Positions 1-64,000 of a stretch of DNA of 64,000 nucleotides are shown one piece after another. The translations under genes and the position numbers were made by a program. Below the pieces are notes generated by a model. It was not told the origin of the DNA. It did no database searches and saw only the letters and a list, made by a program, of their open reading frames with translations. The DNA is taken from positions 62,001 to 126,000 of the forward strand of contig NZ_PSNX01000006.1 in NCBI RefSeq assembly GCF_002930615.1. Direction: 5' to 3'. The DNA is from Caldimonas caldifontis (GTDB lineage: Bacteria; Pseudomonadota; Gammaproteobacteria; Burkholderiales; Burkholderiaceae_C). Position 1 is the first letter of the stretch. Each line of letters begins with the position of its first letter.

Positions 1-2
1 TG

Positions 3-884
3 CTGCTCGGTGCGGCGCCCGTCTGGGCGCAAACACCGACGGAAGGCGGCGCCCATGCCGCGCACTCGGGCGCGGCTGCCGCCCCAACGCGCGCCCCATC
101 GTCCGCGAACGCCACCATGGACCACGGCAGCATGCGCATGCAAGGCGGAGCCGCCCCCGCCGATGCCCGCGATCCGCACGCGTATGCCAATGGCTTGACC
201 TTGGAGTCGGGCCCGTACGCATTTCCTGGGCCACGGCAACTGCGGCTGTCCGATGAACATGCGTTTGGCAGCGTGCTCCTCGATCGCCTGGAGCGCGTCG
301 ACACGAAGGACGGCAACGCCACCGCCTATGAGGCGCAAGCCTGGTTCGGCGGCACCTACGACCGCCTGGTCCTCAAGGCCGAAGGGGACGTCGCCGACGG
401 CAAACTGGAGGAGGCACGCACCGAGGTCCTTTGGGGCCACGCGGTGGCTCCGTTCTGGGACACCCAACTCGGGGTGCGGCAGGACAGCGGCGCCGGCCCT
501 GACCGGACTTGGCTCGCTGTGGGCATCCAAGGGCTCGCCCCGTACTGGTTCGACGTCGATGCCACGGCCTACGTCGGCGGCGCGGGACGCACGGCACTGC
601 GCCTGTCGGGCGAGTACGAGCTCCTGCTCACCCAGCGCCTGATTCTGCAGCCCCGCATGGAAGTCAATCTGTATGGCCGGCGCGATGAAGCGCGTGGCCT
701 GGGCAGCGGGCTGGCCGATGCCACCACAGGGCTGCGCCTGCGTTACGAATTCTCGCGCCAGTTCGCGCCCTATGTCGGCGTCGAATGGGCGGGCAAGTTT
801 GGACAGACGGCGGATTTTGCGCGCGCCGAAGGGCAGCGCACCCGGCAAACGCGGTATGTGGCGGGCGTGCGCCTGTGGTTCTAG
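3..884 (+). CDS. copB: Copper resistance protein B (CopB), 5' end outside window
   Basis: This is an outer-membrane protein of the CopB family, associated with copper binding or efflux at the outer membrane. The frame is open to the left edge, so the start and most of the signal peptide are missing. The first visible residues (LLGAAPVWAQ) look like the end of a Sec signal peptide. A Met/His-containing stretch follows (near MDHGSM), which could bind copper. The rest has the alternating character of a beta-barrel and ends in a terminal Phe (GVRLWF), as outer-membrane barrels usually do. About 293 residues are visible. It is followed by a periplasmic cupredoxin, a DUF411 protein and a copper ATPase, which supports the copper role. 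In this family a CopA multicopper oxidase usually lies just upstream, here outside the window. Confidence 0.9.
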   Translation: MLGAAPVWAQTPTEGGAHAAHSGAAAAPTRAPSSANATMDHGSMRMQGGAAPADARDPHAYANGLTLESGPYAFPGPRQLRLSDEHAFGSVLLDRLERVDTKDGNATAYEAQAWFGGTYDRLVLKAEGDVADGKLEEARTEVLWGHAVAPFWDTQLGVRQDSGAGPDRTWLAVGIQGLAPYWFDVDATAYVGGAGRTALRLSGEYELLLTQRLILQPRMEVNLYGRRDEARGLGSGLADATTGLRLRYEFSRQFAPYVGVEWAGKFGQTADFARAEGQRTRQTRYVAGVRLWF

Positions 885-937
885 CAGCGCCCACGCACAA
901 CCACGATCTCATTCACGAATCCCATCAGGAGCATCCA

Positions 938-1453
938 ATGATGAAGAAAACCTTGAGCGTTTTGGCGCTGAGCGCGTTGCCTGTGTTGGCGCTGGCCGCC
1001 GGCAATCATCAGGGCGGCCATGGCATGGCCGGGCACGACATGCAAGGCATGCACGGTTCGATGCACGGTGGCGCATCACACTCCAACGTCGGCAAACCAG
1101 GCGATCCCGCCAAGGTCGACCGCACCATCGAGGTGGTCATGGACGACTCGATGCGGTTCACGCCCGCCACCATCACGGTCAAAAAGGGCGAGACGATCCG
1201 CTTCTTTGTCAAAAACGCGGGCAAGGTGCCGCATGAAATGGTGGTCGGCTCCTTGCAGGAGCTCAAAGAACACGCTGAGATGATGCGCAAGATGCCCCAG
1301 ATGCAGCATGCCGAGCCGAACATGGTGACGCTCCAGCCTGGCCAGCGCGGCGGGCTGGTTTGGCAGTTCGATCAGCCCGGTACGGTGGACTTCGCCTGCC
1401 TCATCCCCGGCCATATGGAAGCGGGCATGGTGGGCAAGATCGTCGTCGAGTAA
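938..1453 (+). CDS. Periplasmic cupredoxin-domain copper protein (CopI-like)
   Basis: The product has 171 residues: a signal peptide (about 1-21), a His/Met-rich segment (about 24-50) and a plastocyanin-like cupredoxin domain. Candidate type-1 copper ligands are His99 in VPHEM, then Cys154, His159 and Met164 in FACLIPGHMEAGM. Start choice: the ATG at 938 follows a CAGGA box by seven bases. A second ATG at 941 is also possible. The frame extends upstream to 785, but that part overlaps copB and lacks a signal peptide. Related CopI proteins protect against copper in the periplasm; here the role is inferred from the domain and the cop neighbours. It lies 53 bp after copB and is probably cotranscribed. 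Confidence 0.85.
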   Translation: MMKKTLSVLALSALPVLALAAGNHQGGHGMAGHDMQGMHGSMHGGASHSNVGKPGDPAKVDRTIEVVMDDSMRFTPATITVKKGETIRFFVKNAGKVPHEMVVGSLQELKEHAEMMRKMPQMQHAEPNMVTLQPGQRGGLVWQFDQPGTVDFACLIPGHMEAGMVGKIVVE

Positions 1454-1477
1454 GCAGCGTCACCGGGGGTCCTTGTC

Positions 1478-1960
1478 ATGCACCAAACCGGTGATCAACC
1501 GTTCCCCCGGCGGCGCAGGCTGCTGCTGGCGGTGCTTGCGCTGAGTCTTCCCTCCCTGGCACCAGCCGCCGCACCGCAGACGCTTGCCGTGCAGGTGTGG
1601 AAGGACCCGAACTGTGGGTGTTGCAAGGACTGGATTGCCCACCTGGAGAAAAGCGGATTCCGCGTGAGTGCCGTCGACCAGGGCAACAGCGCAGCCCGCA
1701 CTCGCCTCGGGATGCCGCAGAAATTCGGTTCCTGCCATACGGCCCTGATCCAGGGCTATGTGATCGAAGGCCACGTACCCGCAACGGACATCCAGCGGCT
1801 GCTCAAGGAAAAGCCCCAAGCCCTGGGCTTGGCGGTGCCGGGCATGCCCATTGGTTCACCCGGCATGGATGGTGTCGCCTACGGAGGACGCCGTGATGCC
1901 TACAAAGTCTTGCTGGTTGGGAAAGACGGAGCAGCGCAAGTTTTCGGTTCTTATCCGTGA
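1478..1960 (+). CDS. DUF411 metal-binding protein (CopG-like)
   Basis: The product has 160 residues with an Arg-rich N-terminus and hydrophobic core typical of an export signal (about 11-31). The DUF411 domain carries the CGCC motif (Cys46, Cys48, Cys49) and a later Cys86-His87 pair (GSCHTA). Proteins of this family in copper and silver loci bind copper or exchange thiols in the periplasm. It starts 24 bp after the cupredoxin gene. Function is inferred from family and context; whether it works as a chaperone or as an oxidoreductase is not visible from the sequence. Confidence 0.85.
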   Translation: MHQTGDQPFPRRRRLLLAVLALSLPSLAPAAAPQTLAVQVWKDPNCGCCKDWIAHLEKSGFRVSAVDQGNSAARTRLGMPQKFGSCHTALIQGYVIEGHVPATDIQRLLKEKPQALGLAVPGMPIGSPGMDGVAYGGRRDAYKVLLVGKDGAAQVFGSYP

Positions 1961-2076
1961 AGAAACCATGCACTGACCGTGTGCCGATTGGATCCATGAG
2001 GCGCAGCAGCGGTCTTGCAACCTGGAACAGGAGGCCGGCGCCGACCGCGCCGATCCTCGATGAAGGGAACACCGCG

Positions 2077-2331
2077 ATGAACGCGACTGACCAAGAACAC
2101 CTCCACGACACGCGCGGCCAGTCCGGCCTGAATCGGCGCATGAGGACCGCGTTGCTGATGGTTGCCCTCATCGGCGGCTTCTATCTGCTGCGCGAGCACT
2201 GGATCCATGTCGCAGGCAATTGGGTGTACCTGTTGCTGCTGGCGTGCCCGCTGATGCACCTGCTGCATGGCCACGGTGGCGATGGCGGGCATGGTGCGCC
2301 GCCCGACAAACCCGCCAACAGGGAGGCGTGA
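2077..2331 (+). CDS. DUF2933 small membrane protein
   Basis: The product has 84 residues and two hydrophobic segments (about 24-38 and 48-64) joined by a short [11 protein letters not shown] loop, followed by a His/Gly-rich tail ([13 protein letters not shown]) that could bind metal. The ATG at 2077 has a GAAGGGA box 8 bp upstream. The frame runs back to 1957, but the upstream part is polar and does not resemble the family. DUF2933 proteins recur in copper, silver and mercury resistance clusters, with no settled biochemical role. The gene sits immediately before the copper ATPase. Confidence 0.8.
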
Positions 2332-2335
2332 AGTC

Positions 2336-4693
2336 ATGGACCTGCGATCAGACCACGAACACCGCCGACACGCCCACGACCACCCGAGCGCACTGCAGTG
2401 GGCCGAAGGTCTGAAGGACCCTGTCTGCGGCATGGACGTGACCGCGCAGTCCGAGCACCACGTCGAGCACGCAGGCCGACTCTTTTACTTCTGCAGCGCC
2501 AAGTGCCGGGCGAAGTTCGTCGCCGAGCCGGCGCGCTATGCCTACAGCGGCCATGAGCCTTCGTCTGTCGAAGCGCCGGCGCTGGCGGCAGGCACGATCT
2601 ACACCTGCCCCATGCACCCCGAGATCCGGCAGGATCACCCCGGCTATTGTCCGAAGTGCGGCATGGCGCTGGAGCCGGTGCTGCCGGATCTCGAAGGAGA
2701 AGAGAGTCCCGAGCTGCGCGATTTCCAGCGCCGCTTCTGGTGCACCCTGCCGCTGACCGTCATGGTCACTGTGCTTGCCATGTTCGGCCACCAGTTGCAT
2801 TGGTTCGAGGCGCGCACACAGACCTGGATCGAACTCGTTCTGTCCCTGCCCATCGTCCTGTGGGCGGGTCGGCCGTTCTTCGTGCGCGGCTGGCAGTCCG
2901 TGGTCCATCGCAGCCCGAACATGTGGACCCTGATCGGGCTGGGCACCGGGGCGGCGTTCGTCTACAGCGTGGCGGCGACCGTGGCCCCACAACTGTTCCC
3001 GGACTCGTTCGTGTCCATGGGACGGGTCGCGGTGTACTTCGAGGCGGCGGCGGTGATCATTTCCCTGACCCTGCTGGGGCAGGTACTGGAACTCAAGGCG
3101 CGTTCGCAGACCTCGGCCGCCATCAAGTCCTTGCTCGGACTGACCCCCAAGACCGCCCGGCGCCTTCGCGACGATGGCACGGAAGAGGACGTGCCCCTGA
3201 CGCACATCCATGTCGGCGATCGGCTGCGCATTCGACCCGGCGAAAAGGTTCCGGTAGATGGTACGGTAATCGAGGGCAGCAGCGCTGTGGACGAATCGAT
3301 GCTGACGGGGGAGTCCCTGCCCGTGACCAAGCGGGTGGGCGACAAGGTCATCGGTGCGACGCTCAATACCAGTGGCGCGCTCGTCATGGTCGCCGAACGT
3401 GTCGGCTCGGCGACCATGCTGTCCCAGATTGTGCAGATGGTGGCGCAGGCGCAGCGGTCCAAGGCGCCGATGCAGCGCATGGCCGATGTCGTGGCGGGCT
3501 ATTTCGTGGTCGCGACGGTGTCCATCGCCGTGCTGACCTTTTTTGCCTGGGGCCTGTTCGGGCCGGAACCGCGTTGGGTTTTTGGCCTCATCAACGCCGT
3601 GGCTGTGCTGATCATCGCCTGCCCCTGCGCGCTGGGCTTGGCCACGCCCATGTCGATCATGGTGGCGACCGGGCGAGGGGCTACGCAGGGGGTGCTGTTT
3701 CGCGATGCCGCCGCGATCGAGAAAATGCGCCAGGTCGATACCCTGATCGTCGACAAGACCGGCACATTGACCGAGGGCCGGCCGCGCTATCAGACGACGA
3801 TCGCAGCCGAAGGCTTCACCGCCGGCGAAGCCTTGCGACTGGCTGCCAGCCTCGACCAGGGCAGCGAGCACCCGCTGGCGGAAGCCATCGTCACGGCCGC
3901 GCGCGAGCAGGGCCTGGTGCTCTCACGCGCCGAGGAGTTCGACTCGCACTCAGGCATCGGCGTGCGCGGGCGCGTCGATGGACATGCCGTGGCACTGGGC
4001 AACACCGCGCTGATGGAACAGCTCGGTGTGGACGTGCGGCCATTGGCCGAGCGGGCGGAGGCGCTGCGCGGTGAGGGTGCCAGCGTGATGCATCTGGCCG
4101 TCGATGGCGTGCTCGCCGCAGTCCTGGCCGTCGCCGACCCGGTGAAGAAGACCACACCGCAAGCGCTGGCGTCGCTGCGCGCGGAGGGCTTGCGCGTCGT
4201 CATGGCCACGGGCGACGGTCTGACCACGGCCAAGGCCGTGGCGGCGCGCTTGGGCATCGATGAGGTGCATGGCGAGGTCAAGCCCGCCGACAAACTGCAA
4301 CTGGTGGAGCGGCTGCAGCGCGAGGGGCGTATCGTTGCGATGGCTGGTGACGGCATCAATGATGCCCCGGCCTTGGCAAAGGCCGACGTCGGTATCGCCA
4401 TGGGCACCGGCACCGACGTGGCGATGAACAGCGCACAGATCACGCTCGTCAAGGGTGACCTGCGCGGTATTGCGGTGGCGCGCGCCTTGTCAGTGGCCAC
4501 GGTCCGCAACATGAAGCAGAACCTGATGTTCGCCTTTCTCTACAACGCACTGGGCATTCCCATTGCGGCCGGCGTGCTGTATCCGCTCACCGGTTGGCTG
4601 CTTTCACCGTTGATCGCCGCCCTGGCAATGAGTTTCAGCTCCGCATCGGTGATCGGCAATGCGCTGCGTTTGCGCGGCGTCCGTCTTGTCTGA
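2336..4693 (+). CDS. copA: Copper-translocating P1B-type ATPase
   Basis: This 785-residue inner-membrane pump exports Cu(I) (or Ag(I)) at the cost of ATP. In order it has a His-rich start, a YHS-type domain (KDPVCGMDV, residues 27-35), and a heavy-metal-binding zinc-ribbon-like segment (CPMHPEI ... CPKCGM, residues 91-110). The ATPase core follows: actuator TGES, the membrane CPC motif at 429-431, phosphorylated Asp473 in [13 protein letters not shown], and hinge GDGIND near 671. The late helices carry YN and MSFSSAS-type residues, as in copper pumps. A classical N-terminal CxxC HMA domain is absent. The start at 2336 has a GGGAGG box; longer in-frame starts (from 2267) overlap the DUF2933 gene. 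It is the last gene of the copper block. Confidence 0.93.
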
Positions 4694-4869
4694 ACACGAG
4701 GATCGTCGCGCGTGCCGTGGTGGGTGCTGGGCGCACACCCAGATCGCTGGGTCTGTCGTATCGGTTGCCACCCGACGTTGGACACCTGATCCCTATCGAG
4801 GCCTGGAATGCTCTCGACCACGGCACCTGAGCAGGATTGCCCGGGATTGCTCAATCGTTGAGAGAGTGG

Positions 4870-4900
4870 GTTGGATTCCGGTCGCGTCTGCACCACCAGT
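4870..4900 (+). other. tRNA 3'-tail-like sequence in the gap after the copper block
   Basis: The stretch has a GGTTGGATTCC segment resembling a T-arm and ends GTCTGCACCACCA, like the CCA end of a tRNA, just before a strong terminator. I could not fold a complete cloverleaf: the T-stem does not pair and the upstream bases give only a partial acceptor stem. It may be a decayed tRNA end or an integration scar, or chance. Apart from this and the terminator, I see no gene in 4694-5189; the open frames there match no family I know. Confidence 0.25.
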
Positions 4901-4905
4901 TTGGG

Positions 4906-4936
4906 AAGCCCCGTGAGGTTGTGCCTCACGGGGCTT
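4906..4936 (+). terminator. Rho-independent terminator
   Basis: A perfect 13-bp inverted repeat, AAGCCCCGTGAGG and CCTCACGGGGCTT, encloses the 5-base loop TTGTG. It is followed by CTTG rather than a long T-run. It lies about 210 bp beyond the end of the copper ATPase gene, so it could end that operon or a lost RNA gene. Confidence 0.7.
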
Positions 4937-5189
4937 CTTGCATTCGGGCAGACCTTCGTCGTGTCTTGTCTCAGCCACACTCCGCGCTCCCTCTTTCGGG
5001 GGTGTCCCGCGGCAGCATGGAGCCCCATTGCCTTTGCCGGTGCGAACTTTCTGGCAAACCGCACCGACACGGCCCGAGCCCATTGATCTGGCGAAGGGTC
5101 GTGCACCATGGTTCTCGCCTAGACTGGACGCCCGGACGACCGGCTACGGGCCGGCGCCAAAACCAACACCACATTGCTGAAGGGAATCA

Positions 5190-5876
5190 ATGATGCTGTC
5201 TCGTCGACTTGCATTGACGCTGGGTGCTGCCAGCGTTGGCGCGCTCCTCGTGGGGTGCGCAACGGAGAGTTCACGCGCACTGCAGGTGCAGCAGGTGCAA
5301 TCGGCGGCGGCGCCATACGGCGGCCCCCGCACGCCGATCGCCGTGGGGCGTTTTGACAACCGCTCGAGCTACATGCGCGGCGTCTTCTCCGATGGTGTGG
5401 ATCGCCTCGGAGCCCAGGCCAAGACGGCTCTGATTGCTCACCTGCATCAATCACAGCGCTTCGCCGTCCAGGACCGCGACAACCTGGCCGAGACCCAACA
5501 GGAAGCCAGGATTCAAGGGGCTGCGCAAAACCTCAAGGGGGCAGCCTACGTCGTCACGGGCGACATCACGGAGTTCGGGCGCAAGGAAGTGGGGGATCGT
5601 CAATTCTTCGGCGTGCTTGGCCGCGGCAAGGCCCAGATCGCCTATGCGAAGGTCACCCTGAACATCGTCAACAGCGTGACGGCGGAAGTTGTCTTCTCGG
5701 CGCGCGGAGCGGGCGAATACGAGCTGTCCAACCGTGAGGTCCTCGGCTTTGGCGGCACGGCCAGCTACGACGCCACGCTCAACGGCAAAGTCCTGGACCT
5801 CGCGCTGCGGGAGGCCGTGGATCACCTCGTGGCGGGCCGAGATTCGGGCCAGTGGGGCCAGGAGGCCAAGCGATGA
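5190..5876 (+). CDS. CsgG/HfaB-family lipoprotein
   Basis: The product has 228 residues with a lipoprotein signal (LVGC, Cys23) followed by a CsgG/HfaB fold (from about residue 48; PIAVGRFDNRS and DRDNLAETQQEA are typical). CsgG proteins form outer-membrane secretion channels for curli; HfaB helps anchor the holdfast. No curli subunit gene is nearby. It heads a three-gene operon with DUF4810 and GNA1162-type lipoproteins, an arrangement known in Neisseria and other betaproteobacteria and probably forming an envelope assembly. ATGATG at 5190 lies 8 bp after GAAGGGA. The stop overlaps the next start (ATGA). Confidence 0.85.
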   Translation: MMLSRRLALTLGAASVGALLVGCATESSRALQVQQVQSAAAPYGGPRTPIAVGRFDNRSSYMRGVFSDGVDRLGAQAKTALIAHLHQSQRFAVQDRDNLAETQQEARIQGAAQNLKGAAYVVTGDITEFGRKEVGDRQFFGVLGRGKAQIAYAKVTLNIVNSVTAEVVFSARGAGEYELSNREVLGFGGTASYDATLNGKVLDLALREAVDHLVAGRDSGQWGQEAKR

Positions 5877-6265
5877 GAGTCCATGCTCGCACGATGCGTC
5901 GTGCCGTGTGGGTGGCGCTTGTTGTCCTGGCGGGCTGCGCACAGCCACCCAAGCCCCTGTACATGTGGGAGAACTTTCCCCGGCAGCAATACGACGCCTT
6001 GCTCAGGGAGGGGGTCAGCCCGCTGGAGCAGATCTAGGCGATGGAAGCCCATGCCGAGAAGGCGAGAGCGGCGGGCGCTGAACTCCCACCCGGCTTCCGT
6101 GCGCACCTGGGCAAGCTGCACCTCGAGGTGGGCAATGCCGCTGCCGCGCGAGAGATGTGGAACGCCGAGAAGAAGGCTTTCCCGGAAGCGACTCCCTACA
6201 TGGACCACCTGCTCAAGCGGCTTGACGGGTCGGCATCCTCCGAATCGAAGAAGAACTCGACATGA
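5873..6265 (+). pseudogene. DUF4810 lipoprotein interrupted by an in-frame amber codon
   Basis: One reading frame encodes a DUF4810 lipoprotein across 130 codons, but TAG at 6035-6037 (codon 55) splits it. The part before the stop has a signal peptide with lipobox VLAGC (Cys22) and the family's LYMWENF segment. The part after continues without a frame change (EKARAAGAELPPGF, AEKKAFPEATPYMDHLLKRL). In relatives the stop position sits in a polar stretch (EKQIEAME-like), and CAG to TAG is a single transition. The ATG overlaps the CsgG gene's stop, and the frame's end overlaps the next start (6262). It may be a real nonsense mutation, a recoded stop or a sequencing error. Confidence 0.85.
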
Positions 6266-6933
6266 AGCGTTTTGTCTGCCTGACGTCCCTCGTGCTGGGG
6301 GGCGCCTTTCTGGCCGGTTGCGCGACGCCACCGGCCCCCTACGACTACACCGCCTTCCAGCGTGCGAAGCCGGCCTCCCTGCTGGTCATGCCGCCCCTCA
6401 ACGAGTCGCCCGAAGTGAAGGCGTCTCCGGGCGTCTGGTCCCATGCGGCTCGACCGCTCGCCGAAGGCGGCTACTACGTCTTGCCAGTGACTCTGGTGGA
6501 CGAGACGCTGCGCGGCAATGGTATCCAGACGGCAGCCGAGGCCCAGAGCATTCCCTATCCCAAGCTGCGGGAAGTGTTTGGTGCGGATGCGGCCGTCTAC
6601 ATCAAGGTCCATCGGTATGGCACGTCCTACAAGCTCATCGACAGCGAGACGCGCGTGGATGTCGAGGCGAAGATCATCGACCTGAGGGATGGGCAACTCC
6701 TCTGGTCGGGCAGTGCGTTCGCCTCCTCGGCCGAACAGAGCCAACAGGCTCAGGGCGGTCTGGTGGGTCTGCTGGTGACGGCCTTGGTCAAGCAGATCAT
6801 CGGGACGGCCACCGATGCGTCCTACCAGTTCGCGGGCACGGCGCAGGCGAGGCTGTTGGGCGGGCCCCGGTTCAACGGCGTCCTCCCAGGCCCGAGATCT
6901 CCCGCATACGGCAAGCCCATGCCCGCCCAATAG
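6262..6933 (+). CDS. GNA1162-family (DUF799) lipoprotein
   Basis: The product has 223 residues with lipobox LAGC (Cys20) and the GNA1162/DUF799 domain (about 30-200; SLLVMPPLNESPEV near its start, LRDGQLLWSG in the middle). The neisserial homologue is a surface-associated lipoprotein studied as a vaccine candidate. It is translationally coupled to the DUF4810 frame by an ATGA overlap. With CsgG and DUF4810 it probably forms an outer-membrane-linked complex; its substrate is unknown. The C-terminus is Pro/Gly-rich (about 195-223) and probably unstructured. Confidence 0.88.
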   Translation: MKRFVCLTSLVLGGAFLAGCATPPAPYDYTAFQRAKPASLLVMPPLNESPEVKASPGVWSHAARPLAEGGYYVLPVTLVDETLRGNGIQTAAEAQSIPYPKLREVFGADAAVYIKVHRYGTSYKLIDSETRVDVEAKIIDLRDGQLLWSGSAFASSAEQSQQAQGGLVGLLVTALVKQIIGTATDASYQFAGTAQARLLGGPRFNGVLPGPRSPAYGKPMPAQ

Positions 6934-6993
6934 CGGAGCGGCTCGGCGCTGGCCTGCGGTCCAGCGCCGGGGACGGTGGCTGCAAAGACCGGC

Positions 6994-7013
6994 ATACAAT
7001 CTCAGATTTGTAT
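6994..7013 (+). promoter_or_regulatory. Candidate promoter / inverted repeat before yajC
   Basis: ATACAA and TTGTAT form a 6-bp inverted repeat spaced by 8 bases. The left arm contains TACAAT (6995-7000), a good -10-like hexamer about 35 bp upstream of the yajC start. No clear -35 box is seen at the right spacing. It is the only AT-rich patch between the lipoprotein operon and yajC. Confidence 0.35.
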
Positions 7014-7035
7014 TGACCTTTCCCGGAGACTCCCC

Positions 7036-7362
7036 GTGTTCATCTCTGAAGCATTCGCCCAGGCGGCTCCCGCCGCGCAAGGCGGCACCGAATCGACCCT
7101 GCTGAGCCTGCTGCCGCTGGTGCTGATGTTCGTGGTGCTCTACTTCATCATGATCCGCCCCCAGATGAAGCGCCAGAAGGAGCACAAGGCCATGGTCGAG
7201 GCCCTGGCCAAGGGTGATGAGGTCGTGACCGCTGGCGGCCTGCTCGGCAAGATCGCCAAGCTGGGCGAGAGCTATCTGCACGTGGAGGTCGCCGATGGCG
7301 TGGAGATCCAGGTCCAGCGCTCGGCCGTGGTGCAGGTGCTGCCCAAGGGAACGATCAAGTAA
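7036..7362 (+). CDS. yajC: Preprotein translocase subunit YajC
   Basis: The product has 108 residues: a short periplasmic N-terminus (FISEAFAQAAPAAQ), one transmembrane helix (about 24-42, LLSLLPLVLMFVVLYFIMI), then RPQMKRQKEHK and the YajC domain (GDEVVTAGGLLGKIAKL). YajC associates with SecD and SecF at the Sec translocon. The start is taken as GTG 7036 because the family begins M/V-FIS and a CGGAGAC box lies 5 bp upstream; a longer frame from 6976 lacks homology. It is the first gene of yajC-secD-secF. Confidence 0.93.
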   Translation: MFISEAFAQAAPAAQGGTESTLLSLLPLVLMFVVLYFIMIRPQMKRQKEHKAMVEALAKGDEVVTAGGLLGKIAKLGESYLHVEVADGVEIQVQRSAVVQVLPKGTIK

Positions 7363-7399
7363 TCCAGGTCTCTGATCCGGCTGGATGCCGGAGAACCGG

Positions 7400-7422
7400 A
7401 AGGGCGCCGCTGGGGCGCCCTT
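7400..7422 (+). terminator. Hairpin between yajC and secD
   Basis: AAGGGCGCC and GGCGCCCTT form a 9-bp stem with a 5-base loop, followed by CGTTCC rather than a T-run. It may lower read-through into secD or protect the yajC transcript. I regard it as a partial terminator at most. Confidence 0.4.
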
Positions 7423-7476
7423 CGTTCCGCTGAGGCCTCGCCGCCTGGCCGCGGCAATGGGCATGAAAGAGCTGTC

Positions 7477-9351
7477 ATGAACCGCTATCCCCTGTGGAAA
7501 TACGCGATCCTGTTGGTCGCGGTGATCGTGGGCCTGGTCTATACCCTGCCCAATTTCTTCGGCGAGGCGCCGGCGGTGCAGGTCTCCAGCGGCAAGGTCA
7601 CCATCCGCATGGACGAGGCCATGACCGAGCGCGTGCGGCAGGCCCTGGCCGATGGCAATGTGCCGGTGGATTTCGTGCAGTTCGACGGCAATTCGGTGCG
7701 CGCCCGCTTTGCCGACACCGACACCCAGATCCGCGCACGCGACGTGATCGACCGCGCGCTGAACCCGGACCCGGCCGATCCGGGCTACGTCGTGGCCCTC
7801 AACCTCGTGTCGCGGTCACCCCAATGGCTGACCGCCGTGCGCGCGCTGCCCATGTACCTGGGCCTGGACCTGCGCGGCGGCGTGCACTTCCTGATGCAGG
7901 TGGACATGGAGGCGGCCCTCACGCGGCGTGCCGAGGCCTATGTGGGCGACGCGCGCGCGCTGCTGCGCGACCGCAACATCCGCCATGCGGGCATCACCCG
8001 CAACGGCAACAACGTCGAGGTGCGCTTCCGCGAAGCCGCCGTACAACAGCAGGCGCGCGATGTCCTGCGTGACCAGCTGGCCGACCTGGACTGGGTCGAG
8101 TCGGTTGACGGGCTCGACTTCAAGCTCACGGGCACGCTCAAGCCCGAAGCGGCGCGCCGCATCCAGGATCAGGCGCTCAAGCAGAACATCACGACGCTGC
8201 ACAACCGCATCAACGAGCTGGGCACCAGCGAACCGGTGATCCAGCAGCAGGGGCTGGATCGGGTGGTGGTGCAGCTGCCGGGTGTTCAGGACACCGCACG
8301 CGCCAAGGACATCATCGGGCGCACCGCCACGCTGGAGGTTCGCCTGGTGGACGACAGCGCCGAAGCCATGGCGGCGCTGGCCGGCAACGGCCCGGTGCCC
8401 TTCGGCACCGAGCGCTATGTGGAGCGCGGCGGGGCCCCGCTCATCGTGCGCCGCCAGGTCATCCTCACGGGCGAGAACCTCACGGACGCCCAGGCCGGCT
8501 TCGACGACCAGCAGCAGCCGGCCGTGCACCTCACGCTCGACGCCAAGGGCGCGCGCATCTTCCGCGACATCACCCGCGAGAACGTGGGTCGGCGCATGGC
8601 CATCCTGCTGTTCGAGAAGGGACGCGGCGAGGTGGTGACGGCCCCGGTCATCCGCACCGAGATCGGCGGTGGGCGGGTGCAGATCTCCGGTCGCATGACC
8701 ACGCAGGAGGCCAACGACGTCGCCCTGCTGTTGCGCGCCGGCTCGCTGGCCGCGCCGATGGAGATCATCGAGGAGCGCACCATCGGCCCCGCGCTGGGCG
8801 CCGAGAACATCGCCAAGGGCTTCAACAGCGTGATCTGGGGGCTGGCAGCCATCGCCGTCTTCATGATCGCCTACTACAGGCTGTTCGGCGTGTTCTCCAC
8901 TCTGGCGCTCACCCTCAACCTCTTCCTGCTGATGGCCCTGCTGTCGATGCTGCAGGCCACACTCACGCTGCCAGGCATCGCGGCGGTGGCGCTCACGCTG
9001 GGCATGGCCATCGACGCGAACGTGTTGATCAATGAACGCGTGCGCGAGGAGTTGCGCAACGGAGCCTCGCCGCAGGCGGCCATCCATGCCGGCTACGAGC
9101 GGGCCTGGGCCACCATCCTTGACTCCAACGTCACCACGCTGATCGCCGGCGTGGCCTTGCTGGCCTTCGGCTCCGGCCCGGTGCGCGGCTTTGCCGTGGT
9201 GCACTGCCTGGGCATCCTGACGTCGATGTTCTCGGCCGTGCTGTTCTCGCGTGGCCTGGTGAACCTGTGGTACGGACGGCAGAAGAAGCTCAAGTCCGTG
9301 TCCATCGGTCAGGTCTGGACGCCTGGCGGAGAACCCGCCTCCAAGGCCTGA
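7477..9351 (+). CDS. secD: Protein translocase subunit SecD
   Basis: This 624-residue inner-membrane protein uses the proton gradient to finish export through SecYEG. It has an N-terminal helix (about 8-26), a large periplasmic region with P1 and head subdomains (LGLDLRGGVHFLMQVD is the conserved D-box-like start), and five C-terminal helices with SecD hallmarks (GMAIDANVLINERVREEL). The length is normal. It lies 114 bp after yajC and 27 bp before secF. Confidence 0.97.
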   Translation: MNRYPLWKYAILLVAVIVGLVYTLPNFFGEAPAVQVSSGKVTIRMDEAMTERVRQALADGNVPVDFVQFDGNSVRARFADTDTQIRARDVIDRALNPDPADPGYVVALNLVSRSPQWLTAVRALPMYLGLDLRGGVHFLMQVDMEAALTRRAEAYVGDARALLRDRNIRHAGITRNGNNVEVRFREAAVQQQARDVLRDQLADLDWVESVDGLDFKLTGTLKPEAARRIQDQALKQNITTLHNRINELGTSEPVIQQQGLDRVVVQLPGVQDTARAKDIIGRTATLEVRLVDDSAEAMAALAGNGPVPFGTERYVERGGAPLIVRRQVILTGENLTDAQAGFDDQQQPAVHLTLDAKGARIFRDITRENVGRRMAILLFEKGRGEVVTAPVIRTEIGGGRVQISGRMTTQEANDVALLLRAGSLAAPMEIIEERTIGPALGAENIAKGFNSVIWGLAAIAVFMIAYYRLFGVFSTLALTLNLFLLMALLSMLQATLTLPGIAAVALTLGMAIDANVLINERVREELRNGASPQAAIHAGYERAWATILDSNVTTLIAGVALLAFGSGPVRGFAVVHCLGILTSMFSAVLFSRGLVNLWYGRQKKLKSVSIGQVWTPGGEPASKA

Positions 9352-9378
9352 GGCCGCGAACGCACAGGAATCACGCAC

Positions 9379-10410
9379 ATGGAATTCTTTCGGATCAAGC
9401 GCGACATCCCGTTCATGCGGCACGCGCTGCTGCTCAATGCCATTTCGGCGGCGATGTTCATCGCGGCGGTGTTCTTCCTGATCACCCGCGGGCTGCACCT
9501 GTCCATCGAGTTCACCGGCGGGACCGTGATGGAAGTCCAGTACGCCCAGGCGGCCGACATCGGCCAGGTGCGCAGCCAGATCGACACGTTGGGCTTTGGC
9601 GAAGTGCAGGTGCAGAACTTCGGCACTTCGCGCGATGTGCTGATCCGCCTGCCGCTGCGCGGGGAGGTGCAGCAGTCGGAGGTGGTGTCGCGTGTGATGG
9701 AGGCGCTGTGCACGGCCCAGAGTGGCCGCATCGAGCAGCGCAACGAAGTCACCGACCGGGGCGAGGCGGTCAGCCGGCAGGTCTGCGATGCCAATGGCAG
9801 CGAGCCGCTGCGCCTGCAGCGCAGCGAGTTCGTGGGTCCGCAGGTGGGGGCTGAGCTCGCGCGCGATGGTGCCATCGCCCTGGCCATGACGATCATCGGC
9901 ATCATGATCTACCTGGCCTTCCGCTTCGAGTGGAAGTTCTCGGTGGCGGCCATCGTGGCCAACCTGCACGACGTCATCATCATTCTGGGCTTCTTTGCCT
10001 TTTTCCAGTGGGAGTTCTCGCTCTCGGTGCTGGCCGCGGTGCTCGCGGTGCTGGGCTACTCGGTGAACGAATCCGTGGTGATCTTCGACCGCATCCGCGA
10101 ATCCTTCCGCAAGTACCGCAAGATGACGACCGCCGAGATCATGGACAACGCCATCACGCGCACCATGAGCCGCACCGTCATCACCCACGGCTCGACGCAG
10201 ATCATGGTGCTGTCCATGCTGATCTTCGGCGGGCCCACCCTGCACTATTTCGCGCTGGCGCTGACGATCGGCATCTGCTTCGGCATCTACTCCTCGGTTT
10301 TCGTGGCCGCCGCCACCGCCATGTGGCTGGGCGTCAAGCGCGAGGATCTGATCACGCCCTCGCGCAAGGAGACGGATCCGGACGACCCGAACGCGGGTGC
10401 CGTGGTGTAG
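9379..10410 (+). CDS. secF: Protein translocase subunit SecF
   Basis: The product has 343 residues: N-terminal helix (about 19-38), the conserved SIEFTGGTVMEVQY segment, a periplasmic domain, and five membrane helices with VGPQVGAEL, LGYSVNESVVIFDRIRE and the RTVITHGSTQIMVL stretch. It partners SecD. Its length is slightly above the usual 310-320; the extra residues are mainly in the periplasmic part and the polar C-terminus (EDLITPSRKETDPDDPN). It starts 27 bp after secD in the same operon. Confidence 0.97.
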   Translation: MEFFRIKRDIPFMRHALLLNAISAAMFIAAVFFLITRGLHLSIEFTGGTVMEVQYAQAADIGQVRSQIDTLGFGEVQVQNFGTSRDVLIRLPLRGEVQQSEVVSRVMEALCTAQSGRIEQRNEVTDRGEAVSRQVCDANGSEPLRLQRSEFVGPQVGAELARDGAIALAMTIIGIMIYLAFRFEWKFSVAAIVANLHDVIIILGFFAFFQWEFSLSVLAAVLAVLGYSVNESVVIFDRIRESFRKYRKMTTAEIMDNAITRTMSRTVITHGSTQIMVLSMLIFGGPTLHYFALALTIGICFGIYSSVFVAAATAMWLGVKREDLITPSRKETDPDDPNAGAVV

Positions 10411-10457
10411 AGTTCGGCGATCCCTCCTCATCCGAACGCAGGCACCCGACCCCCACC

Positions 10458-12740
10458 ATGGCCATCCCTGCCGACCCCAAGGCGCTTGCTGCCCAGGCCC
10501 GCAGGACCTTCCTGAACGTGGTGCTCTATGGGGCCCCCAACGCCGTCCAGGCGGTCGAAGAAGGGGCCAAGCTGATCGCCACCCAGCCGGCGCCGCCCGA
10601 GCTGCTGCTGCGTCGCCGCGACGCATGGGGCGACCTGCAGCGCCTGCGGGGTGCCTGGCAGCAGCAGCTGTCCGAACAGATCCAGAACTGGCAGGGCTCC
10701 CTGTCCGCCGGTGCCAGCGCCACGGTGCTGGCGGGGCTGGGACGCGGCGCCGAGCTCTCCCTGGTGGATGACGACACCATCGAGCACGAAATTCTCGGCT
10801 CACGTCTGGCCCTGGCCGCCATGGATCAGGCCAGTTCCGAATTCACCGATTTGCGCTCTCGCATCATTGCCCTGGAGCGGCGTGACGAACTGCCGCCCTC
10901 CGACCTCCTTCGGCCCCAGGTCATGGCGGCTCTGATGCTTCAGACGTGGCGCTCCGCGGGTCTGAGCATCGAAGCCTGGCGCTGCGTGCAGCCTGTGCTG
11001 CACGACGAGCTGGGGCACCTGCTGGTGCTGGCCTACCACGAGACGAACAAGTGGCTCATCGCCCATGGGGTCTTGCCGGAGATCGATCTGCGCCCCCTCA
11101 TCCGCCGGGCGCGCGACACCGGCGTGGCGGCGACGGGGCGCCCCACCGAAATGGGCGGTGCGACCCGGGCGGCTTCGGTGCTGGCGGGGGGCGCTGCGCC
11201 CAGCGGGCCCCAGCATTCCGTGGGCGAGGAAACGCGCCTGATGACGCGGGCTTCCAACCTGCTGCGGGCCTCGGAGCAGGCCCACGCCGTGCTGGGCCGG
11301 CTCAACCGGCTCGTGGGCAAGCAGGTGCCCGAGTTCGAGGCCACCACCCAGGCCCAGCCGGCTTCACCCCGCCTGGCCGAGGCCATGGCGCGCGCCGAGC
11401 GAGAAGTGGCGCAGCAGTTCCAACCCAGCGCTCCTGGGGCGGTGGCCCATCCTGCGGCCCTGGTGCAGGGGCTCCAGGAGCGCAAGCAGGCCCTCAAGCA
11501 GGCCACCGAATCCCCCATCGAGCGCGCCACGATCGAGATCGTCGCCCTGCTGTTCCAGAGCCTGCTGATGGAAGAGCGTTTGCCGGCATCGGTGCGGGTG
11601 TGGTTTGCGCGGCTGCAGATGCCGGTGCTGCGCGTGGCCATCAGCGAGCCCGACTTCTTCGCCACCATCGACCACCCCGCGCGCAAGCTCATCGACCGCA
11701 TGGGCGCCTGCGTGATGGGCTTCGACGAGGCCACGGCCGGCGCGAGCGAGGCGCTGGAGAAGGAGATCAAGCGGGTGGTTCAGGTGGTGGAGGCCTACCC
11801 CGACACCGGACGCCGCGTGTTCCAGACCGTGCTCGTGGAGTTCGAGAAATTCCTCGATCACTACTTCCGCAACGAGCACGAGCAGTCGCGCAAGGGGGTC
11901 TCGCTGGCCCAGCAGGTCGAGCAGCGCGAGATCCTGGCCATCCAGTACACCATCGAGCTGCGCAAGATGCTCAACGAGGTGCCGGTGCAGGAAGGGGTGC
12001 GCGACTTCCTTTTCCAGATCTGGGCCGACGTGCTGGCCATGACGGCCGTCAAGCACGGCCCCAACGGCGAGCCCACCAAGGCGATGAAGCGTGCAGCCGC
12101 CGACCTGATCTGGTCGGCCAGCGCCAAGGTGTCGCGCGAGGAGCGCGCCGAGGTGATCCGCCGCCTGCCGCCCCTGCTCAAGACCTTGCGCGACGGCATG
12201 GCAGGCGCGGGGGTCTCACCTGAGAAGCAGGACGAGCACATCCAGACGCTGAACAACTCGCTGGCAGCGGCCTTCACGGCCAAGACGGCGGCCATCCCGG
12301 CCGAGCGGCTGGACGAGCTGATGCTGCGCCTTGAAACCCTGGAAGAACTGCTGCCCGACGCCGAGGTGGAGATCGACGAGTCCATGGTGCTCGACCTGTC
12401 CGGTCGTGAAACCTCCGGCCTGGAGGTGGTGGCCGAGGGAGGCTCCATGCCGAGCCCGGCCATGGTGGCCTGGGCGCGGGGCATCCAGGTGGGCGCCTGG
12501 TTCAAGCTCGACTACCGAGGCCGCAACGAGCCGGTGCAGCTGGCCTGGCAAGGCCTGCGCAAGCAGCTCAGCCTGTTTGTCTCGCCCAACGGGCGCTGCG
12601 TGCTCTTCCAGCAGCATCGCCTGGCGGCCTTCCTGCAGGCGGGTTTGCTGGTGCCGGCCGAGGAAGAGGCGCTCACGGTGCGTGCCACGCGCGACGCGCT
12701 GGCCAAGCTCGACGCCGACCCCAGCCGTCTGCTCAACTGA
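10458..12740 (+). CDS. DUF1631 family protein
   Basis: This 760-residue cytoplasmic protein has no signal peptide or membrane helix. It matches DUF1631, a large family found mostly in beta- and gammaproteobacteria with no established function. The middle (about 330-540) is helical and charged; the C-terminal part (about 660-740) contains WFKLDYRGRNEPVQLAW, resembling the PilZ-like end of some family members, which is only an inference. The start at 10458 (MAIPADPKALAAQ) is chosen because upstream frame overlaps secF. It lies 47 bp after secF without a strong ribosome site. Confidence 0.8.
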   Translation: MAIPADPKALAAQARRTFLNVVLYGAPNAVQAVEEGAKLIATQPAPPELLLRRRDAWGDLQRLRGAWQQQLSEQIQNWQGSLSAGASATVLAGLGRGAELSLVDDDTIEHEILGSRLALAAMDQASSEFTDLRSRIIALERRDELPPSDLLRPQVMAALMLQTWRSAGLSIEAWRCVQPVLHDELGHLLVLAYHETNKWLIAHGVLPEIDLRPLIRRARDTGVAATGRPTEMGGATRAASVLAGGAAPSGPQHSVGEETRLMTRASNLLRASEQAHAVLGRLNRLVGKQVPEFEATTQAQPASPRLAEAMARAEREVAQQFQPSAPGAVAHPAALVQGLQERKQALKQATESPIERATIEIVALLFQSLLMEERLPASVRVWFARLQMPVLRVAISEPDFFATIDHPARKLIDRMGACVMGFDEATAGASEALEKEIKRVVQVVEAYPDTGRRVFQTVLVEFEKFLDHYFRNEHEQSRKGVSLAQQVEQREILAIQYTIELRKMLNEVPVQEGVRDFLFQIWADVLAMTAVKHGPNGEPTKAMKRAAADLIWSASAKVSREERAEVIRRLPPLLKTLRDGMAGAGVSPEKQDEHIQTLNNSLAAAFTAKTAAIPAERLDELMLRLETLEELLPDAEVEIDESMVLDLSGRETSGLEVVAEGGSMPSPAMVAWARGIQVGAWFKLDYRGRNEPVQLAWQGLRKQLSLFVSPNGRCVLFQQHRLAAFLQAGLLVPAEEEALTVRATRDALAKLDADPSRLLN

Positions 12741-12777
12741 AAGCCGTCCGGCGGCGCCCGGTGCCGGCCAGAGGGTG

Positions 12778-13230
12778 TCAGTGGATGAGGCGGTCCTGCA
12801 CGTCGACGAAGAGTTCGTCGAGGATGAGGGCGTCGGGTTCTTCGCCCAGGCTCCAGAAGACCATCAGCACGATGATCTTGAGGTCTTCCAGGGAGACGGG
12901 CCCGCCCGGGATGGCCATGGCACGATCGATGACGATCTCGCGCATGGGCGGCGGCAGCACGCCGGCCGATTCGAGGAAGCTGACGAAACCCAGGCACTCC
13001 TCGCCGAAGTGGTCGTGTTCGGCCGAAGTGAACACCCGCATGCTGTGTTCGCCTTGCTGGCCGGCGTGCGTCTGGGCGCTCAGGGTCAGGCCGTCGAGCC
13101 AGTTCAGGGCTTCCTGGATTTCGTCGCTTTCGAAACCCACCGCGGAGAGTTTGCGGGTCAGCTGCTCGTGGTCCGGGCAGGCATCGGGCCGCCAGTAGTT
13201 TTCGTAGAGGTACACGAGCACATCGAACAT
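12778..13230 (-). CDS. smg: Smg family protein (DUF494)
   Basis: The product has 150 residues and matches Smg/DUF494, a small acidic cytoplasmic protein usually encoded beside dprA. The N-terminus (MFDVLVYLYENYW) and the C-terminal LEDLKIIVLMVFWSLGEEPDALILDEL are typical. Its function is not established; the dprA linkage suggests a nucleic-acid role but proves none. It lies about 90 bp downstream of dprA on the same strand. Its 3' end faces the DUF1631 gene. Confidence 0.9.
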   Translation of the reverse strand: MFDVLVYLYENYWRPDACPDHEQLTRKLSAVGFESDEIQEALNWLDGLTLSAQTHAGQQGEHSMRVFTSAEHDHFGEECLGFVSFLESAGVLPPPMREIVIDRAMAIPGGPVSLEDLKIIVLMVFWSLGEEPDALILDELFVDVQDRLIH

Positions 13231-13320
13231 GGTTTGACTATACCCGAGGCGCCCCGCAGGGCAAGCGTCAAATCCAACGGTGGGCGACGTGGCTTTTCCC
13301 GGCTTGGGCGCCCCCGGCGA

Positions 13321-14451
13321 TCAGGCCCGGTGGCAGCGCTGGAAGAGCCCGCCGGGCAGGCGCTCGACCTCACCGGACAGCTCCAGCTCCAGCAGGCGGG
13401 CACTCAGCCGGTCGGTGGGCCAGCCGCAGCGGGCCTGCAGCGCGTCCAGCGAGGCCGGATCGTGGCCCAGCGCGTCCAGGAGTTCGTCGTGCAGGTCGGG
13501 GGCCGGGTCCGGGGCATGGTCGGCGCCAGACCGGCTGACGGGTGTCAGCCGCACATCGGCCCAGTGCAGCTCGTCCAGGATGTCCTGGGCCGATTCCACG
13601 AGCTTGGCACCTTGCTTGATGAGCGCGTGGCAACCGCGCGACTGGGGGGCGTGGATGGAGCCGGGAATGGCAAACACCTCGCGCCCCTGTTCGGCCGCCA
13701 GCCGGGCGGTGATCAGCGAGCCGGACTGCACCGCGGCCTCGATCACCAGGGTGCCCCGGCTCAGGCCAGAGAGGATGCGGTTGCGCTGCGGGAAGTGAGG
13801 GGGCAGGGGTGGGGTGCCCAGGGCATATTCGCTCATCAGCAGCCCGTGTTCGGCAATGCGTGCCGCCAGGGCCTGATGGCGCCTGGGATAGACCTGATCC
13901 AGGCCAGTTCCCACCACGGCGACCGTGCCGCCCGGGCCTTCGAGCGCACCTTCATGCGCGGCGCCATCGATGCCCAGCGCCAGGCCCGACACCACCGTGA
14001 GCCCCACCTGACTGAGATGGGCCGCAAAGGCGCGCGCGTTCTCCAGCCCCTGACGGCTCGGGTGGCGGGTGCCCACCACGGCGATCGAGGGGCCGAGGAG
14101 CTTGTCCAGGTCGCCGATGGCGTAGAAAAGCACAGGCGGATCGGCCGTGGCGAGCAGCAGGGGCGGGTAGCCCGGGTCGCCCAGGGTGACGACGTGGTGC
14201 CGCGGGCTCGCCGCCAGCCAGCCCAGGGTGCGCTCCACCAGGGCCGGCCAGTGGGCGGGAGGCTCCTCCAGGGCCCGGGCGAGGGCGTCTCCGACCACGC
14301 CACGCCGGGCGGCAAGAGGCGCCTGGCAGGCGGCCTGGGGGGATCCGAAGGCGGCCAGCAGGCGACGCACGGACTCGCGGCCCAGGCCCGGGGTTTCGAG
14401 CAGCCGCAGCCAGGCAGACAGCTCGTCGGGGGCGATGCGGGGATCGGACAT
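13321..14451 (-). CDS. dprA: DNA-processing protein DprA
   Basis: The product has 376 residues: an N-terminal helical/SAM-like region (about 8-80), the Rossmann-like DprA/Smf domain (about 85-300, with VVGTRHPSRQGLENARAFA, SGLALGIDGAAHEGAL and VIEAAVQSGSLITARLA), and a C-terminal winged-helix DML1-like region (about 310-370). DprA loads RecA on incoming single-stranded DNA in natural transformation. The start at 14451 (MSDPRIAPDEL) is favoured over an upstream ATG at 14469. A terminator separates it from the LysM gene upstream. Confidence 0.93.
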   Translation of the reverse strand: MSDPRIAPDELSAWLRLLETPGLGRESVRRLLAAFGSPQAACQAPLAARRGVVGDALARALEEPPAHWPALVERTLGWLAASPRHHVVTLGDPGYPPLLLATADPPVLFYAIGDLDKLLGPSIAVVGTRHPSRQGLENARAFAAHLSQVGLTVVSGLALGIDGAAHEGALEGPGGTVAVVGTGLDQVYPRRHQALAARIAEHGLLMSEYALGTPPLPPHFPQRNRILSGLSRGTLVIEAAVQSGSLITARLAAEQGREVFAIPGSIHAPQSRGCHALIKQGAKLVESAQDILDELHWADVRLTPVSRSGADHAPDPAPDLHDELLDALGHDPASLDALQARCGWPTDRLSARLLELELSGEVERLPGGLFQRCHRA

Positions 14452-14460
14452 CGGGCGCCA

Positions 14461-14492
14461 GAAAAGCAAAGGCGGGCCGCGAAGGCCCGCCC
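14461..14492 (-). terminator. Intrinsic terminator between the LysM gene and dprA
   Basis: Read on the minus strand, GGCGGGCC, loop TTCGC, GGCCCGCC is followed by TTTGCTTTT. It lies just after the LysM gene (stop at 14507) and about 10 bp before the dprA start. It would end LysM transcription or limit read-through into dprA. Confidence 0.75.
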
Positions 14493-14506
14493 GACTGCCT
14501 CGGGGC

Positions 14507-15676
14507 TCAGGGTTGGGTGAAGCGGTCGCCCACCACGACCGGATCCCGCACGTTCAGCACCAGGGCATAGGACATGCGGTCGAACACGCGGAAGACGAAC
14601 AGCAGGCCGTGGCGTTCGTCGGGCAGGCGCAGCGTGGCCTTGTCGGCCGAGGTGGTGTCCTTCATGACACGGCCAGCGGTCCACAGCGCCAGCACATGAC
14701 CGCGTTCGACGCCATCCTGGCTGCCCTTGTTCAGAGCCACCACCTGGTTCTGTCCCGCTGTCGTGTTGTCGCCATAGATGGAGGCGATGCGCCCATCGAT
14801 GGGGGCCTGCGGCGCGTGCGGCACGTAGTTGATGAACTCGCGCGGCGGCATGGGGGCGAGACGATCGCCCACACCCATCTCCTGACGCACCGATTGCACC
14901 TCCACCGTCGCGGGGATGATCTCGCCCTGGGCATTGGTGCTGCCCGGGCGGACGTAGGTGGCCGCACCCACGTAGGCGGCTTCGTAACCCAGCACCTCCT
15001 TCGTGAGGGGGTCGAGCAGGGGCTTGGCGTTGCGGAAGACGCGCCAGTCGCGCTGCTCGCCCATCTCGCCGCGCACATAGGCGCGGTCACCGCGGGACAT
15101 CAGGACCCGGCCTTCCTGAGCCGCCACCACACGGGGCGCGGCCTCCAGCTCATCACGATTGAAGATGACGGCCTCGTTCAGGAAGGGCTCGATCAGGTCC
15201 AGCGGCACCGAGGCAATGCCATCGATGAGCTCGGTGCTGCGCACCCGCGGCGACAGCTTGACCGTGCCTGCCACGGGTTCGCCCATGCGCAGCCGGGCCA
15301 TGCCGTTGAGCTTCTCAAGCACCAGGACCTGCCCCGGGAAGATCAGGTGCGGGTTGCGGATCTGGTCCAGGTTCATGCCCCACAGCTCGGGCCAGCGCCA
15401 GGGGCTGCGCAGGAAGAGGCTGGAGATATCCCAGAGGGTGTCACCGCGCTTGACCACATAGGTGTCGGGCGCGTTGGGGGCGAGTTCGGACAATGGCACC
15501 CCGGCCTGTGCCACCTGCTGGGCGGTGGCGCGCTGCTGCGGAGTGACCGGATAATTGACGGCCAGCGCGCTGGCGCAGGCGGTGGCGAGCGCCACGGTGG
15601 CCAGGGCCTGGATCCCCAGGCGTGCGAGCGCAGGCGACTGCGTCGGACGGGCTTGCGGCGTGAGCTTACGAATCAT
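14507..15676 (-). CDS. LysM-domain exported protein
   Basis: The product has 389 residues: signal peptide (about 1-40, ending in ASALA), then a LysM domain (about 72-120; YVVKRGDTLWDISSLFL, PHLIFPGQVLVL), then about 270 residues without a named domain. LysM domains bind peptidoglycan, so it probably acts in the periplasm. Such proteins next to dprA and def are common in Burkholderiales; in relatives the C-terminal part is also unassigned. The ATG at 15676 has a GGAGA box 8 bp upstream. The 250-bp gap before def is relatively AT-rich and likely holds both promoters. Confidence 0.85.
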   Translation of the reverse strand: MIRKLTPQARPTQSPALARLGIQALATVALATACASALAVNYPVTPQQRATAQQVAQAGVPLSELAPNAPDTYVVKRGDTLWDISSLFLRSPWRWPELWGMNLDQIRNPHLIFPGQVLVLEKLNGMARLRMGEPVAGTVKLSPRVRSTELIDGIASVPLDLIEPFLNEAVIFNRDELEAAPRVVAAQEGRVLMSRGDRAYVRGEMGEQRDWRVFRNAKPLLDPLTKEVLGYEAAYVGAATYVRPGSTNAQGEIIPATVEVQSVRQEMGVGDRLAPMPPREFINYVPHAPQAPIDGRIASIYGDNTTAGQNQVVALNKGSQDGVERGHVLALWTAGRVMKDTTSADKATLRLPDERHGLLFVFRVFDRMSYALVLNVRDPVVVGDRFTQP

Positions 15677-15926
15677 GCAGGGGTCTCCGCATTCCGGCAC
15701 GGCCTGTTTTTCCGGGGCCATGACGCCATATGGTTAATGAGTTCTTATTCCGCCCGGGGACGACAGTTCGGCGAAAATCCTCACATAGTTTCACAGATTC
15801 TGCCCATAAACCCTTGATGCCGCAACGAATTTTGCTGGACGTTACTGGTGCTGCGGCACTGGTTCACGAAATCCGGCGTTGCGGGAATTCCACACATGCA
15901 GCCCCTGACGGGGCACACCCGCTGCC

Positions 15927-16436
15927 ATGGCCTTGCTGAACATCCTGCGTTATCCCGATCCGCGCCTGCACAAGGTCGCCAAGCCGGTGGCCGAGGTGGA
16001 CGCGCGCATCCAGCGTCTGGTCGATGACATGCTGGAGACCATGTACGAGGCCCAGGGCGTGGGCCTGGCGGCCACCCAGGTCGATGTGCATGAGCGGGTC
16101 ATCGTGATCGACGTGTCTGACGAACGCGACGATCCGCGGGTGCTGATCAATCCCGAGCTGGTTGAGAAAAGTGAGGAGATGATCGTCTGGGAAGAGGGCT
16201 GCCTGTCGGTGCCGGCCATCTATGACAAGGTGGACCGCCACGCCCGGGTGCGCGTGCGCGCGCTGGACCGCAATGGTCAAGCGTATGAATTCGAGGCGGA
16301 CGGGCTGCTCGCGGTGTGTGTCCAGCACGAGATGGATCACCTGATGGGCAAGGTCTTCGTCGAATACCTCTCGCCGCTCAAGCGCAACCGCATCAAGTCC
16401 AAGCTCCAGAAGCGCGCCAAGGACGAGGTGCGCTGA
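15927..16436 (+). CDS. def: Peptide deformylase
   Basis: This 169-residue metalloenzyme removes the formyl group from nascent proteins. All three motifs are present: GVGLAATQV (44-52), EEGCLSVP (89-96, metal ligand Cys92) and HEMDH (134-138, ligands His134 and His138, catalytic Glu135). Length is normal. It is followed 12 bp later by fmt, which adds the formyl group to initiator Met-tRNA. Confidence 0.97.
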
Positions 16437-16448
16437 AAGGGCCGCCCG

Positions 16449-17408
16449 ATGAAGGTGGTCTTTGCCGGCACCCCGGAGTTCGCCCAGGTGGCCCTGGCCG
16501 CCCTGCATGCGGCTGGTTTCCGGATTCCGCTGGTTCTCACCCAGCCCGACCGTCCGGCCGGCCGGGGGATGAAGCTCAGCCCCAGCCCGGTCAAGCAATG
16601 GGCCCAGGCCCATGGCATCGAGGTGGCTCAGCCGCGCAGCCTGCGGCTGGATGGCAGGTATCCCGAGGATGCCAGGGCGACCCGCGAGCGCCTGCTGGCG
16701 CTGCAGCCCGACGTGATGGTGGTGGCCGCCTACGGTCTGATCCTGCCGCGCTGGGTGCTGGCATTGCCGCGCCTGGGCTGCCTGAACATCCACGCCTCGC
16801 TGCTGCCGCGCTGGCGGGGGGCGGCCCCCATCCATCGCGCCATCGAGGCAGGGGATGCCGACACCGGCGTCACCATCATGCAGATGGATGAGGGCCTGGA
16901 CACCGGCGACATGCTGCTGGCCGAACGCACCCCGATCCGCAGTGACGACACGACGGCCCGTCTGCACGACCGGCTGGCCGAGATCGGAGGGCGGCTCATC
17001 GTCGAGGCGCTGGAGCTTGCCGCCTGCGGTGGCCTGAAGCCGGTGAAGCAGCCTGACGAGGGCGTGACCTACGCCCACAAGATCGACAAGTCCGAGGCGA
17101 GGATCGACTGGACCGAGCCGGCCGGGGTGATCGAGCGCCGCCTGCGCGCCTTCGACCCCTTCCCCGGCGGCGTGGCCCACCTGGGGGACACTGCGCTGAA
17201 GGTGTGGTCCGCGCGGGCCGAGCCGGGGCAGGGCGCCCCGGGCGAGGTGCTGTCGGTCGGCGACGAGGGCGTGCGGGTGGGCTGCGGCGAAGGGGTGCTG
17301 TGCCTGCTGGAGCTGCAAAAGCCCGGCGGACGGCGCCTGAAGGTGAAGGAATTCCTGGCGGGCCATATGGTGAGGCCCGGCATGGTCTTTGCCCCGCCTG
17401 CGGACTGA
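16449..17408 (+). CDS. fmt: Methionyl-tRNA formyltransferase
   Basis: The product has 319 residues: N-terminal formyltransferase domain (about 1-190) with [19 protein letters not shown], the [17 protein letters not shown] active-site segment and DTGDML, then the C-terminal tRNA-binding domain (about 210-310). It transfers a formyl group from 10-formyl-THF to Met-tRNAfMet. It forms an operon with def, and a sigma-32-type promoter for htpX begins only 9 bp after its stop. Confidence 0.97.
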
Positions 17409-17416
17409 GCCCATCG

Positions 17417-17445
17417 CTTGATATACAACTCGGGCGACCCCATCT
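17417..17445 (+). promoter_or_regulatory. Sigma-32 (heat-shock) type promoter for htpX
   Basis: CTTGATA (17417-17423) and CCCCATCT (17438-17445) are separated by 14 bases, close to the RpoH consensus CTTGAAA / CCCCATnT. The -10 lies about 33 bp before the htpX start. htpX belongs to the RpoH regulon in E. coli, which fits. One base of the -35 differs from consensus. Confidence 0.7.
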
Positions 17446-17477
17446 GGGGCGAGGTTGGAGCAGAAAGGAACACCACG

Positions 17478-18335
17478 ATGTTCAACATGATGAAGACTGC
17501 CATCCTGATGGCGGCCATCACCGGGCTGTTCATGGCCATCGGCTCGCTGCTGGGCGGCCAGCAGGGCATGATGCTTGCGCTCATCGTGGCGCTGGGCATG
17601 AATTTCTTCAGCTACTGGTTCTCGGACAAGCTGGTGCTGAAGATGTACAACGCCCAGGAGGTCGATGAAACCACGGCGCCGCAGTTCTACGGCATGGTGC
17701 GTGAGCTGGCGCACAAGGCCGGGCTGCCCATGCCCAAGGTGTATCTCATCCACGAAGACGCGCCCAACGCCTTCGCCACCGGCCGCAATCCGCACAACGC
17801 CGCCGTGGCGGCCACCACCGGCATTATGCGCGTGCTCAACGAGCGCGAGCTGCGCGGCGTGATGGCGCACGAACTGGCCCATGTGAAGCACCGCGACATC
17901 CTGATCTCGACCATCAGCGCGACGATGGCCGGCGCGATCTCGATGCTGGCCAACTTTGCGATGTTCTTCGGCGGGCGCGACAGCGAAGGCCGCCCGGCCA
18001 ATCCCGTCGTGGGCCTCCTGGTGATGATCCTGGCGCCGCTGGCGGCCAGCCTGATCCAGATGGCCATCAGCCGGGCGCGTGAGTTCGAGGCCGACCGCGG
18101 CGGCGCCGAGATCTCCGGTGACCCGCAGGCCCTGGCCAGCGCCTTGCAGAAGATCCAGCGCTACGCCCAGGGCATCCCGCTGGAGGCTGCCGAGCGGCAT
18201 CCGGAGACGGCGCAGATGATGATCATGAACCCGCTGTCGGGCGGGGGGCTGCGCGGGCTGTTCTCCACCCACCCGGCCACGGAGGAGCGGGTGGCCCGGC
18301 TGATGGACATGGCCCGGATGGGCGCCTATCGCTGA
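17478..18335 (+). CDS. htpX: Membrane zinc metalloprotease HtpX
   Basis: This 285-residue M48B peptidase of the inner membrane takes part in quality control of membrane proteins with FtsH. Two N-terminal helices (about 7-22 and 31-48) precede the zinc site HELAH (131-135); the third ligand is the Glu in [11 protein letters not shown]. Two further hydrophobic segments lie at about 148-165 and 180-200. The ATG at 17478 follows an AGAAAGGA box. The upstream heat-shock-type promoter indicates stress induction. Confidence 0.96.
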
Positions 18336-18409
18336 GCCCGGGAATCCGGACTCAAGTCCGGGCCCCGGCCGCCGATATCCCGGGGACGGACCCTTTGCCC
18401 ACCCTTGTC

Positions 18410-18739
18410 ATGCGTGCCCTGACCCTTTCACTGACGTTGCTGAGCCTGGTCGCCCTTGCGGGCTGCGACCAACTGGGCATCGAATCGGCGCAGGCGGTGG
18501 CCGAGCGCCGTGACGCGGAAGGGCGCGCCCTGGGTGGGGCCTGCCGCCATGCCGGGCGCGCCATCGAGGACTGCTACACGCTGAACCCCCGGGCCGACAA
18601 GGCGGCCATCTTCGCTGGCTGGCGCGAGATGAACGACTACATGGCCGAGAACAAGCTCAGCGAAGTCCCGCCGCAGGTCGTCAACCCGCGGCATGCCCGC
18701 CTGCTGGGCGGGCCCGAGGGCGAATCCGCCGAGCGTTGA
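18410..18739 (+). CDS. Small putative lipoprotein, unknown function
   Basis: The product has 109 residues with a signal ending in LALAGC-like VALAGC (Cys18), then a polar mature part with two further Cys (ACRHAGRAIEDCYTLNP) that could form a disulfide. I do not recognise a domain. Start: ATG 18410 gives a clean lipoprotein signal; a TTG at 18395 lies 5 bp after a GGGACGGA box and is a real alternative adding five residues. It lies 74 bp after htpX and converges on the DUF2917 gene, with stops almost touching. Confidence 0.6.
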   Translation: MRALTLSLTLLSLVALAGCDQLGIESAQAVAERRDAEGRALGGACRHAGRAIEDCYTLNPRADKAAIFAGWREMNDYMAENKLSEVPPQVVNPRHARLLGGPEGESAER

Positions 18740-18742
18740 GGG

Positions 18743-19153
18743 TCAGCGAGCGCCCGCGGCCGGACAGGCCGTTCCTGTCCCCGTGCCGTGGGCCCGGGCC
18801 CAGTCGGCCAGGCGGCCCAGGATACGGGCCGCGGCCTCGGCGCCACGCGCCAGCGCCTCCCAGAAACCGCGTGTGCCCAGGCCTTGGGCTTCGGCCTGCC
18901 AGTGCAGTTGCGCCTGCCCATCGGCACGCCAGGTCTCGGCCACCACTTCGTCGCCGCGGTGCAGGCTCAGGCCTTCGCCCGGGTTGAGCACGAGATCGTC
19001 TCCACCGCCGGTGCGGGTGACCCACAGGGCGCTGCCGTGCACGATCAGGGTCCCGGCCTCGCTGGCGCGCCAGCGCAGCGTGCGACCGGACCCGGGGCCG
19101 AGGACGCCGAGAGGGCGGGATTGGTGCATTGCTTGCATGAGTGTCTGATCCAT
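18743..19153 (-). CDS. DUF2917 domain protein
   Basis: The product has 136 residues; the central part (about 25-95, LRWRASEAGTLIVHGSALWVTRTG ... in family form) matches DUF2917, a small beta-rich family of unknown function common in Burkholderiales. The C-terminal 30 residues are Ala/Arg/Gly-rich. The ATG at 19153 is preceded by GCGAGAG; an upstream ATG at 19180 is possible. It is transcribed divergently from a LysR-type regulator 91 bp away, a frequent pairing, so the regulator may control it. Confidence 0.75.
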   Translation of the reverse strand: MDQTLMQAMHQSRPLGVLGPGSGRTLRWRASEAGTLIVHGSALWVTRTGGGDDLVLNPGEGLSLHRGDEVVAETWRADGQAQLHWQAEAQGLGTRGFWEALARGAEAAARILGRLADWARAHGTGTGTACPAAGAR

Positions 19154-19244
19154 GATGAACTCTCGCTTCAGGTTGGGCATAGCTTAGGTGGCGTGCGTGG
19201 CCCGGTCCAATGAGAAGGGTGTGGATCATTGATGCACTTATGTC

Positions 19245-20207
19245 ATGAATAGGCCTCGCCATCGTCCTTTGCCCGTGGGGGCCCTGCGCGCCTTCGAAGC
19301 CGTGGCGCGCCATCTCAACTTCCGGGCGGCCGCCGAGGAGCTCTTCCTGACCCAGCCGGCCATCAGCCGGCAGATCCAGGGGCTGGAGGACGAGGTGGGG
19401 GCCCCCTTGTTCGTGCGCGGCACCCGGCATGTGGAGCTCACGGTGGCCGGTGCGGCCTTGCTGCGCGCGGTGGCCCCCCTGCTGGACCGGCTCGATACGA
19501 CCGTGCACCAGATCCGGCGATCCAGAGGGCGTCGTGTGGTGGGGGTCACCACCTTCGCCTCCTTCGCGTCGCTGTGGCTGATCCCCCGGCTGGAGGCCTT
19601 CCAGCGCGAGCATCCTGACATCGACATCCGGGTGAGTGCCACCGACCAGATCATCGAATCGGAAACCCAGGACATCGATGTGGCCCTGCGCTACTGCACC
19701 CCGCAGCGTGCCGGGCCGCAGGCCACGCACCTCTTTGGTGAGGCGCTCACCCCGGTGGCGAGCCCCTGGCTGCTCGAGCGCGCCCGCAACGGCCAGGGGC
19801 CGGCGCTGCAGACGCCTGCCGATCTGGCCCACCACACCCTGCTCGAGGAGGACGATGGCCGTCCCTCGTCGGGCTTCCTCAGCTGGCATGCCTGGTTCGA
19901 TCATTGTGGCCTGTCGGGCTTGCAGCCACGGCGCTGGCTTTACTTCAACTACACCTATCAGCAGGTGCAGTCGGCCCTGTCGGGCCAGGGCGTGGCGCTG
20001 GCCCGGCTGCCGCTGGTGGCCGATGCACTGCGCAGCGGGGAACTGGTGGAGCCCTTTGCCGGCGCCCGCAGCGCGGTCACCACCCGGCATGCCTACTGGC
20101 TGCTGGCTTCACCCCAGGCGCGAGCCCGCCCGGAAGTGGCTCAGTTCTGCGCCTGGATCGAAGCGCAGGCGGCGCTCACGCGCGAGGCGCTGGGCGAAAC
20201 AGGGTGA
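19245..20207 (+). CDS. LysR-type transcriptional regulator (GcvA-like)
   Basis: The product has 320 residues: N-terminal winged helix-turn-helix (about 8-68; FRAAAEELFLTQPAISRQI) and a C-terminal effector-binding domain (about 95-305). The sequence resembles GcvA-type members, but glycine cleavage genes are not nearby, so the effector is unknown. It is divergent from the DUF2917 gene, and LysR regulators typically control the divergent neighbour. Confidence 0.9.
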   Translation: MNRPRHRPLPVGALRAFEAVARHLNFRAAAEELFLTQPAISRQIQGLEDEVGAPLFVRGTRHVELTVAGAALLRAVAPLLDRLDTTVHQIRRSRGRRVVGVTTFASFASLWLIPRLEAFQREHPDIDIRVSATDQIIESETQDIDVALRYCTPQRAGPQATHLFGEALTPVASPWLLERARNGQGPALQTPADLAHHTLLEEDDGRPSSGFLSWHAWFDHCGLSGLQPRRWLYFNYTYQQVQSALSGQGVALARLPLVADALRSGELVEPFAGARSAVTTRHAYWLLASPQARARPEVAQFCAWIEAQAALTREALGETG

Positions 20208-20219
20208 GGGGTCCTCGGC

Positions 20220-20798
20220 TCACGGCGCGATCACCTCGTCTTCAGTGACGACGAGGGTCAGGGGCTGGTCGTGGGGCTCCGGCTGCAGGGCCACCTGGCT
20301 GCCGTGCCAGGCCACGCCCACCGGCGTCACGCCCGGGTGCGCGGCCAGCCAGCGGTCGAAGTAGCCTCCGCCATAGCCCAGGCGGTAGCCCTCGCGGGTG
20401 TACCCGACGCAGGGCACGAGCACCACGTCGGGAACCACCACGGCACCCTCGGTGCTGGGGATGCCGCACTCGTCGCGCACGGGCGGGTCGTCACGTCCAT
20501 CCCAGCGCCGGTAAGCCATGGTGGGGGGGTGGCGGCGCGCAAAAGGCAAGGCCAGCCCGTCGGCCAGCACGGTCATGTCGTCGCCCCATGCAACCCGTGC
20601 GTTAAATTCGGATCGAACCGGCCAATAAAGCCCCAGCACCTGCGGCTCCAGCGCTTCGAGCACGTCTTTCAAGCGCTGCCCCAGGGCCCGATGGGCCGCC
20701 GGACCTGAAGGGGAGGCCACGAAGCGCTCGCGCGCTTCGAGCAGTTGCTGGCGCAACGTGGCCCGGTCGAGGGACCCTGACTCCGTGATCCAAGGCAT
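20220..20798 (-). CDS. 5-formyltetrahydrofolate cyclo-ligase
   Basis: The product has 192 residues. It converts 5-formyl-THF to 5,10-methenyl-THF with ATP. Family features are LRQQLLEARERF near the N-terminus, the substrate region VVPDVVLVPCVGYTREGYRLGYGGGYFDR (conserved GYGGGYFDR), and a compact fold. The start at 20798 lies only 7 bp from the start of the divergent transglycosylase gene, so promoters and ribosome sites must overlap the other coding region. It is convergent with the LysR gene. Confidence 0.92.
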   Translation of the reverse strand: MPWITESGSLDRATLRQQLLEARERFVASPSGPAAHRALGQRLKDVLEALEPQVLGLYWPVRSEFNARVAWGDDMTVLADGLALPFARRHPPTMAYRRWDGRDDPPVRDECGIPSTEGAVVVPDVVLVPCVGYTREGYRLGYGGGYFDRWLAAHPGVTPVGVAWHGSQVALQPEPHDQPLTLVVTEDEVIAP

Positions 20799-20805
20799 CT
20801 GCTTG

Positions 20806-22830
20806 ATGAGATTTCTTCCGAAGAGCTTCGATTATCGACGGGCCCTGTGGGCCATGGCGGCGGTGGTGCTCGTGGGCTGCGCACCCCTGCGCGTGGACGC
20901 CCAAGGCAGCGGCGACCTGGCCCAGCAGGCCAAGGAGGCCCACAGCCGCAAGGATGGTGCGCGACTGCAGGCCCTGCTGAAGACGGCCCGCAGCCAGCGC
21001 CACCCGCTGACGCCCTGGATCGACTACTGGGAGCTCAACCTGCGGCTGCCGCAGGCGAGCGCCCAGGAACTGGCGGCGTTCTACGCCCGCTGGCCGGACT
21101 CCTATGTGGAAGACCGCTTGCGCAACGACTGGCTGCTTGAACTCGGTCGCCGCGGCGACTGGGCCCAGATGGCCCTTGAGCTGCCGCGGTTCCGGATGCG
21201 CGACGACCGCGAGTTGCATTGCTATGAGCAGTTGCTGCGTCAGCAGAATGGCGAGGCCGCCGAGTCCGTGCGGGAAGCCGCCCGCCAGGCCTGGTTCGCG
21301 CAGCGCGATGCCGATGTCGGCTGCGCCACCATGGCCACCCAGCTCTATGCGGCCGGGGTGCTGCGTGCCGAAGACGTCTGGCGCAAGGCCCGTCTGGCGA
21401 CCGACCAGAACCGGCCTCGTGCCGTGCGGCAGGCGTTGGAACTGCTGGGCGCCTCGGCCGTCATCAACTTCAACGAGCTCTACGAGAACCCGGCCCGCTA
21501 CGTGGCGCGCGCCGGGCGCACCGACCGGCGTGATCTGGCCGAGCTGACCGCGCTGGCGCTGATCCGCCTTGGGGCCAGCGACCCCGCCCTGGCGGCCACC
21601 CAGATGCAGGACCGCTGGGCGGCCTGGCTGCCTGATGATCTGGCGTCCTGGGTGTGGGCCAGCATCGGCCGCCAGGCAGCGATCCGGCTGTTGCCCGAAG
21701 CGGCCGACCACTATCAGCGGGCGGCGCGCAAGGCCGACGAGCGCTCCTGGTCGGACGACACCCTGGTGTGGAAGGCGCGTGCCGCTTTGCGTGTCGGACG
21801 CTGGCCCCAGGTGCTGCAGGCCATCGAGGCCTTGTCGCCCTCGGAGCAGCGCGACCCCACCTGGATGTACTGGAAGGCCCGCGCGCTGCGGGAGCTGGCG
21901 GCCACCTCCGGCGAGTCGGAGCGTCTGCGCGGGGAAGCCTTTGCGCTGCTCGACGAGCTCTCCGGGCAATACCACTTCTACGGCAAGCTGGCGGCCGAGG
22001 CGCTGGATCGCCCCCATGCCCTGCCGCCTGCGGCGGCGCCGCTGACGCCTGAAGAGCGCGAGCGGGCCGCCGGCAACCCCGGGCTGCAACGCGCCTTGCG
22101 CCTGATCGAGCTGGGCCTGCGCAGCGAGGGCGTGCGCGAGTGGAACTGGACGCTGAACTTCACATCGGCCGGTCGCATGGGCGATCGGGAGCTGCTGGCC
22201 GCCGCCCAGCTGGCCTGCGACCGCCAGGTGTGGGACCGCTGCATCAACACCAGCGAGCGCACCCAGGCCGAGTTCAACTTCGAACAGCGCTTCCCCATGC
22301 CCTTCCGTCGCGAGGTGGTGCTCAAGGCGCGTGAGCTCGGCGTGGACCCGGCGGTGGTGTATGGCCTGATTCGCCAGGAGTCCCGCTTCATCATGGATGC
22401 GCGCTCCCATGTGGGCGCCTCCGGCCTGATGCAGCTCATGCCGGCCACGGCGCGCTGGACGGCGCGCCAGATCGGGCTGAACTACCAGCCGTCCATGATC
22501 AACGACCGCGACGTGAACCTCACGCTGGGCATGAGCTACCTGAAACTGGTCGTGGAAGATCAGGGCTCCCTGGCCCTGGGTGCGGCTGCCTACAACGCCG
22601 GGCCTGGTCGGCCCAGGCGCTGGCGCGAAGGGCCGGTGCTGGAGGCGCCGATCTGGATCGAGAACATCCCGTTCAACGAGACCCGCGACTATGTCAAGAA
22701 GGTCCTGTCGAACGCCACCTACTATGACGCCTTGATGAACGACCGGGTGCCGCGCCTGCGCGACCGCCTGGAGTCCACGATCGGCCCGCGCGCGCCCACT
22801 GCGCCCGCGCCACGTGCCGATCTGCCCTGA
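20806..22830 (+). CDS. slt: Soluble lytic murein transglycosylase (Slt70-like)
   Basis: This 674-residue exported enzyme cleaves the glycan strand of peptidoglycan, forming 1,6-anhydro ends. The signal region contains a possible lipobox LVGC (Cys25), so it may be lipid-anchored. A long alpha-superhelical U/L-domain (about 40-490) precedes the SLT domain (about 505-650) with catalytic Glu525 in IRQESRF, SGLMQLMPATA and AAYNAGPGRPRRW. The ATG at 20806 is preferred; upstream in-frame codons lie inside the divergent gene. Confidence 0.93.
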   Translation: MRFLPKSFDYRRALWAMAAVVLVGCAPLRVDAQGSGDLAQQAKEAHSRKDGARLQALLKTARSQRHPLTPWIDYWELNLRLPQASAQELAAFYARWPDSYVEDRLRNDWLLELGRRGDWAQMALELPRFRMRDDRELHCYEQLLRQQNGEAAESVREAARQAWFAQRDADVGCATMATQLYAAGVLRAEDVWRKARLATDQNRPRAVRQALELLGASAVINFNELYENPARYVARAGRTDRRDLAELTALALIRLGASDPALAATQMQDRWAAWLPDDLASWVWASIGRQAAIRLLPEAADHYQRAARKADERSWSDDTLVWKARAALRVGRWPQVLQAIEALSPSEQRDPTWMYWKARALRELAATSGESERLRGEAFALLDELSGQYHFYGKLAAEALDRPHALPPAAAPLTPEERERAAGNPGLQRALRLIELGLRSEGVREWNWTLNFTSAGRMGDRELLAAAQLACDRQVWDRCINTSERTQAEFNFEQRFPMPFRREVVLKARELGVDPAVVYGLIRQESRFIMDARSHVGASGLMQLMPATARWTARQIGLNYQPSMINDRDVNLTLGMSYLKLVVEDQGSLALGAAAYNAGPGRPRRWREGPVLEAPIWIENIPFNETRDYVKKVLSNATYYDALMNDRVPRLRDRLESTIGPRAPTAPAPRADLP

Positions 22831-22853
22831 GTCCTTTCAGCCTGAACCATGAC

Positions 22854-23813
22854 ATGAACAAGATCCTCGTCCTCGGTGGCACCGGCTTTGTGGGCCGCCA
22901 CGTGTGTGAACAGCTGGTCGAGCGCAATGGCGGCGGGGGTGGGCGCATCCTCGTGCCCAGCCGCCGCCCGGCGCGGGCCCAGCACATCCGCATGCTGCCC
23001 ACGGTCGAGCTGGTGCAGGCCGACGTGCATGATGCGTCCCAGTTGCGCCGTCTGGTGGCCGGCTGCGATGCGGTGATCAACCTCGTGGCCATCCTGCATG
23101 GCCGCCCGGCCGACTTCGACAAGGTGCACGTGGCCCTGCCGCGCCAGCTGGCCCAGGCCTGTGCCGAGGCCGGCGTGAAACGCCTGCTGCACGTGAGTGC
23201 CCTGGGCGTGGGCGAGGGGGCGCCGTCGAACTACCTGCGGTCCAAGACGGCCGGCGAGGCCGTGCTCAAGGCCCAGCGCGGGCTGGAGCTCACGATCCTG
23301 CGTCCGTCGGTGATCTTCGGTGCCGAAGACCGCTTCCTCAACCTGTTCGCCCGCCTGCAGAAGATCTTCCCGCTGATGCCCCTGGCGGGGGCTTCGGCAC
23401 GCTTCCAGCCCGTGTGGGTGGGTGACGTGGCCCGTGCCCTGGTGCGCTGCCTCGACGACCGCGGCACCATCGGGCAGACGTACGAGTGCGCCGGCCCGCA
23501 GGTGTACACGCTGGCCGACATCGTCCGACTGGCGGGCCGCCTGTCGGGTCATCCACGCCCGGTGCTGCCTTTGCCCGAGGCGCTGGGGCGGTTGCAGGCC
23601 CTGGTGATGGAGTGCCTGCCCGGCGAGCCCCTGATGAGCCGTGACAACATCGCCTCCATGCGGGTGCCGAATGTCGCCAGCGGGCAACTGCCTGGCCTGC
23701 AGGCCCTCGGCATCACGCCGGTGGACCTGCCCTCGGTGGCGGCCGCCTACCTGGCCGGCCAGGAACCCCGCCAGCGCTACGACCACTTCCGCGCCTTTGC
23801 ACGGCGCGGTTGA
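22854..23813 (+). CDS. NDUFA9-like NAD(P)-binding protein (atypical SDR)
   Basis: The product has 319 residues with the Rossmann nucleotide motif GGTGFVGR (8-15) and an extended/atypical SDR fold (INLVAILHG, LHVSALGV, SNYLRSKTAGEAVL). It belongs to the complex I NDUFA9-like group; in bacteria it probably acts as an oxidoreductase or isomerase with unknown substrate. The usual YxxxK catalytic pair appears as YLRSK. It lies 23 bp after the transglycosylase gene. Confidence 0.85.
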   Translation: MNKILVLGGTGFVGRHVCEQLVERNGGGGGRILVPSRRPARAQHIRMLPTVELVQADVHDASQLRRLVAGCDAVINLVAILHGRPADFDKVHVALPRQLAQACAEAGVKRLLHVSALGVGEGAPSNYLRSKTAGEAVLKAQRGLELTILRPSVIFGAEDRFLNLFARLQKIFPLMPLAGASARFQPVWVGDVARALVRCLDDRGTIGQTYECAGPQVYTLADIVRLAGRLSGHPRPVLPLPEALGRLQALVMECLPGEPLMSRDNIASMRVPNVASGQLPGLQALGITPVDLPSVAAAYLAGQEPRQRYDHFRAFARRG

Positions 23814-23899
23814 GCCCGGCATGCATCAATCCGATGCAAGGAAGGCATTGGCGCGCCGGACCGGCGCCCCCTAGCATGGGGGCCTCATCTGGAGGACCC

Positions 23900-24589
23900 A
23901 TGCTGCAACTCGTCATCGGCAACAAGAACTACTCGTCCTGGTCCCTGCGTGCCTGGCTCCTGCTCGCGCATTTCGGCATCCCCTTCGAGGAAACCAAGCT
24001 GCGCCTGAGCTTCAGCGAGGGGTCGGAGTTCAAGCGCCGCCTGGCGTCGCTCACGCCCACCGGCCAGGTGCCGGTGCTGGTCGATGGCGACCTGGCGATC
24101 TGGGACACCCTGGCCATTGCCGAAACCCTGGCCGAGGCCCATCCCGACAAGCGCATGTGGCCCACCGACCGCCGCCAGCGCGCCCGCGCCCGCAGCCTGT
24201 GCGCCGAGATGCACGCCGGGTTCTCGGCGTTGCGCAGCCACTGCCCGATGAACATCGAGGCCGACCTGTCGGCCGTGGGCGCCGAGCTGATGCGCAACCG
24301 CCCCGAGGTCGTGCGCGACCTGCAGCGCATCGTGCAGATGTGGACGGGCCAGCTCGACGCCCACGGCGGCCCCTGGCTCTTCGGCGCCGAGGTCACCATC
24401 CCGGATCTCTTCTTTGCTCCCGTGTGCACCCGCATCCGCACCTACGACCTGCCGGTGCCGCCGGCGGTGGAGGCCTACATCGAGCGCATCCAGGCCCTGC
24501 CGGCCATGCAGGCCTGGGTGGCCGAGGCCCTGGCCGAGCAGGATTTCCTCGACTTCGACGAGCCGTACCGCCAGAGCCGCGCCGGCTGA
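23900..24589 (+). CDS. Glutathione S-transferase family protein
   Basis: The product has 229 residues: N-terminal thioredoxin-like domain (about 1-80; [39 protein letters not shown]) and an all-helical C-terminal domain (about 90-210). The Ser in NYSSWS is the likely catalytic residue. Substrate is unknown. The ATG at 23900 follows a GGAGGA box at ideal spacing; longer frames from 23810 lack homology. Confidence 0.92.
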
Positions 24590-24614
24590 ACCCACGCCGC
24601 TACACTTGCCGGCC

Positions 24615-25835
24615 ATGAAGGTCTACATGGTCGGCGGTGCCGTGCGCGACCGGCTGCTCGGCTTGCCGGTCAGCGATCGCGACTGGGTCGTGGTGGGGGC
24701 CACCCCCGAAGCCATGATCGCGGCCGGCTACACGCCCGTGGGCCGCGACTTCCCCGTCTTCCTGCATCCCCAGACCCACGAGGAATACGCGCTGGCGCGC
24801 ACCGAGCGCAAGACCGGCCGCGGCTACCACGGCTTCACCTTCCACACCGCGACCGACGTGACGCTGGAGCAGGACCTGCAGCGCCGCGACCTCACGATCA
24901 ACGCCATCGCCGAGGACGAGGACGGCCGCCTCATCGACCCCTTCGGTGGGGTGCGCGACCTGCAGGACCAGGTGCTGCGCCACACCTCGCCGGCCTTTGC
25001 CGAAGACCCGGTGCGCATCCTGCGCGTGGCCCGCTTTGCGGCCCGCTTCACCGAGTTCAGCGTGGCCGCCGAAACCCTGATGCTGATGCGCCAGATGGTG
25101 GCCCATGGCGAGGCCGACCATCTGGTGCCCGAACGCGTGTGGCAGGAACTCTCGCGCGGGCTGATGGAAAAGAAGCCCTCCCGCATGTTCGAGGTCTTGC
25201 GCGAATGCGGCGCGCTTGCGCGCATCCTGCCCGAGGTCGACCGCCTCTGGGGCGTGCCCCAGCGCGCCGAATACCACCCGGAGGTGGACACCGGCATGCA
25301 CCTCATGCTGGTGATGGACATGGCCGCGCGCCTGAAAGCCTCGCTGCCGGTGCGCTTCGCCTGCCTGATGCACGACCTGGGCAAGGGCACCACGCCGGCC
25401 GACATGCTGCCGCGCCACATCGGCCACGAGCAGCGCAGCGTGGGCCTGCTGCGCGAGGTCTGCCAGCGCCTGCGCGTGCCCACCGAATGCCGCGAACTGG
25501 CCGAGGTGGTGGCGCGCGAACACGGCAACATCCACCGCAGCGGCGAGCTGGGGGCGGCCGCGCTGGTGCGCCTGCTGGAGCGCTGCGATGCCTTCCGCAA
25601 GCCCGAGCGCTTCGCCGAGATCGTGCTGGCCTGTGAATGCGATGCCCGCGGCCGCCTGGGCCTGGGTGAACAGGACTACCCCCAGGGTGAACTGCTGTTG
25701 CACGTGCTGCGCGCGGCCCAGCAGGTGGTCACGGCCGACATCGCGCGCGAGGCCCAGGAACGCGGCCAGCAGGGCCCGCAGATCGCCAAACTCATTCACG
25801 AGGCCCGGGTGCGCGCCGTGGCCGACGCCGTCTGA
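24615..25835 (+). CDS. cca: Multifunctional CCA tRNA nucleotidyltransferase
   Basis: The product has 406 residues. It adds or repairs the CCA end of tRNAs and carries an HD phosphohydrolase domain. Motifs are GGAVRD (8-13), [19 protein letters not shown] and DPFGGVRDL in the nucleotidyltransferase head, then the HD domain with CLMHDLGKG. The ATG at 24615 matches the conserved start [12 protein letters not shown]. It lies 25 bp after the GST gene. Confidence 0.96.
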
Positions 25836-25929
25836 CCCGGCGCATTCCCGACTCAGCGCAGGGGTCGCTGGCTGGTGGGATGATGGGCGCTTCGGCTGGC
25901 GCGTGCGAGCCGACCCCAGGGGGTGTGCG

Positions 25930-26310
25930 ATGAAGGTGGCGCAGACGATCCAGCGGCTCGGCTTTCGCAAGTGGTACGAGCGCGAGCTCATCCAGAGCCA
26001 CCTCCACCTCGTGCTGCTGCTCTTCTCGGCCCTGGGCCTGCTGGGCAGCGCCGAAGCCTACGAGCGCAGTGCGCCGGTGCCCGAACAGCTCTGGATCGGC
26101 CTGTGCGCCGCTGCCAGCGCCCTCATCGGCGTGTGGGCGCTGCGCCGTTACCTCTACCTGTTGATGCACGCCGAACAGGTGGCCAACCAGGCCAACTGTC
26201 CCGACTGCCAGACCTACGCCCGCTGGACCCTCGAGGAGCACGACGAAGCCCAGCAGCGCCTGCAGGTGCGATGCCGCCAGTGCGGGCACCGGTGGCCGAT
26301 CGACTATTGA
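25930..26310 (+). CDS. Small two-helix membrane protein with C-terminal zinc ribbon
   Basis: The product has 126 residues: an amphipathic start, two hydrophobic helices (about 27-41 and 55-72), then a cytoplasmic-looking tail with four Cys in two pairs, CPDC and CRQC, separated by about 25 residues (a zinc ribbon), ending HRWPIDY. I do not recognise the family. It starts 94 bp after cca and converges on the DUF2905 gene. The domain order suggests a membrane-anchored metal- or nucleic-acid-binding protein, but no function can be assigned. Confidence 0.65.
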   Translation: MKVAQTIQRLGFRKWYERELIQSHLHLVLLLFSALGLLGSAEAYERSAPVPEQLWIGLCAAASALIGVWALRRYLYLLMHAEQVANQANCPDCQTYARWTLEEHDEAQQRLQVRCRQCGHRWPIDY

Positions 26311-26331
26311 GCCCCTGAATCACCCACAGGG

Positions 26332-26526
26332 CTAGACAAACTTCCCGATCGCCATCGCGATGAAGCTCAGCAGCACGGCGGTGGCGATGGGCAGGTGCCA
26401 TTCGCGGCCGCCGAGCTTGAAGTGGAAGTCGCCGGGCAGGCGGCCCAGGCCGATCTTGCGCAGCCAGTGGCTCAGGCCGTTGAAGACGATCAGGGCCAGG
26501 AGGATGACGAGCAGCCAGCGCAGCAT
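26332..26526 (-). CDS. DUF2905 family membrane protein
   Basis: The product has 64 residues with two hydrophobic segments (about 3-17 and 45-61) around a loop with LGRLPGDFHFKLG, the DUF2905 signature. Function is unknown. It lies 9 bp downstream of the methyltransferase gene on the same strand and is probably cotranscribed with it. Confidence 0.85.
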   Translation of the reverse strand: MLRWLLVILLALIVFNGLSHWLRKIGLGRLPGDFHFKLGGREWHLPIATAVLLSFIAMAIGKFV

Positions 26527-26535
26527 TGGGGGGCC

Positions 26536-27654
26536 TCAGAGCCGATGGGTGCGGTCGCCGTGGGCAAAGCCCAGGGGCTCGAAGTGGCGGGTGTCCACGC
26601 CGCGCGAGAAGGCGATGACCTTGAAAAGCTCGCCCATCTCGTGTTCGTTGACCAGCTTTTGCACCGCCGCGGTGGCGCGCAGGTCGCCGTCGGGGATGAG
26701 TTCCAGCAGCCCGCAGTTGAGCAGGAAGTGCCCCTGCGAGGTGTAGCCCAGCACGTCCAGCCCGGCGTCCTGCGCGGCCAGGGCGATGCCGGTGAAGTTC
26801 ACATGGGCGGTGATGTCTTTCTCGCCCACGTCCACCAGCGGGTCCGGGTCGGCGCGGTGGGCGCGGTGGCACATCAGCGTGCCGCCGTGGCGCTGGGGCA
26901 GGTAGTACTCGTCCTCGGGGAAGCCGTAGTCGAGGAGGAAGATCACGCCGCGCGTCAGGTGCGCGGCCAGGGTGCGCACGAAGGCCTCGGCCTGGGGGTG
27001 GATCTCGGTGACGGTGCCGGGCACGAAGGCCGCCTCCACGGGTGGGCGCAGCTCGGTGGGCCGGTCGGCCCAGGTGAGGCGTTCGCCATCGATCGCCACG
27101 CCACGCTCCAGCCATTGGCGGCCATCGAAATGCAGCAGCTGCACGGGCATCGCATCGAGCACCTCGTTGCCGATGACCACGCCGCGCATCGTGTCGGGCA
27201 GACGGTCGTGCCAGTGCACGCGCGCCAGATGCTCGGGCCGCTCGGCGGCCAGGCGGTCATGCTGGCGCTCGCGCAGGCTGCCCGACAGATCGACGATGTG
27301 ATAGGCGCTCACGGCTGGCCCCAGGGCGCCCAGGATCTGGCTGGCCAGGGCGCCGGAGCCCGCCCCGAACTCCCAGATCTCGGCCGTGCCACTGGCCACC
27401 AGGGCCTGACGCAGCTGACGGGCCAGGGCCTGGCCGAACAGCGGCGTCAGCTCGGGGGCGGTGACGAAGTCGCTGCCGCTGTGCGGCATGGTGCCGAACT
27501 TGCGGCGGTCGTTGGCGTAGTAGCCCAGACCCGGCGTGTAGAGGGCTGCGGCCATGAAGCGGTCGAAGCCCCACCAGCCGCCATCGGCGGCAATGGCCTC
27601 GCGCAGGCGCTCCGACAGGGCGGCCGCTACACTGGCGGATTCCTTGGTCTGCAT
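26536..27654 (-). CDS. MidA/NDUFAF7-like SAM-dependent methyltransferase
   Basis: The product has 372 residues and belongs to the class I SAM-dependent methyltransferases of the NDUFAF7/MidA type (DUF185). Motifs include GWWGFDRFMAAALYTPGLGYY, SDFVTAPELTPLFGQ, EFGAGSGALA (SAM-binding) and GNEVLDAMPV. The eukaryotic homologue methylates an Arg of complex I; the bacterial target is not known. The start at 27654 (MQTKES) is chosen over an upstream frame start because it matches the family length. It is divergent from the FolM-like gene, 23 bp away. Confidence 0.88.
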   Translation of the reverse strand: MQTKESASVAAALSERLREAIAADGGWWGFDRFMAAALYTPGLGYYANDRRKFGTMPHSGSDFVTAPELTPLFGQALARQLRQALVASGTAEIWEFGAGSGALASQILGALGPAVSAYHIVDLSGSLRERQHDRLAAERPEHLARVHWHDRLPDTMRGVVIGNEVLDAMPVQLLHFDGRQWLERGVAIDGERLTWADRPTELRPPVEAAFVPGTVTEIHPQAEAFVRTLAAHLTRGVIFLLDYGFPEDEYYLPQRHGGTLMCHRAHRADPDPLVDVGEKDITAHVNFTGIALAAQDAGLDVLGYTSQGHFLLNCGLLELIPDGDLRATAAVQKLVNEHEMGELFKVIAFSRGVDTRHFEPLGFAHGDRTHRL

Positions 27655-27677
27655 CGCGGCATTGTAGGTAGCCGTCC

Positions 27678-28502
27678 ATGTCCGCTTCTCCAAAGCCCTC
27701 CGATCCGTCCGGCCGCCCCGCCCGCCCTGTGGCGCTGGTGACCGGCGCGGCACGCCGCCTGGGCCGGGCCATCGCGTCCGACCTGGCGGCCCATGGCTGG
27801 GACATCGCGCTGCACCACCGTGCCTCGGTGGAGGAGGCGGAGGAAGCGGCAGCGTCCTGGCGCGACGCCGGCGCGCGTGTGGCCGTGCTGGCGGCCGACC
27901 TCGCCGACGAAGCCGCCTGCCGCGCCCTGGTGCCGCAGGCGGTGGCCGCGCTCGGGCGGCTCGATGCCGTGGTCAACAACGCTTCGCGCTTCGACTATGA
28001 CGACGCCCTGAGCGTGGACATGGCCTCGATGGAACGCCACTGGCGTGTCAACACCGCGGCCCCGGTGCTGCTGGCGCAGGCCCTGGCGCAGCACCTGGCG
28101 GGCGGCGGCCGGCGCGGCTGTGTGGTCAACCTGCTCGACCAGAAGCTGTGGAACCCCAACCCCGACTACTTCGCCTACACCCTGTCGAAGGCCGCGCTGG
28201 AGTCGGCCACCACCCTGCTGGCCCAGGCCCTGGCGCCCACAGTGCGGGTGGTGGGCGTGGCCCCGGGCGTGACGCTGCTGTCGGGCGCCATGAACGAGGC
28301 CGAGTTCGCGGCCTCACACCGCATGACCCCGCTGCAGCGTTCGTCCACCCCCGAAGACATTGCCCAGGCGGTGCGTTTCGCGTTGAACGCTCCCGCCATC
28401 ACGGGCACCACCTTGCTGGTCGATGGCGGCCAGCACCTGAGCGCCCAGCCGCGCGACGTGATGTTCATCGCGCGCCACGGCGACGCTTCCTCGAAAGACT
28501 GA
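27678..28502 (+). CDS. SDR oxidoreductase, FolM/pteridine-reductase-like
   Basis: The product has 274 residues, a classical short-chain dehydrogenase with cofactor motif TGAARRLGRA (23-32) instead of TGxxxGxG, the replacement typical of pteridine reductases and FolM. VNNAS and the catalytic YTLSK are present. The gene sits 1 bp before folB, which supports a role in reducing dihydromonapterin or dihydrofolate. Family assignment is inferred from the motif and neighbour. Confidence 0.85.
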   Translation: MSASPKPSDPSGRPARPVALVTGAARRLGRAIASDLAAHGWDIALHHRASVEEAEEAAASWRDAGARVAVLAADLADEAACRALVPQAVAALGRLDAVVNNASRFDYDDALSVDMASMERHWRVNTAAPVLLAQALAQHLAGGGRRGCVVNLLDQKLWNPNPDYFAYTLSKAALESATTLLAQALAPTVRVVGVAPGVTLLSGAMNEAEFAASHRMTPLQRSSTPEDIAQAVRFALNAPAITGTTLLVDGGQHLSAQPRDVMFIARHGDASSKD

Positions 28503-28503
28503 C

Positions 28504-28902
28504 ATGCAATCCCTGCTGAACCACCCGAGCCTGATGGACTGCCGCCGGCTCTTCCTGCGCAACTACGAGGTGTGGATCAACATCGGCGTGCACGACTTCG
28601 AGAAGCGCGGTGAGCAGCGCGTGCTGATCAACGTGGAACTCTACGTGCCGCTGGCCACCAGCACGCCCAAGGCCGATCAGCTCGAGGAAGTGCTGGACTA
28701 CGACTTCATCCGCCGCACCATTGCGCAGCGCGTGTCGCAAGGCCATATCCATTTGCAGGAAACCTTGTGCGACGATGTGGTCGGCCTGATGATGGCTCAC
28801 CCGCAGGTGAAGGCTGCGCGGGTGTCCACCGAAAAGCCCGACGTCTATCCTGACTGCGATGCCGTCGGGGTGGAGGTGTTCCGCGTCAAGGAGATGGCAT
28901 GA
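28504..28902 (+). CDS. folB: Dihydroneopterin aldolase
   Basis: The product has 132 residues. It cleaves 7,8-dihydroneopterin to 6-hydroxymethyl-dihydropterin in folate synthesis. Features are [20 protein letters not shown], the [10 protein letters not shown] segment and the catalytic-region [15 protein letters not shown]. It has the usual length and lies between the FolM-like gene and ttcA, overlapping ttcA by 4 bp. Confidence 0.93.
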
Positions 28903-29816
28903 GCACCGTGCTGGACGAGCGCCAGAGTGGCAAGACCGCCGAGAAGCTGGCCTTCGAGGCCAACAAGCTCAGCAAGCGCCTGCACCGACTGGTGGGCCAG
29001 GCGATCGCCGACTTCCACATGATCGAGCCGGGCGACAAGGTCATGGTGTGCATGTCCGGCGGCAAGGACAGCCATGCCCTGCTCGACATCCTGATCAACC
29101 TCAAGCAGCGCGCGCCGGTGCATTTCGACCTGGTGGCCGTCAACCTCGACCAGAAGCAGCCGGGTTTTCCGGCCCATGTGCTGCCGGAATACCTCAAGAG
29201 CCGCGGCGTGGACTTCCACATCGAGGAGCAGGACACCTATTCCATCGTCAAGCGCCTGATCCCCGAGGGCAAGACCACCTGCAGCCTGTGCTCGCGCCTG
29301 CGCCGCGGCATCCTCTACCGCGTGGCGGGCGAACTGGGGGCCACCAAGATCGCGCTCGGCCACCACCGCGACGACATGCTGCAGACCTTCTTCCTCAACA
29401 TGTTCTTCGGCGGCAAGCTCAAGGGCATGCCGCCCAAGCTGGTGAGCGACGACGGCAAGCACATCGTGATCCGCCCGCTGGCCTACGTGCCCGAGCACGA
29501 CCTGGCCGCCTGGGCCGAGCACCGTCAGTTCCCCATCATCCCCTGCGACCTGTGCGGCAGTCAGGAAAACCTGCAGCGCAAGCAGGTGGGGGCGATGCTG
29601 CGCGAGTGGCAGAAGAAGTACCCCGGCCGCATCGAGAACATGTTCTCGGCTCTGCAGACGGTGGTGCCCTCGCACCTGATGGACCGGAACCTCTACCCGT
29701 TCGCCGGCCTCCAACCCACGGGAGTGGCCGATGCCGGCGGCGACAAGGCCTTCGACGAGGACGAGGACTGCGGCACGCCGTCCACCGCGGTGGTGCAGTG
29801 GCCCGCCGATCGCTGA
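28899..29816 (+). CDS. ttcA: tRNA 2-thiocytidine biosynthesis protein TtcA
   Basis: This 305-residue enzyme thiolates cytidine 32 of some tRNAs using an iron-sulfur cluster. It has the PP-loop SGGKDS (53-58), the cluster pair CSLC (Cys128, Cys131) and CDLC (Cys216, Cys219). Start overlaps the folB stop (ATGA), so translation is probably coupled. Confidence 0.96.
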
Positions 29817-29843
29817 CTGTGCATGGACTGGGAGATATCGACG

Positions 29844-32631
<2,788 letters not shown>

Positions 32632-32642
32632 GCCCTCGGGCG

Positions 32643-33635
32643 TCAGTGCACGAAACCGATCGCCGTCTTGCGCGGCCCCGTCTCCGGCAGGTCGCGCACC
32701 TCGATGCGCACGCGGCGCTCGAGCTTGGCGTTGCCGAAGGCCGTCATCCAGGCGCGGCGCATCTCGCGCGGTGCCATGTCGGCAAAGCGCTCCAGCACGG
32801 CTTCAGTGGGTTCGGGGTCGAAGCGCGAACCCCAGTCATGCTCGCCGCGGATCGCCACATACAGCCGCAACGCGATCTTGCGCGCCGCCTCGCGGTCGGG
32901 CGCGGGCACGCTGTAGACGTTCATGCGGTTGAGGATGGGCTCGGGGATGGCGCGCTCGTCGTTGGCCGTGGCCACCCAGATCACCTGGCTGGCGTCGATG
33001 GGCACCTCGGCAAATTCATCGGTGAAGGCGCCAGCGGTGTCGTGTTCGAGCAGGCTGTAGAGCGACCCGAGCGGATCGTAGGCCGATTCGGCCGTGGCCT
33101 TGTCGATCTCGTCCACCACCATCACCGGGTTGGCGTACTGCCCGTCTACCAGGGTCTCGAAGACCTTGCCCGCGCGCGCGCCCTTCCATTGCGAGGAAGC
33201 GCCCGAGAGCACCCAGCCCGCCGTGAGCGAACTCATCGCCACGAAGCCCAGGCCCGTGCCCAGCAACTGTGAGAGTCGCCGCGCGAAGTGGGTCTTGCCC
33301 ACCCCGGGGGGGCCCAGCAAGAGCATGGGCGTGATCTCCAGGGCATCGCGGCTGTCCTCGCACAGTGCGAGCTGGCGCTTCACGTCGTCGAGCACCTCGG
33401 TGAAGTTGGGCAGTTCGTCGTAGAGCGGGGCCATCACCGGCAGGCCCGAGGGCTTCACCTGGAAGCGCTCCGGGCCCCGTTCGAGCATGCGCTCGTAGGT
33501 GGCGCGCAGGTGTTCGTGTTCCTTCTGCGGCAGCTTGTCCAGCCGGCGCTCCACGTCGCTGACGCGGTAGACACTGCGCATGTGCGCAATCGGGATGGTG
33601 GTGTCCCGCACGGGGACCAGTTCATGCGAGCTCAT
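32643..33635 (-). CDS. Lon-like AAA+ ATPase without protease domain
   Basis: The product has 330 residues with a single AAA+ module like that of Lon: Walker A GPPGVGKT (108-115), Walker B MVVDEIDK, sensor-1 region WVATANDE and NRMN with a likely Arg finger. An N-terminal helical extension (about 25-60) precedes it. No Ser-Lys protease domain follows; the protein ends shortly after the AAA small domain. Start at 33635 has GGAGG 6 bp upstream. It stands alone, converging on pobA. Function is unknown. Confidence 0.78.
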   Translation of the reverse strand: MSSHELVPVRDTTIPIAHMRSVYRVSDVERRLDKLPQKEHEHLRATYERMLERGPERFQVKPSGLPVMAPLYDELPNFTEVLDDVKRQLALCEDSRDALEITPMLLLGPPGVGKTHFARRLSQLLGTGLGFVAMSSLTAGWVLSGASSQWKGARAGKVFETLVDGQYANPVMVVDEIDKATAESAYDPLGSLYSLLEHDTAGAFTDEFAEVPIDASQVIWVATANDERAIPEPILNRMNVYSVPAPDREAARKIALRLYVAIRGEHDWGSRFDPEPTEAVLERFADMAPREMRRAWMTAFGNAKLERRVRIEVRDLPETGPRKTAIGFVH

Positions 33636-33809
33636 CGGCAACCTCCACTGCTTAGGCCGGTCAACTCATTGCAGCAAAGACTACCGTGAGCCAACCGTCA
33701 AACAAACGGGGAAACCCCCGCCTGTTGCCAGCACGAACCGTGCCTACGGAGCCCCAATGTGAACCCCATCACATCGCAGGGGCCAGCAGACACCACGTAG
33801 GGGGTGGGT

Positions 33810-35024
33810 CTAGTTGACCCAGGTGTTCAGTTGGATGATCGGCAAGAGGACGGCCAGCACGATCAGCATCACGATCACGCCCATCGCCACGATGAGCAGC
33901 GGCTCCAGGATGGTGGCCAGCTGCATCGCACGGCGCTGCACTTCCTGGCCGAGCTGGTTCGCTGCGCGCGCCAGCATGGTGTGCAGGGTGCCGGTCTGTT
34001 CGCCCAGGCGGGCGAACATGGCCAGCAGGCCCGGGAAGCGCTTCTTGGCCGCCAGCGCCGAGGCCAGAGGGGCGCCTTCGCGCACCTGCACCAGGGCATC
34101 CAGCGCATCGGCTCGCATCGCGCGGTTGCTCAGCGTTTCGGCCGCCGCTTGCAAGGCCTTCAGGATGGGCACGCCCGCGCCGGCCAGCATGGCCAGCGTG
34201 CCGGCAAAGCGCGCCGCGTTGTAGCCGCGTGAGAGCCGGCCCAGCAGCGGCAGGCCCAACCAGGCCGCGTCGAAGCTTTCGCGGAAGGTCTCGTTGCGCA
34301 GGCTGAAAGCCAGCAGCATGCCGCCACCCGCCGCACCCAGCGCGGCCAGCCACCCCCAGTGCCGCACGAAGTCGCTGATGGCCAGCATGGCCACCGTGAG
34401 CCAGGGCAGGGCGCGCTTGCTGCTGGTGAACACCGAGGCCACCTGCGGCACCACATAGGTGACGAGGAAGATCACGATGACCACCGCCACCAGCGAGACG
34501 ATGGCGGGGTAGAGGGCCGCTGCGATCAGCTTGGCCTTCAGGGCCTGGCGTTCCTCCAGGTCGTCGGCGAGCTTCTCCAGCACCAGACCCAGCCCACCGC
34601 TCTGCTCGCCAGCCGCCACCACGGCGCGGTAGATGTCGTCGAACTCGCGCGGTGCGGTGCCCAGGGCCTTGGCGAAGGACGAGCCGGCATTCACCTCGCT
34701 GCGCAGGTGCGCCACCAGCTCGCGCTGACGCGGGTCTTCGGCCTCGTCGGCCAGCGCAGTGAGCGCGCGTTCCAGGGGCAGGCCCGAGCCGACCAGCCCG
34801 GCCAACTGGCGCGTCCAGATGGCCAGGGCGGTGGAGCTGAAGACCTTGCCGCGCAAGCGGAGGGTGCCGGCGTCGTTGGCGGCGGCGCTGACCGTGGTCA
34901 CCGACAGGGGCACGAGCTTTTGCGCGCGCAACTGGGCGCGGGCGGCCTTGGCATTGTCGGCCTCGATCAGGCCGGTGCTGGTGCGCCCGGCGGCATCGAG
35001 GGCTTCGAACTTGTAGGCGGGCAT
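33810..35024 (-). CDS. gspF: Type II secretion inner-membrane protein GspF
   Basis: This 404-residue polytopic protein is the platform of the type II secretion system. It has two T2SSF domains (about 70-190 and 275-395), with membrane helices near 165-190, 220-240 and 375-395. The N-terminus MPAYKFEALDAAGRTSTG is typical. It lies 3 bp after gspE and is the last gene of the gsp unit. Confidence 0.95.
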   Translation of the reverse strand: MPAYKFEALDAAGRTSTGLIEADNAKAARAQLRAQKLVPLSVTTVSAAANDAGTLRLRGKVFSSTALAIWTRQLAGLVGSGLPLERALTALADEAEDPRQRELVAHLRSEVNAGSSFAKALGTAPREFDDIYRAVVAAGEQSGGLGLVLEKLADDLEERQALKAKLIAAALYPAIVSLVAVVIVIFLVTYVVPQVASVFTSSKRALPWLTVAMLAISDFVRHWGWLAALGAAGGGMLLAFSLRNETFRESFDAAWLGLPLLGRLSRGYNAARFAGTLAMLAGAGVPILKALQAAAETLSNRAMRADALDALVQVREGAPLASALAAKKRFPGLLAMFARLGEQTGTLHTMLARAANQLGQEVQRRAMQLATILEPLLIVAMGVIVMLIVLAVLLPIIQLNTWVN

Positions 35025-35027
35025 CGG

Positions 35028-36449
35028 TCAGTCCCGCGTCACGCGCAACACTTCTTCCAGCGAGGTGACGCCGGCCTGCACGAGCCGCTCGCCGTCTTCG
35101 CGCATGGTGCGCAGGCCGCCCTGCTCGGCGGCCACGAAGATCTGCGATTCGGCGGCGCGGCTGTGGATGAGGGCGCGCACCTTGTCGTCGGCCACCATCA
35201 GCTCGTACACGCCCGTGCGGCCCTTGTAACCCGTCATGCCGCATTCCTTGCAGCCCACCGGGTGCCAGCGGCCTGCGTCGTCCTGGCGTTTGCAATGCGG
35301 GCACAGCTTGCGCACCAGGCGCTGGGCCAGCACGCCCAGCAGGCTGGAGCTCAGCAGGAAGGGCTCGATGCCCATGTCGATCAGGCGGGTGACGGCCGAG
35401 GGCGCGTCGTTGGTGTGCAGCGTGGCCAGCACGAGGTGGCCGGTGAGCGAGGCCTGCACGGCGATCTGCGCGGTCTCGAAGTCGCGGATCTCGCCGATCA
35501 TGATCACGTCCGGATCCTGGCGCAGGATGGCGCGCAGGGCCTTGGCGAAGGTGAGGTCGATGCGGGCGTTGACCTGCGTCTGGCCGATGCCGGGCAGCTC
35601 GTACTCGACCGGGTCTTCCACCGTGAGCACGTTGGTGGTGGAGGTGTCCACGCGGCCGAGTGCCGCGTACAGCGTGGTGGTCTTGCCCGAGCCGGTGGGG
35701 CCGGTGACCAGCACGATGCCGTGAGGCTGCTCGATCAGGCGCGAGAAGCGCTGCAGCGTGTCGCCGCCCATGCCCAGGCTTTCCAGGCTGAAGCGGGTGT
35801 CGCCTTTGTCGAGCAGGCGCAGCACGGCGCGTTCGCCATGGGCCGAGGGCAGGGTGGACACCCGCACGTCCACGCCACGCCCGCCGATGCGCAGCGAGAT
35901 GCGGCCGTCCTGCGGCAGGCGCTTCTCGGCGATGTCGAGCTCGGCCATGATCTTCAGGCGCGAGATCAGCGCGGCATGCAGGGCCTTGTTGGGTTGCACC
36001 ACCTCGCGCAGCGAACCATCCACGCGAAAGCGCACCGACGAGCTGCGCTCATAGGGTTCGATGTGGATGTCGCTCGCGCCGTCCTTGGCGGCCTGCGTGA
36101 GCAGGGCGTTGAGCATGCGGATGATGGGGGCGTCGTTGGCGGCCTCCAGCAGGTCCTCCACCGCGGGCAGGTCCTGCATCATGCGCGAAAGGTCCACGGC
36201 ACTCTCGACCTCGCCCACCACCGCGGCGGCACTCGACTCGCCGCCGGCGTAGGCGGCCGCGATGCGCTGGGCGAGACTGGCCTGGGGCTCATGCTCGAAG
36301 CTGTCGATCTGGAAATGGCGCAGCACCTCCGACAGCACCGGGGCGCTGGCGTTGGCGTCGGCCCAGAGGGTCAGGCGCTCGCCGTCGTCTTCCAGCAGCA
36401 CGCAGTGCGCCTTGGCGAAGGCGTAGGGCAGGGGATGGCGGGCACCCAT
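35028..36449 (-). CDS. gspE: Type II secretion ATPase GspE
   Basis: This 473-residue cytoplasmic ATPase drives pseudopilus assembly. It has the N-terminal domain, the Walker A motif GPTGSGKTT, the Asp-box, Walker [10 protein letters not shown], and a tetracysteine zinc site CPHC and CKEC near residue 400-425. The size is normal. It lies 13 bp after gspD. Confidence 0.96.
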
Positions 36450-36462
36450 GGTGGCGCGGTCC

Positions 36463-38691
36463 TCAGTTCACCGGCTGCGGCGTGGCCGCGGGCGCCACCG
36501 CGGGCGGCGTGGCGGCGTCGGCCGGTGGGGGCAGCTCGCGCGCGGGCATCACGGGCGCCTCGTTGATCGGCAGCAGCACGCGCGGCTGCGGCTGGCTGGC
36601 GATCTGCTGTGCACGCATCATGTCGTAGCGGTCCATCGACAGTCGGTTCGAGGCGTCCTGGTCGCGCATCACCACGGGGCGCAGGAAGACCATCAGGTTG
36701 GTCTTCACGCGCGAGCGGTTCTCGCTGCGGAAGAGGCCACCCAGCAGCGGCACGTCACCCAGCAGGGGCACCTTGTCGCGGTTGTCGGTGAACTGGTCCT
36801 GCATCAGGCCGCCCAGCACGATGATCTGGCCGTCGTCCACCACCACGCTCGATTCGATCGAGCGCTTGTTGGTGACCAGCCCGGCGGTGGCATCGGCCAC
36901 ACCCTGCGAGACGTTCTGGTTCACCACGCTGGAGACTTCCTGGTAGATCGCCAGGCGCACCGTGCCGTTCTCGCCGATCTGCGGCTTCACGCGCAGCGTG
37001 ATGCCCACGTCCTTGCGTTCGATGGTCTGGAAGGGGTTGACGGCCCCGCCCGTGCCGCCGGTGTTGGTGAACTGCCCGGTGACGAAGGGCACGTTCTGGC
37101 CGATGGTGATCTTGGCCTCCTCGTTGTCGAGGGTGACCAGGTTCGGTGTGGACAGGATGTTGCCGTCCACGTTCTGTTCCAGGAAGCGCGCGAGACCTGC
37201 CAGCGAATAGGTGCCCAGGAAGTTGCGCACGATGCCCACATTGAGGCCCGCCGAGGGCAGGGCGCCGCTCTGACCGCCCGTGGCGGCGGCCAGGGAGAGC
37301 TGGATGATGTTGTTGCCCCCGGTGCCGTAGTTGGTGCCTCCCACCAGGCCCCAGCGGTCGCCTTCGCGGCCCAGCAGCCCTTGCCACTGGAAGCCCACGT
37401 CGGCCGCCTTGGTGGCGTTCACCTCGACGATCATGGTTTCCACATAGACCTGGGCGCGGCGCGAGTCGAGCTGGTCGATCACCGCGCGCAGCTGGCGGTA
37501 CAGCGGATCGGGGGCGGTGATGATGAGCGAGTTCGTGGCCGGATCGGCCTGGATGAAACCGCCGGTGGAGGGCTGGGCCGCGGTGCTGACCGGGGCCGTG
37601 GCCTGGGGCGAGGCCCCCGTCGCGCTGGAGGCCCCCCCCAGTGTGCCGCCGGTGGCCGAGGTCGCAGCACCCGTCAGCGTCGAGGACCCGCCACCCGCGC
37701 CGCCCCGGCTGTCCGTGGGGAAGGCCGCGCGCAGCACCTGGGCGAGCCGCACCGCATCGGCATTCTTCAGATAGACCACGTGGATGTTGCTGCCGCCCAC
37801 GCCACCGGCGCCGGGCACGTCGAGCCGCTCCACGATCGAGCGGATCAGCGCGAGGCGCGCCGGGTTGGCGGCCCGCACCAGCAGGGCGTTCGTGCGCGAG
37901 TCGGCCAGGATGGTGCCGGCCGAGGTGCTGCCGCCGGCCACGGGCCCGGCGGCACCCGGGGCACCGGGGGGAGCGGCCACGTTGGCGGCCCCGCCGGCCT
38001 GCTGGTCGAGCAGGCGCTGCACCAGCACGGCCACGTCGGTGGCCACGGCATGCTGCAAGGGGATCACCTCCACATCGGTGCCGCTGGGCACGTCCAGCGC
38101 CGCCACGATGCGCGCCAGCCGGCGCAGGTTGTCGGCATAGTCGGTGATCACGAGCGAGTTGTTGCCCGGGTTCACGTTGATCGTGTTGTTCGGGCTGATC
38201 AGCGGGCGCAGGATGGTGACGAGGTTGTTCGCATTCTCGTGCTGGATGCGGAAGATCTGGGTGAGGATGGTGTCGCCGCGCGCGGCCACGCCGGGGCCGG
38301 CGGACACCACGCCCGTCTGCAGCTTGGCGTCGGCCTCCGGCACGATCTTGTACAGGCCTTCCACCTCCACCACGGCAAAGCCCAGACCGCGCAGGGCGGC
38401 GAGGAAGCTGATGTAGGCCTCCGAGCGGCTCATGGGCTGCTCGCTATAGAGCGTCATCTGCCCACGCACGCGCGGGTCGATGACGAACTGGCGGCGCAGG
38501 ATGAGGCCCATGGCCCGGGCCACGCCGTCGATCTCGGCGTTGACGAAGTTCAGCGTGACCTGGCCTGCGTTGGCATCGGTGGTCTGCGACCACACGGCCG
38601 GCGGCGTGCCCAGCGCCAGGAAGCTCGCGGCCAGTGCGGTGCACAGGGCCTGGGCGCCACGTCGGGCCAGAGGGGTGCGTTTCATGCTCAT
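36463..38691 (-). CDS. gspD: Type II secretion secretin GspD
   Basis: This 742-residue outer-membrane secretin has a signal peptide, N0-N3 periplasmic domains, and the C-terminal secretin core (about 480-680; [24 protein letters not shown]). A Gly/Ala/Ser/Thr-rich insertion lies at about 325-385 within the N3 region, as in several GspD proteins. C-terminal 60 residues are Pro/Ala-rich. The start (38691) overlaps the gspN stop by 4 bp (ATGA). Confidence 0.96.
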
Positions 38692-39623
38692 CCGATCGAG
38701 ATGACCGAGCGCGCGCCGTCGCGCCGCCCGATGATGTTCAGGAGGTTGTCCAGGGCGTCCTCGAAGCCTTCGCCCGAGCGGGCTTCCCCCCGGAAGCGTA
38801 CGCCGCTTGGGCCCCAAAGGCCATCGCCGCTGAGCTGCAGCGCGCCTTCGCGGGTGGACAGGACGATCTGCACCTGGCCTTGCTCGTTGCTGAACAGGCT
38901 CAGGCGGTAGCTGCCCAGCTGGTTCAGGGTGACCAGCGGCGAGGAGGCGTTGAGGATGTCGAGGTCGGCGCGGCCTTGCACCAGCCAGCGCCCGGCCGTG
39001 CCTTCCAGGGTGAGTCCCGGGCTGCTCAGGCGCAGCACGCCCCCCAGCTGCAGCGTGTTCCAGGGGGTGCCCAGGCCACCCAGCAAGGCACTGGGCCACT
39101 GGGCCGTCCATCCGGGTTGGGGCAGCAATTGCACCGACACGCGCGACCAGCCGGCCTGGACGCGAAGACCGACCTGGCCGTTCAGGCAGCATTCCTGGCG
39201 CAGCCGCACGATGGCTCCCAGTCCCGACGGTCGCAGGGTCCAGTGCAGCCGTCCGGGCAGTGCGGTGGCGTCGCGGCTGCCGGGGCCGCCGGAGAGCACC
39301 AGCACGGCGTGCCCGTTCCAGACGGTGCCCTGGGCCTGGGCCAGCAGCACGCGCTGCCCGCTGGCGGCCGCCACGGCTGACGCCAGCCAGTTGGCCGGCG
39401 CAAACACCACCAGGGCCACGAGGGTGCCGAGGATGGCGCCAGCCCAGCCCCAGCGCCGCAGGCTGGCCTGCCGGGCCCGTGCGGCCGCGCTGGCGGCGGA
39501 ATCGAGGCGCGAATTCGGGAAGCGGGAGTTGCCGAAGCGCGAGGCGCCGAACTGCGAGTTGCCGAAGCGCGACACCGTGTCCTTGCGGCGCCAGCGGCCC
39601 AGGCGTGCGATGAGACCGCTCAT
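38688..39623 (-). CDS. gspN: Type II secretion protein GspN
   Basis: The product has 311 residues, matching GspN (T2SSN domain about 85-300). One membrane helix lies at about 58-76. The N-terminal cytoplasmic tail is unusually long and holds five consecutive pentapeptide-like units, SRFGN, SQFGA, SRFGN, SRFPN and SRLDS (18-42). The gene starts at 39623, overlapping the gspM stop, and overlaps gspD at its end. GspN is an accessory inner-membrane component of uncertain role. Confidence 0.88.
   Translation of the reverse strand: MSGLIARLGRWRRKDTVSRFGNSQFGASRFGNSRFPNSRLDSAASAAARARQASLRRWGWAGAILGTLVALVVFAPANWLASAVAAASGQRVLLAQAQGTVWNGHAVLVLSGGPGSRDATALPGRLHWTLRPSGLGAIVRLRQECCLNGQVGLRVQAGWSRVSVQLLPQPGWTAQWPSALLGGLGTPWNTLQLGGVLRLSSPGLTLEGTAGRWLVQGRADLDILNASSPLVTLNQLGSYRLSLFSNEQGQVQIVLSTREGALQLSGDGLWGPSGVRFRGEARSGEGFEDALDNLLNIIGRRDGARSVISIG
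39498..39572 (-). repeat. 15-bp tandem units in the gspN 5' coding region
   Basis: Five degenerate 15-bp units encode pentapeptides of the pattern Ser-Arg/Gln-Phe/Leu-Gly/Pro-Asn. The unit GCGCTTCGGCAAC-like core recurs. They lie in the cytoplasmic tail of GspN before its membrane helix. Confidence 0.7.
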
Positions 39624-40123
39624 GACGCCCCTCCGCTGAGCACCAGCACGATGGTGCCGTTGTAGCCATTGCCGCTGCGTGTGAGCTGCACATCGACCGG
39701 GCGCGCGCGGGCGGCACTGCGGGCCTCGCCCAGCCAGGCCCACAGGACGTCCCCAGGGAGTCCCTGCACCGTCAGCGTGGCGCGATCGCCCTGCAGGTTC
39801 AGTCGGCCCCCTTCGCCCAGACGTTCGGCCGAGGCCTGCAGGGCACGTGTGGCCTGGGCCGAGGCCACGGGCGGAGCCCCCCGCAGCTCGCGGGCTTCCT
39901 GGGCCAGCCGCTGCATGTGCTGGGTCTGGGTGCGGATCTCGGCGAGTTGCTGGGGGGTTTCGCGCAGCGTGCGCAGGGCAGGCTGCAGGGCCACCCACCA
40001 CAACACCGCCAGCGCCACCACGGCGCCGGTGAACTGCACCAGCGTGCGTTCGCGTGCCTCCAGCGCGTTCCAGCGCGTGAGCACCTTCTGTTGCCACTGC
40101 TGGCGCAGGTCCTGCAGGGTCAT
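39620..40123 (-). CDS. gspM: Type II secretion protein GspM
   Basis: The product has 167 residues: cytoplasmic start, one membrane helix (about 32-47, VALAVLWWVALQPAL region), a coiled-coil-like segment (about 55-80), then a small ferredoxin-like periplasmic domain. It pairs with GspL and anchors the inner-membrane platform. Start at 40123 overlaps the gspL stop by 4 bp. Confidence 0.92.
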   Translation of the reverse strand: MTLQDLRQQWQQKVLTRWNALEARERTLVQFTGAVVALAVLWWVALQPALRTLRETPQQLAEIRTQTQHMQRLAQEARELRGAPPVASAQATRALQASAERLGEGGRLNLQGDRATLTVQGLPGDVLWAWLGEARSAARARPVDVQLTRSGNGYNGTIVLVLSGGAS

Positions 40124-41373
40124 GAGCGGCCTCCCGGGGCGCGTCGCAGGGTGAGCTGGGGGCCGTTGCGCTCGATGCGCCAGCCTTCGGGTTCGAGCTG
40201 CTGGCTCAGTTCTGCGATGTCCTCGTCGGGCCAGCCCCCCACCGACAGGGTGAGCTGGCCGGGTTCGAAGCGCAGGCCTTCCAGCGGCCGGCCCTGGGGC
40301 CAGGCGCCGGCCACGGCCTGCAGCATGGGCTCGAGGTCGGTGTCGCCCGGGCGGCCGGCCACGGCGCGCAGCTGTTCGGTTTCGCGCTGCATCTGCACCG
40401 GCGCATCGAGCACGGCGCGCACGTTCGGGAAGGTCGCCTGCAGCAAGGCCACCTGTTCGGCACGGGCCGCGCGCAGCTCATGGCGCTGCTTCCAGGCCCA
40501 GGCGTTCAGGCCCACGAGCTGCACCAGCACCAGCACCGCCAGGCCCACCCGCAGCGGTCGCCAGGCCGGGCCCGAAAGCGAGCGCCATCCCTTGCGCAGG
40601 GCCCGCACGCCCCTGGGGCGGTTGGCCAAGTCGAACTGTCGCAGGTTCCAGGCCGATTGCGCCGCCTGCAGGGCGGCATCGGCGCGCGACAGCACCTCCA
40701 CCGGCTGGCCCAGACCCTGCTCGGCGGCTGCCACGGCGGCGGGCTCGGCACTCCACAGCGTCGGGGGCTGATCGGGGCCTGGCCCGGCGAGCCAGTGGCG
40801 CATCAGGGTGCCGGAAGGGCGCAGCACCAGCACGCCGTCGGGGCGGGCCCAGACCAGGCTCAGCGCCCGGTCGTCCTCCGGGTTGTCGAGCTGGAAATGG
40901 CCTCGCGCTGGTTCGCCCGGTTCGGCCTGGGGCACGACCCGATCGACCACGATGCCAGCAGCCTCGAGGGCGCCGAGCTGCAGCACCAGCCAGGCGCGGT
41001 GCATGGCCACCACCCAGGTGTCGTTCCCCGCGCTGGCGCCGGGAGCCACGGCCAGGTGGGTGTCCTCGGTGTCTTCGAGCAGTGCTTCTTCCAGCACGCC
41101 GGCCAGTGCGGCACGCAGCCGCGCCTGGGGTGCCTTGGGCAGGCTCACCCGGTGCCAGGCCAGGTCGGCGGCCGCGGCCACGGCCACCACGGTGTCGGCC
41201 TTGGGCATCAGGGCGGGCGCGCAGCGGCCATGACGGGCTGCCAGCAGGCCATCGCGGCTGAGCACATAGTCGAACTCGGCCGGCGCGCGCAGGGGCGCGG
41301 CCGCATCCCCGGGAGCACCACTGCGGGCGCCCAGGTGCGGCCTCGGGGCCAGCGAGATGACGAGCAGACTCAT
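40120..41373 (-). CDS. gspL: Type II secretion protein GspL
   Basis: The product has 417 residues: cytoplasmic actin-like domain (about 1-240), one membrane helix (about 258-280), and a periplasmic GspL_C domain (about 320-410). It links GspE to the membrane platform. It begins 96 bp after gspK, the only gap of this size in the gspJ-to-gspF overlapping series, and palindromes lie in this gap. Confidence 0.92.
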   Translation of the reverse strand: MSLLVISLAPRPHLGARSGAPGDAAAPLRAPAEFDYVLSRDGLLAARHGRCAPALMPKADTVVAVAAAADLAWHRVSLPKAPQARLRAALAGVLEEALLEDTEDTHLAVAPGASAGNDTWVVAMHRAWLVLQLGALEAAGIVVDRVVPQAEPGEPARGHFQLDNPEDDRALSLVWARPDGVLVLRPSGTLMRHWLAGPGPDQPPTLWSAEPAAVAAAEQGLGQPVEVLSRADAALQAAQSAWNLRQFDLANRPRGVRALRKGWRSLSGPAWRPLRVGLAVLVLVQLVGLNAWAWKQRHELRAARAEQVALLQATFPNVRAVLDAPVQMQRETEQLRAVAGRPGDTDLEPMLQAVAGAWPQGRPLEGLRFEPGQLTLSVGGWPDEDIAELSQQLEPEGWRIERNGPQLTLRRAPGGRS

Positions 41374-41392
41374 ATAAGGCTTTTGAAATCAA

Positions 41393-41427
41393 CGCATTAT
41401 GCGCATGCCTTCACGTCACGTGTGAAG
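41393..41427 (-). promoter_or_regulatory. Palindromes and possible promoter before gspL
   Basis: The gspK-gspL gap holds CGCAT-T-ATGCG (41393-41403) and CTTCAC/GTGAAG spaced by 7 (41409-41427, with an inner CACGTG). On the minus strand CATAAT resembles a -10 box, with a weak TTCACA -35 at 19-bp spacing. This may be an internal promoter or operator. Confidence 0.3.
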
Positions 41428-41469
41428 AAATGTCGCGGAGTTTCCCTGTCTCCCCCGTGCTCGCAGGGG

Positions 41470-42420
41470 TCAGCGCGCGGCGGGTAGCGCCAGGGCCGTG
41501 CGTTCGCGCGCAAGGGACACCACCTGCAGCCCCCGGCGCTCCACGAGCGAGCGCTCCTCCACGGCTCGCTGATCGATGCGCAACTGGCCGCGCACCTCGA
41601 AGAAGTCCGAACTCACGGTGACGAGGGTGTCCGAGGGCGCGCCGCCCGGCAGCAGCGATGCCGCTTCGTTCACCGCCCGGAACGGCGTGCGCTGACGGTG
41701 CTGCACCAGCCGGTCGGCGCTGGCGAGATCCAGCCCCAGCACGGCCGCCAGCACCTCGCGGGAGGCCGTGTTCAGGTTCACTTGGGTGGGTCGCGGCAGG
41801 ATGGTCACATAGGGCGCCAAGGCGGCGACGGTGTTGGCATCCAGCCCCAGCCAGCTCAGCTGGGCGGGGCTGAAGGGCATCAGCGGGGCGTCGGCCGAGC
41901 CCTCGGTGTTCGCCTCCATGCCCGTGGTGCGCGGCACGAAGCCGGCCACCAGCAGGTTCACCGTGCTGGCATCGACGTTCACCAGTTCGCACAAGCGCGC
42001 CAGGGCCTCCCGATGTGGGGCCGAGGCATCCGGGGCCTGGGCCAGGTTGGTCAGGTTGAAGCGGGCCTGCAGGTCGCTGATGCGACCGGCCAGGAAGGCG
42101 TCCGGCGCGGCGTCGGAGTCGCTCAGGTCGGCGGCCAGGAAGGTGGACAGCCGCGCCTCGGCCAGCGGCGTGGCCCAGGGTTCCGAGAGATGGTCGACCG
42201 ACCCCGAGCGGCGGTCCTCGCGCAGGATCAGCCGCGCCCAGTCGAGCGCGCCGGTGAGGATCCACGACGACTGCGCCCGGCTGCGCTCGGCGGCCTCGAT
42301 CTGCACCGACCGCCACTGCCGCCACAGCATGCTGCTGGCCAGCGTGGCCACCAGGGTCACGATGATCATGGCCGTGAGCAGCGCGGCGCCGCGGTCCGGA
42401 CGGTGGGGGGCTCGCATCAT
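41470..42420 (-). CDS. gspK: Type II secretion minor pseudopilin GspK
   Basis: The product has 316 residues with a prepilin-type N-terminus (RGAALLTAMIIVTLVATLAS) and the GspK domain, including a helix-hairpin-helix-like segment (VNLNTASREVLAAVLG). GspK caps the pseudopilus with GspI and GspJ. The GspK start ATGATG overlaps the gspJ stop. Confidence 0.94.
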   Translation of the reverse strand: MMRAPHRPDRGAALLTAMIIVTLVATLASSMLWRQWRSVQIEAAERSRAQSSWILTGALDWARLILREDRRSGSVDHLSEPWATPLAEARLSTFLAADLSDSDAAPDAFLAGRISDLQARFNLTNLAQAPDASAPHREALARLCELVNVDASTVNLLVAGFVPRTTGMEANTEGSADAPLMPFSPAQLSWLGLDANTVAALAPYVTILPRPTQVNLNTASREVLAAVLGLDLASADRLVQHRQRTPFRAVNEAASLLPGGAPSDTLVTVSSDFFEVRGQLRIDQRAVEERSLVERRGLQVVSLARERTALALPAAR

Positions 42421-43028
42421 TCGGCCCTCAGGCGCAAGACGAGGTCGCGGGTCACGTCACCGGTCAGGCCGGAGGCGGGCGTGAGCGACAGCACCAGCCG
42501 CACCCCTTGCGGCAGGGCCTGCGCGCGCGGGTCGGTGGCCGACTGGTCGCCGGTGGACTGGGGGTTGGTCCAGGCATTGTTGCGCCAGAAGTACACCTGC
42601 CACTGGGCCACGCCGGGCAGGGCGGCCAGATCGCCGGGGTCACCGCCCAGCAGCTGCAGGGAGCGCATCCAGGCGTCCTGCAATTCGGCGCGTCGGGTCA
42701 GCGGCGGGCTCGCCCAGCGATGCCACTGGCTGCCGCGCAGCGTCCAGACCACCATCTGAACGCCTTGCTCGCTGCGACGCGTCAGGCGGGTCGAGCCGCC
42801 GTCGAAGCTCAGCGCCGGCACCACCTGGGTCTCATGCAGCGCGGCCAGGTCGGCCTCCCACTGGGCCAGCACGGTGTTCAGGCGCAGCACATGGTCCAGG
42901 CGGGTTTCGGCGATCTCCTTGGTGCGCACGATGCCGTCCACCCCGCGCCAGGCCAGCCCGGCCACGATGGCGAGGATGGTGACGGTGACCAGGACCTCGA
43001 TGAGGGTGAAGCCGCGGAAGGGGCGCAT
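42417..43028 (-). CDS. gspJ: Type II secretion minor pseudopilin GspJ
   Basis: The product has 203 residues with the prepilin signal RGFTLIEVLVTVTILA (cleavage after Gly) and the GspJ domain (about 30-195). It is a minor pseudopilin of the tip complex. It lies 1 bp after gspI and overlaps gspK. Confidence 0.94.
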   Translation of the reverse strand: MRPFRGFTLIEVLVTVTILAIVAGLAWRGVDGIVRTKEIAETRLDHVLRLNTVLAQWEADLAALHETQVVPALSFDGGSTRLTRRSEQGVQMVVWTLRGSQWHRWASPPLTRRAELQDAWMRSLQLLGGDPGDLAALPGVAQWQVYFWRNNAWTNPQSTGDQSATDPRAQALPQGVRLVLSLTPASGLTGDVTRDLVLRLRAE

Positions 43029-43029
43029 G

Positions 43030-43386
43030 TCAGTACCGGGGCAGGATGGTGGACAGCGTCACCAGCGGTTCGCCCTCGGGCGTGGTGATGCGCGCGTCCA
43101 CGCGGCGGAAATTCGGGTTGGGCGTGGGCCGGATCTGCAACTGCCCCACGTACTGCCGCCCGGCCTGCTCGCAGGCGAAGCCGGCATCGCCCACCGAAGG
43201 GAACTGGCGTGCCAGCATCAGGCCGGCGAGCTGGTTCTCGGCGCACCACTGGGCGGCCATGTTGTCGCTCAGGCGCTGGGCGTTGCCCGTCAGGGCCCCC
43301 GCGGCCTTGATGCCGGCCGACAGCGCCAGCGCCACGACCGCCAGGGCCACCAGCACCTCGATGAGCGTGAAGCCGCGGCGTTTCAT
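43030..43386 (-). CDS. gspI: Type II secretion minor pseudopilin GspI
   Basis: The product has 118 residues with the prepilin signal RRGFTLIEVLVALAVVALAL and the short GspI domain. It is thought to nucleate the pseudopilus tip with GspJ and GspK. It overlaps gspH by 4 bp. Confidence 0.94.
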   Translation of the reverse strand: MKRRGFTLIEVLVALAVVALALSAGIKAAGALTGNAQRLSDNMAAQWCAENQLAGLMLARQFPSVGDAGFACEQAGRQYVGQLQIRPTPNPNFRRVDARITTPEGEPLVTLSTILPRY

Positions 43387-43847
43387 GGTGAAGGTGCGAT
43401 TGCAAAAGCCTGCAGCCCGTCGGTGGCGATGGTGATGCGCCGGTCCTCCAGCGCGAGCGTCACGCGCTGCGGGCCGATCAGCGGGTCGGGGCCGAGCGTG
43501 AGGCCACCCGTCCCATAGACCTCGGCCGACACGCCCTGGTTCATCCAGCCCGTGGGCAGCTGCAGGCTGTCGGGCAGGCCCACGAAGCGGAAGCCGTCGG
43601 TGGCGGGCACCCAGCGCACGATCACCCCGGTGGCCCGCGACTCGACGCGCGCCGACTCCAGCAGCGCAGCGAGGCGCTCGGCCTCACGTTCCAGCGCCGT
43701 GGCCTGCGGGTCGCGGATGGCGAGGCTGATCGTGCTCACCACGATCGCCATCAGGCTCAGCACGATCAGCAGCTCCAGCAGCGTGAAGCCACGCTGTCTT
43801 GCCCAAGAGGGGCGATGCCTGCCAAGCACTTCAGCACCCCGCACCAC
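43383..43847 (-). CDS. gspH: Type II secretion minor pseudopilin GspH
   Basis: The product has 154 residues with a prepilin signal QRGFTLLELLIVLSLMAI (cleavage after Gly20) and the GspH domain. There is no ATG upstream of the signal in this frame; the best start is GTG 43847, or the next GTG codon. The leader before the cleavage site is longer than in GspI and GspJ. A palindromic repeat lies between it and gspG. Confidence 0.85.
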   Translation of the reverse strand: MVRGAEVLGRHRPSWARQRGFTLLELLIVLSLMAIVVSTISLAIRDPQATALEREAERLAALLESARVESRATGVIVRWVPATDGFRFVGLPDSLQLPTGWMNQGVSAEVYGTGGLTLGPDPLIGPQRVTLALEDRRITIATDGLQAFAIAPSP

Positions 43848-43863
43848 CCTGGCCCCTCAAGCA

Positions 43864-43937
43864 GACACCGCGGATCCGGCTCTGCCGGTCCGCCAGTGTC
43901 GCCCCCTTGAGGGGGCGCGCGAAGCGCGTAGGGGGGG
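43864..43937. repeat. Palindromic intergenic repeat between gspG and gspH
   Basis: A near-palindrome GACACCGCGGATCCGG / CCGGTCCGCCAGTGTC (43864-43900) is followed by the hairpin CGCCCCC-TTGA-GGGGGCG (43900-43917), then CGCGC-GAA-GCGCG (43916-43928), and a G-run. This mosaic resembles short repeats that are abundant in Comamonadaceae intergenic regions. It could form an RNA stem within the gsp transcript. Confidence 0.6.
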
Positions 43938-43942
43938 ACTCA

Positions 43943-44395
43943 TCACTGCCAGGAGCCGATATCGGCGTTCGGGCCGTCGCCGCCGGCTTGCCCATCCGCA
44001 CCGAAGCTGAACACATCGATCTCGCCTCGCACGCCCGGGTTCAGGTACTGGTACGGGCGCCCCCAGGGGTCGTTGGGCAGCTTGTCGAGGTAGGGCTTCC
44101 AGTTGGGGGGGATCGGCGCCGTGGTGGGGCGGGCCACCAGCGCCTGCAAGCCCTGCTCGGAGGTCGGGTAGCGCTGGTTGTCCAGGCGGTAGAGCTTGAG
44201 CGCCTGCATCAGATTGTTCACGTCCGTGCGCGCCGCCGTCACGCGGGCGTCGTCGGCCCGGTCCAGCACATTCGGCACGATCAGCGCGGCCAGGATGCCG
44301 ATGATGACCAGCACCACCATCAGCTCGATCAGCGTGAAGCCGCGGTGCGCGGCACGGGCGGCGCGGTGGCGCCAGGGGGTCAGGGTCGAAGTCAT
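43943..44395 (-). CDS. gspG: Type II secretion major pseudopilin GspG
   Basis: The product has 150 residues with a prepilin signal RGFTLIELMVVLVIIGILAA (cleavage after Gly19) and the GspG C-terminal domain (calcium-site type; DPWGRPYQYLNPG, DVFSFGADGQAGG). It is the main pseudopilus subunit. The ATG at 44395 (MTSTLTPWRHRA) is preferred over an upstream ATG at 44473, which falls in the divergent promoter region. It is the first gene of the gsp unit. Confidence 0.95.
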   Translation of the reverse strand: MTSTLTPWRHRAARAAHRGFTLIELMVVLVIIGILAALIVPNVLDRADDARVTAARTDVNNLMQALKLYRLDNQRYPTSEQGLQALVARPTTAPIPPNWKPYLDKLPNDPWGRPYQYLNPGVRGEIDVFSFGADGQAGGDGPNADIGSWQ

Positions 44396-44523
44396 GGATC
44401 TCGCGGGTTCAGGGTCCACCAGGACGGTTCGGGACACGGCGGTTCCCCGCGCAGCATAGCGCGAGCGCCACACCCCCAGGTGACAAGACGTCCACCGGGC
44501 AGGCCTTGAATCATAATGGGCCG

Positions 44524-45009
44524 ATGTTCGCCAAACTCGGTGCCTTCGTCATCTGGGCGCTGGCCGCGGCCAGCGCGACCTTCTGGGCCTTGCGCCTGGG
44601 CAGTTCGCCTCTGCCCGTGCCGGCCCATGCCGGCACTGTCGTGGCCTCCTCGGGCAGCGCGGCGTCGGTGACGCGGCTGCTGGGCGGCAACAACCGCCCG
44701 TCCGGTCCGGCGACGGCCCAGGCCTCACCGGCGCTGAGCAGCCGCTTCAAGCTCATCGGCGTGATGGCGCCGGCGGAAGGTACCGAGGGTCCCGGCGTGG
44801 CCCTCATCGCAGTCGATGGCAAGACCCCCCGGGCCTACGCCGTGGGCAGCCCGGTGGAAGGCGACCTGGTGCTGCAGACGCTGGGGCACCGCACGGCGGC
44901 GATCGGCCCTCGCGATGCGCCCGCCGCCTTCACCCTGGAGCTTCCGGTTCTGCCGCCGCCCCAGACCGGCACGCTCCAGCCGGCCCGCCCCGAGGGGCAG
45001 ACCTCCTGA
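44524..45009 (+). CDS. gspC: Type II secretion protein GspC-like
   Basis: The product has 161 residues: one N-terminal membrane helix (about 5-23) and a periplasmic HR-like domain (about 70-150; SRFKLIGVMAPAEG, ALIAVDGKTPRAYAVGS). GspC links the inner platform to the secretin. No PDZ domain is present, as in many short betaproteobacterial forms. It is transcribed divergently from gspG; 128 bp separate the starts. Confidence 0.85.
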   Translation: MFAKLGAFVIWALAAASATFWALRLGSSPLPVPAHAGTVVASSGSAASVTRLLGGNNRPSGPATAQASPALSSRFKLIGVMAPAEGTEGPGVALIAVDGKTPRAYAVGSPVEGDLVLQTLGHRTAAIGPRDAPAAFTLELPVLPPPQTGTLQPARPEGQTS

Positions 45010-45048
45010 GCCGGGCCGGGCCGGCGCGCGCGCGTATCCGACCCGGCC

Positions 45049-46947
45049 ATGGCGACCGCTCCCGACGCCCGCACCCCGCGCCCGGATCGGGCCCAGTGGC
45101 TGGCCGTCTTCCAGCCGCACCCGCCGTTCTCGCAGATGCAGGCGGCCCACATCGAGCAGCTTTTCGATGCCGCCAGCCTGTTGCGCTGCGCGCCCGGCCA
45201 GGTGCTGCGCCGGCCCGAGGACGGCCCGGTGCACACCCTCTTTGCCGTGCTGCAGGGGGCTGTCACCGGTCGCCGCGGGCTGGCCGATCTGGAGGCCACC
45301 GGCTTCCAGTACGAGGCCGGCGAGCTCTTTCCCGTGGGGGCCCTGATGGGCGCGCGCGCGGTCACCGCCACCTACACCGCCACCGAGGCGGGCTGGTGCC
45401 TGCTCATTCCCCGCGGGGCCGTCGATGCGGTGGCAGCCGCCAGCCCGCCGTTTGCCGACTTCCTCAGCGGGCGCATCCTGCAGTACCTCACGCTCTCGCG
45501 CCGGGCCGTGCAGGCGGACGCGGCCTCTCAGACCCTGGCCGAGCAATCCTTCGAGACGGCCCTGGCCCACCTGGCGCGCAAGCGGCCCGTCACCTGCCGG
45601 CCCGACACCCCGCTGGCCGAGGCCCTGCGCACCATGCACGAGCAGCACATCGGCTCGCTGCTGGTCACCGACGAGGCCGGCCGTCTGCAAGGCATCCTCA
45701 CGCGCCAGGACGTGCTGGGCCGCATCGTGCTGGCCGGCAAGCCCCTGAGCACCCCCATCGCCGAGGTCATGACGCATCCGGTGCACACGCTGGGGGTGGA
45801 CGACACGGCCCAGGACGCGGCCCTGCTGATGTCCCGGCATGGCATCCGTCACGTGCCGGTGCTGGACGGGGAGCGCCTGGTGAGCCTGGTCAGTGAGCGC
45901 GACCTCTTTGCCCTGCAGCGCCTGTCGCTCAAGCAGCTCAGTTCCGACTTGCGCCATGCCCCCGACCTTGCCGCGCTGCAGGTGGTGGCGCCCGACATCC
46001 GTCGCTTCGCCCGCAGCCTGCTCGCCCAGGGGCTGCGCTCGCGCCAGCTCACCGAGCTGGTGAGCCATCTCAACGACGTGCTGGCCGAGCGCCTGGTCCA
46101 GTTGACGGCGCGCTCCCATGGACTCGACATGGAGCGCGCCTGCTGGATGGCCCTGGGCTCGGAAGGGCGCGCCGAGCAGACCGTGGCGACCGACCAGGAC
46201 AATGGCCTGGTCTTCGAGAGCGACGACCCGGCCACCGATCGTCCGCGCTGGCTGGCCTTTGCCAAGGACGTGAACGAAGGCCTGGCCGCCTGCGGCTATC
46301 CGCTGTGCAAGGGCGGTGTGATGTCGATGAATCCGCAGTGGTGTCTCACGTCGCGCGAGTGGTGCGAGCGCTTCGACCACTGGATCGAGCACGGCGCCCC
46401 CGAGGACCTGCTGCACGCCAGCATCTTCTTCGACTTTCGCGCCCTGGCCGGCCGCGAGGCCCTGCTGGCGCCGATGCGCCAGCTCGTCACCCGCCGCGCC
46501 CGGGCGGTGCCGCGCTTCCTACGCCAGATGAGCGAGCTGGCCCTGCGCCACCGCGTGCCGCTGAACTGGCTGGGGGGGCTGGACACCACGCGCGAGGGTG
46601 AGCACGAGTGGGTGGACCTCAAGATGCAGGGGGCCGCCATCTTCGTGGCCGCCGCGCGCATCTACGCGCTGGCCCATGGCGTGACGGCCACCAGCACGCG
46701 CGCGCGCATCGAGCAGGCTGCGCCGGCCATGGGGGTGGAGCCCCAGGAAAGCCAGGCCTGGATCGCCGGCTTCGAGTTCCTGCAGACCCTGCGCCTGCGC
46801 GTGCAGATCGGTGCCGACGAGATGCCCGAGCAGCCCAACCGCATCGACGTGAATCAGCTCAACGACATCGACCGCCGCATGCTGAAGGAAACCTTCCGAC
46901 TGGCGCGGCGGCTGCAGCAGCGGCTGCAGCTCGACTACTTGCGCTGA
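45049..46947 (+). CDS. cNMP-binding / CBS / DUF294 nucleotidyltransferase-like protein
   Basis: The product has 632 residues: a cyclic-nucleotide-binding-type domain (about 20-140), a CBS pair (about 175-290; MHEQHIGSLLVTDEAGR, MSRHGIRHVPVLDGERL), a DUF294 nucleotidyltransferase-like domain (about 315-455, GSEGRAEQTVATDQDNGL) and a C-terminal DUF294_C domain (about 480-625). It is probably a cytoplasmic signalling or regulatory protein; substrates are unknown. It follows gspC by 39 bp but is unlikely to be part of secretion. Confidence 0.88.
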   Translation: MATAPDARTPRPDRAQWLAVFQPHPPFSQMQAAHIEQLFDAASLLRCAPGQVLRRPEDGPVHTLFAVLQGAVTGRRGLADLEATGFQYEAGELFPVGALMGARAVTATYTATEAGWCLLIPRGAVDAVAAASPPFADFLSGRILQYLTLSRRAVQADAASQTLAEQSFETALAHLARKRPVTCRPDTPLAEALRTMHEQHIGSLLVTDEAGRLQGILTRQDVLGRIVLAGKPLSTPIAEVMTHPVHTLGVDDTAQDAALLMSRHGIRHVPVLDGERLVSLVSERDLFALQRLSLKQLSSDLRHAPDLAALQVVAPDIRRFARSLLAQGLRSRQLTELVSHLNDVLAERLVQLTARSHGLDMERACWMALGSEGRAEQTVATDQDNGLVFESDDPATDRPRWLAFAKDVNEGLAACGYPLCKGGVMSMNPQWCLTSREWCERFDHWIEHGAPEDLLHASIFFDFRALAGREALLAPMRQLVTRRARAVPRFLRQMSELALRHRVPLNWLGGLDTTREGEHEWVDLKMQGAAIFVAAARIYALAHGVTATSTRARIEQAAPAMGVEPQESQAWIAGFEFLQTLRLRVQIGADEMPEQPNRIDVNQLNDIDRRMLKETFRLARRLQQRLQLDYLR

Positions 46948-46951
46948 CGCG

Positions 46952-47995
46952 CTACAGCTCCGCCGGCCGGCTGGGCCCCGGGTCCTCGCCCTCGGCCACC
47001 TCGGTCAGCAAGGCGGCTGCGGCGTGGATGAGTGGCCAGGCCAGCGACGCGCCGCTGCCATCGGTGCTTTCCAGCCCCAGTTCCAGCAGCGGACCTTGCT
47101 TGAAATACTCCATCGCGAGGCTCAGGCCCGGACGGCTGTGGCTGCGCGAGAAGACGGCGTAGTCCACCACCGGGGGCGCGATGCGCGAGGCCACCGCCAG
47201 GGCGGCGCAAGCCGGCAGGCCATCGACGATGATCAGGTGGCGTTTGCCCGCGGCCACCAGCATGGCGCCCACCATCATCGCGATCTCGAAGCCGCCCATC
47301 GCCGCCAGCATCTCCACCGGCTCCACCACGCTGCGGTGGCGCTCGAGCACCGCCTGGAGCACGGCCACCTGGTGGCCCAGCAGCTCAGGCGCTGCCTGTG
47401 CCGAGGGCTGGATCAGATGCTGCAGCGGGATGAGCGTCAGGCGCGACAGCAGGGCGGCGGCGCTGGCCTCGCTGCCCACGCCCAGGCCCGCGCAAGCCAG
47501 CACGTTGCCGGGCAGGGCGTTGGCGATCTCCATGCCGGCACGGATGGCCGCCTGCGCCTGGTCCACCGACATGGCGGGGCCCACGCGGGAATTGCGCGTG
47601 GCGTGCGCGATCTTGCGCGACAGCAGCAGCGGGTGGCGCCCCAAGGGCTCCGACAGGCCCGCATCGACCACCGTCAGACCCAGGCCCTGGATGTGGGCGA
47701 AGACGGCCAGTGGCCGGCGCAGCATGATGATCGCCTGCACCTGCTCGACGCTGGGGGTGGTGTCCGGTGCCGTGATGCCGTCCACCGCCAGGCCATGGTC
47801 GCCGGCGAACACCACCAGCTGGGGGGTGTGCAAGCGTGGCTTGAGGGTGTTCTGCACCAGCCCCAGGCGCACGGCCAGGGGCTCCAGTTCGCCCAGGCTG
47901 CCGGCAGCAGTGTTGCGTGCGGCGAGCTTCTCCAGCAGCGCCTGCTGCAGGGGCGGGTGGTAGGTGGGGGCGATCAGCGAGCGGTTCAGGCTCAT
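46952..47995 (-). CDS. cobT: CobT-type dimethylbenzimidazole phosphoribosyltransferase
   Basis: The product has 347 residues and matches CobT, which makes alpha-ribazole phosphate for the lower loop of cobalamin (VVFAGDHGLAVDGI, GLGVGSEASAAALL, IVDGLPACAALAVA). At the segment normally RLGEG(S/T)GA, whose Glu is the catalytic base, this protein reads LESTDGSGA, placing Asp312 at the Glu position. The alignment by eye is unambiguous for GSGA, but the replacement should be checked. It lies 15 bp after ilvA on the same strand. No cobalamin riboswitch or other cob gene is seen here. Confidence 0.87.
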   Translation of the reverse strand: MSLNRSLIAPTYHPPLQQALLEKLAARNTAAGSLGELEPLAVRLGLVQNTLKPRLHTPQLVVFAGDHGLAVDGITAPDTTPSVEQVQAIIMLRRPLAVFAHIQGLGLTVVDAGLSEPLGRHPLLLSRKIAHATRNSRVGPAMSVDQAQAAIRAGMEIANALPGNVLACAGLGVGSEASAAALLSRLTLIPLQHLIQPSAQAAPELLGHQVAVLQAVLERHRSVVEPVEMLAAMGGFEIAMMVGAMLVAAGKRHLIIVDGLPACAALAVASRIAPPVVDYAVFSRSHSRPGLSLAMEYFKQGPLLELGLESTDGSGASLAWPLIHAAAALLTEVAEGEDPGPSRPAEL

Positions 47996-48010
47996 GGCAA
48001 GGGCTGGCCC

Positions 48011-49579
<1,569 letters not shown>

Positions 49580-49650
49580 GCGGCTCCTCCTGGGAAGCCG
49601 ATGACTATACGCCAGCGCGTGGCCGGTCTTGCAGTGCAGCAACGGGGCCC

Positions 49651-49687
49651 AAGAAAAAGGCCCAAGGCGGTGAAGCCTTGGGCCAAA
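49651..49687 (-). terminator. ilvA: Intrinsic terminator in the ilvA 5' leader
   Basis: On the minus strand GGCCCAAGGC, loop TTCACC, GCCTTGGGCC is followed by TTTTTCTT, a classic terminator, 72 bp before the ilvA start. A second copy of CTTGGGCC follows immediately downstream and could compete for pairing with the left arm. No upstream gene on this strand is close, so it probably controls ilvA. Confidence 0.7.
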
Positions 49688-49760
49688 TCCACCAAAGGAG
49701 GAGGGTGGAGGAGACAAACGTTGCAATGCCGCGATCAGCGAACATTACATAGATGAAAGT

Positions 49761-49799
49761 TTAACGCCGAAGGATGGTGCGCCGCAATAACAATTTCAC
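49761..49799 (-). CDS. Possible leader peptide for ilvA attenuation
   Basis: A 12-codon frame GTG-AAA-TTG-TTA-TTG-CGG-... (VKLLLRRTILRR) lies 67 bp before the terminator. It contains four Leu and one Ile codon in a short space, three of them TTG/TTA, rare in this genome. An overlapping ATG frame (49735-49803; MREIVIAAHHPSALNFHLCN... 22 codons) with Ile-Val-Ile is an alternative. The ribosome site is weak. This is only a candidate. Confidence 0.3.
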   Translation of the reverse strand: MKLLLRRTILRR

Positions 49800-49892
49800 G
49801 CATTCTGCTAGAGACGTCTCTCCAGGCCGGCCTGCACGCCTGGCGCGCAGCGCACAAAATGGGCACTGTTTCACACTCGGATCACGACCCTC

Positions 49893-50315
49893 ATGGAATG
49901 CACGATCAACTGGATGCCCGCCAGCGGCATGGCCTTCTCGGCCGAGACGGGCAGTGGCCACCTGCTGAGCATGGACGGCGCCCCCGACGGGGGCGGCCGC
50001 AACCTGGCGCCGCGCCCGATGGAAACCCTGCTGGCCGGTGCGGGCGGCTGCACCGCCTATGACGTGGTGCTCATCCTCAAGCGCGGCCGCCATGACGTGC
50101 GCGGCTGCCAGGTCAGGCTCAGCGCCGACCGTGCCGAGACCGACCCCAAGGTCTTCACCCGCATCCAGATGCATTTCGTGGTGACCGGCAAGGGCCTGCC
50201 CGAGACGGCCGTGCAGCGCGCCATCCAGATGTCGCACGACAAGTACTGCTCGGCCACCATCATGCTGGGCAAGACGGCCGAGATCACCACCAGCTACGAG
50301 ATCGTCGAGGGCTGA
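49893..50315 (+). CDS. OsmC family protein
   Basis: The product has 140 residues with the OsmC/Ohr fold; both catalytic-type Cys are present, Cys53 in GGCTAYD and Cys119 in KYCSAT. Members reduce organic hydroperoxides or act in osmotic response; the exact subgroup is not clear. It is divergent from ilvA; the 313-bp region between holds the ilvA leader. It converges on coq7, ending 2 bp from its stop. Confidence 0.9.
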   Translation: MECTINWMPASGMAFSAETGSGHLLSMDGAPDGGGRNLAPRPMETLLAGAGGCTAYDVVLILKRGRHDVRGCQVRLSADRAETDPKVFTRIQMHFVVTGKGLPETAVQRAIQMSHDKYCSATIMLGKTAEITTSYEIVEG

Positions 50316-50317
50316 GC

Positions 50318-50977
50318 TCAGATGTGATGGGCGGTCGTGGTCATCACCTTGGCCGCGCCGCGCATCAGCCATTGCACCGGCGCCGGCAGTGGCACGGCCC
50401 CGGCGGCTTGCGCATCCAGCGCATGGCGGGCCTCGTCTTCCTTCATCTGGTGCACGATGGCCCGTGAGGCCGCGTCCTGCGCCGGCAGGCGGTCGAGGTG
50501 GCTTTCCAGGTGCTGCTCCACCTGGCGTTCGGTCTCCACCACGAAGCCCAGGCTGACCCGGTCGCCGGCCAGGCGACCGGCCAGCAGTCCGATGCCGAAG
50601 GCGCCCGCGTACCACAGCGGGTTCAGCAGGCTGGTGCGATCGCCCAGCTCGGCCAGGCGCTGCTCGGTCCAGGCCAGATGGTCCACCTCCTCGCGGGCGG
50701 CGGCCTCGAAGTGGGCGCGCAGGGCCGGATCGCGGGTGGCCAGCGCCTGAGCGGTGTACAGCGCCTGGGCGCAGACCTCGCCCACATGATTCACGCGCAT
50801 CAGGGCGCCCGACAGGCGGCGTTCGTCATCGTCCAGCGCCTGTGGCGCCGGGGACGCCGAGGGGCCGGGCTGCGGGCAGGGCCGGCTGGCCCGATGTGCG
50901 CCAAACACCGTGCGCAAGGCGCTGTCGGCCGTCTGCAACAGGGCGTCGAGGGGGGAGAGGGCGGGTCGTGAGGTCAT
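50318..50977 (-). CDS. coq7: Coq7-type 2-polyprenyl-6-methoxyphenol (demethoxyubiquinone) hydroxylase
   Basis: This 219-residue di-iron monooxygenase does the last hydroxylation in ubiquinone synthesis. Ligand motifs are [20 protein letters not shown] and EDEARHA. The N-terminal 45 residues are poorly conserved and Pro/Ala-rich. The start at 50977 ([14 protein letters not shown]) is chosen by conservation; the frame is open further upstream. Confidence 0.93.
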
Positions 50978-51270
50978 GGTCGCGCTCGAAGAATCCTGCT
51001 TCGAAGCATAGTGCGGCGCATCCCTCCGGGAAAGTACGGGGGCGAACGGCCTTCGAGCCTTGCATGGGTGCCTTGATCGGTCCCGTCGAACCGGCGTCTT
51101 GTTGCACTCAGGCAACAGACAGCCCTGTTTTCTGACCTCTGTGCTGGCGGTCGCCACGGGCGTCTGGTGGAATACCGTCAACTTCCGATGAGGAGGTTGG
51201 CTCGGAATGCCTGTCCGCTGACGACAAAAGGGTGGCCGAGACCTCTTGTTCAACCTAGGAGATAGTTGCA

Positions 51271-52224
51271 ATGAAAAAATCTCTTCTCGCTCTCGCCGTC
51301 CTGGGCACCCTGGCTGGCGCCGCTGCTGCCCAGTCTTCCGTGACCCTGTACGGCCGTGTGGACCTGAGCCTCGCTCGCAACCTGGGCACCGACTACATGG
51401 TCATGCAGAACGGCTCCGGCAGCCGTCTGGGCGTGCGTGGCGTCGAGGATCTGGGTGGCGGCCTGAAGGCGGTCTTCAACATCGAGCACCGCTTCGCTGC
51501 GGATGTGGGCAACACCGGCACCAACAACAACGCCGCCAACGCTGCCACCACCCCCATGTGGAACGGCCGCTCCATCGTGGGCCTGCAGGGCGGTTTCGGT
51601 GAAGTGCGCTTCGGCCGCGAGTACACCACGAACTTCCTGTACGTCCAGCTGGCCGCCGACCCCTGGGGCTATGACACCGTGGCCGCCAACGGCAGCCTGG
51701 GTGGTGCCATCGACACCGTTCGTTCGAACAACTCGATCACCTACTCCTCGCCCACCGTCGGCGGCTTCCGCGGCCACTTCCAGTGGGTGATGGATGAGAC
51801 CCCGGGCAACGACACCAACGGCAGCTACAACCTGGCGCTGACCTACGGTGCTGGCCCGCTGAACGTGGGTTTCGGTCGCATCGATCGTGACGACGTCGCC
51901 GAGTGGAACATCCTGACCGCCGCCTACGACTTCGGCGCGTTCAAGCTGATCGGCGCCTACGGCTTCGGCAAGATCGACGCCACGGACGTCAAGCACCGCG
52001 ACTACCACATCGCCGCGACCGCCCCGATCGGCGGTGGTGAGTTCCGCGCCAGCTACAACAAGCTCGAGACTCGCAACCCCAGCTCTGACGTGTCGTCCAA
52101 GTTCGGCCTGGGCTACCACTACAACATGTCCAAGCGCACCACGCTGTACGCCGACTACGCCCGCGATGGCGAGCTGACGGACAACAAGTGGGGCTTCGAC
52201 GTCGGTATCAAGCACAACTTCTGA
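51271..52224 (+). CDS. Outer-membrane porin (Porin_4 type)
   Basis: This 317-residue protein has a signal peptide (1-20, [20 protein letters not shown]) and a beta-barrel of the Burkholderiales general porin type: [11 protein letters not shown] start, [23 protein letters not shown]-like loop ([11 protein letters not shown]) and terminal KHNF. It lets small solutes across the outer membrane. The ATG at 51271 follows a TAGGAGATAG box. The 293-bp upstream gap contains a TGTTGC/GCAACA inverted repeat (51100-51117) but no obvious promoter. A strong terminator follows. Confidence 0.94.
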
Positions 52225-52263
52225 TCCCCGCTCGCCTTGGGCGAGTTGAATCAGCAAGTTCGG

Positions 52264-52291
52264 AAAGCCGCCTTCGGGCGGCTTTTCTTTT
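52264..52291 (+). terminator. Terminator after the porin gene
   Basis: AAAGCCGCC, loop TTCG, GGCGGCTTT forms a stem followed by TTTCTTTT, about 40 bp after the porin stop. It separates the porin gene from the peptide ABC operon. Confidence 0.85.
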
Positions 52292-52416
52292 GCGCGGATC
52301 GTTCGGGCGAAAGTCAAGCGCCGCCTGCGCGCCTTCTGATCAGGACTTCCCCCTTTGACGACCGGCATGGGTTTTGCTGATCATTCACACTTTCAATATT
52401 TCACGTGAGTGAACCG

Positions 52417-54012
52417 ATGTTCAAACGCACCACCTCCCTCACGGCCGTCGCTGCCGCGGCCTTCGTCTGCGCAGGGCTGCTGGCCACCCCGTCCGTCCAC
52501 GCCAAGACCTTCAAATGGGCCAGCCAGGGCGAAATTGCCACCTGGGACATCCACTCCCAGAACAATGCCCTGCAGAACGGCCTGCATGCCAACGTCTATG
52601 AGTCGCTGGTCTACTACAACAGCCGCACCTTCGAGGTCGAGCCGGTGCTGGCCACGTCCTGGCGCGAGATCAGCCCCACCCAGGTGCGTTTCAACCTGCG
52701 CCAGGGCGTGAAGTTCCATGATGGGTCGACGATGACGGCCGACGACGTGGTGTTCTCGCTCACCCGTGCGATGGCGCCCACGTCGAACTTCACCGTGTAC
52801 ACCCAGGGCATCGACAAGGTGGTCAAGGTCGATAACAACACGGTGGATGTGTTCCTCAAGGGCCCCAACCCGGTGCTGCTGCGCCAGATGACCGAACTGC
52901 GCATCATGAGCAAGGCCTGGGCCGAGAAGAACAACTCGGTGGCGCCGAAGGACATCAAGACCACCGACGAGAACTTTGCCCACCGCAACGCCAACGGCAC
53001 GGGTCCTTACACCCTGGATTCCTGGCAGGCCGATGTGCGCATGGTGTTCAAGCGCAACCCCAACTGGTGGGGCAAGATGGACGGCAATGTGACCGAGATC
53101 GTCTACACCCCGATCCGCTCGGCTGCCACGCGCATCGCCGCCCTGCTGTCGGGTGAGGTGGACCTGGTGCTCGACCCCACCCCGCAGGACCTGGCCCGCC
53201 TGCGTGCCGCGCCGAACCTGAAGGTGATCGATGGCGTCGAGAACCGCACGATCTTCCTGGGCATGGATCAGTTCCGCGACGAACTGCCCGGCTCCGACGT
53301 GAAGGGCAAGAACCCGCTGAAGGACGTGAGGGTGCGCAAGGCGCTCTACCAGGCCATCGACATCGACACCATTTCTCGCAACATCATGCGCGGCCTGGGC
53401 AAGCCCACCGGCGCCCTGGTGGCCCCGCAGGTGGCGGGCTGGACGGAAGGGGTGGCCAAGCGCTTCCCCTACAACGTGGAGGCAGCGCGCAAGCTGCTGG
53501 CCGAGGCCGGCTACCCCAACGGCTTCGAGGTGGATTTCGCCTGCCCGAACAACCGCTACATCAACGATGAGGCGATCTGCCAGGCCGTGACGGCCATGTG
53601 GGCGCGCATCGGCGTGAAGGCCAAGCTGCGCACGCTGCCGCTGGTGACCTACTTCCCGATGATCCAGCGCTACGAGGCCAGCATCTACATGCTGGGCTGG
53701 GGCGTGCCGACTTTCGACGCGCTGTATTCTCTGCAATCGCTAGTGCGCACCGTGGGCACGGGGGGCGATGGCAACTACAACGTGGGCCGCTTCTCCAACG
53801 AGCGCATGGACTACCTGGTGGACCGCATCAAGGTGGAAACCGATGCCCCGGTGCGTCGTCGCATGCTGACCGAGGCCCTGCAGCTGCAGAATGATCTCGT
53901 CGCCCACATCCCGCTGCACGATCAGGTGATTCCCTGGGCGATGAAGAGCAACATCGACCTGGTGCATCGCGCCGACAACCGGATCGACATGCGTCTGGTG
54001 AAGGTGAACTGA
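52417..54012 (+). CDS. Peptide/nickel-type ABC transporter substrate-binding protein (first)
   Basis: This 531-residue periplasmic protein of SBP family 5 (DppA/OppA-like) has a signal peptide (cleaved after VHA, about 33) and the family's KFHDGSTMTADDVVFSL and YPNGFEVDF segments. It would bind a peptide-like ligand and hand it to the permeases. It shows clear similarity to the second binding protein at 56401. Start: ATG 52417; a GTG four codons upstream is also possible. A hairpin at 54042-54063 separates it from the permease gene. Confidence 0.9.
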   Translation: MFKRTTSLTAVAAAAFVCAGLLATPSVHAKTFKWASQGEIATWDIHSQNNALQNGLHANVYESLVYYNSRTFEVEPVLATSWREISPTQVRFNLRQGVKFHDGSTMTADDVVFSLTRAMAPTSNFTVYTQGIDKVVKVDNNTVDVFLKGPNPVLLRQMTELRIMSKAWAEKNNSVAPKDIKTTDENFAHRNANGTGPYTLDSWQADVRMVFKRNPNWWGKMDGNVTEIVYTPIRSAATRIAALLSGEVDLVLDPTPQDLARLRAAPNLKVIDGVENRTIFLGMDQFRDELPGSDVKGKNPLKDVRVRKALYQAIDIDTISRNIMRGLGKPTGALVAPQVAGWTEGVAKRFPYNVEAARKLLAEAGYPNGFEVDFACPNNRYINDEAICQAVTAMWARIGVKAKLRTLPLVTYFPMIQRYEASIYMLGWGVPTFDALYSLQSLVRTVGTGGDGNYNVGRFSNERMDYLVDRIKVETDAPVRRRMLTEALQLQNDLVAHIPLHDQVIPWAMKSNIDLVHRADNRIDMRLVKVN

Positions 54013-54041
54013 TCGACTGCCCCCTTGCCCGCGCGTATCAT

Positions 54042-54063
54042 GGCGGGCTTTGACTGGCCCGCC
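54042..54063 (+). terminator. Hairpin between binding-protein and permease genes
   Basis: GGCGGGC and GCCCGCC form a 7-bp stem with loop TTTGACTG, followed by TTCTGC. It lies 30 bp after the binding-protein stop. Such hairpins often raise the binding-protein/permease ratio by partial termination. Confidence 0.4.
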
Positions 54064-54168
54064 TTCTGCGGAAGACCCCGCAGCGCGCGGGCCGGCATCG
54101 ATCCTTGACAAGGACCAGGCTGCCGGCATCACGAGTGACGGCGGCCTCAACTGGCCGGAACTGGCTTC

Positions 54169-55152
54169 ATGCTCGCATTCATTCTTCGCCGACTGGCGCA
54201 AGCCGTGATCGTCATGCTCACGGTGGCCTTCATCTCTTTCATGCTGTTCCAGTATGTGGGCGACCCGGTCACCAACATCCTGGGGCAGGATGCCACGCCC
54301 GAGCAGCGCGACCAGATGCGTGCCGACCTCGGCCTGGACCAGCCCTTCTTCGTGCAGTTCGGCCGCTTCGTGGTCAACGCGGCCCAGGGTGAGTTCGGCC
54401 TGAGCCTGCGCCAGGGGCAGAAGGTGTCCACCCTGTTGATGGAGCGCTTTCCGGCGACGCTGGAGCTGGTGATCGTGGCGGCCGTGATCGCCCTGGCCAT
54501 CGGCATTCCCATGGGCGTGTACACGGCGCTGCGGCGAGGCACCTTCCTGTCCCAGGTGATGCTGACCTTCTCGCTGCTGGGCGTGTCGCTGCCGACCTTC
54601 CTGATCGGCATCCTGCTCATCATGCTCTTCTCGGTGACGCTGGGCTGGCTGCCCAGCTTCGGACGGGGCCCGGTGGTCGATCTGGGCGGCTGGACCACCG
54701 GATGGCTTTCTCCGGCTGGCTGGAAGCACCTGATCCTGCCCTCGGTGACGCTGGCGATCTTCCAGCTCACGCTCATCCTGCGCCTGGTGCGCGCCGAGAT
54801 GCTGGAGGTGCTGCGCACCGACTACATCAAGTTTGCGCGCGCACGCGGGCTGAGCAACCGTGCCGTCCACTTCGGCCACGCCCTGAAGAACACCCTGGTG
54901 CCGGTGATGACGATCACCGGCCTGCAGCTGGGGGGGCTGATCGCCTTCGCCATCATCACCGAGACGGTGTTCCAGTGGCCGGGCATGGGCCTGCTGTTCA
55001 TCCAGGCCGTCACCTTCGCCGACATCCCGGTGATGGCGGCCTATCTCTGCCTGATCGCACTGATCTTCGTGATCATCAACCTCGTGGTGGACCTGTTGTA
55101 CTTCGCGGTCGATCCGAGGCTGCGTGTCGAGCGTGCGGGCGGCGGCCACTGA
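54169..55152 (+). CDS. ABC transporter permease, DppB/OppB-like
   Basis: The product has 327 residues and six membrane helices, starting MLAFILRRLAQAVIVMLTVAFISF, with the EAA-like loop RTDYIKFARARGLSNRAVHF. It is one half of the membrane channel of the peptide-type importer. The DppC-like partner is encoded at 57983 after two inserted genes. The start follows a 156-bp gap. Confidence 0.92.
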   Translation: MLAFILRRLAQAVIVMLTVAFISFMLFQYVGDPVTNILGQDATPEQRDQMRADLGLDQPFFVQFGRFVVNAAQGEFGLSLRQGQKVSTLLMERFPATLELVIVAAVIALAIGIPMGVYTALRRGTFLSQVMLTFSLLGVSLPTFLIGILLIMLFSVTLGWLPSFGRGPVVDLGGWTTGWLSPAGWKHLILPSVTLAIFQLTLILRLVRAEMLEVLRTDYIKFARARGLSNRAVHFGHALKNTLVPVMTITGLQLGGLIAFAIITETVFQWPGMGLLFIQAVTFADIPVMAAYLCLIALIFVIINLVVDLLYFAVDPRLRVERAGGGH

Positions 55153-55168
55153 TCCACGGGAGACGGTC

Positions 55169-56401
55169 ATGCTGATGCAGGCCTCCCATCACGGCATCTT
55201 CCGGCATATCGCCCAGTTCCACCCGGAGCTGACGGCGTTTCGTCGCGACCTGCACGCCCACCCCGAACTGGGCTTCGAGGAGGTGCGCACGGCTGCGCGT
55301 GTGGCCGAGGCGCTCAAGCTCACCCGGGTGGACGAGATCCACACGGGCATCGCCAAAACCGGCGTGGTGGCGGTCATTCGCGGACAGCGCAGCGACAGTG
55401 GCCGCGCCATCGCGCTGCGTGCCGACATGGACGCGCTGCCGATGCGCGAGGAGAACGATTTCGCCTGGCGCTCGGGCAAATCGGGCCTGATGCACGGTTG
55501 CGGCCATGACGGCCACACCACGATGCTGGTGGGTGCCGCTCGCTACCTGGCCGAGACCCGGCGCTTCAACGGCACCGCCTACCTGGTGTTCCAGCCCGGC
55601 GAGGAAGGGTTTGCCGGCGCCAAGGCCATGATCGATGACGGGCTCTTCGATCGCTTTCCTGCTGAAGCCGTCTACGCCATGCACAACTGGCCGCACCTGA
55701 GCGCGGGGCAGGTGGGCGTGAGCCCGGGGCCGATGATGGCGGCGGCTGACCGCATCGAGATCACCGTCAACGGCAAGGGCGGGCACGGCGCCCACCCCCA
55801 TCTGGCCGTGGATCCGGTGCTCGTGGCGGCCCACATCATCACCGCAGCGCAAAGCCTCGTGTCGCGCAATGTCAGCGCCTTCGATCAGGCGGTGGTGAGC
55901 ATCTGTGCGATGCAAGGGGGCGATGTCGGGGCGATGAGCGTCATCCCGCGCCAAGCGAAGCTCGTGGGCACGGTGCGCAGTTTCCGGCCGGCGGTGCAGG
56001 ACATGATCGAGGAACGCCTGGCCCGGCTGGTGGAGTCGGTGGCCCTGGGCCTGGGCGCGTCGGCCACGCTCGACTACCAGCGCATCTACCCCGCCACCAT
56101 CAACACCCCGCGCGAAGCGCAGTTCGCGGCCGACGTGGCGGCCTCCCTGGTGGGCGAAGACCGCGTGGTGCGCAACCTGCCGCCCAGCATGGGCGCGGAA
56201 GACTTCTCCTTCATGCTGCAGGTCAAGCCCGGCGCCTACCTGCGCATCGGCCAGGGGCAGGAAGGTGGCGACGCCGGCTGCTTCCTGCACAGCAGCCGCT
56301 ACGACTTCAATGACGAGATCCTGCCGCTGGGTTCGGCACTCTTTGCATCCCTGGTCGAACAGGCGATGCCCCTTTCACTGACCAATCAGGAGAATCGCTG
56401 A
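55169..56401 (+). CDS. M20-family aminoacylase / hippurate-hydrolase-like amidohydrolase
   Basis: The product has 410 residues, a cytoplasmic M20D metallopeptidase-family enzyme (no signal peptide). Motifs are HAHPELGFEE, RADMDALP, MHGCGHDGHTTMLVGAA and QPGEEG. The dimerization domain (about 185-300) is typical. These enzymes hydrolyse N-acyl amino acids and related amides. Start at 55169 after a GGGAGA box. It is embedded between DppB- and DppC-like genes, and its stop overlaps the next start (TGATG). Confidence 0.9.
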   Translation: MLMQASHHGIFRHIAQFHPELTAFRRDLHAHPELGFEEVRTAARVAEALKLTRVDEIHTGIAKTGVVAVIRGQRSDSGRAIALRADMDALPMREENDFAWRSGKSGLMHGCGHDGHTTMLVGAARYLAETRRFNGTAYLVFQPGEEGFAGAKAMIDDGLFDRFPAEAVYAMHNWPHLSAGQVGVSPGPMMAAADRIEITVNGKGGHGAHPHLAVDPVLVAAHIITAAQSLVSRNVSAFDQAVVSICAMQGGDVGAMSVIPRQAKLVGTVRSFRPAVQDMIEERLARLVESVALGLGASATLDYQRIYPATINTPREAQFAADVAASLVGEDRVVRNLPPSMGAEDFSFMLQVKPGAYLRIGQGQEGGDAGCFLHSSRYDFNDEILPLGSALFASLVEQAMPLSLTNQENR

Positions 56402-57969
56402 TGAAGTTCAAGCCGACTTTGCTCGCTGTTGCGCTGGCTCTGGCTTGTGGGGTGAGCGCCGCCAAGACCTTGCGCGTGGCCAACCAGGGCGACGCTCAGT
56501 CCATGGACCCGCACTCGCTCAACGAGTCCATGCAGCTGAGCTTCACCGGCAACGTCTATGAACCGCTGGTGGCGCGCGACAAGACCCTGGGCCTCACGCC
56601 CGGCCTGGCCACGAGCTGGAAGCAGACATCACCCACGGTGTGGCGATTCGAACTGCGTCGCAACGTGAGTTTCCACGACGGCACGCCCTTCACGGCCGAT
56701 GATGTGGTCTTCAGCTTCAAGCGCGCCGCCGGTGATGGCTCGGACATGCGCGGCTACACCAACTCGATCAAGGAGGTGCGCAAGCTCGATGCCCACACCG
56801 TCGAGATCGAGACCACATCGCCTTTCCCCATCCTGCCGGACGTCATCACGCTCGTGTACATGATGAGCAAGAAGTGGTGCGAGGAGAACAAGGCTGAGAC
56901 GCCGGTGGACCGCCGCAAGGGCATCGAGAACGCCGCCAGTTTCCGCGCCAACGGCACGGGCCCCTTCCGCCTGCGCGAGCGCCAGCCCAACCAGCGCACC
57001 GTGCTCGTGCGCAACGGCAACTACTGGGGCAAGGTCGACGGCAACGTCACCGAGGTCGTCTTCACCCCCATCGGCAACGATGCCACCCGGGTGGCGGCGC
57101 TGCTGTCGGGCGAGGTGGACGTGATGGAGCCCGTGCCCCTGCAGGACGTGGATCGCATCAAGGCCAATCCAGCGCTCAAGGTGATGCAGGGCCCCGAGCT
57201 GCGCACCATCTTCCTGGGCATGGACCAGCGGCGCGACGAACTCCAGTTCTCGAACGTGAAGGGCAAGAATCCCTTCAAGGACGTTCGCGTGCGCCGCGCT
57301 TTCTACCAGGCCATTGACATCGAGACCATCAAGACGCGCGTGATGCGCGGCGCGGCCACGCCGACCGCCCTGATGGTGGCGCCCGGCATCAAGGGTTTCA
57401 CGCCCGACCTCAATAAGCGCCCCGCCTACGACCCCGAAGGCGCCCGCAAGCTGCTGGCCGAGGCGGGCTACCCCAACGGCTTCGAGGTGGGCATGAACTG
57501 CCCGAACGATCGTTATGTGAACGACGGGGCCATTTGCCAGGCGGTGGCTGCCAATCTGGCGCGTATCGGCGTGAAGGTGAACCTGCAGACCGAAACCAAG
57601 GGCACCTACTTCCCGAAGATCCTGCGCCGTGACACCAGCTTCTACCTGCTGGGCTGGACGCCGGGCACCTACGACTCCCACAACCCGCTCAGCGCGCTGA
57701 TGGCCACCCCCAATGACAAGGGGCAGGGCCAGTTCAACCTGGGCTGGTACAGCAACGCCCGTGTGGACGAGCTGACCCAGCTCGTTCAGGCGGAAACCGA
57801 CCCGGCCAAGCGCAACGCGATGATCGCCGAAGCCTTCAAGATCCACCAGGACGAGGTGGGCCACATCCCCTTGCACCAGCAGGCGCTGGCCTGGGCGATG
57901 AAGGCCAACATCGACGTGGTGCAGCTGGCCGACAACTTCATGCCGTTCAAGTACATCACCGTGAAGTGA
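56401..57969 (+). CDS. ABC transporter substrate-binding protein (second, DppA-like)
   Basis: This 522-residue periplasmic binding protein of SBP family 5 has a signal peptide (about 1-20) and the segments DAQSMDPHSL, FHDGTPFTADDVVFSFKRA and YPNGFEVGM. It is a paralogue of the protein at 52417, sharing many segments (for example LLSGEVD and RTIFLGMDQ). It overlaps the M20 gene by one base and lies 13 bp before the DppC-like gene. Confidence 0.92.
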   Translation: MKFKPTLLAVALALACGVSAAKTLRVANQGDAQSMDPHSLNESMQLSFTGNVYEPLVARDKTLGLTPGLATSWKQTSPTVWRFELRRNVSFHDGTPFTADDVVFSFKRAAGDGSDMRGYTNSIKEVRKLDAHTVEIETTSPFPILPDVITLVYMMSKKWCEENKAETPVDRRKGIENAASFRANGTGPFRLRERQPNQRTVLVRNGNYWGKVDGNVTEVVFTPIGNDATRVAALLSGEVDVMEPVPLQDVDRIKANPALKVMQGPELRTIFLGMDQRRDELQFSNVKGKNPFKDVRVRRAFYQAIDIETIKTRVMRGAATPTALMVAPGIKGFTPDLNKRPAYDPEGARKLLAEAGYPNGFEVGMNCPNDRYVNDGAICQAVAANLARIGVKVNLQTETKGTYFPKILRRDTSFYLLGWTPGTYDSHNPLSALMATPNDKGQGQFNLGWYSNARVDELTQLVQAETDPAKRNAMIAEAFKIHQDEVGHIPLHQQALAWAMKANIDVVQLADNFMPFKYITVK

Positions 57970-57982
57970 CGGCACCCTTCCC

Positions 57983-58918
57983 ATGACCACCACCACGACC
58001 CCCCCTCCACCGTCCGCGCTGCAACGCTTCTTCGACAGCGACGTCTGGTACAGCTTCCGCACTTCGCCGGTGGCTGTCACCGCGGCGATCATTGCGTTCA
58101 TCTGCATCTTCTGTGCGCTCTTTGCCAACTGGGTGGCGCCGCACAACCCCTTCGACCTGGCCACGCTGGAGCTGTCCGATTCGCGGCTGCCGCCGGCCTG
58201 GATGGAAGGTGGCAGCACGAAGTACCTGCTGGGCACCGACGACCAGGGCCGCGACATCCTCTCGGCCCTGATGTACGGCGCGCGCATCTCGCTCTTCGTG
58301 GGCCTGGCCTCGGTGGTGCTGTCGGTGGTGGTGGGGGTGTCCCTGGGTCTGCTCTCGGGCTTCGTGGGCGGCAAGGTCGATGCCTTCATCATGCGCGTGT
58401 GCGACGTGATGCTGTCCTTCCCGGCCATCCTGATCGCCCTGCTCATCGACGGCGTCGGCCGCGCGCTGTTCCCCAATGCCCACGAGACCCTGGCCTTCGG
58501 CGTGCTGATCCTGGCCATCTCGCTCACCAAGTGGGTGGACTACGCGCGAACGGTGCGCGGCTCGACGATGATCGAGCGCAACAAGGACTACGTCCAGGCC
58601 GCCCGCGTGATCGGCGTGAGCTCATTGCGCATCATGCGCAAGCACGTGTTGCCCAATGTGCTCGGGCCGGTGCTGGTGCTGGCCACCATCCAGGTGGGCC
58701 AGGCCATCATCATCGAAGCAACGTTGTCCTTCCTGGGGGTGGGCGTGCCGCCGACGTCCCCGTCGCTGGGCACGCTCATCCGCATCGGCAATGACTTCCT
58801 CTTCTCGGGTGAGTGGTGGATCACCATCTTCCCTGGTGCCATGCTGGTGCTGATTGCGCTGAGCGTGAACCTCCTGGGCGACTGGCTGCGCGACGCCCTC
58901 AACCCGCGCCTGCGTTGA
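57983..58918 (+). CDS. ABC transporter permease, DppC/OppC-like
   Basis: The product has 311 residues with an N-terminal OppC-like region, about six membrane helices and the signature loop RNKDYVQAARVIGVSSLRIM (EAA-type). It pairs with the DppB-like permease at 54169. It is followed 16 bp later by the first ATPase gene. Confidence 0.93.
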   Translation: MTTTTTPPPPSALQRFFDSDVWYSFRTSPVAVTAAIIAFICIFCALFANWVAPHNPFDLATLELSDSRLPPAWMEGGSTKYLLGTDDQGRDILSALMYGARISLFVGLASVVLSVVVGVSLGLLSGFVGGKVDAFIMRVCDVMLSFPAILIALLIDGVGRALFPNAHETLAFGVLILAISLTKWVDYARTVRGSTMIERNKDYVQAARVIGVSSLRIMRKHVLPNVLGPVLVLATIQVGQAIIIEATLSFLGVGVPPTSPSLGTLIRIGNDFLFSGEWWITIFPGAMLVLIALSVNLLGDWLRDALNPRLR

Positions 58919-58934
58919 GCCTTCGGAACCCACG

Positions 58935-59927
58935 ATGAACACGAACAAGACCCCTTTGCTGCAGGTGAAGAACCTGCGGGTGGAATTCCCCTCGCGGCGC
59001 GGCACGCTGCTCGCGCTGGATGACATCAACTTCAACATCGACGCTGGCGAGATCCTGGGCGTGGTGGGCGAGTCGGGCGCGGGCAAGTCCCTCACCGGTG
59101 CGGCCATCATCGGCCTGCTGGAGCCCCCTGGCCGCGTGGCGGCCGGAGAGATCCTGCTGGACGGTCGGCGCATCGACAACCTGCCATATGAAGAGATGCG
59201 CAAGGTGCGCGGCCGGCAGATCGGCGCGATCTTCCAGGACCCGCTGACCTCGCTGAACCCGCTCTACACGGTGGGACGCCAGCTGGTCGAGACCATCCAG
59301 ACCCACCTGCCGGTGAGCCTCGCCGAGGCCCGCCAGCGGGCCATCCAGCTGCTCAAGGACACCGGCATTCCCGCAGCCGAGCAGCGCATCGACCACTACC
59401 CGCACCAGTTCTCGGGCGGCATGCGCCAGCGCGTGGTGATTGCCCTGGCCCTGGCGGCCGAGCCCAAGCTCATCGTGGCCGACGAACCCACGACGGCCCT
59501 GGATGTGTCCATCCAGGCGCAGATCATTGCCCTGCTCAAGCGCCTGTGCAAGGAGAAGGGCGCGGCGGTGATGCTGGTCACGCACGACATGGGCGTGATC
59601 GCCGAGACCTGCGATCGCGTGGCGGTGATGTACGCCGGCCGCGTTGCGGAGATCGGGCCGGTGCACGACGTGATCCATTCACCGGCTCACCCCTACACCG
59701 AAGGTCTGATGGGCTCCATCCCGGCCATGGACGAGGACCGCGAGCGTCTGACCCAGATCGACGGCGCGATGCCGCGGCTGACGGCCATCCCGAAAGGCTG
59801 CGCCTTCCATCCCCGTTGCCCCAAGGCCTTTGACCGCTGCCGCCAGGAGCGGCCTGAACTGATGGATGCCGGCCGCACGCGTGCGGCGTGCTGGCTGCAT
59901 GCTGAGCAAGAAAGACAAGTCGCATGA
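58935..59927 (+). CDS. ABC transporter ATP-binding protein, DppD/OppD-like
   Basis: The product has 330 residues with Walker A GESGAGKS, signature FSGGMRQR and Walker [13 protein letters not shown], then the oligopeptide C-terminal domain with GCAFHPRCP, whose Cys pattern resembles the iron-sulfur-binding region of DppD. It powers the importer with the second ATPase. The stop overlaps the next start by 4 bp. Confidence 0.94.
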
Positions 59928-60916
59928 CCGCGCTCGTGGAAGTGAAAGACCTGGCCAAGACCTTCGATGTCTCGGCCCCCTGGCTCAACCGTGTGATCGA
60001 GCGTCGCCCACGGGAGTTCGTGCACGCCGTCGATGGCGTGAGTTTCGAGATCGAACGTGGCCACACGCTGGCCCTGGTGGGCGAGTCGGGCTGTGGCAAG
60101 AGCACCGTGGCTCGCCTGCTGGTGGGCCTGTACAAGCCCAGTCGCGGCACGGTGCGCTTCGACGGCCAGGACACCGAGGCCGCGATGCGCACGGCCGAGG
60201 GGCGCGCGCTGCACCGGCGCATGCAGATGATCTTCCAGGATCCGTATGCAAGCCTGAACCCACGCTGGAAAGTGCTGGACATCATCGCCGAGCCGCTGCG
60301 CGAGCACGGCATGGTGAAGAACGACGACGAAGCCAAGCAGCGGGTCGGTGAGCTGCTTCAGTCGGTCGGACTGGCTCCGGCGGACATGGAGAAGTTCCCG
60401 CACCAGTTCTCCGGCGGCCAGCGCCAGCGCATTTCGATTGCACGCGCCCTGGCCACCCAGCCGGAGTTCCTGGTGTGCGATGAGCCCACCTCGGCGCTCG
60501 ATGTTTCCGTGCAGGCTCAGGTGCTCAACATCATGAAGGACCTGCAGCGCCAGCAGGGACTGACCTACCTCTTCATCTCGCACAACCTGGCCGTGGTGCG
60601 CCATGTGGCCGATGAGGTGGGCGTGATGTACCTCGGCCGGCTGGTGGAACTGGCGCCGAAGACCCGGCTCTTCGAGCAACCGCGCCATCCCTACACGCGC
60701 ATGTTGCTCGATGCGATTCCCGACATCCACATGACCGGACGCTCGCGCACCCCGGTGCAGGGCGAGGTGCCCAATCCACTGAATCCGCCCAGCGGTTGCG
60801 CCTTCCATCCGCGTTGCCCGCACGCCAATGCCCGCTGTTCCAGCGAGCGCCCGGCCCTGATGGAGTTCCAGGGCATCCGGGTGGCCTGCCACGCCGTCGA
60901 GGAAGGCCGGATCTAG
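59924..60916 (+). CDS. ABC transporter ATP-binding protein, DppF/OppF-like
   Basis: The product has 330 residues with Walker A GESGCGKS, signature FSGGQRQR, Walker [12 protein letters not shown] and the C-terminal oligopeptide domain. It is the last gene of the operon. Its TAG stop overlaps the ybeY stop on the opposite strand (shared CTAG, 60913-60916). Confidence 0.94.
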
Positions 60917-61353
60917 CGACGGTAGGGGTCGCCGAACCCCAACGCGCGCATCAAGGCCGATTCGCGCGCCTCCATCACGACGGCGTCTTCGTCGGCTTCG
61001 TGGTCGTAACCCTGGGCGTGCAGGGTGCCGTGCACGAGCATGTGGGCGTAATGCTCGACCACGGGCTTGCCCAGTTCCACCGCCTCGCGCTCCACCACCG
61101 GGGCGCAGACGATGAGGTCGGCGATCACCTCGGGGGCGTGCTGGTAGTCGAAGGTCAGCACGTTCGTGGCGTAGTCACGCTGCCGGTAGTCGCGGTTCAG
61201 CGCCTGGCCCTCGTCGGCATCGACGATGCGCACGGTGATCTGCGCCGGCGCCTCCAGGGCCGCACGGATCCAGCGCATCACCTTGTGCCGGGGCAGCAGT
61301 GCGCGGTGGCGCGGATCGGCAAACTGCAGCGACAGTTGCAGTGCGGGGCGCAT
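60913..61353 (-). CDS. ybeY: Endoribonuclease YbeY
   Basis: This 146-residue metal-dependent RNase takes part in 16S rRNA 3'-end maturation and ribosome quality control. The zinc motif is [11 protein letters not shown] near residue 110. It lies 2 bp after phoH, a conserved pair. The usual next genes (corC, lnt) are absent here; ybeY instead meets the convergent transport operon. Confidence 0.95.
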
Positions 61354-61355
61354 GT

Positions 61356-62318
61356 TCAGTCCTCCCGCGACCGTTTCGCCGCGTCATAGGCTTCCACGAT
61401 GCGCGCGACGAGCGGGTGGCGCACCACGTCAGCGGAGGTGAAGCGGGTCATGGCAATGCCGCGCACGCGCTTGAGCACCCGCTCGGCATCGATCAACCCG
61501 CTGGTGGTGCCGCGCGGCAGGTCGATCTGGCTCACATCGCCGGTGACCACGGCCTTGGAGCCGAAACCGATGCGCGTGAGGAACATCTTCATCTGCTCGG
61601 GCGTGGTGTTCTGCGCCTCGTCCAGGATCACGAAGGCATGGTTGAGCGTGCGCCCGCGCATGAAGGCCAGCGGGGCGATCTCCAGTTGCCCTTTCTCGAA
61701 CGCCTTGGTCACGCGATCGAAGCCCATCAGGTCGTACAAGGCGTCATAGAGGGGGCGCAGGTAGGGGTCCACCTTCTGCGTGAGGTCACCGGGCAGGAAT
61801 CCCAGACGCTCGCCGGCTTCCACCGCCGGGCGGGTCAGCACGATGCGCTGCACGGCGGCGCGTTCCAGCGCGTCGATGGCGCAGGCGACGGCCAGGAAGG
61901 TCTTGCCGGTACCCGCCGGGCCGATGCCGAAGGTGATGTCATGACCCAGGATGTTGCGCAGATAGAGCGTCTGATTGGGTGTGCGGCCGGCCAGGTCGGC
62001 GCGGCGGGTGCGCAGCACGATCTCCTCGTTGTCAGCCTCGCCGAGGTCCTTGCCGCCTTCGCCCCGGGCCGCCTGCAGCACGGCCAGCTGGAACATCTCG
62101 GGCGGCAGCGGTCGGGCCGCACGCTCATAGAGCGACTGCAGCAGTGCGGCTGCCCGCTCGGCCTGCTGCTTGGCTCCCTCGATGCGGAAGGACTCGTTGC
62201 GGCGGCTGATGCTCACGTCCAGCGCGGCCTCGATGCTGCGCAGGTGCTCGTCGAGCGTGCCGCACAGGTGGGATAGGCGGGTGTTGTCCAGGGGGATGAA
62301 GGCGTGGCGAAGGATCAC
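61356..62318 (-). CDS. PhoH family ATPase (PhoL-like)
   Basis: The product has 320 residues with a PhoH domain: Walker A GPAGTGKT, Walker [26 protein letters not shown]. An N-terminal KH-like region (about 20-90) precedes it. The start is taken as GTG 62318 because no in-frame ATG precedes the conserved [14 protein letters not shown]; the ribosome site is weak. It is paired with ybeY and divergent from the sensor kinase. Confidence 0.9.
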
Positions 62319-62423
62319 GGCATCGGTGGGGCAAGGACGGCAACACCTTGATTGTCCCCCGACTGCGGGGGGAGCGGGGCTCTGACCTTGGGCAGGGGCG
62401 GCGCATCCCTCAGAATGCGCGCC

Positions 62424-64000
62424 ATGAGGACACTCAGGACAGCTTGGGAGAGGAGAGGGGCGTGCGCGGCCGTGGCCTGGGGGCTGATCGCCGCATGGTG
62501 GATTCTGGTGCTGCTGTCCCCCGACGCCCGGGCCGACACCCTGGTCATCCGCGAAGCCATCGTGACCCAGGAGGCGCCCGACGGCCGCACCAGTCGGCCG
62601 GTGCTGCGCAACGTGACGTTGCCCGACGACTGGTCGAGCGAGCGTCCGGAGTTCGGTGGCGTGCTCACCTACGCGGTGAGTTTCGACCTCGCCCCCAACG
62701 GCACCCGGGTGCCCGATGGTCTGCTGGCCCTGTACATCGAGCGCGTCTGCACCAATGTCGAGGTCAGCCTGAACGGTCATGTGATCGGCCGGGGCGGCCA
62801 GATGAGCGAGCCTGTCACCCGCAACTGCTACCGTCCGCAATTGTTCACGCTGCCGGCCGCCTTGCTCGACCCCTCGGGGCGCAATGCCTTGAATCTGAGG
62901 GTCGTGGGCTTTCCTTCGGGCGAGGTCGCGGCGCGCCAGCGCGCAGCGGGGTTGTCAGAGTTGTATGTGGGCCCGGAGGCCGAACTGCGCCCGCGCTACG
63001 AGCGCCAGCTCTTCTGGAACGTGACCGTGCTCCAGGTGGGTAGCGCCACCCTCACCATGGTGGGGCTGTTCATGCTCGGTCTGGGCTGGGTGCGACGCAC
63101 GCAGCCGGCCTACCTGTATCTGGGCGGTCTGCTGATCGGCTGGTCGTTCATCAGTGCGCGCGTCTGGGCCACCGATCTGCCGATGACCCACTGGGCCTCG
63201 GAAGTCCTGATCAGCTCCACCGTGGCGCCGGTGGTGGCGTTCGCCATCCTCTTTCTTCAGCGCTACGGCGGCCTGCGCTACCGCTGGGTCGATCTCTTCC
63301 TGTGGGGGCAATGCCTGCTGGTGCCGCTGACCATCGCCATCGTGGGCCGCGAGCACCTGTTCACGCTGATGAACCTGTGGTTCATGGTCTTTGCGATCGA
63401 GGTGGCGGTGGCCACGATCGACTACTTTGTCAAGGCTCGGCGCAGCGGTGCGTCAGACTGGCAGCCCATCGCAGTGGCGATGGGCCTGGGGGTGCTGGCG
63501 GCCCTGGTCGAGGTGGCGGTGCAGCACGACTGGCTGGGGCTGCCCAATCGTCATCTGGTGCACTTTGCGATGCCGGTCTTGCTGCTGGCGGTGGGCTTGC
63601 GCGTCATCCGGGATTTTGCTCAGGCCCTGCAAGCCGCTGAATCGACCCGCGACGACCTCGAACGGCGCGTGCAGGAGCGCGCCGGGGAAATCGAGCGCAG
63701 CTACGCACACCTGGCCGAGATGCGCATCGAGCAGGTGGCCGAGGCCGAGCGCAAGCGCATTGCGGGCGACCTGCACGATGACCTTGGCGCCAAACTGCTG
63801 ACCATCGTGCACACCAGCCATGACGAACGGATCGCCACCCTGGCGCGGGAGGCCCTGGAGGAGATGCGCCTGTCGGTGCGCGGCCTGACCGGCAAGCCGG
63901 TGCGCATCGCTGATGCCCTGGCCGACTGGCGGGCCGAAACCGTGTCGCGCCTGGGCCAGGCGGCGGTCCAGGTGGAGTGGGTGAGCGCCAACGAGACCGA
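62424..64000 (+). CDS. Sensor histidine kinase (7TM-DISM/NarX-like), 3' end outside window
   Basis: The frame from ATG 62424 runs open to the window end, about 525 residues. It shows a signal-like N-terminal helix (about 18-37), a periplasmic beta-rich domain (about 38-190, 7TMR-DISM-like), about seven membrane helices (about 200-405), a coiled coil (about 410-445), and a HisKA_3 dimerization domain with AERKRIAGDLHDDLGAKL, phosphorylated His probably His451. The ATPase domain lies outside the window. Such kinases pair with NarL/FixJ-type response regulators, probably encoded downstream. Its start is 105 bp from the divergent phoH start. Confidence 0.85.
   Translation, partial: MRTLRTAWERRGACAAVAWGLIAAWWILVLLSPDARADTLVIREAIVTQEAPDGRTSRPVLRNVTLPDDWSSERPEFGGVLTYAVSFDLAPNGTRVPDGLLALYIERVCTNVEVSLNGHVIGRGGQMSEPVTRNCYRPQLFTLPAALLDPSGRNALNLRVVGFPSGEVAARQRAAGLSELYVGPEAELRPRYERQLFWNVTVLQVGSATLTMVGLFMLGLGWVRRTQPAYLYLGGLLIGWSFISARVWATDLPMTHWASEVLISSTVAPVVAFAILFLQRYGGLRYRWVDLFLWGQCLLVPLTIAIVGREHLFTLMNLWFMVFAIEVAVATIDYFVKARRSGASDWQPIAVAMGLGVLAALVEVAVQHDWLGLPNRHLVHFAMPVLLLAVGLRVIRDFAQALQAAESTRDDLERRVQERAGEIERSYAHLAEMRIEQVAEAERKRIAGDLHDDLGAKLLTIVHTSHDERIATLAREALEEMRLSVRGLTGKPVRIADALADWRAETVSRLGQAAVQVEWVSANET

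Follow-up and report, generated by a model that had tools for sequence, protein, structure and literature searches.

An amber codon within the DUF4810 gene of a CsgG-DUF4810-GNA1162 lipoprotein operon in Caldimonas caldifontis, probably a young nonsense allele

The DUF4810 lipoprotein gene at positions 5873 to 6265 (plus strand) of the window, the 64,000-nucleotide stretch analysed here (contig C30, 62001 to 126000), is split by an in-frame amber codon, as the earlier note had claimed. Sequence and translation agree on a single frame, M...LEQI*AMEAH...KKNST*, which opens with an ATG, a signal peptide and a lipobox (LAGC with Cys22, by eye), continues as DUF4810 and ends at a normal TGA at 6263 to 6265. 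The TAG at 6035 to 6037, residue 55, is the only lesion seen in it. In our view a recent nonsense mutation has probably inactivated the middle gene of a CsgG-DUF4810-GNA1162 lipoprotein operon, leaving a null allele. The best reading is that the young allele is a first step in the loss of a patchily kept lipoprotein trio; an assembly error comes next in likelihood, and readthrough or restart is unlikely. The suggestion that the trio loses its middle subunit therefore agrees with the best reading of the data, with a sequencing or assembly error as the competing account.

The interrupted frame lies between an intact CsgG-like lipoprotein gene, first of the trio (5190 to 5876, plus strand, 228 amino acids; PF03783, 75.4 bits, cut-off 20.8), and an intact GNA1162-like lipoprotein gene (6262 to 6933, plus strand, 223 amino acids; PF05643, 251.7 bits). 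Both flanking genes overlap the DUF4810 frame, each by an ATGA (5873 to 5876 and 6262 to 6265). The three genes are adjacent and in the order CsgG, DUF4810, GNA1162, and the window thus resembles the known CsgG-DUF4810-GNA1162 (DUF799) trio in its families, order and tight spacing but differs in its interrupted middle gene. The window's CsgG is 71 to 79% identical to the CsgG of 13 relatives' loci (L005, L007-L018), and the GNA1162-like protein matches the solved GNA1162 structure, PDB 4hrv, at 5.6e-45. A sequence search of the PDB gave no match for CsgG, and NCBIfam held no model for the trio. In relatives' loci, CsgG was present in 29 of 30 and GNA1162 adjoined DUF4810 in 30 of 30. With start choice being approximate, the nearest possible start overlapped the preceding stop at 45 of 79 CsgG-DUF4810 junctions and 42 of 80 DUF4810-GNA1162 junctions of named loci. 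The three families are also annotated together in a Comamonas odontotermitis plasmid record. The residue after the lipobox cysteine sets the destination of a lipoprotein, and all three trio proteins are predicted to go to the outer membrane because alanine occupies that position in each (by eye).

When X replaced the stop, the whole frame matched PF16068 over profile positions 1 to 85 (73.8 bits, 1.7e-20; cut-off 34.7). The residues after the stop matched by themselves (56.9 bits), and those before it gave no match at 1e-3. The claim that both halves match DUF4810 thus holds for the joined frame and for the alignment to relatives, but not for the first half taken alone. The 5' part (5873 to 6037, plus strand) carries the signal peptide, the lipobox with Cys22 and the first helices and ends at the TAG, so that no single open frame runs from lipobox to C-terminus. 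The amber codon (plus strand) falls within the third predicted helix (residues 50 to 66), and the 3' part continues in the same frame from 6038 to 6265 (plus strand). In 39 aligned sequences Cys22 is invariant, and five of the seven invariant residues lie downstream of the stop. A structure model of the read-through protein built with these 39 sequences is mainly helical (mean pLDDT 84.9) and places the stop inside the helix of residues 50 to 66. Foldseek gave no match for this model at E <= 0.001, the matches in the PDB being weak (best E 0.1). A TPR protein was named in 11 of the 50 matches listed, and several further matches are TPR proteins as well; on the strength of these matches, DUF4810 may be TPR-like.

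If the stop acts as such, the ribosome would halt after 54 codons, and the stub of some 33 residues so released would retain just its lipidated N-terminus and lack the TPR-like helices. The three-lipoprotein complex would then be inactive or impaired. GNA1162 could still be produced, either from its own initiation or through a restart at ATG 6041 and the ATGA coupling. The operon might be heading for loss, as in relatives that lack the trio or hold fragments of it. The ATG three bases past the stop (6041 to 6043), pointed out in the earlier note, is present, and the candidate restart frame translates from 6041 to 6265 (plus strand) into 74 amino acids. A restart there cannot rebuild the lipoprotein because signal peptide and lipobox cysteine are dropped; reinitiation as a rescue is thus unsupported, and at most it could keep the translation of GNA1162 coupled.

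The gene is open in nearly all relatives surveyed. Among 299 family genomes, 40 matched DUF4810 (39 above cut-off, the window's included) and 41 matched GNA1162. None of the 38 other above-cut-off DUF4810 matches had an internal stop, and GNA1162 was present in all 38 of those genomes. Among 369 class genomes there were 12 DUF4810 matches above cut-off, and none of the 11 others had an internal stop; both surveys detect stops and not frameshifts. An alignment of GNA1162 gave 571 named relatives, and in the best 80 of these 571, DUF4810 was found in 80 loci and CsgG in 79. One of the 80 was broken, by a frameshift near the end of the gene in Stutzerimonas stutzeri RM2, where DUF4810 lies at L130:2654-2970 and the neighbours still match. 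Stops inside other matches fall within the last few residues of the match. The TGA codons in five matches were considered as breaks and rejected: in three, inspection of the DNA put the TGA within a few residues of the match's end, and Pfam found all five matches stop-free. The family, class and named-locus sets probably overlap, so their counts are not additive. A split at the site of the window's stop occurred in none of the 30 and 80 relatives' loci. Comparison of the codon in the 23 closest relatives gave sense residues throughout (Q 7, R 6, A 5, L 3, G 1 and P 1). Origin of the stop by a CAG to TAG transition was not established because 16 residue types occur in this column across 98 relatives.

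The trio is patchy within the genus, being found in two of nine species, the window's species included. The neighbouring genes look different (by eye) in the other trio-bearing species (G005), and a genome of the genus without GNA1162 (G002) gave a third, weak DUF4810 match (4.9e-4). GNA1162 without DUF4810 was seen in two family genomes, both times as a fragment. In one (G232, L179:2388-3034), a CsgG fragment directly adjoins a GNA1162 fragment and DUF4810 is gone, apparently a relic left when the trio underwent an internal deletion. In the other (G235, L180:2487-2906), a C-terminal GNA1162 fragment stands in a 5-kb region with no CsgG or DUF4810, another apparent relic. Two further loci, L118 (Pseudorhodoferax sp. 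Leaf267) and L182, have DUF4810 and GNA1162 and no CsgG match in the flank covered. The window's species is represented by one genome, a 3.64-Mb draft, in which the interrupted DUF4810 is the only copy above cut-off. The sole candidate for a second copy was a sub-threshold match of 16.6 bits, and a first scan of the genome contigs with the read-through protein found nothing.

Constraint was measured as departures at columns conserved to 90% or more in close relatives, with rank 1 the most deviant. The window's DUF4810 shows one departure in 40 such columns (rank 15 of 24), GNA1162 one in 79 (rank 20 of 37) and CsgG five in 104 (rank 10 of 96). In wider sets the values were 1 of 18 (rank 19 of 99) for DUF4810, 1 of 64 (rank 73 of 101) for GNA1162 and 5 of 102 (rank 9 of 99) for CsgG, which, though open, is the most deviant of the three. 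Apart from the stop, little in DUF4810 points to a broken gene, and there is no clear relaxation of constraint. The stop is therefore either a recent event, an artefact of the assembly, or one that the cell tolerates by weak readthrough; normal-looking constraint cannot separate a recent mutation from an error or from continued use.

Rescue by a suppressor tRNA, as offered in the earlier note, is unsupported. The tRNA search of the genome found 41 genes, to each of which ARAGORN gave an anticodon on the covering loci, and none of the 41 had the anticodon CTA. tRNA-Ile GAT and tRNA-Ala TGC usually sit in rRNA operons; both are absent from the 41, and the draft assembly may therefore lack some tRNAs. 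Release factor RF1 is present (509.9 bits, cut-off 423.25), and its loss is thus unsupported. We sampled about 399 kb of the genome (the window, the remainder of C30 and eleven 20-kb stretches), in which a crude codon model picked 308 genes. These end in TGA (269), TAG (25) and TAA (14), and the sequence past the stop looks non-coding for all three (median bits per codon -0.68, -0.65 and -0.40, respectively), which gives no support to a general recoding of TAG. GNA1162 itself terminates in TAG (6931 to 6933). The frame stayed coding-like past the stop at 39 places. At 32 of these it ran into a second picked gene of the same orientation, at one into a gene of the opposite strand and at six into none; the six were judged to be separate next genes. 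Only two of the 39 stops are TAG, that of GNA1162, with yajC next in frame, and one in L091. For 20 of the 32 same-direction pairs, the one in L091 included, the read-through frame was searched with Pfam. None of the family stretches listed spanned the stop, and three of the 20 had a match on one side only. No other gene broken by an in-frame stop was recognised among the 308, a control that misses small broken genes and from whose picking the interrupted DUF4810 gene itself escaped.

A lone in-frame stop in a gene with one copy above cut-off, together with the strong tendency of relatives to keep the three genes together and open, supports a null allele. Against it stand the lack of clear relaxed constraint in DUF4810 and the greater deviation of CsgG. 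That the stop is an assembly or base-call error, and that DUF4810 is open in the living strain, is possible, at perhaps one chance in five. Such an error would agree with the missing second lesion and the unrelaxed constraint, with the 16 residue types tolerated in the interrupted column, and with a draft of 33 contigs. Cooley and Wright 2024 (PMC11017572) trace many internal-stop pseudogenes to assembly errors. However, completeness of the genome is rated at 100% and contamination at 0.01, and the sampled genes, although the control is blind to small ones, gave no second case.

The remaining explanations keep the stop as real and the gene in use. In one, which we consider unlikely, basal readthrough lets the gene work at a low level and thereby sets a low dose of DUF4810. 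The normal-looking constraint and the intact flanking genes are in line with this. Belinky et al. 2021 (PMC7918605) contend that bacteria tolerate many in-frame stops, for which they propose basal readthrough. The window resembles their cases in having a TAG within a constrained coding frame. However, its stop is shared with no relative surveyed, no suppressor tRNA was found, RF1 is present, and a very recent mutation equally predicts normal constraint. An elaboration, quite unlikely in our estimate, would make the amber codon a dose-setting element: trace readthrough DUF4810 would suffice, restart at ATG 6041 would couple GNA1162, and the operon would be functional with its middle subunit throttled. 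A split gene, in which restart at ATG 6041 yields a separate functional C-terminal protein, seems very improbable. The ATG lies close behind the stop and the downstream half retains the conserved helical part, but the product, having neither signal peptide nor lipobox, would remain cytoplasmic, apart from its lipobox-bearing partners (by eye). The only sequence resembling a ribosome-binding site is GGAG, 12 bases upstream of that ATG, and relatives show no such split in either set of loci.

Read as a young nonsense allele, the gene resembles other nonsense-mutation pseudogenes: one in-frame stop interrupts a frame that nearly every relative surveyed keeps open, and no suppressor was found. It differs in showing no clear further decay yet and in being known here from one assembly. 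Single-nonsense pseudogenes are common, and a premature stop in DUF4810 is an ordinary event. Alone, it thus carries little weight (see also PMC7918605). As a natural DUF4810 knock-out beside intact partners, it could help to show whether the CsgG-like and GNA1162-like lipoproteins depend on DUF4810. Our literature search found no paper naming DUF4810 and, within the portions of text available, no study on the function of the trio. The meningococcal genes NMB1162-NMB1164 are probably the counterpart of the trio. NEIS1066 is called CsgG-like (PMC11306574) and equated with NMB1126/NMB1164 (PMC10097807).

Several observations concern the surrounding sequence. A scan of 4700 to 7500 found no sigma-70-like promoter site and one terminator-like site, at 5901 to 5918 inside the DUF4810 gene, which is not above shuffled sequence (1 versus 1.6). 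Rfam gave three matches on 4400 to 5400, none at gathering score. A strong inverted repeat at 4902 to 4940, just upstream of the trio, was not called by the terminator scan. On its 5' side, at 4873 to 4898, the sequence resembles the 3' end of a tRNA (...CACCACCA). As an integration site this tRNA-like end was rejected, no copy with <=6 substitutions being found in loci L038-L098 or the window; a 181-base stretch that surrounds it matched nowhere else in the genome except its own hairpin in reverse. The elements at 4873 to 4940 are possibly the end of a copper-gene island on their left. To the left of the window, at about 40001 to 62000 of C30 (L083, L084), lie a macrodomain-like gene and a DarT-looking neighbour (names by eye), followed by a CusS/response-regulator pair (Pfam).
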